NCBI GenBank assembly: GCA_028554645.1
Contig: JAQOOI010000058.1
Coordinates: 372,001-436,000, forward strand
DNA length: 64,000 nt
Source: Omphalotus guepiniiformis
Taxonomy: Eukaryota; Basidiomycota; Agaricomycetes; Agaricales; Omphalotaceae
Direction of reading: 5' to 3'
The translations under genes and the position numbers were made by a program. Positions 1-64,000 of this stretch are shown here, one piece after another. The notes beneath the pieces are model-generated. The model searched no databases and was not told the DNA's origin. It worked only from the letters and a program-made list of their open reading frames with translations. Numbering within the stretch: the first letter of the stretch is position 1; each line of letters begins with the position of its first letter.

Positions 1-883
1 ACTGTCGCCGTGCGATTACGAGGGCATTAGGAGTGACAAGAGGTTAAGAGGCCAAAATGCTGTGGCAACAGCGCTTGGCGTTCAATATCTCCAATCTCTT
101 CTATGCAGGCTACCCCGCATGATAAGCCCTCTTGCTTGATCAGAATTCTGATTTTCTACATCATTGACAGCTCAGCGAGGAAACTCTGAGAAGGCCAATT
201 CGAAGAAAATTCTTACTGAAAACCCTCGATTAAACGATGCGAGCGCCCGAATGGTCTTCGCTTCAGTACGACCACCACAGTAGAAATTGGATATTGAAGC
301 TTGCGTGTCAATTTCATTCGACCGATAGCCGCAGCAACCTGGGGCATGCTTTGTGATCGCAAGTCAAGAGGGGCATATAGAGTGAGTTCAGTGCTTGTAT
401 GCAAGGAAAACTCCTTGCTCTATCGTAGCTGTCTAGCTTTTCTATCTCTTCGGCGACTGCGAGGGTAGCAGTAGTAGTGGACGCATGACGAACAAGTTGA
501 AGGGGATTGGACTGAGAAGGTACCACATTCGAAGAGCAAATCAGGATGAGTAATCACCTGAACCACCAATCGAAGTGCGCACGGACCAGCACGACCCTTT
601 AGTTGGCCTCAACTATCTCGAACCGACTGCATTCAGTCATTACCTGCTTGTGTCCTCAATACTATCGCGGTTTATTCTCAACGATCAGCTGTAGTCGTGT
701 CAACTTGTGAGCCACGTCCGCAACGTCGTCTCATTCTGTGGCAGTGGACGACTTGAAGGTGCCGCCCAAGGGCCAGTGGTCAGATCCTTTTAACATTGTA
801 TACTGATCGATCTTCAACCTCAAAACGTTGATATTTGCTGGACTGTTTTATTCCCATTTATCACTCTCGTCTCAGCGTCAAGT
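1..883. other. no recognisable gene
   Basis: Only short open frames without recognisable motifs are present. The last part before position 884 is likely promoter and 5' leader of the next gene, with pyrimidine-rich stretches near 860-880. I see no RNA gene or repeat. Confidence 0.5.
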
Positions 884-1777
884 ATGGCCTCCTCAAGTGT
901 TCCCGAAACCCTCCATTTCATGTGTATACCAGCCGCAGTATCCGAAGGACCCCTGGCGAAAAGCTTTGATGTAACGTGTCCAGAATCTTTGTCATATACC
1001 ACTATCTATCTCATAGAGCGTATCCTATTGTGATTCTCTTTCGTGCAGGAAGTTCGAATAGACGATTACCTCGTTGCGTACCAGACTACAGGAAGATCGC
1101 CACTACCATGCCCTCAGGTACCGACCGATGCCCAGGCGCGCACTGCTATGAGGCTACCACCACTATTTGAACCCACTATCATCCGGGGTGAGCCGTCTCA
1201 AGGCGAGAAAGGTCTCCCGGAGTGGCAAGTTTTCGAAGAGACGATTAGTCCGGACTCGTCGGATAGATTCCAGACTATAACGGCAGCGGCCAGCTACGCA
1301 AAGCTTAGCCTCGAGGTGAGCGGTCGCCAAACGACCAGACTTCCGAGTTCGAGCATTAGTTACTCACATTCATGGTTCTGTCTGTCCCTGACAGGAGCTA
1401 CGCTGTAACGCGTACCTTGCTGGTCGGGTATATGCCCCACCAGATATTCTGAAAACGCCTACATTGCAAGCAAATGGTATTCAGTATCGCGGAGACACAG
1501 CTGAAACTTTCTTGAGCATCACAAGTAAACCAGAATATGCCTTGCATAGCTTCGAGGTAAGTTTCATTGCCTCGCCGTCATCCAGATCACTTTAATGTCG
1601 ATATCTTTTTCTACCCAGGAGCTACGCGTAGCATATACACGAGCGGGGAAAAGGGAGCTTACGTCAAAAGAGATACTCGATGGCGCCACGAGTACGCCAG
1701 CGAAGACACCAGTGTTTGGTGGACCAGCTTTGGCAGGAGGGGTGTTTTCGTTTTCACCAGCAATAAGGCCCTTTTGA
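884..1777 (+). CDS. small Nup98-motif (FG nucleoporin-like) protein, 224 aa, 4 exons
   Basis: Exons read as 884-970, 1049-1315, 1395-1556 and 1619-1777, all joined in phase 0; the lengths sum to 675 nt. The protein carries three copies of a motif of the type IT(A/S)xxxYxxxSxEELRxxxYxxGR: around residues 15-40 (SFDEVRIDDYLVAYQTTGR), 105-130 (SLEELRCNAYLAGR) and 158-185 (SFEELRVAYTRAGKR). I know this motif from fungal Nup98/Nup100-type nucleoporins, where it accompanies FG repeats; the C-terminus here has FG-like text (TPVFGGPALAGGVFSF). Every repeat is cut by an intron at the same codon, directly before E(V/L)R. The protein is far shorter than a full nucleoporin and lacks the autoproteolytic C-terminal domain. 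It could be a small paralogue or a different protein sharing the motif. Start chosen as the first ATG in frame with the first repeat. Confidence 0.55.
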
Positions 1778-1973
1778 CATGGACGCTGGCCAGCTATCGA
1801 GAGATCTTTATTGTATCAAATGAATGATTCCTACTGTATCTATATACCCATGCGCTGCTTGCGTGCAACAGAGGCTAGAGCTTGAGATTCTGGCTTATGT
1901 AATCGACCACTTTTACCTGTAACAACCGCTCGGGCCACCTCCTTGTTCTGAATCTTTTTCCTTGACCTCCACT

Positions 1974-3822
1974 ATGGCGACGACGATACTTGAAACAGTT
2001 TCGTCTGTACTACATAGTATAACCCCTCAATCTATCATTCCGCAAAGACGACCTCGAGAACAAATCGAGGTCATCGACGTTGACCAATTGGACGACTCCA
2101 TTTACCTGCCTGGTCCGAGCAATAGCAATCCCGGGAGTGGCAGGGTCAGTCCTTCGCGTTCGCAGAGAAGACGAGTATCACCGGACGCTATAGTGGTGAT
2201 CTCAGACAGTGAGGATGATGATTTCGAGCCTGAGATCATTGCCATGAGCTCTGCGAATAGCAGCGGCGGAAGTTCTAGAGGTTAGTTCATTTCTCAGCTT
2301 TGCTTCGGTGTATCAGATGCTGAAATATTTGGGACTTCAAGCACCTTCACGATATATATCTCCACCACCTCGCCAATCGGGAACACAACATGTACCTCCG
2401 GTACCTCGAGTTCCATCCGAATTCGCCAGTTTCACTTCCCTTCCAATGCGTCGACGTCCTCCACCTTACCCTGAGCAGAGCACTGCGTCTATACCGTTAC
2501 CACCAGTAACTGCTGACCCCGATGCTTTCGACTTCGACTTTGACAGGCTTCTGTCCGGTAGCAACTCACCACGACCTTCATCTTCTGCAAGTGGCGGGTC
2601 AGAGCATCCAAATCGACATCGAGCACGCCAAGATAACAGTTCTGGTAGTGCCGGCTCATCAAGATCGGGCAGGATGCCTGTCCTCGGGCTAGGCGGTGGC
2701 TTAATTACTAGCGCCCATTCACGTTCTGCTCGTGAACGTGCTTTACGCGAACAACATGCACAACAACGCGCGTCGGGCTCTGCCCCGCGGTTCAGAGGTC
2801 GCTCAGGCCCAACGCATGGACATTTCGGTGTCCATTTTGTTGGACGACGACGTGTCGAATTCTCGCCGTTCGACGGTATCTGGGTAGGTACGGAGGATTG
2901 GCGGCACCATGACACGGATGATATGGTGTATCATAATGGCATAATGCGACATTCAGGGACCAGATCGTTGGGAAGGACGTCGGAACCGGATTATAAACCT
3001 TCGTATACGCATCCGGATCCTGCAGAGCCCGGGTTCACATTCGACTTTGCGCCTGCATCACCTACTGAAGCAGAAGATAATTCACTGCCGGATGTATCAC
3101 GGCGACCGGATTTTCCAGCGAGTTCCGCTGAGCATCCCATCGTCCTAGACGATGATGGTGAGATTGTAGAGGTCGGCCCCAGTGGGGCAGGTCCAAGTGC
3201 TGGCCCTGCCGTCGCGTCCACCTCTGCTGTGGAGAATTCTCCCAGTTCGTTAACGACGCTTCTTGTCTGCTCTCGATGCCAGGCTCCTTTATTACTTGGC
3301 GAAGGCGCGAGCGCGAGCGCTCTCAAAATGGCTGCAGCTGGCGCTACTGCTGAAGAGGTCGAAGCTGAACGACGAGGTCGCAGACTGTGGGGTCTGAGAT
3401 GCGGACACTTGATTGACGGCAAGTGTCTCGACGCGTTGAGTGTACCTCCTGGTGCATTAGAGGCTTCAGAGAAGAGGGATGTGAAGGGCAAAGGGAAAGG
3501 CAAGGCCGTGGATGTTGTTGAGTCTGAGGTTGAAGTTGAGGCGAGTCTGGGTATGGCTTTGAAGGAAGAACCGGTGGAAGAAAATTATCGTTCACGGTTA
3601 CGATCATCGAAGACCAGCGCTAATATTCGTCAGTTGGGCGAAGAAAGCTTGAATTATAAACCGAAACCGAGGGCAAAGTCCAAGAAGGATCAGACTGAAG
3701 AGGTGTATCAGTGGGAATGCCCTTTGTCGGGATGTGCTAGGGTACATACGAGCATCAAAGCGAATGGAGTGTGGGGTCCTGAAAAGGCAAAAGGTGAAGG
3801 GGCTATTGCGTTATTTGTCTGA
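1974..3822 (+). CDS. SIM-containing protein with split RING-like zinc motif, 595 aa (STUbL-like candidate)
   Basis: Two exons, 1974-2280 and 2342-3822; the 61-nt intron is phase 1. Three acidic hydrophobic clusters look like SUMO-interacting motifs: IEVIDVDQLDD and AIVVISDSEDDD in exon 1, and HPIVLDDDGEIVEV in the middle. A long disordered Ser/Pro/Arg-rich region follows. The C-terminal half has a zinc-ligand pattern spread over about 160 residues: VCSRC, then LRCGHLIDGKC, then, after a basic linker (KGKGKGKA), WECPLSGCARVH, ending in AIALFV. SIMs followed by a RING are the layout of SUMO-targeted ubiquitin ligases such as Slx8 and RNF4. However, the spacing here is not a canonical C3HC4, so E3 activity is inference. 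I recall the C-terminal pattern in uncharacterised Agaricomycete proteins. The start is the ATG at 1974 rather than an upstream in-frame TTG. Confidence 0.6.
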
Positions 3823-4529
3823 AGAATCATATCTTTTTTCGGGATTGAGAATTGGTTTTGTGTATAGTTTGCTCGTTAGTTCTGCGTATACAGACGCTAA
3901 AGGACTGTTGCTGCCATATTCATCGCATACATGCTATACCATCTGGATTGAGGAGGTCGCCCGTGAAACTAATTCCTTAATCTTTTTGGCTTCTCTTGTT
4001 GGCTTGAAAACTTTCGCTCATTCAATCATCATGTGCAACAAGTTTGATGTGTATCTCAAGATATACGTCAACTGTGCACTATCGTAGCCTCGCCCAATGT
4101 TAGGAGAGCCTTCTCTGACCCCTTGGCAAAAGAACAACAAGAGAGCTTTCGACTTATTAGTGCAAGCTTGACGCTGTTCTGACTAGCAAAATGAAAAATT
4201 GAAAGTCGGACACCGTCTTGCGGATAAGCAAGAGCAGTAGCCCCCAAACTCAATGCCGTTAGTGCTAGAGTCCGAAGGTCTCGCGCTAAAATTTCACCAA
4301 AGATGTGTGAGGTTTGGCCGCATTTTCTCTTTCTAGGAAGCTATCCTGGCGCGCAGGCGAAAGCAGAACAGACCAACCATCCTTCAAACAGAGCAACGCT
4401 GGTAAATTTGAATTGAATTTCAAGAAGCTGTAGTAATCGTCGGTGCTGCCAAAACGAAATAAACATGAGAACGGAACAGTAAACATGAATAACATCAGAC
4501 AGCGTGGTAGTTGAGATGCCTGCCCAGCG
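3823..4529. other. convergent intergenic stretch
   Basis: This lies between the stops of two convergent genes and should contain both 3' untranslated regions. Open frames here are short and show no family motif. Confidence 0.5.
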
Positions 4530-5408
4530 TCAATCCCATCCTTTTGGCTTCCCTCGAGTCGTTTTGACATTACTACGACGAGATTTTTGTTTCTTGTTAC
4601 GCTCCTTCTCAAGGAACTGATGATTAGCAACGCGTTTCTTCGTCTCTTCCGGTGTTTCGTTCTTGATTGAAGATGTCGCTGCTGATAGAACTAGTGCGTG
4701 GAGCTACGAAAGAGAATATTTCGATACAACGAAACGAAAAGAAACGAAACGAAACGAAAGAGACGTTGGCGATATTGTGAGAGTAAGAGGTGGTTCCTAC
4801 CTTCGAAAGACAATCTTCGATGTTTTCTGCTTGTGAACGATAACGAGTGGAGGTTATCATGATGGATTTGGTTGATGAGACGTATGCAGGCTATGAGGAT
4901 ATTGAATTGAATTCAATAAGTTGTCGTTCGCAGACGCAGACGCAGACGTGAGATTGGTGATTGACATACAGACTTTGTTATATCTGGACGAGCCCACAGA
5001 GGAATCCAATCAGCGTCAGCAGAACATCTTAATGTCGCTTTTGTATTGACTTTGTTCACATTCAAATTAAGAGAAATTCAGAAATACAGAATCATAATTA
5101 GTGTTTTTCATAAGAATAATATAAGAATCAACGAAGGTAGATGAATTACACAAATGTCCCCCAGGTCCAGAACTTCTAGAGAACGTTAAATTCACCAACA
5201 ATTTTGGAATCTTTTGGTTTTCAAAGCGAGTGACCCATGAACGAGCGGCAGCCCAATCTTCTGGCGTTTTGAGAGTGACGATACTTGGAGGACTCGGTAT
5301 AGGTGAATCTTTGGAGGTTGGATGACTGAGATTGTTCGAGCTTAACCGGGCGACTTGGAATTTTTGGAATGTTAGAAAACGAGGTGCTGGTTTCAAGAGA
5401 CTCGACAT
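4530..5408 (-). CDS. mitochondrial ICT1/YaeJ-type peptidyl-tRNA hydrolase (RF-1 domain)
   Basis: Class-I release-factor-like protein expected to rescue stalled mitochondrial ribosomes. From the start at 5408 (MSSLLKPAPRFL; ATGs up to 5453 are possible) there is a basic presequence-like N-terminus. Then comes the RF-1 core: LTFSRSSGPGG; NVNKVNTKATLRC with WIPLWARPDITKS (4970-5062); PAYVSSTKSIMITSTRYRS with QAENIEDCLSK (4801-4890); and a final exon (4530-4703) with the KKRVANH and KSRRSNVKTTRGKPKGWD tail typical of ICT1. Introns 4704-4800 and 4891-4969 are canonical. The first junction is not: the GGQ glutamine lies where exon 1 runs GGG-GGA-CA and the next conserved codons begin at 5062, with no GT-AG pair that rebuilds GGQNVNK. 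Intron 3 contains a GAAAC-type microsatellite. Family assignment is strong; catalytic competence is uncertain. Confidence 0.75.
4704..4800 (-). repeat. intron carrying a GAAAC pentanucleotide microsatellite
   Basis: Plus-strand positions about 4729-4760 are runs of GAAAC/GAAAAG units within the third intron of the ICT1-type gene. Flanking splice sites (GTAGGA donor, CGTAG acceptor on the minus strand) look normal. Confidence 0.6.
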
Positions 5409-5453
5409 GAGCCGCATGAGCCGCATGAGAGCAGCATGAGAGTGCAATGGCAT

Positions 5454-8400
5454 GGGCCGTTGAAACGTTGGAATCTGGCGCTTGAAGCGCTTAGTAATAC
5501 GCGCCTAAGTCTGACGAAGACTCTCGTGTACACTGATCTTCTACGCTCAGCGCTGAGTGCTGGAACAAAGGAACAAGCCATCGAGTACGATGAAGGGTTC
5601 TGGTGCACAACTCTATCAGGACCGTCGATGTCCCCAACTTTCCGGTCTTTCCGTCGTAGTCGAAGGCTAATCACTCGTCGACCCTGTGTTTCATGAAGCC
5701 TCATTCTGATTGCGTGTTATTCGCTGGCGGTTCTCCAGCTACCCCAGGACTACGCTGGACTACGCCGCAATCGTCTCCTCTGCGGGACAGGACATCGTCT
5801 ATAATGATATCGACAGCATGGCGACAACACTGAAGTCCGAGGACATTTAAATATTTACGTCCTATAGCCTCTACTGTACTGCCTGACTTGGATTGGCGTA
5901 GTCTTCTGGGTGGACAGCGATCAGTTCAAGTTATGTCTATTTCGAGTTAGACTCAGTCACTTAAAAGTGCAAGCTCAAGCTCAAGACCTGCCCGAGGACT
6001 ACTTACATACTCTTACATACCGCCTACCAGTGGCATTTTTATAGGTCCCAAGTTATCCCTTCGGACTTTGAGAAGTGCCAATGCGACTCTAGATTTCGAG
6101 GGGTATGAAAGCTGCGGTACCGGGTCTATCATTCCGCACCACTCGGGTCGAGCTTCATATACGTACGGAAATTGCGATGGCGCCTGGTGTCCGCGCACTT
6201 CATTATTATACCCTACTGGTGAAAGTCTTGTGCCAATGATCTACAGGATATTCGACTCCTAGCCTCTCCCAGCCTCTCCAAGCTCACTTTGTGGCGTTTC
6301 TACTTGACGAGTCCGAACCAATAAATGTCCGTGCTTCGCGGTTGGAGAAACGCTTGCCCATTATGACGTTCCGGCCTTCTCACTTCTATAGGAGTCTTAG
6401 GTATCTTCACAGCATGATATCTAACAGTGCCAATGCGTTACATGGGCTCATGGAATGATCACGGAACTATCCTGTCCAGGAGCATCTCCGTTTGTTCATA
6501 CTATGAACAGGAGAGCTCTATGGCTCCCCCATCTCGTGCTCTTCATTTCACAGCACTACTTGCCACTTTCTGATGTTCATGCTCAGGCTGCGGGTTATCT
6601 TCGTGTAAGTTACATGACGCGTTATCATTATCGAACGAGGTGCTGCTTCGTTTTTACGTGTAACGTGTCATGCTCGCGATGAATGAGCGGAAGTCGTGAG
6701 GAGTCAAGCTGAGCTTGAGAAGTGAAGTAAGTAAGTAACTTACAAATGCGTTCGTCTCATCGTTGTTGCTGCGTAGGAGCGGTCTATGCTATTGGTTTCA
6801 GTATTCGGCTTTCCCTCGTAGAAGGCGTTCCTTCTATTTTCAACTTAGGACAAGTCGCTCGAGCTGACTAGCTTCAAAGAATATTCGAGAGCATTCCCGA
6901 CGCGAACTAAGTGTTTTTCTCCTATCGCCTAACTTGTGTGGGCTCATACTTCGTAGAACGATCAACGGGGTTGCAAGTTTTGACGAGGTGAGAGTCCGCT
7001 TCTCTCTTTGAACCACCAGTTAGTTATTTGTCGCTGAGGCCGCTGCAAGCAGATAGAATGAAAGCCCCAGAATGACAGATCGCCAGCATCTCAGTGCTGC
7101 TGGTAAGTCAGTCAAATGAATGGCATGTATGGTATGTAGCTCTTGAGCAGAAAGGCATGTTCATCGACACTGACATTGAACAGGTGGATTTGACGGAGGG
7201 AGGGAAGCACGTGTCGGCCTTGAGCTTGCCTCTTCAACTGATCCCAAGTCTTGGACTTGAGGTGACTTAATAGCATACATCTAGGCTGGATTGCCTCCTA
7301 AGAATGAGGATCATGTTATCACAGTCCATCGTATACGATAAACCTTTCTTGAACCGTATGAAGTCTGTCGTGGGAGGTTCTCAAAGACGCAGAATGATGA
7401 ACTCCGAGTCTGATTACTGTAGAATTTTCGATTTTCGTAAGATTTAGGAAGAATTACCTTGCGTTCTCGTTCTAGCGTCCGACCTCGGAAAGCTAACCCA
7501 GAGGAAACGAAAAAGACGCGAACAGAAGAATATCTTGCCGGGTTCCGGCAAGAAGGTAAGTTCCCAGCTCCGCCTATCTGGCCTTGATTTCGTGCCTTCG
7601 GCAAGAGAGTCGTTATGGGTTTTCGATCTCCGGAACCAGCCGTGATTATTTACTTCTGGCGTTCACCCATTTCTGGCTATGCAGGACAAAGGCCCAGTCT
7701 AGATGATATCAAGGGATCGAATGTCCTCATCCGTCGCGAAACCAGTTGAGCTCAAGCCTTACCAATGAATGCGTCGCGCGACTCAAGTTATGAAATGGCG
7801 CGTATACCCCTTGCAAACACAGGGATAAATGCACGTATATCTATGCCACGGAATACCGGGAATCGAGGAGATGGAGCTATAGAATAAATCAACGAGCTAT
7901 ACCAACTTGTTCGATAAAGCGAGCGATAAAACTGAATCGATAAAGCTTGCCATAGCGAGTTTAGTAGATTCAGAGTTCTTGCATCATCGAAGGTGTGTAC
8001 TCTTCGATACCAGACCATTTACCAATTACCATTAGTAAAACCGGAATCTGACGTTGGGAGTTTCTGGACAGACACTTGACTACTACATATGTGCGAAAAA
8101 CGAACGACGGTCGCTCTAAAACGCAGATCCCGGCGAGATGAAGATAAAACCCTACCTTCTTTGAGGACCTAGGAGGACCCCCTGAGTGGCGCATTGGTGT
8201 ATCTCTGGTCTATCAGGGTGTATCGATATCTTTATAATCCTCCTCAGGTTCCAGAAGTTGGCGGTTTTTCGAGAGCTTTACTCAATTCCTCGGCCTTGCG
8301 CATTTCGGGTTAAAGGAAGTTAGTTCATTGCGACGAGCTCATGGCTTTTTGGAAACGCTGCCAATATGATGGATTGAAGCTCCAGCAGGCGCGCTGGGCG

Positions 8401-9555
8401 AGAAAGAAACATTTAAATGTCGTCATACATATATCTATTATCTGTATCATGGGTGGAGTCGGGCTTCGGCTGGTCAGGCCTCAGGCACTGAAGGGCATGG
8501 GTACGAAAAGGCCAAAAGCAGATACTTAGTTGGCAGACGAGGACTTCGATTCCTGGTCCATTCCAAAGTTGGCAGCCCTGGCAGGTCTAATTGACAACGG
8601 TCATCAGCGCAAGTTCATCCCACGATTTGTCCCTTTTGCGTTGCATCTAACGTGCGATAGCAGATAATCCTCTCCACCTGAATATCGAGTATGTATACTC
8701 CATGATCATGATCAGGTGTAATTGCAAATAAGGTGGGTTCATAGTTTGACAGTTTTCTTCACTAGGCAAACTGACCTTCGAGCTCCACAGACTGGATTGT
8801 GGTGTTTATCTCGCGGTGACAGCCTATGCCCTATGGTGACACATCCGGATTTATACCTTTTCAACGTTTCAGCGTCTGAACGCCGTTTTACGACACGCGC
8901 GCTGTTATGTTTTCCCCTGGTTGCGGACAGAAAGGAGTGCAATCAAAGTAAGTATCAGTACAGTAAGCCTACAGAGCCTGCTTTTCGCCGGCATCAGCAT
9001 GCGCCAGCAGCATGGAAAGACTCGAACCGTTTCTGTGTTTCGTAGACAGATCGGAGGCTTACAGATCTTCTTTGCGTATCTCTAGTGGTTGCAAGTATTA
9101 CAGTAGCTTCTGTCTAATTATAACTATCGAGTTATGTATCTTCGGTGCTGTTTTTTTTCGAAATGGTTGAATTTCTGCGTCCGTTGTATGTACACGATAC
9201 AGACCCAAACGAGGTTACGGTGAGGGTACTGTAACAAAATTTTTCACAGTTTCGGCACTTGTCAAGTTTTTCATTTGGGCTTTTTCATTTTCATGGAGAC
9301 CAGGAACGTTTTACGTTGCTTGAGTTAGGATCAAGACCGGGGATACAGTAATTAAATAATAATAATAACTGCTTGGAGGAAAAGTGCAGCCAGCCATCAT
9401 CGAATCTGCCATTGGATGCCGATAAAAGCTAGTTCAATCCCGGTCAAAGCATTCCTCTTCTTCCTTCCTTCATTCCACTTCCATTCCTTTAAAACCTCTT
9501 CTCTTGTGTCCCTCAGGACCACCGCTCTTTCTCTTCATATCCTTCTCCTTGAGAA
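5454..9555. other. 4.1 kb without recognisable genes
   Basis: Both strands carry only short open frames (up to about 107 codons, at 8722-9045) that lack family motifs, good start context or splice-linked continuations. A small AAT microsatellite lies at about 9355-9365. The last 100 bases before 9556 are pyrimidine-rich with a TTTAAAA box near 9488, as expected for a fungal core promoter. Non-coding RNA genes cannot be excluded by eye. Confidence 0.4.
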
Positions 9556-11876
9556 ATGGCTCGTCAATTCCTGAATGTCTTCGCTTATCTGGCGGCATTG
9601 AGCTCGGTTCACGCTTATTTCCTCGTCGGCGTCAGTAAGTTACTCGTTGAACGAAGTTATAAGATGGGAGGCTTGAATTCACTGCGAATTTGATAGATAA
9701 CATTCTTACGATTCAAAGACTGGATCCTATCGTCGATCCTGGTACACCGTCTGGTCATGTTCACACTGGTTCGTTGATTAATTCTTTGTGGGGTCACTTG
9801 GTTTATCGTGAATGTCTTTTTTTTCAGTCTTTGGAGGGAGCAACTTTGGTTCTGTTACGAATACTTCGAGCCTTAGGGATAGTGAATGTACTTCTATGCC
9901 CATCCAAGAGGACAAGTCCAACTATTGGTTCCCTGTGAGTTGCCACCTTCGAGTTCTTATCAAAAATGTTCCTGACCCAAACTCCTGTAGCACCTCTATT
10001 TCCAGTGCGTCCGGATCGGCAGTCTTGATTGTTACCGTTAATTGAGACCACTTTCTTCAGATGGGCAAATGGTTCCTTCACCTCTTTGACTGGCGGTGTT
10101 GTGGTGTAAGTTTTACCTATCTGTTATTTTGTTGCCGCACTAACCACACATTGTAGTTGTACGTCCACATTTTGAACGGATAACGAGTCTGCACTCATGA
10201 TGTGATACACAGACTACTTGTTTGATGATACGCCCGGCAGCACAAAGCCTTTCCCCGATGATGTGAGTCCAGGTACAGGCATACATGATCAACAAAACTG
10301 ATCTGAGCTTGATAGTTCCGCATGATCTCTGGTACGGTCTATATTCAAATGAGATGATTACTACATGTTCTAAACGTCGTGAAGGCGACCCCACTCTTAG
10401 GACGTATAATGCAAGCAGCTATGCTCAACAGGCTATCACTTTCTTGTGCTTGGACTTTGACGGAACCACCACCCACTTCAATGCGCTTCCTAATCAGGCT
10501 TGCCCTAGTGGTGTTCGTGCTCAGATCGTAAGCTTTTAATTTTCCATTGGACGTTCCGAACGTTGAAGAATATCTGCCTTTTAGAATTTCCCCATGTGCT
10601 GGGACGGAAAGGTAACGGGATATTGCTGCGCGGCCGGTGAATTGTCTTATGAATTGTTTTTTTAGAACACTGATTCCGCCGACCACAAGTCACACGTCGC
10701 TTTCCCCTCCGGTGGTCCAGACTCTGGCACTTGCAGTGACCCCAACTTCCCTGTGACTCTGCCGCGTGTTTTCATGGAGGTAGGTTCCCATACCCTTGTA
10801 CTATGTCAAGTTGCTAATGAGAAACTAGGTTTACTGGGACACCACCGACATGGACCCCCACAGAAGTGAAGCAATGAACACCACTCAGCCTTACGTGTGA
10901 GTATGTTGATAAGATACTACTACAGAGAGTTGACTTTGCTTTCTGTGTCTCGCAGTTACTCCTATGGAGACCGTACTGGGTATGGATATCACGCGGGTAA
11001 GACTCAATGAGTACCGTCTCTGATTCTAAAGCTCAATGGGTATTCATAGACTTCATCAACGGGTGGAAGAGCCAGGAATTTCTTCAGGACGTGCTTAATG
11101 GGTGTACCTGTGGTACGTGAATCTTCATACATACATACTATTACCATGTTGTTTAAAAGTTGTTTTCTCAGATCCATACGGAAGCACGGATTGCTGTGTC
11201 GCCAAAGGATTGTTCACCATCGACACCAAATCTCAATGCCGTATCACCGACTCACTCGACGAGCAGAGTAAGTCCTCTTCCGCCCTTCCGGATGACATAC
11301 ACCCTTTGTTGATGATACGTCTTCATTACAGCCACAGGAACCCTTGACAAGCTTCCGGGTAACAACCCTGTGCAAGAGGAAGGCAAGACGGCCGCTATGT
11401 TCCCTGACCCTGTTATTCCTGCGATTATTTCCCCGGTTTATGTGTACACTGGTACCTCACCTTCTGCGACCGGAATGGTTGTGACACCAGCTAGAACTGT
11501 TGATACCGGAGCCGTCGTTGTTGCCAGTGCTACAGTTTCCGTATCTATCCCCTCCGTTTCCGTATCTATCCCCTCCTCGAGCTCGGAATCTACGCCCGCT
11601 GGTCAGACACTAGTAGCTGTACCCTCTGCGTCAGCCGTTTCTACTGGTGCTAGTGCTGCTGCAAGCCCAACTCCAGGATCAGGATCAGGAAACAATTCTT
11701 CTGACACCGACTCTGATAGCTCTGAGCCCGATGATTCTGATTCGAGCTCTAATTCTTGTAGCTCGGAGAGGAAGAGGAAGCGTACTTCTGAACTTGGCAT
11801 GAAACGTCGTCGTGCTTTGCACAAAGCACGAGTTAATCATGATTCTCACAAGAGATTTACGCCCAATGCGTATTGA
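9556..11876 (+). CDS. secreted DUF1996-domain protein, 493 aa, 16 exons including three micro-exons
   Basis: Signal peptide in the first 20 residues (FLNVFAYLAALSSVHA), then a complete DUF1996 domain (function unknown; found in fungal secreted proteins): NNILTIQRLDPIVDPG, VHTVFGG, SNYWFPHLYFQWANGSFTS, FRMISGDP, ALPNQACPSGVRAQINFPMC, SHVAFPSGGPDSGTC, VYWDTTDMDP and DCC. Exons: 9556-9634, 9697-9768, 9828-9934, 9991-10004, 10061-10105, 10157-10158, 10213-10262, 10316-10331, 10385-10527, 10585-10611, 10666-10779, 10829-10896, 10956-10996, 11050-11112, 11172-11267, 11332-11876. They sum to 1482 nt, a multiple of three only if the 2-nt exon is included. The C-terminus is a Ser/Thr/Val-rich region, then an acidic SD-rich run and a basic tail (SSERKRKRTSELGMKRRR). 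No catalytic residues are known for the domain. Confidence 0.88.
10157..10158 (+). other. 2-nt micro-exon (TT) in the DUF1996 gene
   Basis: On the left is a 51-nt intron with a perfect GTAAGT donor (10106), a CTAAC branch-site match and a TAG acceptor (10156). On the right is a 54-nt intron with a GTACGT donor (10159) and a CAG acceptor (10212). Including TT gives GT-TT-AC, restoring the frame as VVVYYLFDDTPG, the conserved DUF1996 text. Skipping it leaves a single 107-nt intron and a frameshift. Confidence 0.7.
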
Positions 11877-12942
11877 TCCCGTACCCAACCCCTTCCTTCC
11901 CCCCACCCCCATCCACGTTTAGCGGGGGGTCAAATTCCATTCATTTTATATGCACATTCTCTTTTTCCCTTATCTCTCTCTCATGACTGCATTGATTGTT
12001 ATCTCTCGCTCTTGCTCTCGCCCCCTCGCTTTTTTGTCTTTGTCTTTGATGACTCGACGTTATCCGTTTTTCATCATTGTTTACAACGCAATACGTTGAC
12101 GTATAACCCTCAAGCATCCCCACATCCTCTGAGTTCCGCTAGCGGCATTTTTTTGCTATCTGGTTTTGCTTTAGGCTTTGTCTATTCTTCCAGCCTTTTC
12201 GCGGCTATTTTGCCGGCGTGTTCAGTGCCCAGTCGTGTTCGCAGCTAGGATGTGGACGGGGCTGGTTATACATACATCCATGTTTATATCGCACACCCCC
12301 CCACGCACGTCGGCCTGGTATTGAAACTTTCTTCATAACATTGATATCGGAGGAAATTCAAATCTCCTCTACTTACCTCGACCTTCTTGTTCTTTATACT
12401 GCAATGACTGACTTCTGGTAGGCGGTGGTGTGTATGGAGAGATTACTTAGAGGAGGAGGAGGAGAGATTTTTCCGATGATGTTGCCCCCTTGTTCGTGAC
12501 ATATGTTGGCCCCTTTTTTTTTTTTGACTGTCTCGATATGTAGCTAGTTTTTCAAGAATCAAAGTATATACGTCGTTTGATTACAAGCAATTTTGCCTGA
12601 GTTTGGTCCACGAATCACGATATGACTCTGTGTAAGTCTTCCGACTCAAGAAGTGCCTTGGTATTATCGCTCTTGCGGTTAGATATTGAGTCCACGACAT
12701 CCAAATACTCCAATGCTTCGGTGACCAAGAAAAATTTAAATAAGCAAGTAGATCTACATTAAGTATGAGCCTTTACGAGCTCGCATAAATGAATGTACAA
12801 ACTTAAATAGCCGGACAGTGAGGAATATAAAACCAGGTGACATATGAGATCGATCCATGATAATACTTCTGCTCCTCTAAATATCAACATCCGAGGGAGG
12901 AAAAAAAGAGTCTGCCCTTCGGATGCATAAACTAAATTAAAT
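11877..12942. other. convergent intergenic region
   Basis: Pyrimidine-rich 3' flank of the DUF1996 gene, with a T(12) run at about 12520, and the 3' flank of the next minus-strand gene. No coding frame with recognisable motifs was found; the open frame at 12759-12968 is out of frame with the real C-terminal exon that overlaps it. Confidence 0.5.
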
Positions 12943-15025
12943 TCAAACATCCATCGTGTAGGGCTCAATCCTCCGGATACACTTGGGTTGGGGATCTCGC
13001 ATCTCGTTCTGTTCTCTACCCCGTCCGAAAGGCCATGTTGGGAGGTAACACATTTCCTGTAGAGATATGAGGGATCAGAGATGGTTTAGGTTTGTAAGAG
13101 AAGATTTGAACGGAAACAAGGAAAAAATATTCTTTCTCTACATACCTCAATTCCACAAGCAGGTCTACATTTCAACCAAACACTCCAATCCAACCACAAC
13201 ATAAGCCTCTCAACCTCCGTCTTCCACAATACCAACAGTTTCTTCAAATCTTCATCGCTCGGCTCATCATCAAAATTTCCACTCGATTTAGGTTCAGGAC
13301 TCAACGTTTCGTCAAGACCAAACATAACACCATCCACCCACATCTTCGTCACGGTACGGCATATTTCTCGACTAGTCTCTTGGGCCGCATTTAATAGCAG
13401 CTTCTCGGAGTGGGTGAAAGATTGGGAGAGTGATGAGGATGTGAGGTACCGAGTATGTGTTGTCGAACAGAGTTTGTATATTGGAGAAGCCCAAGGTGAG
13501 GTATCGGAGGAATTGGAAGGTGAAGCGGAGTAGAGAATGTAAGGTCGGAGCATTGTTTTGAGTTGCGCTTGAACTTTTTGTGCGACTTTGAATGCTTCAG
13601 AAGAGGTTGTTGTTGTATTTGTTGAGTTTAAGAGATAGTGGACAATTTCGAGTCGATCGTCATATCGGTCAACTACGACCTTGAACAACGTCATCCAATC
13701 TACACCGCTCCCAGTTGGAGAGTCCCTCAGGATATCTTCCAGGTTCTCGATAACGCGTTTTAGCTCAGCATCGGTTGCGTTGAGCAACCGATGCTCTAGG
13801 CGATTCTGGCCGGAACGCGCAGCAACGAGACTGGGGACAAGCTCGGTGTCATAGAATGAGATTACGTTTGCGAGGTCGAGTTTGATACGGGTGTCACCTG
13901 GGAATCGGTCGTGCCAGGCGCCTGAGTGGATAACTTCGAAGCCTTCGGTGTTATCTGCGAGATTGTGTGGGGACTTGGAAGGGGAGTCTTGGTTATTTCC
14001 ATCATGCATTGGGGAGTGTTCTGGAGGGAATCGACCACCTGGTCCACCCGGTCCTCCTGGTCCGCCAGGTCCTCCTGGAGGTCTTTCCGGTCGTCTACCA
14101 GGCCCACCGCCAGGCCTTCCTGGTCGACCTCTGAGGTTCAAGAAGGACTCAATTTCCACACCAGCGGTAAAGTCACACAAGATAATCTCGCTGTAGTAGA
14201 TATCAGAGATTGAGAGCAATCTGGGTTGCATAACAAAACTTACAAGTCCATTTCCATTCTAAAATTGGAGTCAACATCAGGTCAAACCTCGACAAAGTCA
14301 AAAACAGCTTTCCATTCTCACATACCCATCAACTCCAAATTCCTTCCCCCAATCACACATCGCCTGAGCTCGTTCTCTTTCAGCGAAATACCGTTCAGGT
14401 ATGATCTTTCCCCACGAAATGATATCTTGCGTATCCATGGGTCCATCTATCATCTTTGCTGCGCTGCTTCCATCAAAGTATAACACTTTCAAGGGTCTGG
14501 TAGTAACGAGTGTGAGGTGCCAACAGCTTCCGTTTTCGTTACCGCGACAGAAGATGTACGAATGTTCTGGGTCAGTTGATGTCCATTCTGGTGTAGTGGG
14601 TAGTGTGTTATCGCCTCGGCCGTGGTATAAGAGAGATCCTGGAGGAACGATCCCTGGAACGATGTTGTGTCCTAAATTGATAAAGAACGAATTCCGCAGT
14701 TGAAGGACATCAATGAACCCGACCCGACAGTACGCATTAGAAAAACGGCCTCACCATTCCGATAACGTGTGTTGGGCCAATGCTGTAAGAACGAGCTCAC
14801 AGTAGCGAATACCAAGTGACCCGTCGCATTTTGATTCGGAAGAACGTCTAAATCCCAGTTTGCCCAGTTCAAGCTGTCTACAGAATGAACTTCAACTTGG
14901 CCGTTTGACTCTGAGTTGTGCACGTGAGGCAAAGAAATCGGTATCTGAGCGGCTTTGGTTTCAATGCCTCTAAGTGACGCGAAGCAAAGGATGCCAATGG
15001 CGCCTAGAAGGCCAAAAGCTAGCAT
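12943..15025 (-). CDS. uncharacterised fungal signal-anchored protein with Gly/Pro-rich linker, 596 aa
   Basis: Exons 14755-15025, 14326-14671, 14244-14258 (15 nt), 13146-14190 and 12943-13056 sum to 1791 nt. The N-terminus (MLAFGLLGAIGILCFASL) is a signal peptide or signal anchor. The first domain contains HNIVPGIVPPGSLLYHGR, EHSYIFCRG, HLTLVTT, VLYFDGSSAAKM, PMDTQDIISWGK and CDFTAGVEIESFLNL, a pattern I recall from a widespread uncharacterised fungal family. A linker of repeated GPGGPGG/RPGRPGG text follows (about residues 220-255). Then comes a helical domain with many N-glycosylation sequons, and a Cys-rich end (KCRPACGIE, then EMCYLPTWPF). With canonical splicing the YVR of the usual DG(Y/F)VRME motif is removed with intron 2, so that donor is the least certain. 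No enzyme signature seen. Confidence 0.7.
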
Positions 15026-15264
15026 AGGTAGGAAGGAAAGGAGGTGAAAAAGAGATGCTTATCTCCAACATGCTTTCTTAGTTTTAAGTATGATACTATC
15101 AACAATCCGCAGTTGAGGGACCCTCGCAGTCACATGCATATGTACCACTAGTACTATTCCTAGGCCTTCAAGTATGTCACAAACATCTGATTCAGGGTGC
15201 TGTAAAGACGCAACGTAGAAATTCGATATCAGAGCAAGGGTCTATGTAACTTGCTTTGCGATGT

Positions 15265-16469
15265 TCACCAACTAACCACCACAGACTCCCAAATCTCTTT
15301 CACCTTGCCCCAATACCTCTCAGGCTCCTTCCTCGCATGAGCAACATGCGGCGACGATTCATAAACATCAGTCTTCACATCAAACCCTGCCCCTCTCGCA
15401 TCCTCAACATGCCTCTCAACATCCCCCCAAAAGACCATCTCATCCGTCTTGGAATAAACATACAACCTCGGCGTACTGGCATCCACCCACGGTAAGAACT
15501 TTGTTGGTGAAAGCAAAGCTTCTTGCATCCTTTCGAAGAGGGGTTTGATACGGAAGAGTTTGTGTGAGATGTAACCGTAGATGTATAGAAGGGTGAGAAA
15601 GAGTGTTAGTGGGATACGCATGATTGATTTCGGAGGGAGGGACGCGGTGAATGCTTTGAGTGCGCCGCTGTAACTCATGCTGCCTGGACTTGAGTCGATA
15701 ATTATAGCCGAACTGCGCTTGTTGTTCTGGCCCGCTGGAGACGTCGCTCCCTGTGAACGGAGGAGATCGCTCAGAATAGTCATTTGGACGGCGCCACCTG
15801 GTAGAACGAATAAGTATTGCTGAAGAGCTGAGCAAGAACAACTGACCATTCGAGAAACTATGCATCAAAATCCGCTGTTGACTCACACCATTTGCTGAAC
15901 CACTACTACTGCTGCGGTTTTTCGTGGTTGTGATACATCCAAGTGCCTCTAGTGCTTCTACGAGTGGTATGAGTTTCTTGCGCTGCAGACGGTCGTCAGA
16001 AACGTCTTCTGCAAGAAGAAACAACTTCCCATACGCACTCTCGTACTTTCTAGACTCCAGAAAAAGCTAGGCTCGCATCTAACGAGGATTTGCGTTGAAC
16101 CAGGGTAAAGTTCTTCATAGACTTTGGTGTATTTGTGCAGATGAGGCAGTTTCGCACCCACTATGTATTTCCAAATTCCACAAAATATTGCTTGGTCAAT
16201 ATATACTGAAACCGAAGGGAAAAGCAGACTTGAAGCTTACTCCAACCAAATACTAGAATGACGCTGAATGAAAAGAGCAGTCAGAGGTCTGTCCCATTAA
16301 CCCGTGCATTATTAGAAGTAAGTAGGCTTTGAACCACTGGAACTTACTTGGGATCCGTATTTACCCCAGATTCCGCAGACGCGATATCAGATGGTCGAAG
16401 AATGTATACGCCTGGTCCGATAGTGGTGAATTTGCTTGTAGGTGGGGTAGGGGTAGTAGGTGTATCCAT
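15265..16469 (-). CDS. TMEM53/DUF829-family alpha/beta-hydrolase-like protein, 317 aa
   Basis: Exons 16348-16469, 16241-16263 (23 nt), 16047-16160, 15847-16008 and 15265-15797 sum to 954 nt. Diagnostic text runs in order: VILVFGWMGAKLPHLHKY near residue 50 (the DUF829 opening), YPGSTQILVR, a nucleophile-elbow-like LMHSFSNGGAVQM, IIIDSSPGSMSYSGALKAF, PRLYVYSKTDEMVFWGDV and HVAHARKEPERYW near the end. TMEM53 relatives are nuclear-envelope or membrane-associated; substrate is unknown. A hydrophobic stretch (LTLFLTLLYIYGYI) may be a membrane segment. The intron 16009-16046 would be only 38 nt, but it is required for frame. Start chosen at the first ATG, which opens a Thr/Pro-rich leader. Confidence 0.8.
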
Positions 16470-17198
16470 CTAAGTAGTAGTGTCCCTTGCCAATGCCAGT
16501 GGATACGAATCGCGAAATTATACAACACAACACACAATCTGTCCCCCCAAAACATTTTGACCATGAGATAATGGAATTCACCCCAAGGATTTGTGCATTG
16601 TGGCTTACTTACCAGTAACACGGCTTGGATCTTGGTTTGTTATACAGAAATCGTCCGGCTAAGTAGGTAAGATAGTGGCCATGAAATTCGGTCTTTCTGC
16701 TTTGGCCAGGTTATTGAGTGGTGCCGGTGCCGGCGCCGGTGCCGCCTCGAAGACCTGTACCGGTGATACCTAGGTTGAGGTCTTGTCGAGCAGGAGTCGG
16801 CCTTGGAGGAGCTAGTCACTTAATCGGTTGACCGACAAGACCGAGAGTAAGTTATTGCCTAATGCGGCAGCAGCATTCCGCCTGCCTTGACTCTCCACTA
16901 CAGCTTCCAAGAAAGAGCCGTTATAGTATATGCTGAATTCAATTTCTAATAATCATTATACATCTACAAAGGGACTCAAGTATGTAGTCATTACAAAGCT
17001 GGTATAAACATTTAAACGATCCAAACATGCAAAAGAACAAAGAAAAAACTTCAATAAGATATCGTATCGTAAGTCTTCATCATGAAAATCGTGATATGCA
17101 AAACGGCACAATGCATTCAAACAGCTCCCTGCGCGCGCCTTCAGCTTCATCAACTAGAATCAGGGGGTTGTCATAAATAACAAGGGAAGTCCGCCATC
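16470..17198. other. intergenic, with a short GCCGGT repeat
   Basis: 5' side of the TMEM53-like gene and 3' side of the antiporter. A GCCGGT/GCCGGC hexanucleotide run lies at about 16720-16745. No coding motif seen. Confidence 0.5.
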
Positions 17199-20100
17199 TC
17201 AGATCTCCCCGCTCTTAGCCTGTACAGCAATTATCCCCTCAGCACACCCAGCAAGAATCATAGCACTCGCAACATCCCCAACAGTCTTCTTCACCTCACT
17301 CCCCAAATAAACCCCCGTACCCGTAGCACCAGCAACCCCCGAATACTCCTCCACAAGCCCCTTAAGTTCCTTAACATGACTCTCCACCGCCATACGCCTA
17401 GATCTCCCCGCTACAACGAGCACCTTTGTTGTTGTTCTCGACGTCGAAGAAGATTTCTCAGAAGTAGAAGTAGACAAAGAGGTTATCTGGTTAGCTTCTG
17501 CTATGATTGCGTGTAAGGGTGTTGGCGATGCGAGGTCTTTGAAGTGCATACGGGAGAGTGCTGAGGTAGTTGGGAATGAACTTGAGGAAGAGGAAACGTG
17601 AGGAGGTGTTGAATCAGAGTTCGTGGAAGCATCGCCGCCGCGGGAAGGGTGGTCTTTATATCGACCCCACCAGAGATTATCAGCGGTCTCACTTTGCATT
17701 CTCATTGCCGTATTCGCATGTCCATATACTGTATCCGGGAACCCATGGTTCGTAGTAGACCGTGCGGAAAGTACCGAAGTCACTGTTAACCCTTGCGGTG
17801 TCGGACTATTGATCTCTTGATCAAGCGGTAAACCATCTTTCTCGTCCCTCTCCCTTAAGTGTGCTTGTGGGACATCACCTACTAAAGGTGTCGCATCCAC
17901 TTCACATTTGACAACCCTCAAACACGTCGCTTCTACCCTCTCGTTTTCACATAGCTGCGCAACGAGGTCAAGCGCAAGGCGATCGTCTGGGCCACCAAAG
18001 AAGGGAAGTAGGATATGTACGCGTTGTTGATGGTGCCCACCAAGAGGTCCCAAACCAGATGAAGGAGAAGTGGACAGATCCATATATAACCCGACATCGA
18101 CGCCATCTCTCGCTCTAGAGAATATACTCCGAACGAAATGTGCATGAGTTAAAGTCGCTCCTCGATCTGAACCAATTCCCTCAGCACCGTTGCCTCCTCC
18201 AACGTTTCCGGCTCCAGCAGCTTTGAATAACGCATCAAAGGGGTTATAACCTCCTAATGCTGCACCGGGGGTACTCGGCGAAGTGGCTGGCTGAGTCGAC
18301 GGTACCGTGGCATTACGGTGGTTCGTAGGAGGCAACCACGGAACCAAAACCATCTCCCCACCTGCATTTTCTCTCCTTCCACCCCAAGAACTACCGAATG
18401 TAGTAGCACATTCCACCACACTTCCAGCAAAGTCCTCCCAAGGCACGATCTCCAACAAAGGTTTAACAAAGAGATCATTCAGCGCACCAAACATCGTGTA
18501 GATCGCGAGGAGTGGGTCTGAGGAAGTATCATGTTCGTGTGCGTTGTGTATAGATTTCATCACGGCAGAGGTACGATCAGAAAGCTCGATGAGGCGGAGA
18601 GCGGAGATCTTGTGTTGATGAGACGAAGTGGAAAGTGAAGGTTTGAGGAGTTGTGTGATTGCCATCATACCAGGGAGATGCTCAATCTTGTCGAGAACGA
18701 CAGTGATGTTCGTTTTCTTGTGATTGAGCAAATCGTCTTCATCATAATTTCGGGATGAGGCATCCTTCTCAACATCACTGTCACCCCTTGCTTCTCTGCT
18801 CTTCGTTCTCGTGAAAGACAATTTCTCATCGACAGCAGCAATCTTTGCGTCCTCTCCGGCCACATTATTGAAGTTAGCACCGGTAGGGCTCACACGGACT
18901 CGCTTATCGGGCGGGTAAAGCAATGTGACGAGCGGAGTGGTCATGAATGTTAATAGCAGTGCTTCGAGGACGAACATCGAGAATACTCGTCGAGAGAGAA
19001 TGCCAGCTGATAGACCGACGTTGAGCACAATGAGTTCTACCAGACTACGAAGAGGTAAACAAGATATTAGTTCAATGCTCTTACACACAGTATATAGCGA
19101 GGCTCACCCTTTGCAACTCATCAATGCTCCAATAGTACCACTCTCCCTCCAGCTGAAACCCGCGAGGAATCTGGCAGCCAAGGAGCATCCACCGAATTTA
19201 CCCGTGAAAGCCAAGGCGCAAATGGCTATTGTGTACCCCCATGTGATGCCATTGTTAAGGAGACCAAGGTCAGTCGAAAGACCGGATAGTGTGAAATACT
19301 AAGAATACCGAAAGATGTCAGCTAAAACTCCAAGAGTTCAGGGTATTAGAAATACACACCAAAGGCAAAAAGATAATCGAAACCATATCCTCTAGTTTTT
19401 CTGTCAGCGCAATTGCCAGTCCACCTTCTCTAGGAACCATGATTCCCGCTACGAATGCGCCAAAGATTGCATGCACACCGATGACATCCGTGAAGAAGGC
19501 AGAGCCGAACACTGTCATCATCGTCACGGTCATGAAGAAAATAGTTGGCCCGTGGCCATTCGTAGATCCAGTATTTCTCGCAAGCCAAAGTAGTGCCCTC
19601 TTTCCAGGAACTAGAAGGAAAATGGTCCAACCAACACATATGAGGAGAATGTATAGCGCCGTGAGACCTGAGCCGGCATTAACAAGTGCGACGGAAAGCG
19701 CGAGCAAGATCCATCCAATGATATCGTTACCCACTCCAGCTGATAACACAACTACGCCAACTGTAGTATCAAGCAGCTTTAGTTCAGTCAAGATCCGGCA
19801 AAGCACGGGAAAAGCGGTAATGGAGAACGCCACTCCTGCGAACAACATAAAATGAGTGAACTTGACCGGACCACCGGCTTCGCTTGTTCCTGAGTCTGGT
19901 ATGTCAATGAACTGTTTGTACAGTGCCGCAGATAAACCTGCTCCTGCACCGAATGGTACGATCATGCCGGCAAGAGCCACGGTGGCACTAAGCCGTGCAT
20001 TCCTACTAATGACAGACATGTCGATTTCGAGACCAACGAGAAATAGGAAGAGACATAACCCAATGTTGGCTACTAGTGTGAGATAGGGTATTGAGTCGGT

Positions 20101-20391
20101 TGGAAAGATGTGTTCTGTGAAGCCGGGGATTCGTCCAAATGCAGTAGGTCCGAGGATAATACCACCCAAGACTTCTGCGATGACTTTGGGTTGGCGAAGT
20201 TTGCGTAGGCCGAGAGATAGGAGGGTTGCAGTACCAACGATGATACCGACTTGGATAATCCATAATCGAAGAGGGTCAGATTTGTTAACCGCTGTTGGAT
20301 CTTTTCCAGTTAACAACCCTCCTTGGTCCGGAGCTTCGCGTGTGTTCAATAGACTGATCACTGTCCGCGAGAATTCACCCTGTCTATACAT
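17199..20391 (-). CDS. KHA1: K+/H+ antiporter of the KHA1/CPA2 family, 1022 aa
   Basis: Exons 19360-20391, 19108-19298 and 17199-19044 sum to 3069 nt. The N-terminal half is a CPA2 cation/proton exchanger domain: DPLRLWIIQVGIIVGTATLL, RQPKVIAEVLGGIILGPTAFG, GLCLFLFLVGLEIDMSVI (acidic transport site), AFSITAFPVLCRILTEL, VLSAGVGNDIIGWILLALSVALV, FGAFVAGIMVPREGG and TLSGLSTDLGLL, giving about a dozen membrane helices. The C-terminal 500 residues are cytosolic, Ser-rich and low complexity with a few structured blocks (RVHILLPFFGGPDDRLALDL), like the regulatory tail of yeast Kha1. Yeast Kha1 acts in the Golgi/endosomal system in K+ and pH homeostasis; the same role here is inferred. An in-frame non-ATG extension exists upstream; the start is the first ATG (MYRQGEF). 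Confidence 0.93.
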
Positions 20392-23300
20392 TGTTTCTTC
20401 CTTCAAGCTGTCGACGTCGTCGAAATCGTCAAGTTTCTGTCGTCGTCCGTGGGTCCGGAGTTGAGAGGAACAAAAACAGAAAAGAGAAGAATCGATGGCC
20501 TCTAGTCCGCTACCACGTTCCGTGGAGCAAGAATATAGAAGGAAAAAAACAAATGTGAAATCGAAGTGGGGAAGTTGAAAATGAAAATGGAGAAACAGCT
20601 GGTATTTCAGGCAAATTCACGGTTTCTTGGAGTGGACCAAAACGTGATCACAATAGGATCATAATCTCCTAAACTATTTCCAGTGATGCAACATACGAAT
20701 GTTGACCGCGACCCTTGTAGCGCTAAGCATTGCATTTACGGACAATTTTGTAAGTTGGTGATGGCGTTGAAACGATGAGGGGGAGAAGGGAAAGGGAGGC
20801 GGCTGTGCTATTTTTGATGGTTTGACGCTCTGAGTAAAGTTTTACTTTAATACTTCCGCTAATTCGAGTCGTTCTTGAGGTTGTTTTAGTCTTTTAGGTC
20901 TTGAATCTATTTTCATGCAGAACTTAGGAGTTTCTCTTTCTCTCAAAATCATCTTATCTCGCCCTACTTACACGCAGATCATCAGATAAGTAATGTATTA
21001 TACTCACTGCCATGATCATTGAACTTTCACCATGCCCAGTCTTCAATATTGTTTACTGAACTCCGAGGGCTTTCACCATCCAATGATCCATTGCGGTCTT
21101 CAGCGGGTAGTCAGTGATTTTCATCCCATCGTGGCACGCCACTATACTGCCACCATCAGCCTCAAATGGAGACTTTCGGTATTGCTCAGGTTGATATTTT
21201 TCGGTTGTCTGCTCTCTTGATCCGTGTGGACCGTATATATATGTATGTTACGGTTCCCTGACATATTCCCCGCATCATTCGACGGTGATGCAATCTGGAC
21301 GCTAAATGCAAAGCCTGGCGAACACTGCAGTGTTGGGCGCAGGTTGGGCGTATGTTTCAACTGTGACCTGCTTCAGAAGCAACGGAGTAATTCGAAAGTT
21401 CCTAGACTCAATACGTAGGAGGTCTCACCTCTTTCTTTTGCGGGCCGTCCGAAAAGGACAACGATACCGGGGTGTCGATGGTCGACGAGCGGCTCCGCCA
21501 ACCTTCAAAATCAACGGGAAGTTGGGAATGGAAGCAAGGAGAAAAAAAAAACTTGCCTTGCTACCCGCCATCACCATCAGCGTCCACATGTGTACATACC
21601 AGTAAAGGAGGAAGAAAGCGGTCCAGCGGCTGCCAGGACCCTGAACATTGAGCGTAGCTGATTTGCGTACATACTCACGACGCACAGCTTGGCCTTGATA
21701 TCATTCAACGCTGATGAAGGTCGCGTAGCGGGAGCACGGCCAGTGAATATGTATGTACCTTGACGAGTCCTCCTCAATCAGGCACTAATGCGGACGCAGA
21801 CTGGGTCGCCTTGCAACTCCTGTAATCTTATTGCTCGAGGTATGTCCGGCATGTATTAGCGCTTCAGCGTCTAATCATCAACAGTAACCTAAATGGCGCA
21901 CCAATCATCTTGAATACGAATGCGAAATCTGCGAAAGCCTCAATTCCTAGGTCACATTATCATCACGAATCTGAAAGGACAGCGTAGAGAAGCTCAACGG
22001 CACCATCGAATACCCCACTACATGCAAGCCTGTTCAAAGTGCGAACGAACAATCATTTACCCCATTCCCGAGGACACTGTCGCCCGAGGCAATAAACCAA
22101 GCCTTCGTCATCCGAAAAGCGCTTCCGGAATGCATCTTGCGTACCACACCGCCCGCATCCAACAGGAACCGCTGCTATTCCGCTTTCATCTACCCTTCGA
22201 CACCGTTCGCTGGGGAGGATAGTCGATTTCTTGTTGTGGACCATGCTAGAGAAGACCTTCTGATACTTGGACTGGATGACTGCCTTCGGGTCCCGAGGAG
22301 CATCCCGAACCGCTTTATGATTCAGGATTCAGGACGATGACCGTACGGTACCATTCAACTACCCGTTTTGAGGTCTGGTCTTCCCTAATTTCCACTAGGA
22401 CGTTCTTTCGGAGTAGCGAAAGTTGAAAAACACTTTAGTGCCTGCTAGAATGTACTGTAACACGGCCCAGACGCGGCCTTTCGCGCCCTGGAGCGGGCTT
22501 GAGAATCGCGAAGTCCTCTTGCTAGGCCGCCTTTGGGATCAAGTCTTCCTTTCGCGTAGTTGTCCGCCGTGACAAGGATGTTTTTACTTCAGCGATGAGG
22601 GGCGATGGGCCGCAATTTGCAGAATGAATGTATTACTTATATAGAATTCTGATATGACGGTAAGGGCGTGAAGTTCGCTACGATTTACAGGTATTAGGTG
22701 CTAAAGACATACATGCTGCGTGCCTATTATTTAAACGAATATATTGAAGTCCACACGAACTGCTATATTCCATGAATATCATTCACAGAATCACAGAACA
22801 ACTTGGCCCTGCACAGCTGCAAGGCTAATTGCCAGACCTTCACAGTAATACGTACTTTCACTGGCGAGAACACAAAGTTCTACAAGGCTACATAGTACCG
22901 CAGGCGGCGGCGTGAGCGCAGTCCCAAATATCGCGTACTAGAATAGCGCGCTTTATCGGTATGAAGTCAGCACTACTCAAAAAGGAAACCCGGATTCTAA
23001 ATCCGTCCATGACAGTTTGACGTAAAATCGTACAACGAAAGCATCCGTGCATCAGCCACACGGACATCCTTGCATATGGCCGTCCTGAGATGGTTCTTTC
23101 AGATAAGACGTACGGCTACTTTATCAGTACGGAACTACAGGATTAACGGGCTTCATTAGTCCAAATAAAAGCTGGGTTAGCACCTCTATGGTATAATGGG
23201 TAGTACAGTAAGTAAAAGAACTTCTAGACAGATAGACAGACTTTGTTTTTGTTCCCTTCGCTTCGAAACCTTGTGGTCACAATCTGCCTACTCCAAACAC

Positions 23301-23616
23301 GCACATTATATCATGTCCCCACCGCCCGCAGTCATTCGCATTTTTTCTGAGTAGCCTCGGGATCTTTTGGATACCCGATGTTAGCGACAAATGAGGCACG
23401 GATATCGGTCAGGTATCAACAGCTCCAGCGAAGAGGTATCAATCAGGAACGAAGCGAAGGTGCGCTTGCAATGAGGTCGAACTCGATATTCGCGTAACTC
23501 CTAATCGCCCCAGCTAAGTGAGAGTTTAACATTCGCGTTCTCCAGATTCGCAAACATCGTCGGTAATGCGGAAGCAGGCTTCTTATTCTAGTAGCAAAAT
23601 GACGGTCATGAGCACA
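20392..23616. other. 3.2 kb without recognisable genes
   Basis: The first 500 bases are the antiporter promoter region. Further on I find only short frames without motifs, on both strands. The stretch is not obviously AT-rich and no terminal repeats were found, so decayed mobile DNA cannot be shown. Confidence 0.4.
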
Positions 23617-24133
23617 TCATCGCAAGTAAAAACAGACCCGGTCGAAACGCACCGTGTCGGACTCATTAGCAGGCCTTTCAGACCCCATAGACTCGGTATC
23701 AGACGTCGTGACGAACCCAGTTGTAAAGCGATCTGCAACCATTGAGGAACCACTCCTTTGCGGAGAATCGTGTAGATTCCTGTTTGATATCACGTTGACC
23801 ATACGCCTGAGACCTCCGTAAATCACCGAACATTGAACAAGCGCGAAAAGGCTACACGCACCCCTCTTTGGCCCTAACAATCGTGTCCAACCGCTCCCGA
23901 AGACGAGCATGATCGACATAAACGAGTCCAGGAGTTCTAGATATTGAATCATTCAACATAAACGTGCACGAGACACAATAAAAAATTTCGACTCACGGCG
24001 CCGGCTCGTCACTCGTTGGGATCAGTCGGGTCGTCTCATCAATGACTTGAGGATATCGAGACGTATTAGAAGGTCCTTCTTCAGCATCACTAGAGCAGCA
24101 ACAAAAGAGTCGTTTGAATGAGGAAAGGGGCAT
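23617..24133 (-). CDS. small Cys-cluster protein, LAMTOR1/Ego1-like candidate, 133 aa
   Basis: Exons 23997-24133, 23862-23936 and 23617-23806 sum to 402 nt. The N-terminus MPLSSFKRLFCCCSSDAEEG has a triple cysteine suited to palmitoylation. Next comes TRLIPTSDEP, then a conserved-looking helix VDHARLRERLDTIVRAKEGR and MVNVISNRNLH, then a Ser-rich tail. An acylated N-terminus, an acidic LL/LIP motif and a helix ending in (M/L)(V/I)(N/D)(V/I)S resemble LAMTOR1/Meh1, the lipid anchor of the Ragulator/EGO complex on vacuoles. Similarity is low, there is no Gly-2 myristoylation site, and the assignment is speculative. The gene itself is supported by three consistent splice pairs. Confidence 0.55.
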
Positions 24134-24873
24134 GAGGATAAGGATGAGGGGAAACGAAGGGGATGAAACGGATCCATAACTCCAATCAATTGAACTTTCC
24201 ACAAGCGCCCGTCAAAAAAAAGATCTAGAAAGCATTGACAAACACTGATAAACTGTCCAGTGGACCCATTGTGGTGAGTCAGCAAGTAGCGTGACCGGAG
24301 CTCGGTCCGGCAGTGCGAAAAGCACTGAACCCTTCAGAATCTGTTCAGTTTGTCGATTCACTTGCACTCTTTCTTTATCACTGGCTCCAAATCCATTCAA
24401 GTTCCATCCTACTACTCACAGTAATGGTCTTGATTGAACTACACCTGTAATAATATACTTTCCCCCTTCGCGCTCGTGGAGACCTGCACACTCTTTTTCA
24501 TGCTAGAGTCTGGCAGTTCCACCGCCGCCAGATGGTGGTCCCATACCGTGCAGACGGTCACATGATGGTGATTTCCACGTCGCGTCGCGTCTGAAAGTGC
24601 TAGTGAGCATTGGGGGCAAACTCTCCTGCACACCATGGTATGGATATGAACTTCTGATACTTCTGAGAACTTCGCATTACCACTCAGAATTTGTTTCACT
24701 TCGTCAATTCGTTGAACTTGTTAAAATTGAACGTAACTTCTATTGTCACAACAAATAGGAATTCAAACGATGCTCGTGCCAGTCTGCCAGAAAATACAAC
24801 CTTTTAGCTTCGCCTGAATTACACATTAGATATTACTGTAACGTCAAAGGACACTCAGTCAATGGCGCACGGA
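24134..24873. other. intergenic spacer
   Basis: Upstream of the small Cys-cluster gene and downstream of the GH16 stop. Short frames only. Confidence 0.5.
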
Positions 24874-26833
24874 CTAGTCATAATCATCAGTCACCTTCTT
24901 GCTAGTCGACGCGGAGCTACAATGCTCCCACATCTTCACGTAATCTCTGTTCGTCCATACAAGAAAATTAATACTTAAGGGCTCGCAACACGGAGCAGCT
25001 GAACTCACACGACCATTCCTCTCTGTTCAGGATCTTTCGGCCACGTAGGATACCATTCGTCTTGGGCCGCAGCAAATTCCCGCATCGCAGCTACAATATA
25101 GAACATGTAAATCCATGTGAAAAGAGGAATAGATTCCCGAAATTTAACATACTTGACGAGTCGTCGATCCAAGGCTTCTTTCCTAGTCCGTCTGGGAACC
25201 ATCCAGTCGTTGCGCCGACAGCGACGTCCAGGAGAAGGTAAAAATCTGAGAGCAATCCAATTTTAGACACATAACGCGATACAAACCAAGATGCGCTATA
25301 CCCTGATCAAACGGCGTTGCGTTGGTTCCGTTTACCCAAGGATCTGGTAGAGTGATCTCCGCCGATCCGTTCCTCACGACACTCGGGAAACTGCCTCGTT
25401 TAAAGAACGGCTCATTAAATCGCAAATCCAGAAGGGCATGGAGCCTTGAGTCAACATATATGCGTATCCACGAAGGCGTCCACTCCAAAGCGTACGTGTG
25501 GAAGTCGTTGTTGTACTGCTTGCGACGTTCGGACTGCCAACCATACGTGTCCAAAACACCATTTAGGAAGGGTAAAGGGCCCCAGTTGAGCGAGGCTTGG
25601 ACGTAGTTGGAGCCACTGAATAATGGATTTAGCAAGGCACCAACTAAAGGGCGAGAAAATGTCTACCGGTAGGGGTACTTAGGACCGTTTCCGCGACTTT
25701 CAACAATATCGATTTCACCTGAGTAGACAATGAGTATCTCATACTACCAAGGGATGTTTTTAGTACCGCTCATAGGCCAGGGCCCATAAGTATTATTGAC
25801 TGGAAGCATCCATATGGCCGGCCATATCTGCGTCGCAGCGAAATCAGAGATAATTTAATCAAAAATGACAACAGATAAACTTACCCAGTCTCCCTTGGGC
25901 AGTTTGGCTCTTACTTCAACTCTGCCATAACGAATGCTGGATCTACCACGCGTCGAAAGTCTTGCAGATTGAACAGGATTAATGACAGTGCCTGTGGTCG
26001 AATTACTAACCGCACTGCAAGCGATTAAGTAGGCCTTCTCGTCAAAGGTGGTCGGCGGCGGTTGAGTCATGCTTTGCGTGAGGTTATACGTGCACCCCGT
26101 AAGATTAAAGATAGCGCCGTTAAATATTGCGTCGTCGGATCCGAGCGCATCTGAAGTGAGGGTAGGTACGATATAGAGCATGCCATCTTTAACGAAGGAG
26201 TTATTGCTGCTATCCGTCGTCATCTCGAACTCGCCGTTGCTAGTAAAAGTGGTAAGTACGGGAACAACATCAATCGCAAGATTGGTAGATTGATACAACT
26301 CACCCGAACCCAGACATTTCGACTTCTCTCAGGAATGTGCCGCCGTCACCAAAGACAGTTGAGGCGTCATCAAAATTCTCGTCTAGCACGATACATAGCG
26401 GCTCCTTGTCCAGACGAGCACTTCGATAGGTAAAGTAGCATTGCAGTACACCAGCGACCAGACCAAGAGACATTACACCCCAGGTAAGAAGATATGAGAT
26501 TTTTGCTCTTGCGGGTTTGTTTTCAAGCCAAGGCTTCACTACCGGATTCGTCTCCGAAACCATATTTGAATGCATCCTGGTGTTGAGTCTTGGTCTTGAT
26601 GTGCTTGACAGTGCAGCCGTCGACCGGCGAGCAGGCGGGCGATTGGAGATACGCATGGAGGCATCCGCGGTGGGCACAGTGAGAGATGACGTATTGGCTG
26701 GACCATAGAACTGTTTGCTCCGATTGACTTGAGTAGTAAAAGGACGACCTGATTCATTTGCAGAGTCTTCATTGGCAGGACTTGATGGGCGAGAATGAAC
26801 ACTAGGGTCCGGGGTGGTAAAGGGATTCGACAT
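24874..26833 (-). CDS. type II membrane GH16 glucanase-like protein of the KRE6/SKN1 type, 519 aa
   Basis: Exons 26304-26833, 25885-26239, 25767-25827, 25667-25718, 25302-25615, 25153-25245, 25009-25090 and 24874-24946 sum to 1560 nt. A long Ser/Pro-rich cytosolic tail (about 125 aa) is followed by one membrane segment (ISYLLTWGVMSLGLVAGVLQ), then a lumenal domain. That domain has RSSIRYGRVEVRAKLPKGDW, IWPAIWMLP, the catalytic GEIDIVES (E-x-D-x-x-E, both glutamates kept), ASLNWGPLPFLN, FHTYALEWTPSWIRIYVDSR, PFDQDFYLLLDVAVGATTGW and the final VDYVKMWE. Kre6 and Skn1 act in the secretory pathway in beta-1,6-glucan synthesis and have this topology. The exact substrate here is inference. Confidence 0.9.
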
Positions 26834-27719
26834 CGTTGGAGGGTGGAAAAGAAAGGCGCGGGGGGCGGCTTCATCTTTTATACCAGATCCTCGTTGTTGT
26901 CTGTTTGGCTGTGAACGAGTGAGAGAACGCCATCTTGAAAAGGAAATAGTTTTCGATCGACTCAATCCGATGACGCCTGTAGCAAGAGCATGGCTTCAGA
27001 GCAGGAGAAAGCAAACGCTATTGACCAGCTGAACTCTGAACTGAAATTCGAAGAATTTGATAGTATATGCCAGGAAATGTGGCCGCTTATACGTATTATG
27101 TCGCTGTCAAAATTGTCCATTGGCACTGTTGGAAACGCTCAGAGCCTCAGACGACTGTGAGTGAGAGAAGTTGGCAAAGGCGGTAGCAGGCTGAGTGCAC
27201 GTGGGTGACTCGCGCGCACGTGAACGACTTGAGGGCAAGTCGTTACGCGCTTGGATGTAAAATCTAAAATTGACTGCGAACTACCTTTTCTCGATAAGCA
27301 ACCAATAACGACAAAAGACCATTCAATGCATACATTCAAGTTACAGTGCAGAACGATATTCAAGTAAAATCTCGTAAGAGCTAATAAACAATTTCGTGGT
27401 CACCCTTTGACCCAAGGGCTGGAGGATGAGGCACACGTTGCATGTTTAGCAAAATCTGAAGAGCAAAACTCGGTTTCGTTCCACCCTATAGGATATCGAG
27501 AATGTCAACAGAGGCTGGACGTGAAGAATAACATTGGCACGTACAATCGTATCGTAAGGTGATCCAGGATAGAACCCCCGATATACTTAATCACGTTCGT
27601 CCGAGAGGGGCGATTTCAAGCGCTTCACAACAATGGGAGCACATAGGGCGTTCTCTGCATTACATGATGATCATAGGTGTCAGCGTCCCAAGTCGTGAAA
27701 GAGATCAAGTGAATACCCT
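26834..27719. other. intergenic region
   Basis: Promoter side of the GH16 gene, then sequence with no coding motif, reaching the decayed aldo-keto reductase copy. Confidence 0.5.
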
Positions 27720-28610
27720 GAAGTGAGACTCTTCGCTCCGATTTTGTTCGCAATTTTCTCAAGCGCACAAGACCTTCACCTCATCTTCGGAGCATTCCCA
27801 TTCGCCATACATCGTTCGTCCTTTCTCGCCGGACTGTTTACGGCGTTGAGCTTCAGCGTCCGAGTAGATCTTTCCTTGACCGAGGACGCCCCATAGAGCG
27901 AGCGCCATGCCCAAAGTAAGGAGAAGTTAAACAGGGTTTTCTCAATCGAAGGAGGGAGGAAGACGTGCCCAAAGAACCAGCCATAGGGATGATGTCGCGT
28001 TCGAAAAATCGGTCAAGAATACTGATAGATCGCGAAGGGAATTTTGCCTTGCAGCAGAGCGTATTCGTTGGCTTGAGATACATCCATGCTGGTGTGTTTG
28101 AGGTACCCTAAACACACATTATTACCGAAGATCAGATCGAACCAAATTGAATGCTCGCATGTGAACGTACAAGCTAAAGAACCGTGCCTTGAACCAAGGG
28201 GTTATGCAGGTGATCCACTACTTCGTGCACGGAAGTATCCCAATCCCACTAGTGAACAAAGAGGATATCGATGTGGCTCGTCCGGAGTATTGGACTCGCT
28301 TCGCACTATTTCCGGTGTATGTAGTTGGCTTTATACTTGATGGAAGGATCGCCATCTTTGAAGTAGGTTGTGTCTAGTGAAAATCCAGTCATGCCCCAAA
28401 AGCATTTTGACCAACCTTTGTTGCAAGGACAAGTTGATCCCGGATGCCCCGCATCTCAGCCCATTCTCCGATGAATCCTTCGGAAGTCTCGTTCTGATTG
28501 CACCGCAGAAAGGACTCCAGAGAATCTCGATATTAGACACAAAGTCTCTCAGAAGGGTAAAAGAAGTCCTCTTACTAGTTATTGGCAGTCACTTGACAAT
28601 ACAGAAGCAC
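27720..28610 (-). pseudogene. decayed 5'-truncated aldo-keto reductase copy
   Basis: Blocks match the intact gene at 29192-30718 in the same order. Positions around 27760-27905 match 29640-29800 (exon for [19 protein letters not shown]). 28010-28090 matches 29910-29990, and 28395-28500 matches 30360-30440. Reading frames are interrupted by stops and indels (for example the [12 protein letters not shown] block is frameshifted), and no equivalent of the N-terminal exon is present. Same orientation as the intact gene, so a tandem duplicate that died. Confidence 0.75.
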
Positions 28611-29191
28611 TGAAGCTGCTGCATCCTTGGTAAGGCCAAACCGAACGAATCTCGAGATTATAGAAATATGCTAATACTACAACACACTCCTGAGCCTGAG
28701 TGCTAGCGAGAGCAAGGAGTCAGCATGAGCAACAGTGAACGATCGCTTCCCATACTTAGACTACGCTGGTGCCGGTGAGCCCCAACCTGCCCCAGCCCGT
28801 TGTTTGTCGGACACTTCTTCGTTTTCAGATCGAACTTGAGAGTCTGATAGTGTATAGATGGCAGAAGACCATGAAGTTGAAAATATTTCCGAGTCGGAGA
28901 AGGTGCCTGCTGAGTCACCTCGGGCCGCTTGTGATTTTCGGAAAGGGGTAAGGATCAGACGAGACGAGACGAGAGCAGTCCGCCGAAGAGAGTAACGCAG
29001 CGGTGTTCGTTCTCATCTTATTCAATACAATATTCACTGCTCCGGTGCCTCACACAACGGAAATCGCCTTCAAAAACGACGATATTGCTTCATAGATTTA
29101 GCGGCATCATATACATGAGAAAAGCAAACGGGGGCGATATATACATCCCCACAGTATCAGTACAAGTACAACACAAACCATTTCCAAGATC
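28611..29191. other. intergenic spacer
   Basis: Between the decayed and intact aldo-keto reductases. No motif-bearing frame seen. Confidence 0.5.
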
Positions 29192-30718
29192 CTACACAAC
29201 TAACGGCGCAACCTTCTGCTCATTCGACGGACGAATAGCCTGAGGAGGGGCAACACGCTGCATGGTCACCGCGATGGCAAGTCCCCAGCTTGGTGTTGTA
29301 CCATCTCCCTATTCAAGCTCACGAATCAGCACAACAGGAAAACCCAAGAGAGGGTGAATCAATACGTACGATAATATTGTTCGGGAATTCAGGCGTGAAA
29401 GGAATGATACTCTCAAGGTAGGTAATCTGTTCATCGGTAAGCGTGATATCGAGCGCTTCGAGATTCGAGAGGAGGTTTTCGATCTTGCGTCCTCCGATGA
29501 CGGGGAAGACGTAGGGTACCTTCTGCATCACGTATGCGATAGCGACTGCGACGGGGGGTGGGAGAATGAGATTTTGGCTTGAGATTGAGGGGTTTGGGGC
29601 TACATACCAGACGTAAGATTTTTTGCACCTATATCGTTGGCGACTTTTTCGAGGGCACGAGAGACCTTGATTTCGTCTTCGCTGCGCTCCCAACTGCCGT
29701 ATATCGACCGTCCGTTCTCACCAGTCTTCCTGCGCCTCTCGGCTTCAGCATCGGAGTAGATCTTGCCTTGAGCGAGGACACCCCATGGAGCAAGCGCCAG
29801 ACCTATAAAATGTGGTATTGTTATCAGAATTTGATTGTGGTAGGAAGGTGGGAATGTCGAACATACCAAGTGAACGTGCCATAGGGATGATCTCTCTCTC
29901 GAACGCGCGATCGAGGATGTTCCACCTGCCTTGGTAAATAGAGAAAGGAGTCTTGCCATGACACAAAGCGTATTCGTTGGCTTGAGCAACTACCCATGCC
30001 GGGGCGTCAGAGATACCCTGTACCAATGAATATACGTCAACACTGCAAGTAACTTCGAGGTAAATGTCCGTACCAGATAAAGAACTTTTCCTTGTAATAC
30101 AAGTTTGTGGAGATTGTCCATCACTTCTCTCACAGAGGTATCCCAGTCCCACCAGTGGACGTAGAGAAGATCGATGTAGTCCGTTCGAAGCTTCTTGAGA
30201 CTAGCTTCGACACTGATGTGCAGCGATTTGGCGCTGTTGCCGGTGTAGTTGGCTTGCTGAGTGATGGACGATACGTGGCCTTTGAAGTTGGTTGTGTACT
30301 GCGGGTCACACACGGTACTCAGTCTTAGAAATTGGCCAAGTGGATGATTATGCTTACTTTGGTCGCAATAACGAGCTGATCTCGGATACCTCGCGTCTCA
30401 GCCCACTCGCCGATGAATTCTTCAGAGGACTCGTCTTGGCTGAAAGATGAAAATCAGGTTCAGAAGAGGCGGCACTCAAGAACCTCCCACTTACTAGACA
30501 TTAGCAGTATCGATGAAGTTACCCCCCAGTTCGAAATATTTGTCCATGAGCGCGAAACTCTTCTCTTTATTCATCTCTCCGAAAGTTCCGTTCCATTTAT
30601 CACCGATGCTCATCCCTCCAAGAGCGAGAGGCGACACACGCACACCGGCGTGCGGGGAGAGGACACGCAGGACACCGAGCTTGGAGGTAGGTGGGGGAGC
30701 GACTTTGAACATAGACAT
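29192..30718 (-). CDS. aldo-keto reductase, aryl-alcohol dehydrogenase type
   Basis: NADPH-dependent aldo-keto reductase of the fungal aryl-alcohol dehydrogenase/norsolorinic acid reductase group. [18 protein letters not shown] opens the protein, then [31 protein letters not shown] (catalytic Asp in FIDTAN and Tyr in NVYQ), [29 protein letters not shown] (catalytic His), [73 protein letters not shown] and a C-terminus ending VAPLVV. The first intron splits Tyr codon TA|C with a GTAAGT donor near 30490. Full length, with no stops in the exons I could join. Such enzymes reduce aromatic and aliphatic aldehydes in lignin-related or secondary metabolism; the substrate cannot be told. Confidence 0.9.
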
Positions 30719-31140
30719 ATTGGCGAGACGTGATTTGTACGATGGAGACTTTGGTTGGGAAGAGAGTGAATTGCTTGCTTCATTTTGCAGGATTGTTCGT
30801 GCATTTTATATACTGCACACCTCGAGAGAGGCTATAGTATGATCGAGATAGTCCCATGACTGTACACTGTTTTCGGTCCTCAGTAGACAATTATGGTAAG
30901 ACCGACGAGATCGATTCCGGATACAAGGGGATACAAGGACTGCAAGTAATGTTGACCGAACGGGGAAATACTTTCGTGAATCCCAACGACATAGTGTACG
31001 CGTAGTCCACTGGCATGAAGAGGCACCTGGAAGCACGGAGCTGGGGCATCTGGGGCAATTCAAACCTCAGTTTCGTCCTGAACCAAATGGAACTAAGTTA
31101 CGAATTCGGAGTGTAACGAAGGATTCGTTCTTATGGCGGC
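30719..31140. other. promoter side of the aldo-keto reductase
   Basis: No coding motif. Leads into the repeated hairpin units. Confidence 0.4.
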
Positions 31141-31144
31141 ACCG

Positions 31145-31400
31145 TCCAGCCAAAAATTTGACGGTTAAGCGGGCCTCCGCTTTGATCGGAGCGACCTTAA
31201 ATTGTATATGTAATAATTGTATATTAGTCAGCATTTTCGGCCCTCGTTTTTGCGCACTTATGGTCAGTTAAGCTGGCCTCCGGTTAAGTCGGTTGTCATT
31301 GCCGGAGGCCTGATTAGTCAGCGTTTCTCTTGCGCTCCGTGGTCAGTTAAGGCTGGCCTCCGGTTCAATCGGTCCGTCCTTGCCCGAGGCTCGTTCTGCC
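31145..31400. repeat. three degenerate hairpin-bearing tandem units of about 80 bp
   Basis: Units share GGTCAGTTAAG-CTGGCCTCCGG, a spacer, then CCGGAGGC. The stem GCCTCCGG/CCGGAGGC is perfect in the unit at about 31277-31309, one mismatch longer at 31352-31386, and decayed at 31170-31195. The second and third units also share a leading TTAGTCAGC block. They lie on the side where the 3' end of the minus-strand Helitron would be. Confidence 0.6.
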
Positions 31401-31449
31401 TCTCATCTGCCCCCTCATTTTTGTGCTCCATGCCACTGGCAGGACTGGG

Positions 31450-34400
31450 TTAGATATTATTTTGAGGTTGTTATAAACATAAAATATTCTAGGAGGTCCA
31501 AGTTATAAATGTATTAAAACAAGATGTTAAATACAAGTAAAAAAAAAACACATTTTTTGTAAGAAACATGTAAATTTTTATACACTGGATGAAATTTAAC
31601 ACTAGGATTAATTTGCATTAGGAGCTAGGGGTCCTACTGCATAATGGGTGATCGCAGTATATCAAGATAACTGAGAGATTGTAATTTATACCACTAGAAT
31701 ACAATAAATATATGATGATAGAAACATTTAATTATCATAAAACTGTAAGTCACTAAGGTCTACTCCATAATCATCAAGCTCAAACTCCAAGTTCTTTCTT
31801 CTCTGAACATCATCTTGTAACATCTTTCTTGTAGCAGTAACCTTATCTTTATGCAGGCGTGTTTCTGGAAATGGATCTCGAAAAGCAATGCCATTCAATG
31901 ACTTCACTCTTGATATGGCCACAAAGGATAATCCTGATGCAAAGTCTTTTTCACCAAGAGAAATAGTGGCCTTATCTAGAGTAAGGCCTTGACTCTTGTG
32001 AATTGTAATAGCCCAAGACAAAGTCAAAGGTAGCTGTGTTCGGCTTAATTCAGTGTCACCTCTGGTATGCCATCTAGCTGTCATGGGAGCAATAGGAACC
32101 CAAGAAGGATCAATTCCCTCCCAACCAAGATTTGGAGGACCTATATCAAATCTGAGTATAAGTTTAGTAAGAGGATGTTCCAACCATACCTGAGTATCCC
32201 TCACATTCCACAAATACCACTGAAGGTAAATCCCCATGCTGAACATTGGCAGAAGGATCATACCAAATCTTCCTAATAAAACCTCTTGCTCCATTCACCA
32301 GCCCTATACATTTGATTATCAGAGAGCAAGTTTTAGGATATGAAGCATTAATCTTACCTTTAGAAGTCCATAAGTTCCTGGTAATCATTACTCTAGCCCC
32401 TTCAGCCAAGATAATCTCCTTTTCCAATCCTTCAGCATCCTCTTCTGAGGCTTTTCTGGCCTCAGAGCAGTTATGTTTTGCTTTACAACGGACCACTGGA
32501 CTACCACAATTGGCCAAACGTAAGAGATTGAGAGCTTTTACCTGCTCTCTCTGAGGTAGTAGATGGAGAGCATTGTCAAATTGAATGTGTTCTTCAGAAG
32601 ATAGTTGATCCCAGAAGCGAGTTCTGAACTTCTGATAATCACCAGCAGTGGACTCGTAATCTCGTAGACGAAGAAGCATATTCCTAAAAAGCTCTTGTTC
32701 TGGATCACCTCCAGCTTGACGGAATATCTGAGTTAGAGTAATAGACCTTGCAAATGCATGATATGCCTGAAACCCTTCTATTTTCAAAAGTGGTGGATGA
32801 CTCTCTGGCCTTTGATGACTAGTAGAGTAAAGAGGTGTTTCTCCAACTGGTGGCAGCTGAGCAAAATCTCCAAAAAGCAGAGTGGGAATATCAGCCAGAA
32901 CTTCATCATGACATTCAGGTCGGCCTTGACGAAGTCGTCTATCAACCTTACCAAACTGCTTCTGACCAATCATTGACTTTTCATCAATAATAAGCAGTTT
33001 GGCAGATTTCCATCGAGTTTGCACGCGCTTCATAGAGTTAGGTCCAAGCTGTTCAAACCCACTGCTGGGATCCTTGATTGGGATATTAAGACCATAGTTC
33101 AAAGTCCAACCCCGGATACCAAAAGCTGCAACTCCTGTAGGTGCTAGTCTAGCAACTGGATCACAACCTTCTCCAAGCTCATCAGCAAAGTGCTCTCTGA
33201 GTGCATGTGTGATGGCCCAGATTAAATAGGACTTTCCAGTGCCTGCAGTCCCATCCACATTGATTCTGAGAGTAGGTGGCTTGGCTTCAGGATTTTGTTT
33301 GATTTTTCTGAAATAAGCCATGACTTGGAGAAAGACTATTCTCTGAGATCCTTTTAGTGTCTGGTAGGGTGCCTCTGGTAGTAACTGTACATCATCATTG
33401 GGAGACTCCTTGACAGAGTCTGTAAGCCACTTTGCTGCAGTATTTGATACATTTCTTGAAGGAGAGTGCTGATGCCAGTCATACAATAGGTCCAAGTCTC
33501 TTCTTCCCAGAGTGTCCACATTGGTTTGAAGAATAGACTGGCCAGGAGCAAAAGCAGCTTCAAGCATCCATTGAAGCTGAACAGGTTCATGATCAGGGTC
33601 CTCATCAGGCACAGATTCTGAGTCTGAGTCTGAGTCTTCCTCCACTTCAGAGACTACAGTTGGTAGACTGTCAGTATGAGAGTGTTCATTATCCAAACAC
33701 AAATTAACATATGCTTCTGTATATGTGCTCCAACCCTGTAGAACCTCTTCAGGACTCTTTTCAAATGGATGATGAAGGACCAATCTTGCATAGCAGTACT
33801 TTTCATATAGATCTGGTGATGTGATATCTGGAGAATAGAGAGGCCAGACACTAACAACAAAAGGCAGTGCTCTTGAGCGTTTATGATAATGACCCTTCCA
33901 ATCCCACTTTGTGGCAAAGTCCAAGAGAGACACAGTCTTTAGTTCAGGGATAGTGTGAATTGGGCGATTTGTATAATGTTGAATGATGGACTTCCTCTCT
34001 ATAGTGGAATTTTCAAAGTCAAGAAAGGTGGTAGTGACACCTGGGATTACACAGATGCTGCGAACTTTGCGAGATGAAACTGTAAGAGGACACTGAAGAA
34101 GTATATGACAGGTTTCTTGAGCTGATATATCACGTTCTGCCACGAAGGTTGATAGCATCTTCTGAAACGCCACTCTAGCAGGAACTGTAGTGTCAAGGCG
34201 GGAAATAGCATTGTGTAGAATGCTTCTGTAGGTAGTAGAAGTGGTCTCAGCTTTACTTGCATACTTTGCAACATATGCAATGACAGCCTCTTTGTTGATA
34301 ACAGGGCGTATATCAATATTGGCCCGCCATCCCAGAATGAATGCAGGATTATAAGAGTTTAAGAGTGGATCATTTCTGCGTGTATGGAGTTCTGCAAAGT

Positions 34401-37400
34401 CGCGGCCAGGGTCCTTGACATACTCTGTCTTATCTCGCATTTTGTGAGGAAACCCAAACCGACAGAATGTTTCACTTGTTCCTTTTTTACGTCGCAGGCA
34501 ATAGCCAGCAGTACATTGACCATGTCTTTGAAAGCGATTTAGACACTGAGCTAGCTCTTGCTTAGTGTCCTGAAGTGTGTCAAATAGCATAGCAGATGGA
34601 TGAACAGCTGCAGGTGGACAAGTTTTGTCAGGATGCCAGGTGGAAATGTGCTCATCCCAGAAATCAATGAATGACTGCAACTGCTCGTTACTTGAAGTAT
34701 CCAATGTATCAATTGAAGGTGCATCATGTAACCATAGAAACCCATGCACATGACTACTGCCACGGTGCTGCCATTCATATCTCCACCACCAGTCCTTGAC
34801 TTTAAATTTGGGCTTCAAAAAGTGCTCGAAGTATATCTGCCACCGCTTTTGAAAGTAGTATGCAGCAATTGCAGGATTATTGTTCAAGTCCCGTAGTCGC
34901 ACACGATATGAGTGTGGGCCTTCAGGCTCTCCATGTGTATAGGATGGCATATGATGGTGCAAGTCTGGCCATTGGACATCTGCAGAAGAGGCCGTAATGA
35001 AGGCATGAGGTGAACCACATTCAGGAGACCGAATCTGTGCAAGAAGATCACTTCGTGCCTTTGACCAGTAAGGACGAGAACCTGGTAGTCTATTTGCAGC
35101 CTTTGAGACACGCTGAGCCAAGTCCTCAACTTCTCCTGTTTCAAACATTTCCTGGATATCAGCCACTGAGAGAGCTCCATCATCTTTATGGGTGGTAGTG
35201 TACCAGTTTGCTTCTTTACGTGCCTTATCACGCATAATTGTATTGAGAACCCAATATCTGAAGCGGGGATGACGAGCAAACCGACCTCCTTTGAGACGAA
35301 GTAGATGCGCAGCCCACTCAGTCATTTTGACTTTCTGAGAGCGATTAGCATTAAAGTCTGCCTGGCCTGTTGGAAAGAGAGTGGGAAATGCATCTATAGC
35401 TATTGGCAATCCATGATGCTCATTAAGAGGAGTTCCATGCACAACAGGCATAGTAAGCACAACAGGAGTATCATCATGAAACACAGCAGCTCTTAGCTGT
35501 TCCAGCTCGGTATTCCAGCCGGTAGTTGCTGGTACAAAGCCACGAGAATAGAGAGGAGTATCTTCTGATGCATCATGCTCATTTTCTTGAGGAGGGCCTT
35601 CCTCAGGAGGTTCCTCCATATCCTCTACTTCAATATTGTGTAGCCGTGAATAGACAGATTCATCCTCTGGTAACTGAGCCAAAGCATTTAAGTCAACTGT
35701 TACTTGACCAGATAGGAATGTGGGATGATTCTGCTGTAGATACTGCAACCATCTCTGTAGTGGAGCACGTCGCACACGAAAGTCCTGAGTAGCTGCCAAA
35801 TTATTGTTGGCTTCTGTACCCTTGCGCCTCATGATTATAACCTCACACGCTTCAGGCAATAGAGGCACCTTAGCATGGAAAGTGGTAGTGTCTTTGGGAA
35901 AGTTGCATGTATGTCCAGTGTATTTGTACTGTCCCCCTCGTACCTGCCATACCTGAACCAATGCATGCACTGGAGATATGAGCATTTCCTCCATCTGAGT
36001 TAACTCTGGCAAATCAGGTGAATCAGGTCCTGGATACATATGGTTCGATTCCTGGAATTTTGAACTTCGCCTACAGGTTGAGCAACGACCATCCCAATCA
36101 ACATCTAAGTCAAACCACTCCTCATGGCAGTGCACACAATGTTGCATATGGATGTCCATTACTTTCTGGCGAACAGTATTGAGCAAAACTTTATCTTCAG
36201 GTGAAACTGCAGATTGATCAAGAGTTGGCAGAGTGGGTTGGTGTGGAAGTGGATTTTCATTAGGTGCAGGTGTAGGCTGGCCATTAGGTGCAGGTATAGA
36301 CTGACCATTAGGAGCAGGCACAGGCTGAGAAGGTGGAAGTTGATTATTTGGATCAGGAGAACTCTGCTCCTGGACTGCAGCTCTCTGTCGCTCTCGCTGT
36401 TGTGCTCTTCGCCGTCGTGTGTTTTCATTGCAGCGAGCACATCGTTGTTTATCACCATAAATATCTTCAGGGACCCAATGTCTTCCTCCACAACAATATA
36501 GCATGTTAGGATGATCAGAGTCTGTATAACGTGCACTGTGATGCCTAATGTTGTGATCATGTGCATGACACGCATTGCATATGTCTAGTTCACCAAAGTG
36601 ATGTAAGAGAACCCAGTGATGTCTCCTTGCACACCACATTGAATTTGCATGCTGACTGTCAGTGTATCGTGCAGGGTGTTGAGGTACACGAACAACAGGA
36701 TGTGCATTGGATAAACGAGCTCCTGCAACTCTACGGGCAGGTGAATGTGACTGGGAAACTGATAGCTGAATGGGAGAGATATTGTCTGATGAGGGTAAAG
36801 GAGATGAGGACTGAGGTGGTGGAGAAGAATGTGACAAAGATTCATCAAAGATACCAGAATGCTGTGTTTGCTGTTGGGATATTTCCATTTGGAACAGACG
36901 GACACATGGAGAAGGGTTTGGACTATCCTCAAGTTGAAGATCATCCAGATCGTCTATTAACATTTGCGCTGGTAGGCCAGTATTTTTAGTTGGAGATTCA
37001 GGCATGTTACGCTGACGCAAGCGTCTAGGTGTATTTGGCTTCACAACTGGTTCTAATAATTCATTAGTCAACTCTCAGATCTGTTGTAACTGATTAACAG
37101 AACATACCATGATAATCAACATCAAAGATAGAGCCTACGGGCAGCTTCTGAATATGGCGAGAGGGTGGAGTAGCATGAACAGTAATCCGTGGTCGTTTAC
37201 AAAGAGTTTCTTGTGTGGCAGGTGTATGAGGAGTGCGATCCAATCGACGTGATCCATGATTTTGGAATGGTGTTGAAGGTAGTGGAGGTATTTCTGGAGT
37301 TGCATTGTGTAAAGGAGGAAAGTGGGGCGCTGGTATTGGTATTGAATCAGATATATAATAGTGATACATATTCATCACACTTACGTCCACCATGAGTAGT

Positions 37401-37600
37401 TGACGGAAAGGGAACTTGGCCAATAATTTGTGAGAAAGTCCGAGCATAAGGTGGTGGTGTAAGCTGGATCCGCGAAGGACCAGCAACAGTGCTCCAATCA
37501 AAATCCATCAACAGGCGCAAAGGTGCTCTCTTGCTCTGTGAAGCACCTCACGTGTAAAACAGTAACCTGGAAATCCAGGGCACAGTATTCTGAGACACAC
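31450..37600 (-). mobile_element. Helitron, termini not resolved
   Basis: Built around the RepHel gene, whose AT-rich surroundings differ from the host genes on both sides (transition near 31440-31490). Helitrons have no inverted repeats or target duplication; they begin TC, end CTRR after a hairpin and insert between A and T. I could not fix either end by eye. The real element may extend through 31145 on one side, or beyond 38300 on the other. Confidence 0.6.
31728..37508 (-). CDS. Helitron RepHel protein, 1880 aa, apparently intact
   Basis: Exons 37385-37508, 37108-37329, 32190-37073 and 31728-32140 sum to 5643 nt. The last intron (49 nt, TTACTAAAC branch-like site) joins VECEGYS to GPPNLGWEG. 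The N-terminus is disordered, then two tandem zinc-knuckle-like copies follow (ARYTDS-H-N...C..RHHWV....C.AC and CCGGRHWVPEDIYGDKQRC). The Helitron-like N domain comes next, then the HUH nuclease motif in GSSHVHGFLW near residue 890 and the tyrosine motif AYVAKYASKAE. A Pif1-type helicase follows: Walker A GTAGTGKSYL near residue 1390, Walker B LLIIDEKSMIG, LTQIFRQAGGDP, and ITIHKSQGLTLDKA with AISRVKS near the end. It drives rolling-circle-like transposition. No internal stop. The intron 37074-37107 is only 34 nt and is uncertain. Confidence 0.88.
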
Positions 37601-38302
37601 GTATAGTGTGTATCCACAGAAACCAAGTGGTGAATTCAGCTCAAGACAGTGTTCAGTTATGGAGCTACAACTCAGAACACAGAAGTGTCTGAGAGGGGGA
37701 GGCAACTATATCCAGTAGAGATAGTTCTACTGAATACCCAATAGGTTCCGCCAGCCCAATCTCCCTGAATACCGCACCGTGTGAGAGGTCAACCAGTCAA
37801 CCACCAAACAAAGGGCAGGAGTGTGACTTCACAAGATATAGCTTATTCTACCCACTGGTGCAGAGCCAACTAAACAAAAAGTGATGCCAAAGGACAGTAG
37901 ATATAAACCACTGTTTCAGCTACCACTCTCACTAATCACAATAATGTTAAGTCAATTAGCATGTAAAGAAATGATGCATAGTGACATAGAATACACACAA
38001 AAACCCCCAAGAATCCTAACAGAGTATTGCCACCCAGATGCCAATAGATTATATGAGCTTGATCTTATTCAGAAATGTAAAAGAAGGCCGAAATGTATTG
38101 AATCGAGCTTCCGCGGAACGCGAGAGACGATGGGAAAGCAAGAGAAAATTGATTTATTTGTAGCTATTTACTGTCCGCACGGGACCGGCAGTTCACCCGG
38201 ACCGGTCTGACCTTACCGAGTTGCCATATATGTCGACGCACTTTTTGTGGCTGTGTACGGATTTCGCCTCAACTCTTATATTGGGCTCGCTGCGCTCACC
38301 CA
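37509..38302. other. Helitron 5' flank or leader
   Basis: Contains no motif-bearing gene. The last part has a palindrome (TTGGG...CCCAA at about 38281-38303) just outside the left inverted repeat of the foldback element. It may hold the Helitron 5' end. Confidence 0.4.
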
Positions 38303-38504
38303 ATAAAATCTGTGAGAAAATGCTAAACATATGTTGAATTAATACGGAAATTTTTCATCATTTTTTTGCTACTAATACTAAAATTATGTTGAAATTATAG
38401 TAAATTGTATCAACACAATACCTTTATTTCTCCAACATCAAACACAGTGATTTACAGTGAACAGATGTTGAACAAATATCAAAAATCATTTATCATAAAA
38501 CTTT

Positions 38505-38805
38505 AATTATACACTCTGTACACCTGTATACACCATGTATACACCCTGTCACATGTGTATACACCTGTATACACCTGTATACACCCATATACACCCTGTA
38601 CACCTGTATACACACTGTCTGTATACAGGGTGACAGATGTACAGGGTGTATACAGGTATACAGGATGACATGTATACAGGATGTATACAGAGTGTATACA
38701 GGGTGGATACAGGGTGGGTACAGGGTGTATACAGGGTGTATACAGGGTGTATACAGGTGGGAGTGTATACAGTGTGTATACAGAGTGTATATGGGTGTAT
38801 ACCTT
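38505..38805. repeat. 11-bp minisatellite array 1, in mirrored orientation
   Basis: Units of CCTGTATACAC fill 38505-38615; then the complementary GTGTATACAGG units run from 38636 to about 38805. The pivot near 38612-38640 is CTGTATACAG plus a short palindrome. Each unit contains the self-complementary GTATAC. Confidence 0.85.
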
Positions 38806-39634
38806 GTCTGTATATACCTCACCTTGGAAACATCTTCTGTACGCAAGTTTGTATATATTAACCCCATGTTCTGTATACAGAGATATCAGTGTCCATCTAC
38901 TAGGTCCATGCAGATGCATCCTGGATGTATACACATGAGATATGCAAGATGAATTCACCTAATGTACAACTGTATCCATATACACAGACTATATACATAA
39001 ATGATCCTGTTTACCATAGTTTTGTTATTTGTTTAACATATAGCCAGTATATATGAACAACCAAAACATAAATTTTACCATCAGATATTTAACATTACTT
39101 TCACATATGTTTAGCATAAGTTCACAGTAATTTTCTGTCTGTTATTCTGGATCAATTTTAAATTGGTTTAGCATATTTTTCACACATCTACACCACCAAG
39201 AATTCAACATAAATCCCACAGAAAAATATTACAAATATGGTGAAATAACATGAAAAATTAAACTTTTGATGTAATTTCACCATATTTTTAACATTTTCCC
39301 ATGGAATTTATGTTGAATTGTTTGCAGTGCTATTCTATTTCTCTCTGTATTTAACTCTGAATATATCTTATTTGTTCAGCATATCTTCAGTATATTTGCA
39401 CAAGCAAAACATGAATGTTATTTTAGAAACATTTAACATTAGTTTCACATTTGTTTAGCATAAGTTCACAGTAATATCCTGTCTGTTATTCTGAATTGAT
39501 TTTGAATTGCTTTAGCATAGTTTCCACACACCTTTTCCATTTGTCTCTGTATTTTATGATGAAACAATCATGATCTTGATTAACATAATTGCATCCAAAA
39601 TTCAATATTTATTTTAAACAATTTTCTCAAAAAT
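38790..39634 (+). repeat. AT-rich block A1
   Basis: Direct copy of 40058-40775, starting at the shared CCTTGTCTGTATATACCTC and ending AAAAATAATG. Within it a sub-block (AACATTAGTTTCACAT...GTTCACAGTAAT) occurs twice, near 39090 and 39430. It differs from A2 by a 140-bp insertion. Confidence 0.8.
39191..39330. mobile_element. 140-bp TA-flanked insertion with subterminal inverted repeats
   Basis: Block A2 reads CACACATCTATTCTATTT; A1 reads CACACATCTA, then 140 bp, then TATTCTATTT. The insert is therefore flanked by TA on both sides. Near its ends AATTCAACATAAAT and its reverse complement are inverted. This is a MITE-like structure with an empty site in A2. Confidence 0.55.
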
Positions 39635-39639
39635 AATGT

Positions 39640-40075
39640 ATAGAGTGTATATAGGGTGTATACAGGTCTACAGGGTGTACTACAGGGTGTATACAGGGTG
39701 AGATGTATACAGGGTGCATACAGAGTGCATACAGAGTGCATACAGGGTGTATACAGGGTGGATACAGGGTGGATATAGAGTGCATACAGGGTGTATACAG
39801 GGTCAGGCTGGATACAGAGTGTATACAGGATGTATACAGGGTGGATACAGAGTGCATACAGAGTGCATACAGAGTGCATACAGAGTGCATACAGAGTGCA
39901 TACAGGGTGTATACAGAGTGTATACAGGGTGTATACAGGGTGTATACAGGGTGTATACAGGGTGTATACAGGGTGTATACAGGGTGTATACAGGGTGTAC
40001 ACAGGTGTATACAGAGTGTATACAGGTATACAGGGTGACATGTATACAGGGTGTATACAGAGTTTATATGGGTGT
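39640..40075. repeat. 11-bp minisatellite array 2
   Basis: About 40 units of GTGTATACAGG with variants GTGCATACAGA and GTGGATACAGG. Variants cluster: five consecutive GTGCATACAGA units near 39850-39905, then a homogeneous run at 39925-39990. Confidence 0.9.
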
Positions 40076-40775
40076 ATACCTTGTCTGTATATACCTCACC
40101 TTGGAAACACCTTCTGTACACAAGTTTGTATATATTAACCCCTCTGTTCTGTATACAGAGATATCAGTGTCCATCTACTAGGTCCATGCAGATGCATCCT
40201 GGATGTATACACATGGGATATGCAAGATGAATTCACCTAATGTACAACTGTATCCATATACACAGACTATATACATAAATGATCCTGTTTATCATAGTTT
40301 TCTTATTTGTTCAACATATAGCTAGTATATATGAATAACCAAAACATAAATTTTACCATCAGAAATTTAACATTACTTTCACATATGTTTAGCATAAGTT
40401 CACAGTAATTTTCTGTCTGTTATTCTGAATCAATTTTAAATTGGTTTAGCATATTTTTCACACATCTATTCTATTTCTCTCTGTATTTAACTCTGAATAT
40501 ATCTTATTTGTTCAGCATATCTTCAGTATATTTGCACAAGCAAAACATGAATGTTACTTTAGAAACATTTAACATTAGTTTCACATTTGTTGGGCATAAG
40601 TTCACAGTAATATCCTGTCTATTATTCTGAATTGATTTTGAATTGCTTTAGCATAGTTTCCACACACCTTTTCCATTTGTCTCTGTATTTTATGATGAAA
40701 CAATCATGATCTTGATTAACATAATTGCATCCAAAATTCAATATTTATTTTAAACACTTTTCCCAAAAATAATGA
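40058..40775 (+). repeat. AT-rich block A2
   Basis: Second copy of block A1, nearly identical by eye over its length and lacking the 140-bp insert. Carries no open frame of interest. Confidence 0.8.
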
Positions 40776-41169
40776 TAAGATTTTATGGAATTTATGATAA
40801 ATGATTTTTGATATTTGTTCAAGATCTGTTCACTGTAAATAACTGTGTTTGATGTTGGAGAAATGAAGGTATTGTGTTGATACAATTTACTATAATTTGA
40901 ACATAATTTTAGTATTAGTAGCAAAAAAAATGATGAAAAATTTTGGTATTGATTCAATATATGTTTAGCATTTTCTCAGATTTTATGTTAAATTGTGTCC
41001 AGTGACAGTTTTGTCTGTATTGCATGCACAGATGTGCTGCCAAAACTGAATTCGTTCCCGCCTGCATCCCGTGATGCAGGCTGACAGTCCAAGTTGTACA
41101 CGTAGACCAGTGGCACGGATGTCGATTGGATAAGAGACGAGTACTGTCTCTGATGATATCCGGCGGCAC

Positions 41170-41300
41170 GATTAGTAGTCAACAAAACTTGAATCCATTC
41201 CACGGTAACCTCGGGAAATTGCTCGTCGAGTTGTGCTGACTGACAACAAAACTTGAATCCATTCCACGGTAACCTCGGGAAATTGCTCGTCGAGTTGCCT
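41170..41300. repeat. tandem duplication of a 64-bp unit
   Basis: The unit starting CAACAAAACTTGAATCC and ending CGTCGAGTTGTGCTGACTGA occurs twice back to back with no mismatch over about 54 bp, then a third partial start. A hairpin (CCTGCATC/GATGCAGG) lies just before it at about 41063-41083. Confidence 0.85.
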
Positions 41301-41577
41301 GACTGACAACAAGCTGCCAATGAGATTGGTGATGATGATTGGTGACATTCGTTGGAGTTGAGAATATTATGGTAAGTAATCAAGGTCAAGACTCAAACGG
41401 CTACGAAGCTTTTGGCGTGATTTGAATTGCGATTCAATTTATGAGCACCGCGCAACTAGGTGAGTCATCGTACGATCCTTGATAAGTTGTATTGGGAGAG
41501 ATCAATATACAGTAAAACTTAAAGGAAGAAATTTGACGCAGAAAAGAAAAAACAAAACGTATTCATTCAGTGCGTAA

Positions 41578-41657
41578 GGTCTAACCAGGACTCGAACCTG
41601 GGTTATGGGAAGGATTGATTTCAAAATCCCATGTGCTAACCTCTACACTATTAGACC
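41578..41657 (-). tRNA. tRNA-Gln (anticodon UUG) with a short intron
   Basis: Reading the minus strand: acceptor stem GGTCTAA/TTAGACC, A box TAGTGTAGAGG, anticodon stem TGGGA with loop TTTTGA (anticodon TTG) and TCCCA, B box GGTTCGAGTCC. About 10 extra bases (AATCAATCCT) sit one base after the anticodon, the usual place for a nuclear tRNA intron. A T-rich Pol III terminator follows (complement of AAAACAAAA at about 41545-41558). Confidence 0.9.
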
Positions 41658-41756
41658 ACGTATACAGCAATTTTTCGTACATCTATATTACAGTAGCCAT
41701 CTGAGATTGAACTCCATGTGTCAAACTTCCTCCTCTCTCTCAACTTTACATTACTT

Positions 41757-44700
41757 ATGTCCGACTCCTTCGCTGACCTATGGAACTCTGCTGCTCCTTC
41801 AAATCCTTCAAAGTCAGCTCAAAATCTCAACTTAGGCGCACTCTCTGCATCCAACGCCAATTCGCGTACGGGTACTACGTACGGTAACCCTCGCTATGTG
41901 CAAAATGACCTCTTCGCACAGCTCTCATCCGCGGGTAACTCGCGCTCGGGGACGCCGTCTTTGGGGGGTACGAGCATAACTAATGCCAATACCAATGCAG
42001 CACGTCTTCAGACGAAGCCAATGCCATCGAGTAGCCGCAGCAGTAGCAATGGTAGCGGTGGAGATGCGTTTAGTGGTCTGTTTGGTGATAACACCTCGTT
42101 AGGTGCTAAATCAACGAAGAATATGACGATTGCAGAGCGTGCAGCGCTTGCTGAGAAGGAGAGAAGGAGTCAGTTGCTTGGGAGGCAACAGATGGCTCAA
42201 CAGGTGGAGAAGGGGAATTCAGCTTGGGATGGGTTAGATGCCCTTGGTAGCAAGACCTCTTCGTCTTCGTCGTTTTCTTCCCCGGCTCAACCTTCGGTGG
42301 TAGATGATGATGACTGGGGACTTGGATTCGGGGCGAGCTCAGCAACTGATTCTGGTGCTGGCACAGGATTCGTCAGATCGACGGCACCTTCACCCCCTTC
42401 TAAAGCTGTTTCTGCAACTGCGTCTACTCTAGCGGTTGACGATGATTGGGGATTGGGTGATTTTGGTTCCGCACCAAAGACGAATTCTGCGTCGCGCACT
42501 GCGAAGGCTGAGCAGGCAAAAACGACATCGGGCGCTGGTTCGCTTTGGGATCTAGACGAGTTAACTTCTGGGAACGGGGATGGGATTGGGAAGGAGTATG
42601 GTTCTAAGGGCAAGCAAGGGCAGGCTACAACTTCAAGGCATGATTCCCCCAGTCAAGATTTCGATTTTGGGAATCGAGAGGATGATGCGAATGATTTAAT
42701 ATTTCAAGATAGTAGTGGAGGAAACAGGAATGGAGAACAGGATAATAACGATGATGATATACTCGGTGTGCTTGGGAAGCCTGTCGAGTCGGTTCGTGCG
42801 CAGGTTCATTTGGTATGTTGTTCTAATGATTTTATTCTCATCCAATAAGATCTAATAACAAGTACTCTTTCTATATTGTACTACCAAGACACCATCTTCC
42901 CAGCCCAAACGAACTACAACACGCTCGCGTACCTCCTCTCCACCCCCACACGTCCTCGGCCAACTCGTAGAAATGGGATTTTCGATCACACAAGCGCGTA
43001 TAGCGCTCGCTTCTACAGACTCAGGGCAAGACGTCCAGGCTGCTTTAGAGATCCTAGTATCCAACGGAGCAGCTGGAGGTGCCGAAGCCACAGGTGAAGA
43101 GGACGACAGGAAGAGCAGGACTAGAGGTGGTGATGGTTGGGAGAGTGATGGTAGTGGTGGACACGCTGGTAATGAATGGGATGGAGAAATGAGGGAAGGA
43201 TTAACAGGTGAAGGAAGGGGAGAAGCACGGAAGAATTCCCAACCGCAAACGCCTCTCCGTCGAGATAGACAGATAGCTCAAGATCGTGCTCGTCAGCGTC
43301 ATAGTGATCGCGAACGCGAGCTCACGTCATCTTCTTCTTCATCCCTACAGCAGCAGAATTTACAGGAACAGGCAGATAAGATACTTGCTCAGGCCTCGGA
43401 GATTGGGCTTAGTCTTTTCAATCGGGCAAATGCTGCATGGAAGGAGGGGAAGGTGAAGGTTCAGAAGGTTTACGAGGAGAGAATGGGGAGTGCTGACATT
43501 GAACCGGAGTATGGCCGGAAGAATGCAAGAGAGGGAAAGGGGAGGGGTGCTGGTAGACAGGGTGGGAGTGCGAGGCCAAAGTGGATGATGGAGCAGGCAG
43601 AGTTTGAAGATGATGGTGCGAAACCGGAGGGTGGCGATGACATTGCTGCCACTCCTCCAGTGGCGACACGCAGGCGTCCAGAGAAGAATCAAAACATACC
43701 CCAGGCAGACGTCGATTTATTCTCGGCTGCATCAGACAACGGCGAAAAGGAAGTCGATTTGTTTTCGACTTCCTCGCCTGCACCATCGAACAATGCTGCT
43801 GCATCCTCCACGAGTACAGGTACAGGCGTGTACGTCTCCCGGTTCCGACACGGTCGACCAAAACCTCAACCAGCAGCTTCTGGTTCACCCCCTACTGCAC
43901 CTGCCGCCCCATCAAAACCTCATCCAACGACTCTCGTCAAAGCCTCCCCCTCATCGTTATCCGCATCCCAAAAACACAGACTCGCTGGAACATCTGCGTT
44001 TAAGCTAGGCGATTTTCCCGCAGCCGAGGCAGCGTACTCGCGTGCGATTGAGGCATTACCTGAAGGACACGGGCTGCTTGTGTTATTATATAACAACCGT
44101 GCGTTGGCGAGGCTAAAGACAGGTAATTCAAGCGGGGCACAGGAGGATGCCGGGATTGTAGAGGGTTTAGTTGGGGGTGTCGGAGGCGTTAGGGAGGAGA
44201 TGAAGAGAGGAAAGGCTGGAAGGGTTGTAATTAAGGCTGTAGAAGAAGGGAAAGGAGAAGTAGAGGAAGAAGTCAATTTAGGAGACGCGTTGGTGAAGGC
44301 GTGGAAGAGACGTGCAGAGGCTTTAGAGGGAAGAGAGAGGTGGGATGAAGCCGGGAAGGATTGGGAGAGAGTTGCTGGTGCTGAGTGGGCGGCACAGTCT
44401 ATTCGAGGTGAAGGTGTGAGAGGTGCGGGGAGGTGTAGGAAGATGTCGAATCCTCCACCAAAGGCACCTCCTGCGTCAAAACCCAAATCTGTCCCTGCTC
44501 GCCCCGCTCCACGTCGAGGACCAACTCCACCTTCTCAAGCGCTTAACACTCTCCGCGCAGCCAATGATGCCGCAGAGTCTGAGGATTCTGAGAAGTACGC
44601 TTTGAAGGATACTGTCGATGCGAAACTGCTGGCGTGGAAGGGGGGTAAAGAAACGAACATCAGGGCATTGTTGGCCTCGCTTGATACGGTTTTATGGCCT

Positions 44701-44892
44701 GAGCTTGGCGTGCAGAAGCTGAGTATGGCGGAACTGATTAGCGAGGGTCAGGTAAAGATCAAGTACATGAAGGCTATTGCGAAAGTGCATCCGGATAAAT
44801 TGAACAAGGGAAATTCGACGGTTGAGCAGAGGATGATTGCGGGTGGGGTGTTTGGGGCGTTGAATGAGGCTTGGAATGCGTTCAAGGTTTGA
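41757..44892 (+). CDS. auxilin/Swa2-like clathrin uncoating cofactor (UBA, TPR, J domain), 1019 aa
   Basis: Two exons, 41757-42812 and 42889-44892. The Ser-rich N-terminal region has clathrin-adaptor-like DDDWGLGFG and DDDWGLGDFG motifs and several DLF/DLW tripeptides. A UBA domain follows (LVEMGFSITQARIALASTDS and VQAALEILVSNG, about residues 380-420), then repeated VDLFS motifs, a TPR region (AGTSAFKLGDFPAAEAAYSRAI and LYNNRALARLKTG) and a C-terminal J domain with the HPD motif (KAIAKVHPDKLNKG). This order matches yeast Swa2, which recruits Hsp70 to strip clathrin coats. The start is the ATG of MSDSFADLWNS; an upstream in-frame GTG was not used. Confidence 0.92.
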
Positions 44893-45121
44893 GCTGAAAG
44901 AGTTGAAGTGGAAGTAATGTTATATGTTTTTTCTTCCTATATTTAATTGTAGACGAATACCCTATGACTGGGTGGACATATGTAGTGTCTTTATGAACTA
45001 TTGCAAGACACACAATATATTTTATTCAACGAAACCGAAAAAATCCTAGCAATGAAAATAAGTTCCTCAACCTTTTTACTTCAAGCTGCGGAACAATTCC
45101 ATCGGCGTGGCTGTGCCCTGA
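44893..45121. promoter_or_regulatory. HisRS promoter and leader region
   Basis: The 229 bases between the auxilin-like stop and the first HisRS ATG must hold the terminator of one gene and the promoter of the other. No clear TATA box seen. Confidence 0.4.
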
Positions 45122-47334
45122 ATGCTTCCACTACCGCGTCTGGCCAGCAGACTTTATCGATTGCCATTCTGTTCCTCATCTCTGTTATTTCGTCCTTCAC
45201 GATATTCCACAATGACCACTCTAGACTCTATAGAGCAAGAAATATCAACTCAAAGTGCTCTCTTCAATGATCTACGACAATCAGGCCAGGACCCAGTCAA
45301 ATTGGACGAGGTGAAAAAGAAACTCGGGGAACTGAAGAAGACTCTTGGACAAGCTAAGGCTGCTGCTGCTGCTGCTAGTAGTAATGATAAAGATGCTTCC
45401 GCTGCTGGGGGAAGCAAAAAGGGGAGGATACTGCTCAAGACGGCAAAGGTAAGTCGCGAGTCATCGCGATCGGGCTCTTCGCATTTATTCCGGTGCAAAA
45501 GGAAGATACTCATTGACAAGGGCTTTTATTCCAGGGCACACGAGACTATGGTCCAGCTGAAATGCTTTGCCGTGAACACGTCGAACGGATCGTTAAAGAC
45601 GTTTTCTCGACCTACGGCGGCTCATGCCTGGATACTCCCGTTTTTGAGCGCAAGGAAATTCTAGCGGGCAAGTACGGAGAAGACGCGAAGCTTATATTCG
45701 ACCTTATGGATCAGGGAGGGGAGCAGCTTGCTCTGAGATATGATCACACGGTACCGCTGGCTAGGTACCTCGCCATGATGGGCGGGACGAATACACAGAG
45801 TAAACTGTGGCAGGTTGGGAAGGTTTATAGAAGGGACAATCCAGTCATGAGTAAAGGGAGGATGAGAGAGTTTTCGCAGGCAGTGAGTATCGGTTTTCTA
45901 CCGTTGATAATCACGGTCATTCATGCATGTATACAGGACTTTGATATCTCTGGAACTTGGGACACTATGATTGCTGACTCGGAAGTGATCAGCCTTGTAT
46001 GCGCCATTCTTTCTCGGCTCGATGTAGGAGAGTTCACCATCAAGGCAGGTTCTACTTTCATTCTCGTATTGAGCTGCACTTAACGAAGACCCACATAACA
46101 GATGAACCACCGCAAAATTCTCGATGGGATCTTTCAAGTTTGTGGTGTCCCTCCAGACAAAATTCGTACTATCTCTTCCGCCGTCGACAAGCTAGACAAG
46201 CTTCCGTGGGCGGATGTGAAGAAGGAGATGACCGAGGAGAAGGGGCTGGACCCTGGAGTTGCTGATAAGATTGGGGAGTATGTCAAGCTTAAAGGTCAGC
46301 ATCTTTTCTCAAGTTCGTCTTCTTCGCTGTTGTTGATGTGGTTGTAGGTGGTCCGGAGTTACTTGACCAGTTGATTGCTGATACGACGCTCACGTCCAAC
46401 GAAAGTGCCAAACAAGGCTTGGATGACATGGGGCTGTTATTCACATATTTGAAGGCGTATGGCGTTTTAGATAAAGTACGTGCTCTTTTCTCAGTTTGCT
46501 ATCTATTTCAGAATTCAAACTACTTGCCCTCCTTGACAGATCTCCTTTGACATGTCGCTGGCACGCGGACTAGACTACTACACAGGCATCATCTACGAAG
46601 CCATCGTCGAAGCATCAGCACCTCCAGGATTCAAAGCCAATGCCAGCACCGACCCATCGACCTCTACACCACCAACAACATCTACACCGACCCCCGCACC
46701 GAAAAAGAAATCCAAAAAACCAAAAACCGAAGCCGAGGAGGACGAAGAAGAGATTGACGAGTCAAAAGTTGGTGTGGGATCTATAGCCGCTGGGGGCAGA
46801 TACGATGGACTTGTCGGGATGTTCGCCTCTGCCGCTTCTTCCGAATCATCATCTAAAAAAGGAAGCTCTTCCAAAGGCGACGTACCCTGCGTAGGCGTCT
46901 CCATCGGCCTCGACAGGATCTTTGCTCTCGTCTGGCCTAAATGGATCGCACGAGGAACACGTGCAAAGGAAACTATGGTCTACGTTATGGCAGCAGGCGA
47001 CGGATTACTCGAAGAGCGTATAAAACTCGTTTCTGAGCTCCGTGCTGAGGGTGTTAAAGCTGACTTCCTTGCGCGGAGAAAACCAAAGTTGACGGCGCAG
47101 TTTGCTGCGGGTGAGAGAGATGAGGTACCGTTTGCGGTTATTGTTGGGGAGAATGAGGTTAAGGAGGGTGTGGTGTTGGTTAAGGAACAGAGGTGGGAGG
47201 TTAAGGAGGGTGAGGGGAAAGTTAAGGTTGTGAGAGAGGGTGAAGAGAAAGGGGAGAGGGTGCAACGAGCGGAATTGGTGAAGTGGTTAAAAGGGACGAG
47301 TGCTTGGAAAGAATGGGAATCTGGAAGAGCGTAA
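45122..47334 (+). CDS. HTS1: histidyl-tRNA synthetase, dual-targeted, 632/602 aa
   Basis: Exons 45122-45448, 45535-45882, 45937-46044, 46102-46294, 46348-46475 and 46540-47334. Class II synthetase: a WHEP-like helix at the start ([18 protein letters not shown]), motif 1 region [16 protein letters not shown], motif 2 with [11 protein letters not shown], the histidine-A motifs [17 protein letters not shown] and [13 protein letters not shown], motif 3 [12 protein letters not shown], and an anticodon-binding domain. A Lys/Glu-rich insertion lies between the two histidine motifs. ATG 45122 adds [20 protein letters not shown] and more, a typical mitochondrial presequence; ATG 45212 gives the cytosolic form. 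Yeast HTS1 makes both forms from one gene. Intron 3 starts with GC (AAG|GCAGGT) rather than GT, and the frame requires it. Confidence 0.95.
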
Positions 47335-47418
47335 TCGGAGAACGATTGCATAGATTTGAAGAAAGATAATTTAAGGAGAGTAATGATATCGTTGTTATGT
47401 ACTTTGCGAGTAATGCTG
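47283..47418 (+). repeat. HisRS 3' tail, source of the copy at 50554
   Basis: The last 17 codons of the synthetase and about 85 bases of 3' flank are repeated at 50554-50698, beginning GTGGTTAAA and ending GCGAGTAATGCTG in both. Confidence 0.85.
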
Positions 47419-47837
47419 ATTTCAGAGTACAAAAGTGCGTGGAAATCAAAGCATATTTAATAACAGAAGGTGCATAGTCAGAAACATTTCAACGAGAAAC
47501 GGCAGACGACTAATAGATTGAACAAGGGAAGCGGTGAGTCAAAGCGGTGAATTCGATTGAAGGCAGAACTGCCAACACATCAGTGATCGCAACCATTCAC
47601 AAAACGATTGAACGCACACCTGCTGGGCCTGAATTATATGAGCCAACCCTGGACCTACTTCCTCCCCTTCTGGCTAACTGCAGCTCTCAGACATTGTTGG
47701 CCCTAGATGATAAATCACCACCATAGATGATACATCGCCACCAAGACTAACTAGAGAGTTTGATGTATCAGCCTCAGGCTCTGCTTGGTGGCATGATATA
47801 TCATTAACGCAGGATGATATATCATTACCGCAGGATA
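47335..47837. repeat. spacer with 20-21 bp tandem and inverted repeats
   Basis: Contains GATGATATATCATTA(A/C)CGCAG twice in tandem (about 47808-47850), TAGATGATAAATCACCACCA and a close copy next to it (about 47706-47742), and an inverted partner CTTGGTGGCATGATATATCAT (about 47788). No gene. This is where an FMO copy would lie if the duplication units were equal. Confidence 0.65.
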
Positions 47838-48092
47838 CTTGAACTGGCGTAAATCAGCGCAGATCAGAATCATGATCTGAAAATGCACACAGGCATGCAC
47901 TCATACACTTCAAAATGAGCGAGTGCAGGCGGGTGCCCGGTCATTATTCCACTTCACACTGTGCAGACCATTATTTCGCCTTCGTAGAATCTGTGTAGGA
48001 TGGTATCCCCTTGGTGCGTCAATTCCCGCATGGCCCAGTATTCATAATCTCATAAATTCTAGGTTGATTGCAGAGGCTATGTTGGCTCCATC

Positions 48093-50244
48093 ATGTACGC
48101 TTGGCACTTCTTTGAGACGGTAGAAAAGTCTGAAGTTTGACGACAAAATAGTTGCTCTGTTGTACGACCACCTGCTCACATTAAGTCCGTTCTTGCCAGT
48201 TTTGTCTCTGCAACCGATATTCACGATTCTCATCGAACAGATTTGGAAATCCAGTATATATGGTTCAAACCGAAGAGGCGCAGCGCGTACTTGTTCCTTT
48301 TGCTGCGCTATCTTGCGTCGTTGGGGGAAATAGTCACGTTGGTTTTCAGGTTTTACGAGGCGGAATCTACAGCCGTACGTGTCATGCGAGTCAAATTCAA
48401 GGATGAAGACTGATTTTCTGTATTTGATTTGCATAGAAGTACTGTACTCTCTAATATCCTAGACTTACACAAGATTAATTGATGAACTCCTGTAGATGTA
48501 ACAGTCTGCAGACGTATGTCACCATACACACCCTGTTGATAGAACTGCTAGTCGCATGTGAACAGTCACTCCCGCCCTTCTTACCATTGCTGCTAGCTTA
48601 CAACTCTTGATAGACCTGATGTCAATGCGAGTCTATGCATTGTACGGGTGCAGTCCGCGGATTAAATGGCTTCTATCAACGGTTGTTGCATGCCTACTCC
48701 CTGTCATCGGGGTGAGAGGTTCTTGTGATCAAAACCTATATCTTACTTACGCGCGGCGTCTAGTGGTCGTTGGTCAAAAGTAGCACCGGCACAGTCCTAC
48801 TACAGGGTACTATGTTATGTGGCAGAATCTTTCCCGAGAAAAAGTATGTACATCCCTCTTCAATTTCTATTGCATTTGCCCAATTGTAATTGCTCCATGC
48901 AGGGCATCTTGTACGTCTCGTTCCAGGTATACTGCAGAATTAAGCGTTCAAGGCACTTGCTTTGTAGATTTGACAGTCACCTGGGCCTGCGCGCTGGCCT
49001 ATGATACTATAATATTCGCTCTTACATTATTCAAGACATATTTGACGATGCGACACGCTGATATGCAATTTGCAACGATGCCTTTGCTTGAGCTTATGCT
49101 ACGAGATGGTGCGTTCCAGTCTTTTCTGATTTGGAAATTCCCTAAGATGGCTACTATGAAAACAGGCGCGATTTATTTCGGGTACTATGGTGCTTCGAGA
49201 ACTGCACTTTTTTGAGAATTGATTTTTGGTGTCTTCCACTTGAGCCTAATCCCTTAAGTAAGTACATAGACTTATTCTATTATACTCAGAACCCTTAACC
49301 TGATTTTGTGGGATTTTATTCTGAGGATGGGGTGGTGTCGGGCAGTGACCGAGGAGGATTCGAGAATTGCAATCGTGCAAAATCACGCTTGTCACGGCCA
49401 CATCCACCCGCGTCAGAGAGCATTGACTTTTCCTAAATTTTGTATGTATACCACCTTCAACTGTTCGTGCCACCTTGAGAACCGGAATATGGGCTGGTAT
49501 TGTATACTCTTAGTTGTCTATGTAACTTTTGAGGAATCCTAGTGAGATAATTCTCTATATTAGAGAATGTCACACATCAAAGTCACGCTTCCTGAGCAGT
49601 AATATGTGTCTCATTCCATTTCCTCAACACATTCTCTTGTTTTTATTTGATATCTAGTTTTCAATACATTCAATATACCTTACAAAAAATTGACGAAGCA
49701 CAAATTTGAATGGATGAGGAGATATTCACGAAGTTGCAATTCTGTGTGCAGTGCACATTGAAAACCACCATAGTAGGGAATTAGACCGTTTCATCGAAGT
49801 TTTCATGCTAATGAAATATGATAAAGGGTAATGTGTTGTGTTCATCTAGCAAACTTGGTTCTCTGCGTAAGATAAAACATCGTCCTTTGTGTATTCCTGC
49901 TGACCCAATCTTCTAGGCAACTCGAGTAAGCACAATGCTCTTCCAATGGATATAACACACTAATACAATCTACTTGCAAAGTCATCGAGCATGTCGGCTC
50001 TAGCAAGAGCGTAAGCTACATGTTCCTCCTAGAGCTTATGGACAGCTTCTAACTGCTCTCACAGGGCCTCTGCGACAATCGTAGCCCGTCTAATGCTCAA
50101 CCTTCACGAGAAGGCCGCGGAAGGAATCCTTATGACGCGAGATATGTCGTTGTCAATATCGACAATAAGATCCTCGCTTGTGTTCAACGAAAGGTCGGAA
50201 TGCATTGATACCAATGCGACCTTTGACTTGGAGCTTCGCTCATA
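48093..50244 (+). pseudogene. broken DUF6533-type seven-helix membrane protein, copy 1
   Basis: Same exon text as copy 2: LYDHLLTLS, YIWFKPKRRSAYLFLLL, LMSMRVYALYGCSPRIKWLL, TVTWACALAYDTIIFALTLF, and the C-terminal VARLMLNLHEKAAEGIL block ending at the TAG 50242-50244. In the first exon one extra base (GAAGTTTGACG against GAAGGTTGACG with three bases rearranged) puts a TGA in frame. A 589-bp insertion interrupts the IYFG block. It is therefore most likely dead. Confidence 0.65.
49185..49773. mobile_element. 589-bp MITE-like insertion with TA target duplication
   Basis: Begins CTATGGTGCTT and ends in the inverse CTATGGTGGTT, and is flanked by TA on both sides (49183-49184, 49774-49775). Copy 2 of the segmental repeat has the empty site: TTCGGGTAGGGGATACTAG against TTCGGGTA-insert-TAGGGAATTAG. 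No transposase inside. TA duplication is the mark of Tc1/mariner-type elements, though this terminal sequence is one I do not recognise. Confidence 0.8.
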
Positions 50245-50553
50245 GCGGCGGCGATAAATCACATCTTGTAATGAATGTAATGGATATAGCACCTCTCACC
50301 AACCCAACTGTTCGCATGTTATTGCTACAAGGTCAATGCCGCATAAGAGCGCACAATTCGCGTGAGAGAAAACCGATTGACTGGCCCTCCATATCCCGCA
50401 GGTCTTGAAAAAGCTCTTAGTGATTCAACACGGCTCAATACACCACAGCTAGTCAGTGTTTTTCACCTTGTACAAACGAGGAGCTTGCACATAACTTGCA
50501 CGTAACTCGTATAAAGCTGAAAATTTTTGACGGGTCGAATTGGTGAGAGGCTC

Positions 50554-50698
50554 GTGGTTAAAGGGGACGAATGCTTGGAAAGAATGGGAATACGGAAGAG
50601 TTGACCGGAGAACAATTACATAGATTTTAGGAAAGATAGTTTAAGGAGAGTAATGATATCGTTGTTATATACTGTGCGAGTAATGCTGTTGTTCAGTG
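50554..50698 (+). pseudogene. fragment copy of the HisRS 3' end
   Basis: Copy of 47283-47418 with scattered substitutions. The stop codon is changed (GAGTTGACC in place of GAGCGTAATC), so only sequence memory remains. It directly abuts the end of segmental repeat copy 1. Confidence 0.85.
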
Positions 50699-50825
50699 AT
50701 CGTGGATGAAGAGTTTTATTTCGAGGCTCTGCAACATCACTCTCTCTTATCGAACCCTTCTCGAGAGGGACTGAAAGAAAACAGTTTAAAATCCAGGTAT
50801 ATTATGATATGGTATATACCAACGC

Positions 50826-52979
50826 TTACGACCTTGACGATAAAACCCAAGAAAAGTACACAACCGAAACCGACAAGAACCCGACCGTCAAAAACTGACG
50901 AACTCTCCTCATCCTCTCCATGCTTCTCTTCCACTTCTCCGCACCAACCATATCCCATTCCTTCCAATGCGGTTTCCTCGCGAACCACCAAAACAACGTC
51001 GCTGGTCCAGGGAACATCGCGATATTCTTCGTAGCTTTTGTCCCATCTACATAGTAATAAGATTCGCATGCAGGCCATACGGATGTAGCTATGCGGTCTT
51101 GGAGCCATTTATTGTATTTGTCCGTGACATTTTCTTTGATCTCGAGTGACTTGGCTTTCCCTTCGATGATAGGCTTGGCAAGTTGCACTGCGAGTTGGAT
51201 CTGTGTTTCCATGTCGAAGAGGAGTGAGGCGTGTCCAGTTGCTGCATTAGGACCTAAAGATTCAGATGTTTAGAATGTGAAGAACATGAAGTTGAATAGA
51301 TAGACATACCGATGATATAGCATAAATTGGGGAAACCGGGGAAGTTACATCCTAAGTAAGCCGTCGGACCTTCATGCTCCTCAAAGTATTGTCTGATGGT
51401 CTTTCCCTTGTTACCTCGAATATGTAGGTCAGCAGGCTCCTACACGAATCTCGTCATTCACAATCACCTATCAGATGGATTTGAAGGAACATACAAGTGA
51501 GTATCCGGTCGCGAAAACAACCGCGTCGACCGGGACAATTTCTCCAGTGTTCAGCTTGATGCCATTCTCCGCTAGTGAGGTTATAGGTTCTACTCTCAGC
51601 TCGACGTTGGGTCTATTCATGCTCGAGAGGTAGTCGGGATCGACGATGATTTGCTTGGCACCGAGAGCTAGGAAGTGCGAATATCAGCAAAGCGTTGTGA
51701 TTGATTAGAAAGAAAGTAGAAGAAAAACATTGAACATACGATACTGGGGTATCAACTTATCCCAAAGTGCTTCGGGAGCTTTAGCTTTTATGTATGATGT
51801 AAGTCCCTGCATAACGAGTTTCTGGGTGAGCAATCACGGTCAGACGTGTGAGTTACTGCTCACCTTAGTGGCCATTGACCTCATACGTCTGTTGGATTCA
51901 CGAAAAATGAGGAATTCAAGGTCAGCCTAGATGCTTTTTTACTCTGAAACAAGTGCGAGAAAAGTCATCTGAACAACTCGTACCCGTGCCATGATAAGAT
52001 TTCTGTGCCAACGCATGGCGAAGGGGAAGTGGCGGAATATCCATTTTGTTACTTCTCGGTAGCGGTAATTGTTCTATCAGAGTGTCAACGGAAACTCAGT
52101 ATGGATAGGTTGAAATTTAGGCGTACTCTTGGGACTAGCCACTGTGGACTACGAATGAAATTAATGACCCTGAAAGGAGATGATGATGTTCAAGAAGATG
52201 CGGTATGAACTGAAAGATTAACCCCACGTTATTGACGGATCCTCAGACAATGCTGGTACAATTTGAGCACTATCATGAATCGTCAAGTCACGTAGAAGCA
52301 GCAAACGGTGAACAGACAAACCCGGAACAACCATTTCCGATGATTGCAACTCTTTTATTCTTCAGGTCTATATCGTGCCTCCAAGCTGCAGAGTGCCACA
52401 CCGGACCCTTGAAATCACCCAACTGAAGCCCGGACAGACTGGTGACCTCCTTAGGATATTGAGGAGCCATGAATCCTCCAAGACCGTATATCATGAAATG
52501 CGCATCGACCGTATGAATTTCGCCGTTTTTCTCATTCCTTATTTTGACGTGATACAATTGTTCGGAGGCATCCCACTCCGCTTCCACTACAGACGTTTCC
52601 AGCTCGGTATGTCGAGCAAGATCGTGTTTCCGCCAAAGAGATTCCCAGTATGACAGTACCTCTGCCTGGGTGGGGTAGTACGTCGGCCAGTTGGGATTCA
52701 AGTCAGTTGACAGGCTGTACCAGTGCCCAGGAATATCGGCTGCGCAACCTGGATAGGTACTATTCTTCCATGTACCGCCTACGCCAGATGACTTTTCGTA
52801 AATCTACAACAACAAAAATAAAAAAAGCAATAAATGAGATTGAGATATTGTTTAGAAAAGCAGGAACTCACAGTAAAGTTGTCGAACCCAAGTTGACGCT
52901 TGAGTGCAATTCCTGATGCAATTCCAGATATCCCACAACCGACGATTATTACATGGCACGCCTTCTTGTCGGAAGACAT
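50826..52979 (-). CDS. FAD-dependent monooxygenase, Baeyer-Villiger/FMO type
   Basis: Starts MSSDKKACHVIIVGCGISGI (first GxGxxG, FAD), exon 52872-52979; next exon from 52803 gives IYEKSSGVGGTWKNSTYPGC, DIPGHWYSL, the fingerprint FKGPVWHSAAW (FxGxxxHxxxW of Baeyer-Villiger enzymes) and the second nucleotide site VAIIGNGCSG (NADPH). Then INFIRSPQWLVPR, KWIFRHFPFAMRWHRNLI, DLEFLIFRESNRRMRSMATK, a FATGY-type stretch and a C-terminal membrane-like segment (LTVGFLSVSVVYFSWVL). The junction after NGCSG is unclear: FIPHLLEHHHLL and INFIRSPQW are in different frames. Either the acceptor just before GTCATTAAT drops about a dozen residues or one indel is present. It sits inside unit 2 of the tandem duplication. 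Confidence 0.82.
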
Positions 52980-52999
52980 ATTCAAGGTGGGAGAAACGA

Positions 53000-53411
53000 A
53001 GGAACAACAGAGGAACAGAGGCTGAACATTTGAACCTTGATGGGATGGGTCCGCTACTGACCGTTACATTATTAGTTCCTCGGCTCCTCGGCCTACGCGC
53101 CTAGGGTTTCGTTTACATCTTGCCATGTGCTCTCATGTTGAGTCTCCGTTTTTCTGTGCTGCGATCAATTCCGACATATCAGGATATCAATTATCCAATG
53201 AAAGAAGGCGGTGATTTTCAATGTTCTGAATGTTAACAGTGGACCAAATTCCTGCACTCAGCGCGCGCAATCCTCAAACTTTTCGCTAAAAAAGGTGAGC
53301 TGTACTCTGCTGATTCTCGAACGTCTATGTACTTATCTATGTATCCCTCGGCAGCCGGTTCAGGCCGATACAGGCATAAATCCAGCAACGCCGAGAGCAA
53401 TACTACTGATA
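53000..53411. other. FMO promoter side
   Basis: Between the FMO start and the second segmental repeat. No gene seen; this part has no counterpart in unit 1. Confidence 0.4.
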
Positions 53412-55628
53412 TTTGAACTAGCGTAAATCAGCGCAGATCAGAAACATGATCCGAAAACGCACGCAGGCATACATACACTTATACACTTCAAAATGAGCGA
53501 GTGCAGGCGGGTGCCCGGTCATTATTCCACTTCACACTCAGCTGTGCAGAGAGTCGAGAAAACTACGCTGGGTCCCTACTATACACCTGCGCCTTTTTCT
53601 CCGTTTTTTTCCACCAAAAAACCTCAATATCTCGCCTTCGTAGAGTCTGTGTAGGATGGTATCTCCATGGTGCGTAATTCCCGAATGGCCCAGTATTCAT
53701 AATCTCATAATTTCTAGGTTGATTGCAGAGGCTATGTTGGCTCCATCATGTACGTTTGGCACATCTCTGAGACGATAGAAAACCCGAAGGTTGACGACAA
53801 AAAAGTTGCTCTGTTGTACGATCACCTGCTCACATTTAGTCCGTTCCTGCCAGTTTTGTCTCTGCAACCGATATTCACGATTCTCATCGAACAGATATGG
53901 AAATCCAGTATATATGGTTCAAACCGAAGAGGCGCAGCGCGTACTTGTTCCTTTTGCTGCGCTATTTTGCGTCGTTTGGGGAAATAGCTACGTTGGTGTT
54001 CAGGTTTTACGAGGCGGAATCTACAGCCGTACGTGTCATGCCTTTCAAATTTAAGGTTGAAGACTGATTTTCTGTATTTGATTTGCATAGAAGTACTATC
54101 TAATACCCTGGACTAATACAAGATTTATTGATGACCTGCTGTAGATGTAACAGTCTGCAGACGTACGTCGACATCTACACCCTGTTGATAGAACTGCTAG
54201 TCGCATGTGAGCAGTCACTCCCTCAATTCTTTCCGTTGCTGCTAGCTAAAAGCTCTTGATAGACCTGATGTCGATGCGAGTCTATGCACTGTACGGGTGC
54301 AGTCCGCGGATTAAATGGCTTTTATTAGCTGTCGTTGCATGCATACTCCCTATCATTGGGGTGAGAGGTTTTTCTGATCAAAACTATCTCTTATTTACGC
54401 GCGACGTCTAGTGGTCAGTTGTCGAAAGTAGCATAGGCACAGTCCTACTACAGGGTATGTTATGTGGCAGATTCTTTCCCGAGAAAAAGTATGTACGTTC
54501 CTTTTCACTTTCGATTGCATTGTCTAATTGTATTTGCTCCATGCAGGGCATCTTGTACGTCTCTTTCCAGGAATACTGCGGACTTGAGTGTTCAAGACAC
54601 TTGCTTGCTTTGTAGATTTAACAGTCACCTGGGCCTGCGCGCTAGCCTATGACACTATAATATTCGCTCTAACATTATTCAAGACATATTTGACGATGCG
54701 ACACGCTGATGTGCAATTTGCACCTGTTCGGATGCCTTTGCTTGAGCTTATGCTACGAGATGGTGCGTCCCAGTCTTTTCCCCTCTGATTTTGAGAAATC
54801 CCTAACATGGCTACTATGAAAACAGGCGCGATTTATTTCGGGTAGGGGATACTAGATCGTTTCATCGAAGATTTCATGCTAATTGAATACGATGAAGGGT
54901 AATGTGTTGTGTTCATCTAGCAAACCTGGTTCTCTGCGTAAGTTGACACATTGTCCTTTGTGTATTTCTGCTAACCCGCTCTTCTAGGCAACTCGAGTAA
55001 GATGCTTGTCAAATGAATACAACAGAAACACACTAACACATTCTACTTGCAAAGTCATCGAGCATGTCGGCTCTAGCAAGAGCGTAAGCTCCATCTTTCT
55101 CCTAGAGCGTATGTATAGCCAGCTTCTAACTTCTCTCACAGGGCCTCTACGACAATGGTAGCCCGTCTAATGCTCAATCTCCACGAGAAGGCCTCGGAAG
55201 GAATACTTTTGACGCAGGATATGTCATTGTCATTATCGACAATTAGATCCTCGCTTGTATTCAACGACAACGCGGAATGCATTGATACCAATGCGACCTT
55301 TGACTTGGAAGAGCTTCGTTCATAGCGGCGGCGTCGGCGATAAATCACAATCTTGTAATGAATGTAATGGATATAGTACCTCTCCACCAACCCGACTTTT
55401 CGGATGTTATTGCTACAATGTCAATGCCGCATAAGAGCGCACAACTCCCGTACGAGAAAACCCAACCGATTGACTGGCCCTCCATATCCCGGAGCTCTTG
55501 ACAACTTAGTGATTCACCATGGCTCAATACACCACAGCTCGGTCCGTACCCACAAACGAGGAGCTTGCACGTAACCCGTATAAAACTTGGAGGAAAGTTT
55601 GACGGGTCGAACGATGGTGAGAGGCTCA
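53412..55628 (+). repeat. segmental repeat, copy 2
   Basis: Counterpart of 47838-50556; includes the better preserved receptor gene and lacks the 589-bp insertion. Confidence 0.85.
53748..55325 (+). CDS. DUF6533-type seven-helix membrane protein, copy 2
   Basis: ATG 53748 gives MYVWHISETIENPKVDDKKV, LYDHLLTF, then an intron (GTCCGT...AACAG) to NMEIQYIWFKPKRRSAYLF and LRYFASFGEIATLVFRFY. Later exons give CNSLQTYVDIYTLLIELLVA, joined in frame to YLMSMRVYALYGCSPRIKWL and LLAVVACILPIIG, then DLTVTWACALAYDTIIFALTL, and finally VARLMLNLHEKASEGILLT with an acidic end. The N-terminal (L/V)YD(H/Y)LLTF and E(I/V)xxIW features are typical of DUF6533 proteins, a large Agaricomycete group predicted as seven-helix membrane proteins of unknown function. 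The exons around 54490-54610 could not be joined with confidence, so the gene may also be damaged. Confidence 0.55.
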
Positions 55629-56738
55629 TGCCCACAGCCTATTACTATTAGCTTGCACAAGATTCTCAATCCTAACACCGGTTGCTACCACCAAGACCAA
55701 GGATTCGTTATACTAATAGTCAGGGCACCAGGCCTCAGGCCTCAGGTGGTAAGAGCGGTGACCTGCCCAAGTCATTGACTCGGATATTGTCAATATTCTA
55801 TGCTTTGCTTTCCCACATTGGAATTTGGCAGGGCTGATTGTCACTGAGCGAGGCTGTATGGAGTAGGACTCGCACCCATGTATAGAATTCTAAGAACATC
55901 TCGCTCGGCCTTTTCGTATATCGGTTTGGTTGGATATACGATGTACGTTCTCATCGGGAGGAGCTCCAACGACAACGTCGATATCCTCTTTTCATTCAAT
56001 TGACTGACTCATAGTACTCCTTCATCTGAGCGACGATGTGAAGATGATCCACGAGTTAGATCGAATGGTCAGTGGGGCAGTACAGTGTACAGTAGCTGTA
56101 GTTGTCTACACGAACACGATTGCGGGTTGACTCTCATATCAAGACCCATTACCGAGATTAACACAAATTGATAACTCCCAAGGCCAAGGAGCTTTGCCTA
56201 GCTTTGCCTCAACTCACTTACCGTACTACGTACTACATAGGGCCACTGGTCATTTCGCAAATGCAACGGGTTCCTGAATTGAGGCCTTGAAGCCGCATGT
56301 CTACTGACTAGCGAAATATGTATGCGAGTTTATGAAAGGAGATGGGAAAGAAATCCTGCTGCTACAATCTATTGAGGTAGTAGGTACAAAGACGTAAAAA
56401 AAAGGGGCGAGTCCGCAGAGGTATGCATATGTATGAGTCGTGTCGTATCTATAACTTGTAACTTGAAAAAGCGTTCGTGACAAATATATCTGGAATTCTA
56501 TAACGAGTAGCAAAGAGAAAACAAGGCCAAGGGCCAAGACAAAGAGAAAAGAACAGGGAAACAGAGCAACAGAAACGACGAGCAATAGAAACGTTCGATT
56601 AAAAAGTGGCCATATCAGGTTGAAGTACACCACCGAACGAACGAACGAACAAACGAAGGAAAGGAGACAGACAACAACATCGAAAATCATCATGAAATAT
56701 CAAAAACGTAACCATCTGCATAGCAGCCCTCTCGCCGC
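55629..56738. other. intergenic region
   Basis: No motif-bearing frame. A CGAA tetranucleotide run lies at about 56634-56660. Confidence 0.5.
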
Positions 56739-59292
56739 TCACCACCATACCCCAAACCCACTAAAAACTACCGCCAGCATCACAGAAACAGAAACCCACA
56801 CAGCCCCAACACCATCACCGACCCTTGTGCTGCGCGCAGCTGCGTTCGGGCTCGAGCTCGAGCTCGGTGAGGACCCAGTGCCCGAAGCCGAAGGTGTAGT
56901 GTAATTCTCACCAGACACCGAGTGAATAGTCTGATTCGAGATGAACTGAGAGAAAATCACTTGCGCTACTTCGGGCTGATATGATGGCTGCGTAACAGAG
57001 ACAAAGAGTCCACGAGTCAGCACTGGTACTGAGGAGCCAGCCAGCCAGCCAATCAGCCATCGGTGGGTAAATGCGAATGACTTACGAGAGTGTGTCCTGC
57101 GCCAAACACTCGTCTACGATACGATAAGAAGGTTTCGAAAACGTCAGTACACACATAACAAAAATAGCAAGGGGACGCCAAGAAAGAGATAACCCAGGTT
57201 AAACTCTATTGTGACTCACGCAAACGTGAAATTATCAACAACTTTATACTGCGCAACGGCCTCTCCGTTTATCGTCATATTCGTAAGCTCTGTATTGTTC
57301 AGAGTCTGATTTCCATACCATGACATTTCAACCATCGACTGGTGGACGCCTAGCCAGTTGGCTCTATTAAAAATTAATTGAGTTAAGTGCATCAGAAGAG
57401 AGGGGGTGCAAGAGCGGAGGGCAGTGATATGAAAAACGTACTTCATATCAGCGTCTCCAGCCTAAGAAAAACCAAGAGTCAGCAACAGCCAAGCCAACGC
57501 AAATTTAACAATCCGAGGATTCCAAGCCACTGCCCAGAAACTCACCCATATAAGAATAGGAAACTTTGCTTCGGCGAGCACAGCTAATTCCGGTAGAAAA
57601 GTCCTCCCAGTCTAATACAAATCCCCCAAATGAGTGAGTTGGATAACGCCAAAGAGAAATGAATCCAAAACCCTCCGGGGGGCTACGTACCTCTCCAGAT
57701 TGCGAAAACTTTGCTTTGAGTGAGCTATCACATTGATCAAACGCGGCGTTCGAGAGGATCGAGACGCCGATGGCATCTTGAACATCTGATAACCTGATGT
57801 ACGAGGCATAGGCCGTTGAAGGTATATGGCCTTTCGAGCTATCGTTTAAAAGCAGGTAGTCTGCGTCGCGATTGCCTACAGCAGGTTCGTACACCGTCTT
57901 CGTCTACACGTATAGATGTACGAAGGATGACGAGAGTGGGTGAGTATCTCCGCACATTTTAAGGTGAACAGTGGATCACTTACGCAGTTCACGATAGCAT
58001 TGTTACATACGCTTGCGGCATTCTTTGCTGAAGGATCCAGGTCGTAGCAGTCTTGCATAAGACCCTGACACACGTTATTAAAAGCATCTGTAATCTCTGA
58101 GATGACCTCGTTCGTGGCTAGCTGTCCGTACCCAGGGGCATCCTGGACAAAGTCGATAAGACTTGAAAATTGAATCATAGGGTCGTGCTTGCCACTGAGG
58201 GAAGGATCAGTAAAATCTGAAGCTAGAATATTTTGAGAAACACGTACTCGCTGATCATCAAAGACGACACGACAACCTTCACGCCATCTAGCTTTCCGCT
58301 ATCAATCAATTGATTCTGTGCGTTGAAGTAATTGATGAACACAGGTCCGAACCGCGCCCCATAACTCTCCGTAGCAAGGACGAACCTAGTCGTAGATGTC
58401 AGTAGTCAGGTCGCCTTGCGACTCGGACACAACAAAGACTCACTGTCGATCTTTGTACTGAGAAAATTGATCACTTGAAAAGAGCACCTGGAACGCAGAC
58501 CACGCGTAGGTCGCTGCTTGGGTGGAATTGTCAATGCTGACACCAGTAGAGTATCCTGCCCCGAATGGTTGATCGAGGTATAATACTATAACGAGCCAGT
58601 GTAAGAGCAGTTACAGTACATCGATAAGCGGAGGTAACACGTACTGTTACTATAGTTGTTCCAGCTACGTTGACAGAGTCAGGACAATATAATGCCTTGG
58701 TTTAAGATCAGTACTCGCCTATAAGGGTTGAACGAGGTTGTTTTCTTGTCCGAGTTTACAGTGCAAGGGCCCGTTTCTAGGGAACAAAGCTCATGAGAGG
58801 GCGTTTCTAACAAGCCCTAAGAATAAACTCCACCCGTGAAGAGGCCAATCATCGACGAACACCCCGGACCGCCATTCAGCCTACAACGACAACGAACACG
58901 TCAACATAGGTTCAGCATGTTACAACCAAAGAAATCGAAACCGACCATAACACGAATGGATCCGTATCTGGAGAATTTCGAGATTCGAAGAACCAGAACC
59001 ACTTGGGAGGTAATGGAATGAGGCCCACGTGCAATAACCAAGTCAAGTCCAAACCCACCAAAGAATTGTTTCCTCCAAGGTTGATATAACCCGAAGATTG
59101 TCCAACACCTTCAACAGTCTCACAAAGCCCCGAGTTCTGCACGAAAGTGAGGTTACCATCTGCGGATCCCGAGGTCAGAATAACATTTCTCGTTGTCTTT
59201 GACTCTGGCGTCGTGTACGCGAAAACGCTGAGAAACGATGATAGAAACACGCATAGCTGAAGGAACGTTAGGGTAATACGAGTTCCAGCCAT
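56739..59292 (-). CDS. secreted GPI-type serine carboxypeptidase (S10)
   Basis: Signal peptide MAGTRITLTFLQLCVFLSSF (exon 59059-59292), then GYINLGG, exon 58946-59001 with WFWFFESRN, and WLNGGPGCSSMIGLF (oxyanion region). The Ser nucleophile is in LATESYGAR (58360 region), the Asp in AGDADMKANWLG (57330-57480) and the His in FGAGHTLPSYQPE (near 57010). All three triad residues are present. The nucleophile motif reads ESYGAR where vacuolar CPY has ESYAG(H). Ser-rich C-terminus (TGSSPSSSSSPNAAARS) then a hydrophobic end (VWVSVSVMLAVVFSGFGVWW) suggest a GPI anchor, as in fungal SxaA/cell-surface S10 enzymes. Removes C-terminal residues from extracellular peptides. About nine exons; several junctions read only approximately. 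Confidence 0.9.
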
Positions 59293-60705
59293 TCGAGGCT
59301 GGACAGACTGGTGTGATGGTGTGTGCAACTCCACTGCAACTGGCAGAGCATACTTATAATAAACCAGGATGATATCGGTAAGCCGTGTCTTGGCGATGCT
59401 TCGATGGTCAAAAACTGCGCCGATGTGTCCCAAAACGGGTTCATTCCCATTTAGATCTGCTCAAAGCATCCCCGTCACCACGTTTTCCAAGAAAATTTAT
59501 TGCAGTGTGAAATCCACACTGTTCTATAGGTACAATAGTACATGTACAAGAGAAGCGGCCATTAAGAGATTCATCAATTCCAATATTCGATAATATTCGC
59601 GAAAGGCCAGGAATATACGCTTCAGGAGACCAGCTGCAAAACCCTGCCTACATCGGAGGATCGGAGGATCGGAACTTAAAGAGATAAGATGAGAGAGTGC
59701 GTTGGAAGCACGAACCAACAGCTTCTACTACTGCCAGTGCACCAGCCAACGAGATTTCAGGGCCGTCGATTCACTAATTTTAAGGTGAAGAATCATTACC
59801 ATCAACCTCATTTCTCTCATTTCATTGGTTCCTCATGGTCAAGACTTGCAATAAGTCGAACGGCGGAGCAGATTGTGAACACACACACACTGTCACTTTC
59901 CACTTTCTTCAGCACGGCGGCGGGGATATATGTTTACAAAGTGCTATTTGTAGCTCAATCTACAGTACATGAGGTTGAAATTGTTGAAGCTTTCAAGTCC
60001 TGAGTTCGGCTCGCTCGCTCCTTCGATCATGTACGGTGTCGCTCCACGCTCACCGCGGTTGAGATATGGCAAACATTATTGGCAGACCTCTGAGATCGTC
60101 GGTCTTGGTACATATCCCGTAGCTGAGCAGACTTCCTTTTTTACCTCAGTACAGTATCATTTTGCAGTGTGTCCTGCTAGGTCATTTGCCTCGGCGGATG
60201 ATGTGAGTGTTTCAAGTTGACTTCAAAAGAATGGTAGTAGTAAAAATAGCTTTGAAACCTGTCCAAATCAAATCTCAACCACAGAGAACGGCGGAAGCAA
60301 ACAAGAGAAATCATCGACATCCTTCATCACCAATGACCGCCTTGGTTCAAACGTAGCCCGACTATAAAAAGAATAGCAGTAAAAATATCTCACTTAACCG
60401 ATACTCATCCTATCCAACTCACATCTCAACCACAGAAACAAAAGCAAAAGAAAGAAAAGATCCTTTATTCACCTTAAAATAATGTATCATAAGTAGTCCG
60501 ATTATAAAAAGAATGGGTAGTAGTAGTAAAAATAGCTCAAGTTAGGAGTCCATCGTCAGCTTGACTACCAAAGCTGGGTTTTCGAATCGTTTCGCATGGC
60601 CAGGGAATCCTGTGGCCAATCATCGTACCTCAAAATCAACCAACGCCCAACTGCCACCCCACAGACTTGGGCAGCCAAGGCTCACGGCACTGACGCGCGG
60701 GAATA
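59293..60705. repeat. intergenic, with degenerate repeats at 60225-60545
   Basis: The text (A)AAAAGAATGG(G)TAGTAGTAGTAAAAATAGCT recurs near 60225, 60365 and 60505, twice followed by AAATCTCAACCACAGA-like sequence: about 140-bp spaced degenerate tandem units. No gene. Confidence 0.6.
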
Positions 60706-62586
60706 TCACGCTCTCCTATACTCAAACCCACTATCTCTCCTCTTCCTCGCCGGGCTAACCGTAACAGTCGGCAGACTTGCACAGTTCGACGACGAAGCAG
60801 GAGGATGAGCAGATGGGGTAGGAGATTGACCTTGGTACCAGGTCGATGTGCCGTATACGCCCATCGGGAGGCTACAGGTGAAAAAAAACAAAGCCACTCA
60901 TGAGAAGGTGAAGAGAAGATTAATAGAAAGAAGGAACGCACTCGTCATCGGCATCACAGTTTTCAAAGACACCGGCGTCGTAGTTGGCTGGCATATTCTG
61001 TAACGTACAATGAGTGCCCAATCTCAAAAGAAGGGGGGCAGGCAGTAGTACACATACCCAATAACATCCCATCACGTCATATATGTGTTGACACATAGTC
61101 GGCGAGTTCGCGCCTACACAAGCGCGGAAGCAGAACTCGGTATCCGAGATGAAAGAGGTCCATTCGTGGTATTGCAGAGCGTTTCCGAATGTGTTTCCGA
61201 ATACGAGTCCACCAACTGCATCAATCGTGAGTACTCTGAGAGAAACGCCTCATGCAATGGGCTTACTTGGGTTACCGTTGCCTGAATGATAGTCGAAAGG
61301 AAAGTACACCGTCAAGCAGTTAGTGCACGAAATTTACTCCTGCGACGCACGCACCATCAGCACCATGAGGGTCAAGTTCTCCACCAGCATCACTCTTGGG
61401 GACGTTTATCTTCCTGAAATCGCCAACACCGGTGACCTGAACAACAAACATGGTTTAACGACCCAAACGAAAGCCTAAGAAAAAGAAAGAGCTCACCTGA
61501 ACATAATCAGGCGTTTTGACGAAGTGAACTCCCTCGAGAGTTCCATCGGGGATGAGACGCGTTCCACGCCCAGACCTGGTACACCAAGCAACTTCTTCAC
61601 GCTCAGTGTCTCCAATTGTACCAACAACAGGCTATGTTACGTATCCCTAACGTTAGCGGACGAAGAGAGTACTCGAAACAAACTCTACTAACCGGAGCCC
61701 AGAGACAGAAATCATCGGCGGAGCTAGCGGGAACAAAAGGTCAGACACATAAGTAAAAGCATACACACCACCCAAAACTCACTTGATCCAAGCAGTCTGG
61801 CACATCGACTCCGAGGAACTGTCAGTTCCACAGTTATTCGTACCAGTCTGGCCGTTCTCGGAGGTGTTGGGAAGAGCTGAGGCAGAGTAGCCAGTGTTCC
61901 AAGCTTGGTTGGGGTTGTTACCGTCGCAGGACCAAAGTTGAATCTGTAGTCGTCAACGATGAGAAACAGGACGATACTTGCAGTCAAGTACAAGGACGAG
62001 TACTCACGCGATTTCCATCCGAAAGGCTTCCGCCCGTCAAATCCATACATTTTCCATGGTTTGTCCAAGAAAGATGATAATCACCCTGTGACAAGTCAGC
62101 TCACTTGGGCATGCAAGACAGAACGAAATGCAAAACTAACAGTATAGTAGAACTGCTGGTTCGCATCATTACTAGAGCAAGTCCAAATCTGCAGCTTGAC
62201 ACCATCAGCGGTGCTACCATCCGTCACATCAAGACATTTGGTGTTGCCGAATATCTTGACGCTACCGCCGTCAAATGTCCACTTTTGAGCATCAGCTCCA
62301 GTGCAAGACTGAATAGTCACGACGGCACCGTCGGTGTTTGAAGCAGCGGTTAGACATTTGCCTAAAGTTCAAACCCGGAATGAGCAAGAGCGGGTCATGG
62401 TAGAGTTGGAAAAAATTTCACCGGAATTCAGACGTGGTTCAATTAACAGCGCGCCCTGGTAGCTATAAAAGGACGTATGAGTTCGACAGACGCGCACGTA
62501 GACAATTCGGAATCTTAGGATGGTGTCTGGGCACTTGTGAGTGAAGCGAGAAGGACGGTGCCCAAGAGAGCTTGGAAGGAGAGCAT
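60706..62586 (-). CDS. secreted protein with beta-trefoil (ricin-B type lectin/CBM13) domain
   Basis: Signal peptide MLSFQALLGTVLLASLTSAQ. A beta-trefoil lectin domain follows (no catalytic toxin chain is present): KCLTAASNTDGAVVTIQSC, QKWTF, KCLDVTDGSTADGVKLQIW, QQFYYT, KCMDLTGGSLSDGNRIQLW and NPNQAW (three QxW-type repeats). The second half is a conserved basidiomycete extracellular region of unknown function: DDFCLWAPP, EVAWCTRSGRGTRLIPDG, GVHFVKTPDYVQVTGVGDF, GGELDPHGADGNGNPIGGL, MCQHIYDVMGCYWNMPANYD and PMGVYGTSTWYQG. The C-terminus is Ser/Pro-rich and basic. Likely binds carbohydrate at the hyphal surface or in the medium. The second exon (LLIEPRLNSG, about 62425-62466) cannot be joined in frame to exon 1 with a GT donor; skipping it with donor A|GTGCCC keeps the frame. 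Confidence 0.82.
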
Positions 62587-63502
62587 CTTCCTGTGGTTAG
62601 TTGGTTAAGGAGCGTGTAATTTCTGAGAGACGTTAGAAGGTATATGAAGGCTTAAGAAGAAGGAGCAAAGCCAAATTGAAAGTGCGTTCATCTGGGTACG
62701 CGTTTTGGGGGCACGTGGAACCTCGGGGGCTGATAATCTGTCAAAACAGGTTACATATGCGCCGCTTCCAAGCCGCTTTTACGAAAGTCATCAAATTCAC
62801 ATTTCCTATGGCTGCAAGAACGAGCATTTCGTGTACTGCATGATGTCCTATTGCATACCTGAGAGATGAAAAGGTATTCAGCAAAGGCAAGACGACAAGA
62901 TTCACTGAGAGCATTCACCACTCTGATAGACCATGCAGTGCGCCAAGAGAATCACAGCAGCCGCGAGCGAGAAGAATGATGTTCCGTCGGCGCTTACACC
63001 GCAAGTCAAGTCACCTGCGTCTGAAATCGACCTCGACAGCTTCTGGGCTTGTTTCAATGTTTGAGGATTTTGATACTCAGACACCCGACTAGCCATCGAC
63101 AACATACAACAGTTAGAATTCGCAAGGCCATCTTGACGGCTTTTAGAACAAACGGTACGTATTATAAGGAGGTCGAGAAACGGTCGAGAAACTGCAAAGC
63201 TGGGTCTATGAAACAGCGAGTATGAGTCGTGTATGTTATTTGGGCAAGGAATGGTACACATTAAACAGATTCTCTGTGAATTTAACCGTGCAGTCCATAG
63301 CAGACCTGCTTTTGTAGCCCATGTATCACGAGAAAGCGTATTCCGCTTTAAAGTCCCTCATGATGATAGTAAACCCTACAAAAAAAAACAACAAAGGAAA
63401 AGCAAAACGTTCGTCAGAATTGACATGGCGTGGCACCAAAAAACACTTGCACGACATACCCGCACGTCAGCGTCCAACGTCCAACGCCTGACCCAATCCA
63501 TT
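62587..63502. other. intergenic region
   Basis: An open minus-strand frame of 119 codons (62902-63261) shows no motif, biased composition or splice-linked exons, so I do not call it. Nothing else is seen. Confidence 0.45.
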
Positions 63503-63736
63503 CTAAGCAGGAATCATCATGTCCCCCCACGCCCTCACAGCAAGAATACCAGCAGCAAAAAGCCCTACACCCGTTACAAGGCTGATATTCCCTGGTAGTT
63601 TCTCTGGTGCAAAAATTTCTTCGCGGATGAACCGCGAGAACGCAGACTCGTCCGGGTCGCCTAGCCTTCGAGGCGCTTGGGACACTTTGGGGATGTAGGC
63701 TGGGCCTGCGCCTGGGGGTGCTGATCGTCGAGCCAT
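63503..63736 (-). CDS. small mitochondrial outer-membrane protein, TOM6-like candidate, 77 aa
   Basis: Single exon. Basic Pro-rich N-terminus (MARRSAPPGAGPAYIPK), a charged middle (FSRFIREEIFAPEKLPGN) and one C-terminal membrane segment (ISLVTGVGLFAAGILAVRAW) ending GDMMIPA. Small Tom proteins have this layout, and fungal Tom6 ends with a similar FAxGxxxxxxWxxxxxP pattern. They stabilise the TOM import pore. No close family signature beyond this, so the name is tentative. The ATG at 63736 is the only one in frame. Confidence 0.55.
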   Translation of the reverse strand: MARRSAPPGAGPAYIPKVSQAPRRLGDPDESAFSRFIREEIFAPEKLPGNISLVTGVGLFAAGILAVRAWGDMMIPA

Positions 63737-64000
63737 TGAAAAATGTGTGAGTGGCTTTGGTATGGAACCTTGACGCGTTTTTGCGCCGCTTTGGTTGGTG
63801 CATTGGCTTTGTCATGATCATGTAATCATGAAGGGGCGTCTACTAGGCGCGCGCTTAATGTATGACTTCTCTCTTCTCTTCGCGACCGTTTCTTCACTTG
63901 AACCTGGGCTGCTACGAAAGATGGTCCATACTCTCTGTTTGAATGGCTTCTCGATTCCCCAAGCTCAATACATCACGATATCTATACTCACATTCAAATT
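63737..64000. other. upstream flank at window edge
   Basis: Promoter side of the small membrane-protein gene. No feature recognised before the window ends. Confidence 0.4.

What the first reader, a model, noticed from the sequence alone, without database searches (positions are those of the whole stretch)
10106..10212. A 2-nucleotide exon in a DUF1996 gene
Two adjacent introns of 51 and 54 nt, each with excellent splice signals (GTAAGT...CTAAC...TAG and GTACGT...CAG), are separated by just TT. Only with these two bases does the frame run through the conserved VVVYYLFDDTPG, and only then is the total coding length a multiple of three. The other introns in the gene are also 50-62 nt. Exons of 14 and 16 nt occur in the same gene, so it may be a good model for micro-exon recognition in fungi. 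Gene predictors would almost surely miss it.
Basis: partly seen in the sequence, partly recalled or inferred. Interest (0 to 1): 0.82.

Follow-up and report, generated by a model that had tools for sequence, protein, structure and literature searches.

The report
Two-nucleotide exon in mushroom DUF1996 gene
A mushroom gene appears to contain an exon only two nucleotides long, its distant sister gene has one at the same place, and public gene models of other mushrooms often disagree at exactly this spot.

Summary
In a 16-exon DUF1996 gene (9556-11876, +) two ordinary U2-type introns, 10106-10156 (51 nt) and 10159-10212 (54 nt), flank a 2-nt exon, TT at 10157-10158. Of 217 splicing plans with no, one or two GT/GC-AG introns, 29 keep an open frame; the TT plan fits the conserved VVYYLF region best. 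The strongest new evidence is a paralog on another contig (189 of 299 residues identical). Modelled by hand, it has the same exon-length series and a 2-nt exon, AT, at the same codon position, between introns that do not align with the gene's. It lies in a clade spanning many Agaricales genera, so the exon most likely predates the duplication. Of 156 genome-derived homologous models that cover the site, 85 carry an indel there; of 34 transcript-like sequences none does. A stwintron is excluded by frame. A single AA-AG intron would give the same protein here, but the matching idea in the paralog gives Met where 27 of 34 transcript-like relatives have Ile. No cDNA and no DNA of other fungi could be read. 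A new member of a known kind, the ultra-small exons, apparently old and often misannotated.

The parts
9556..11876 (+). DUF1996 gene, 16 exons, 493 codons plus stop
   Evidence: gene model; Pfam PF09362, E 8.4e-78, residues 36-265, profile 1-237 of 237
10061..10105 (+). exon 5 (45 nt), ends GTGGT, leaving GT at codon positions 1-2
   Evidence: paralog exon also 45 nt
10106..10156 (+). intron 5, 51 nt, GTAAGT ... CTAAC ... TAG, phase 2
   Evidence: score 21.7, above 23 of 23 training introns
10157..10158 (+). exon 6, TT: third base of a Val codon and first base of a Tyr codon
   Evidence: same position and length in the paralog
10159..10212 (+). intron 6, 54 nt, GTACGT ... CTCAT ... CAG, phase 1
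   Evidence: score 14.9, above 8 of 23 training introns
10213..10262 (+). exon 7 (50 nt), begins AC TAC TTG TTT (Tyr Tyr Leu Phe with the T of exon 6)
   Evidence: paralog exon also 50 nt
9991..10004 (+). 14-nt exon 4, also 14 nt in the paralog
10316..10331 (+). 16-nt exon 8, also 16 nt in the paralog

Best explanation
The gene has a constitutive 2-nt coding exon (TT, 10157-10158) between two ordinary short U2-type introns. Each intron is probably recognised across itself (intron definition, usual for short fungal introns; recalled) and they are removed one after the other, because U1 on the second donor and the 3' splice-site factors on the first acceptor would overlap when only 2 nt apart (recalled footprints). 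Whichever intron goes first, the other keeps a complete donor, branch site and acceptor, so no factor has to recognise the 2-nt exon; it is first joined to one neighbour and is then simply part of a normal exon edge. Its second base must be T because it starts the conserved Tyr codon. Skipping it shifts the frame. The arrangement is old: it most likely predates the split between the two DUF1996 paralogs of this genome. Shown here: sequence, frame, splice signals, identity of position in the paralog, indel hot spot in models of other species. Inferred: order and mechanism of splicing, presence of TT in the mature mRNA of this species, presence of a 2-nt exon in each other genus.
For: Frame and protein. 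Enumeration of no, one or two GT/GC-AG introns of 30 nt or more, scored against 12 transcript-like relatives: gene 217 plans, 29 open, TT plan 124, next 102; paralog 571 plans, 75 open, 2-nt plan 115, next 103. Paralog with a 2-nt exon AT at the same place, introns 47 and 59 nt, same exon-length series but for 146 against 143 nt; 189 of 299 residues identical, the two introns align no better than shuffles. Splice scores and shuffles. Homologs: indel within 4 residues of the junction in 0 of 34 transcript-like proteins against 42 of 89 and 43 of 67 genome-derived models (Fisher p 1.3e-10, rows not independent). In the gene's clade the other intron sites have 0 to 8 of 88-89, except intron 14 with 21 of 89. 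Of 71 models classed as non-canonical by pattern, 14 begin M-x-V, the reading of AT|GTNNGT into the first intron, and 10 begin I-C, the reading of a 2-nt exon ending in T and then GT. All 34 transcript-like sequences read xYYL. The paralog's clade, 24 rows with SH-aLRT 98, holds Fistulina, Moniliophthora, Schizophyllum, Lentinula, Armillaria, Mycena, Crucibulum, Hypsizygus, Coprinopsis and Macrolepiota; the gene lies outside it.
Against: No cDNA or RNA-seq of this organism. No genomic DNA of another fungus could be read, so conservation outside this genome rests on proteins and model errors. Signals of this strength occur by chance about once more in the window, and over all spacings of 0-8 nt the window is no richer than reversed controls (5 against 7). 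An AA-AG single intron gives the same protein in this gene. 71 of 156 genome-derived models have no indel at the site: correct models, shifted donors, or no twin intron there. Only 24 of the 71 non-canonical models show a donor read-through; 47 do not. In the paralog's clade the sites around the 14- and 16-nt exons also have indels in 15 to 19 of 67-69 models, so part of the errors there is general. Intron 6 has only a moderate score.
Confidence: 0.92

Rival explanations
1. One 105-nt intron with a non-canonical AA-AG donor (10108-10212): exon 5 ends GTGGTGT and joins AC TAC directly, giving the same protein.
For: Scores equal to the TT plan in the gene (124).
Against: Ignores GTAAGT, CTAAC and TAG of the first intron and the second donor. 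In the paralog the matching single intron would start TCGGAT and give VMYYLF (112 against 115), whereas of 34 transcript-like relatives 27 have Ile there and 1 Met. The donor dinucleotides would differ between the copies (AA, TC).
Confidence: 0.04
2. A stwintron (nested introns): an internal intron splits the donor or acceptor of an external one and the whole 107 nt leave in two steps.
For: Two adjacent intron-sized units with almost nothing between them; stwintrons are described in fungi (listing, passages).
Against: Removing all 107 nt (108 in the paralog) breaks the frame. An external intron that ends at the observed AG and keeps the spacing of the protein would start with A in the gene and T in the paralog, not with G. 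Nested plans were reasoned, not enumerated apart.
Confidence: 0.01
3. Assembly error or pseudogene: a 2-nt deletion in an ordinary gene.
For: One assembly only, no reads seen.
Against: The frame is otherwise open over 16 exons; the paralog shows the same arrangement with different bases; the site is an indel hot spot in models of many other species.
Confidence: 0.01
4. The exon is real but its inclusion is regulated: skipped or partly spliced forms shift the frame and lower the protein level.
For: Skipping gives early stops; the weaker intron differs between the copies (gene: second; paralog: first).
Against: No isoform data; 34 of 34 transcript-like sequences carry the full form, though assemblies favour the major form.
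Confidence: 0.12

Closest known systems
Single-nucleotide exon of Arabidopsis APC11 (PMC4674806, part 1 of 3 of the text read)
   Same: Constitutive ultra-small coding exon between two introns, needed for the frame, missed by annotation; when the base was replaced by TT the exon was still spliced correctly in Arabidopsis protoplasts (not in rice)
   Different: 1 nt in a plant, within a 422-nt interval, shown by cDNA and reporter constructs; here 2 nt, short fungal introns, not yet shown by cDNA
Single-nucleotide exon of Fusarium CYP621A (PMC12940212, parts 1 and 2 of 3 of the text read)
   Same: Fungal gene, exon forced by frame in a conserved motif, database models wrong there in all but one case, kept among orthologs
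   Different: 1 nt, one P450 subfamily in Fusarium, SRA reads available; here 2 nt in Agaricales, in two paralogs, no reads
Conserved 1-nt microexons of APC11 and VPS55 in land plants (PMC8831610, passages read)
   Same: Deep conservation and misannotation
   Different: Plants, 1 nt, RNA-seq and RT-PCR support
Stwintrons (PMC5639578 passages read; others seen in the listing only)
   Same: Two adjacent short U2 introns, removal in consecutive steps
   Different: A stwintron leaves no base between its introns and has an interrupted splice element; here both introns are complete and two bases stay
Microexons in Phanerochaete P450 genes (PMC1184071, passages read)
   Same: Very short exons with frequent 45-55 bp introns in a basidiomycete
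   Different: Shortest exon there 6 bp

Membership tests
ultra-small (1-3 nt) coding exon | flanked on both sides by introns with canonical splice sites and branch signals | tested here: met
ultra-small (1-3 nt) coding exon | needed for the reading frame of a conserved protein | tested here: met
   (for GT/GC-AG introns)
ultra-small (1-3 nt) coding exon | kept in related genes at the same codon position | tested here: met
   one paralog; other species only indirectly
ultra-small (1-3 nt) coding exon | present in the mature mRNA of this organism | not testable with these tools
   no RNA data of this organism; 34 of 34 transcript-like relatives keep the frame
stwintron | an internal intron interrupts a donor, branch or acceptor element of an external intron | tested here: not met
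   both introns have complete elements
stwintron | two-step removal leaves no base and keeps the frame | tested here: not met
   removal of all 107 or 108 nt breaks the frame; no frame-keeping start with G at the observed acceptor
DUF1996 (PF09362) protein | Pfam match above the curated cut-off over the whole profile | tested here: met
   262.1 bits against 27, profile 1-237 of 237

The most novel reading that the evidence does not exclude
A natural constitutive 2-nt exon has been kept at one codon position in two paralogous DUF1996 lineages since before the diversification of much of the Agaricales. It is spliced by obligate sequential removal of two complete introns, and it makes over half of the sampled public gene models of this family wrong at that spot. 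It would be the first conserved 2-nt exon described in fungi, as far as my searches of open-licence papers show.
Probability: 0.7. Interest if true: 0.7.

Novelty: new member of a known kind. Interest (0 to 1): 0.62.

Why it matters
Exons of 1 nt are published for plants and, since 2026, for one fungal P450 subfamily, so the limit of exon size is not moved. What would be new is breadth: the same 2-nt exon in two old paralogs, with a trail of disagreeing gene models in many mushroom genera. If the orthologs bear it out, that gives many natural variants of splice sites around a 2-nt exon, in genera that include transformable ones such as Coprinopsis and Schizophyllum (recalled), and makes the order of removal and the steric limits of neighbouring splice sites testable. 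It also suggests a simple scan: conserved places where gene models of a whole order disagree while transcripts agree.

Tried and rejected
Rejected: stwintron (frame); single GT/GC-AG intron (best in-frame product TGDYLF scores 90 against 124); other exon lengths between two introns (next best has a 6-nt exon, 102); the second 2-nt candidate in the window, 36972-37078, which lies in a Helitron-like ORF.

Led nowhere: scans of genome contigs (bacteria and archaea) and viral contigs with the gene's protein gave no relative, so no orthologous genomic sequence could be read; the pattern search was not informative. A search for '2-nt exon' and four variants found one paper, on HLA-F, seen in the listing only. 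Searches with microexon, micro-exons, single-nucleotide exon, smallest exon or tiny exons, some with fungal or basidiomycete terms, showed no 2-nt exon in Agaricales in their listings. This does not show that none is in print: only open-licence papers are held, and PMC12940212 itself cites work reporting exons of 2-5 bp in Arabidopsis, Drosophila and human.

Limits of the counts: 'transcript-like' is inferred from source label (lgn, jgi, ena) and contig length; 34 proteins, of which 25 leave under 600 and 30 under 750 non-coding nt while the gene's 15 introns total 839 nt; 4 leave more. Of 571, 878 and 411 homologs found the best 120 each were listed, 197 different proteins. Four rows (P0185, P0189, P0190, P0192) were dropped as non-Agaricales or of unclear source; of the remaining 159 genome-derived rows 3 did not cover the junction. 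In one search, 29 of 159 had no anchor; of the other 130, 59 were canonical and 71 not (14 M-x-V, 10 I-C, 15 other M, 3 IDYL, 29 other). Some genera give many rows, so counts are not independent. In one search the column with most indels was not this junction but residues 264-268 (94 of 94), where the window gene itself seems to differ. The tree (quick method, SH-aLRT only) used 64 of the 197 proteins, chosen by me, plus the two own copies; 22 of 63 inner branches are open and two rows that I take for non-Agaricales (Sistotremastrum, Sphaerobolus) fall among the Agaricales, so deep order is unresolved. The paralog was modelled by hand on the pattern of the gene, without its first exon.

Full report
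What is there. The window comes from an assembly of 42.5 Mb in 80 contigs. At 9556-11876 (+) lies a gene of 16 exons, 1482 nt of coding sequence, 493 codons, with a full-length DUF1996 match. Its listed relatives are mostly agaric mushrooms; in a tree of 66 rows the nearest is Stygiomarasmius, 75% identical over 295 columns. Introns 5 and 6 are 10106-10156 and 10159-10212; between them are the two bases TT. With TT the protein reads TGGVVVYYLFDDTPG; without TT it shifts frame and runs into stops. The other introns are 49-64 nt.

Is it more than chance? I scored donors, acceptors and branch sites against 23 other introns of the gene and its paralog (branch weights recalled, not trained). Intron 5 scores above all 23, intron 6 above 8 of 23. 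With the outer sites held fixed, an equally good 2-nt split appeared in 8 of 20,000 shuffles, and a split with any in-frame exon of 2-17 nt in 38. A scan of both strands of the window at a threshold of 14.8 gave one other 2-nt pair, in a Helitron-like ORF, and none in two reversed controls; over all spacings of 0-8 nt the window gave 5 pairs and the controls 7. So the signals are good but would not suffice alone. The frame adds to them: of 217 plans with no, one or two GT/GC-AG introns of at least 30 nt, 29 are open, and the TT plan is the best match to 12 transcript-like relatives, 124 against 102 for the runner-up.

The paralog. A second DUF1996 gene lies on contig C47, minus strand. Modelled by hand from exon 2 on, its exon lengths are 72, 107, 14, 45, 2, 50, 16, 146, 27, 114, 68, 41; those of the gene are 72, 107, 14, 45, 2, 50, 16, 143, 27, 114, 68, 41. 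Its 2-nt exon is AT (C47:145264-145263), between introns of 47 and 59 nt, and gives AVIYYLF; without it the frame breaks. In its 108-nt interval 0 of 20,000 shuffles matched the observed score, and of 571 plans, 75 open, the 2-nt plan is best, 115 against 103. The proteins are 189 of 299 identical and the two introns align no better than shuffles, so this is not a recent copy. The paralog sits in a clade of 24 rows (SH-aLRT 98) with Fistulina, Moniliophthora, Schizophyllum, Lentinula, Armillaria, Mycena, Crucibulum, Hypsizygus, Coprinopsis and Macrolepiota; the gene sits outside it. Deep forks of that tree are unresolved, but the 2-nt exon most likely predates the duplication.

Other species. 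No DNA of other fungi could be reached, but 197 homologous proteins could. I sorted them into 34 transcript-like ones (short contigs; an inference) and 159 genome-derived models, leaving out four. At the twin-intron site 0 of 34 transcript-like proteins have an indel, against 42 of 89 and 43 of 67 models in the two clades (p 1.3e-10, rows not independent). In the gene's clade the other introns have 0 to 8 of 88-89, except intron 14 with 21 of 89. In the paralog's clade the sites around the 14- and 16-nt exons also suffer (15 to 19 of 67-69) and intron 12 has 11 of 70, all less than this site. A first profile had its maximum elsewhere, at residues 264-268, where all 94 genome-derived rows differ from the window gene, probably a feature of the gene itself. 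Of 71 models classed as non-canonical by pattern, 14 continue M-x-V, which is AT followed by a GTNNGT donor, and 10 continue I-C, which is a 2-nt exon ending in T followed by GT; 47 show neither. All 34 transcript-like sequences read xYYL, with Ile 27, Val 4, Ala 2, Met 1. Among 59 normal-looking models Met is commoner, 15 of 59 (p 0.005), as expected if some were rescued by taking GT from the first donor; this is an inference. Genera with an affected model include Laccaria, Lyophyllum, Termitomyces, Pleurotus, Tricholoma, Amanita, Galerina, Mycena, Lentinula, Desarmillaria, Fistulina and Moniliophthora.

How it probably works. Both introns have complete splice sites, and these stay complete whichever intron goes first. 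Two bases leave no room for factors on the first acceptor and U1 on the second donor at once (recalled footprints), so removal should be sequential; after the first step the 2-nt exon is part of a normal exon end. In the gene the first intron is the stronger, in the paralog the second, so the order need not be conserved. These steps are inferred from the anatomy.

Rivals. A stwintron is ruled out by frame: removing all bases breaks it, and an external intron that ends at the observed acceptor and keeps the spacing would start with A or T. A single AA-AG intron would give the same protein in the gene, but the same idea in the paralog needs a TC donor and gives Met where most transcript-like relatives have Ile. 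An assembly error would have to have struck both copies and to mimic a problem seen in models of many genera.

What is known. One-nucleotide exons are published for Arabidopsis APC11 (PMC4674806, part 1 of 3 read), for APC11 and VPS55 across land plants (PMC8831610, passages) and for CYP621A of Fusarium (PMC12940212, parts 1 and 2 of 3 read), which calls itself the first in a fungal gene and cites exons of 2-5 bp in Arabidopsis, Drosophila and human. Phanerochaete P450 genes have exons down to 6 bp (PMC1184071, passages). DUF1996 proteins of Beauveria bassiana are vacuolar and affect stress tolerance (PMC4738358, abstract and outline). My searches found no 2-nt exon in Agaricales (listings, open-licence papers only). 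Verdict: a well-supported 2-nt exon, new member of a known kind, of interest for its apparent age and spread; cDNA is the missing proof.

Noticed in passing
window 32164-37074 (-): A 1636-aa open frame with Helitron_like_N, DUF6570, PIF1 and AAA matches: a Helitron-type Rep/helicase.
   Followed up: partly
window 11113-11171 (intron 14 of the gene): Second hot spot of indels in genome-derived models of the gene's clade, 21 of 89, against 1 of 26 transcript-like ones; cause unknown.
   Followed up: no
window 9991-10004 and 10316-10331: The 14- and 16-nt exons are also kept in the paralog, and models of the paralog's clade often have indels around them (15 to 19 of 67-69).
   Followed up: partly
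homologs P0007, P0019, P0036, P0069 and others: 15 of 59 normal-looking genome models have Met at the split codon against 1 of 34 transcript-like ones, perhaps models that took GT of the first donor as exon.
   Followed up: partly
window about 11061-11075 (residues 264-268 of the gene's protein): In the alignments all 94 genome-derived rows differ from the gene by an indel here; perhaps a small lineage-specific change in the gene. Transcript-like rows were not tabulated there.
   Followed up: no
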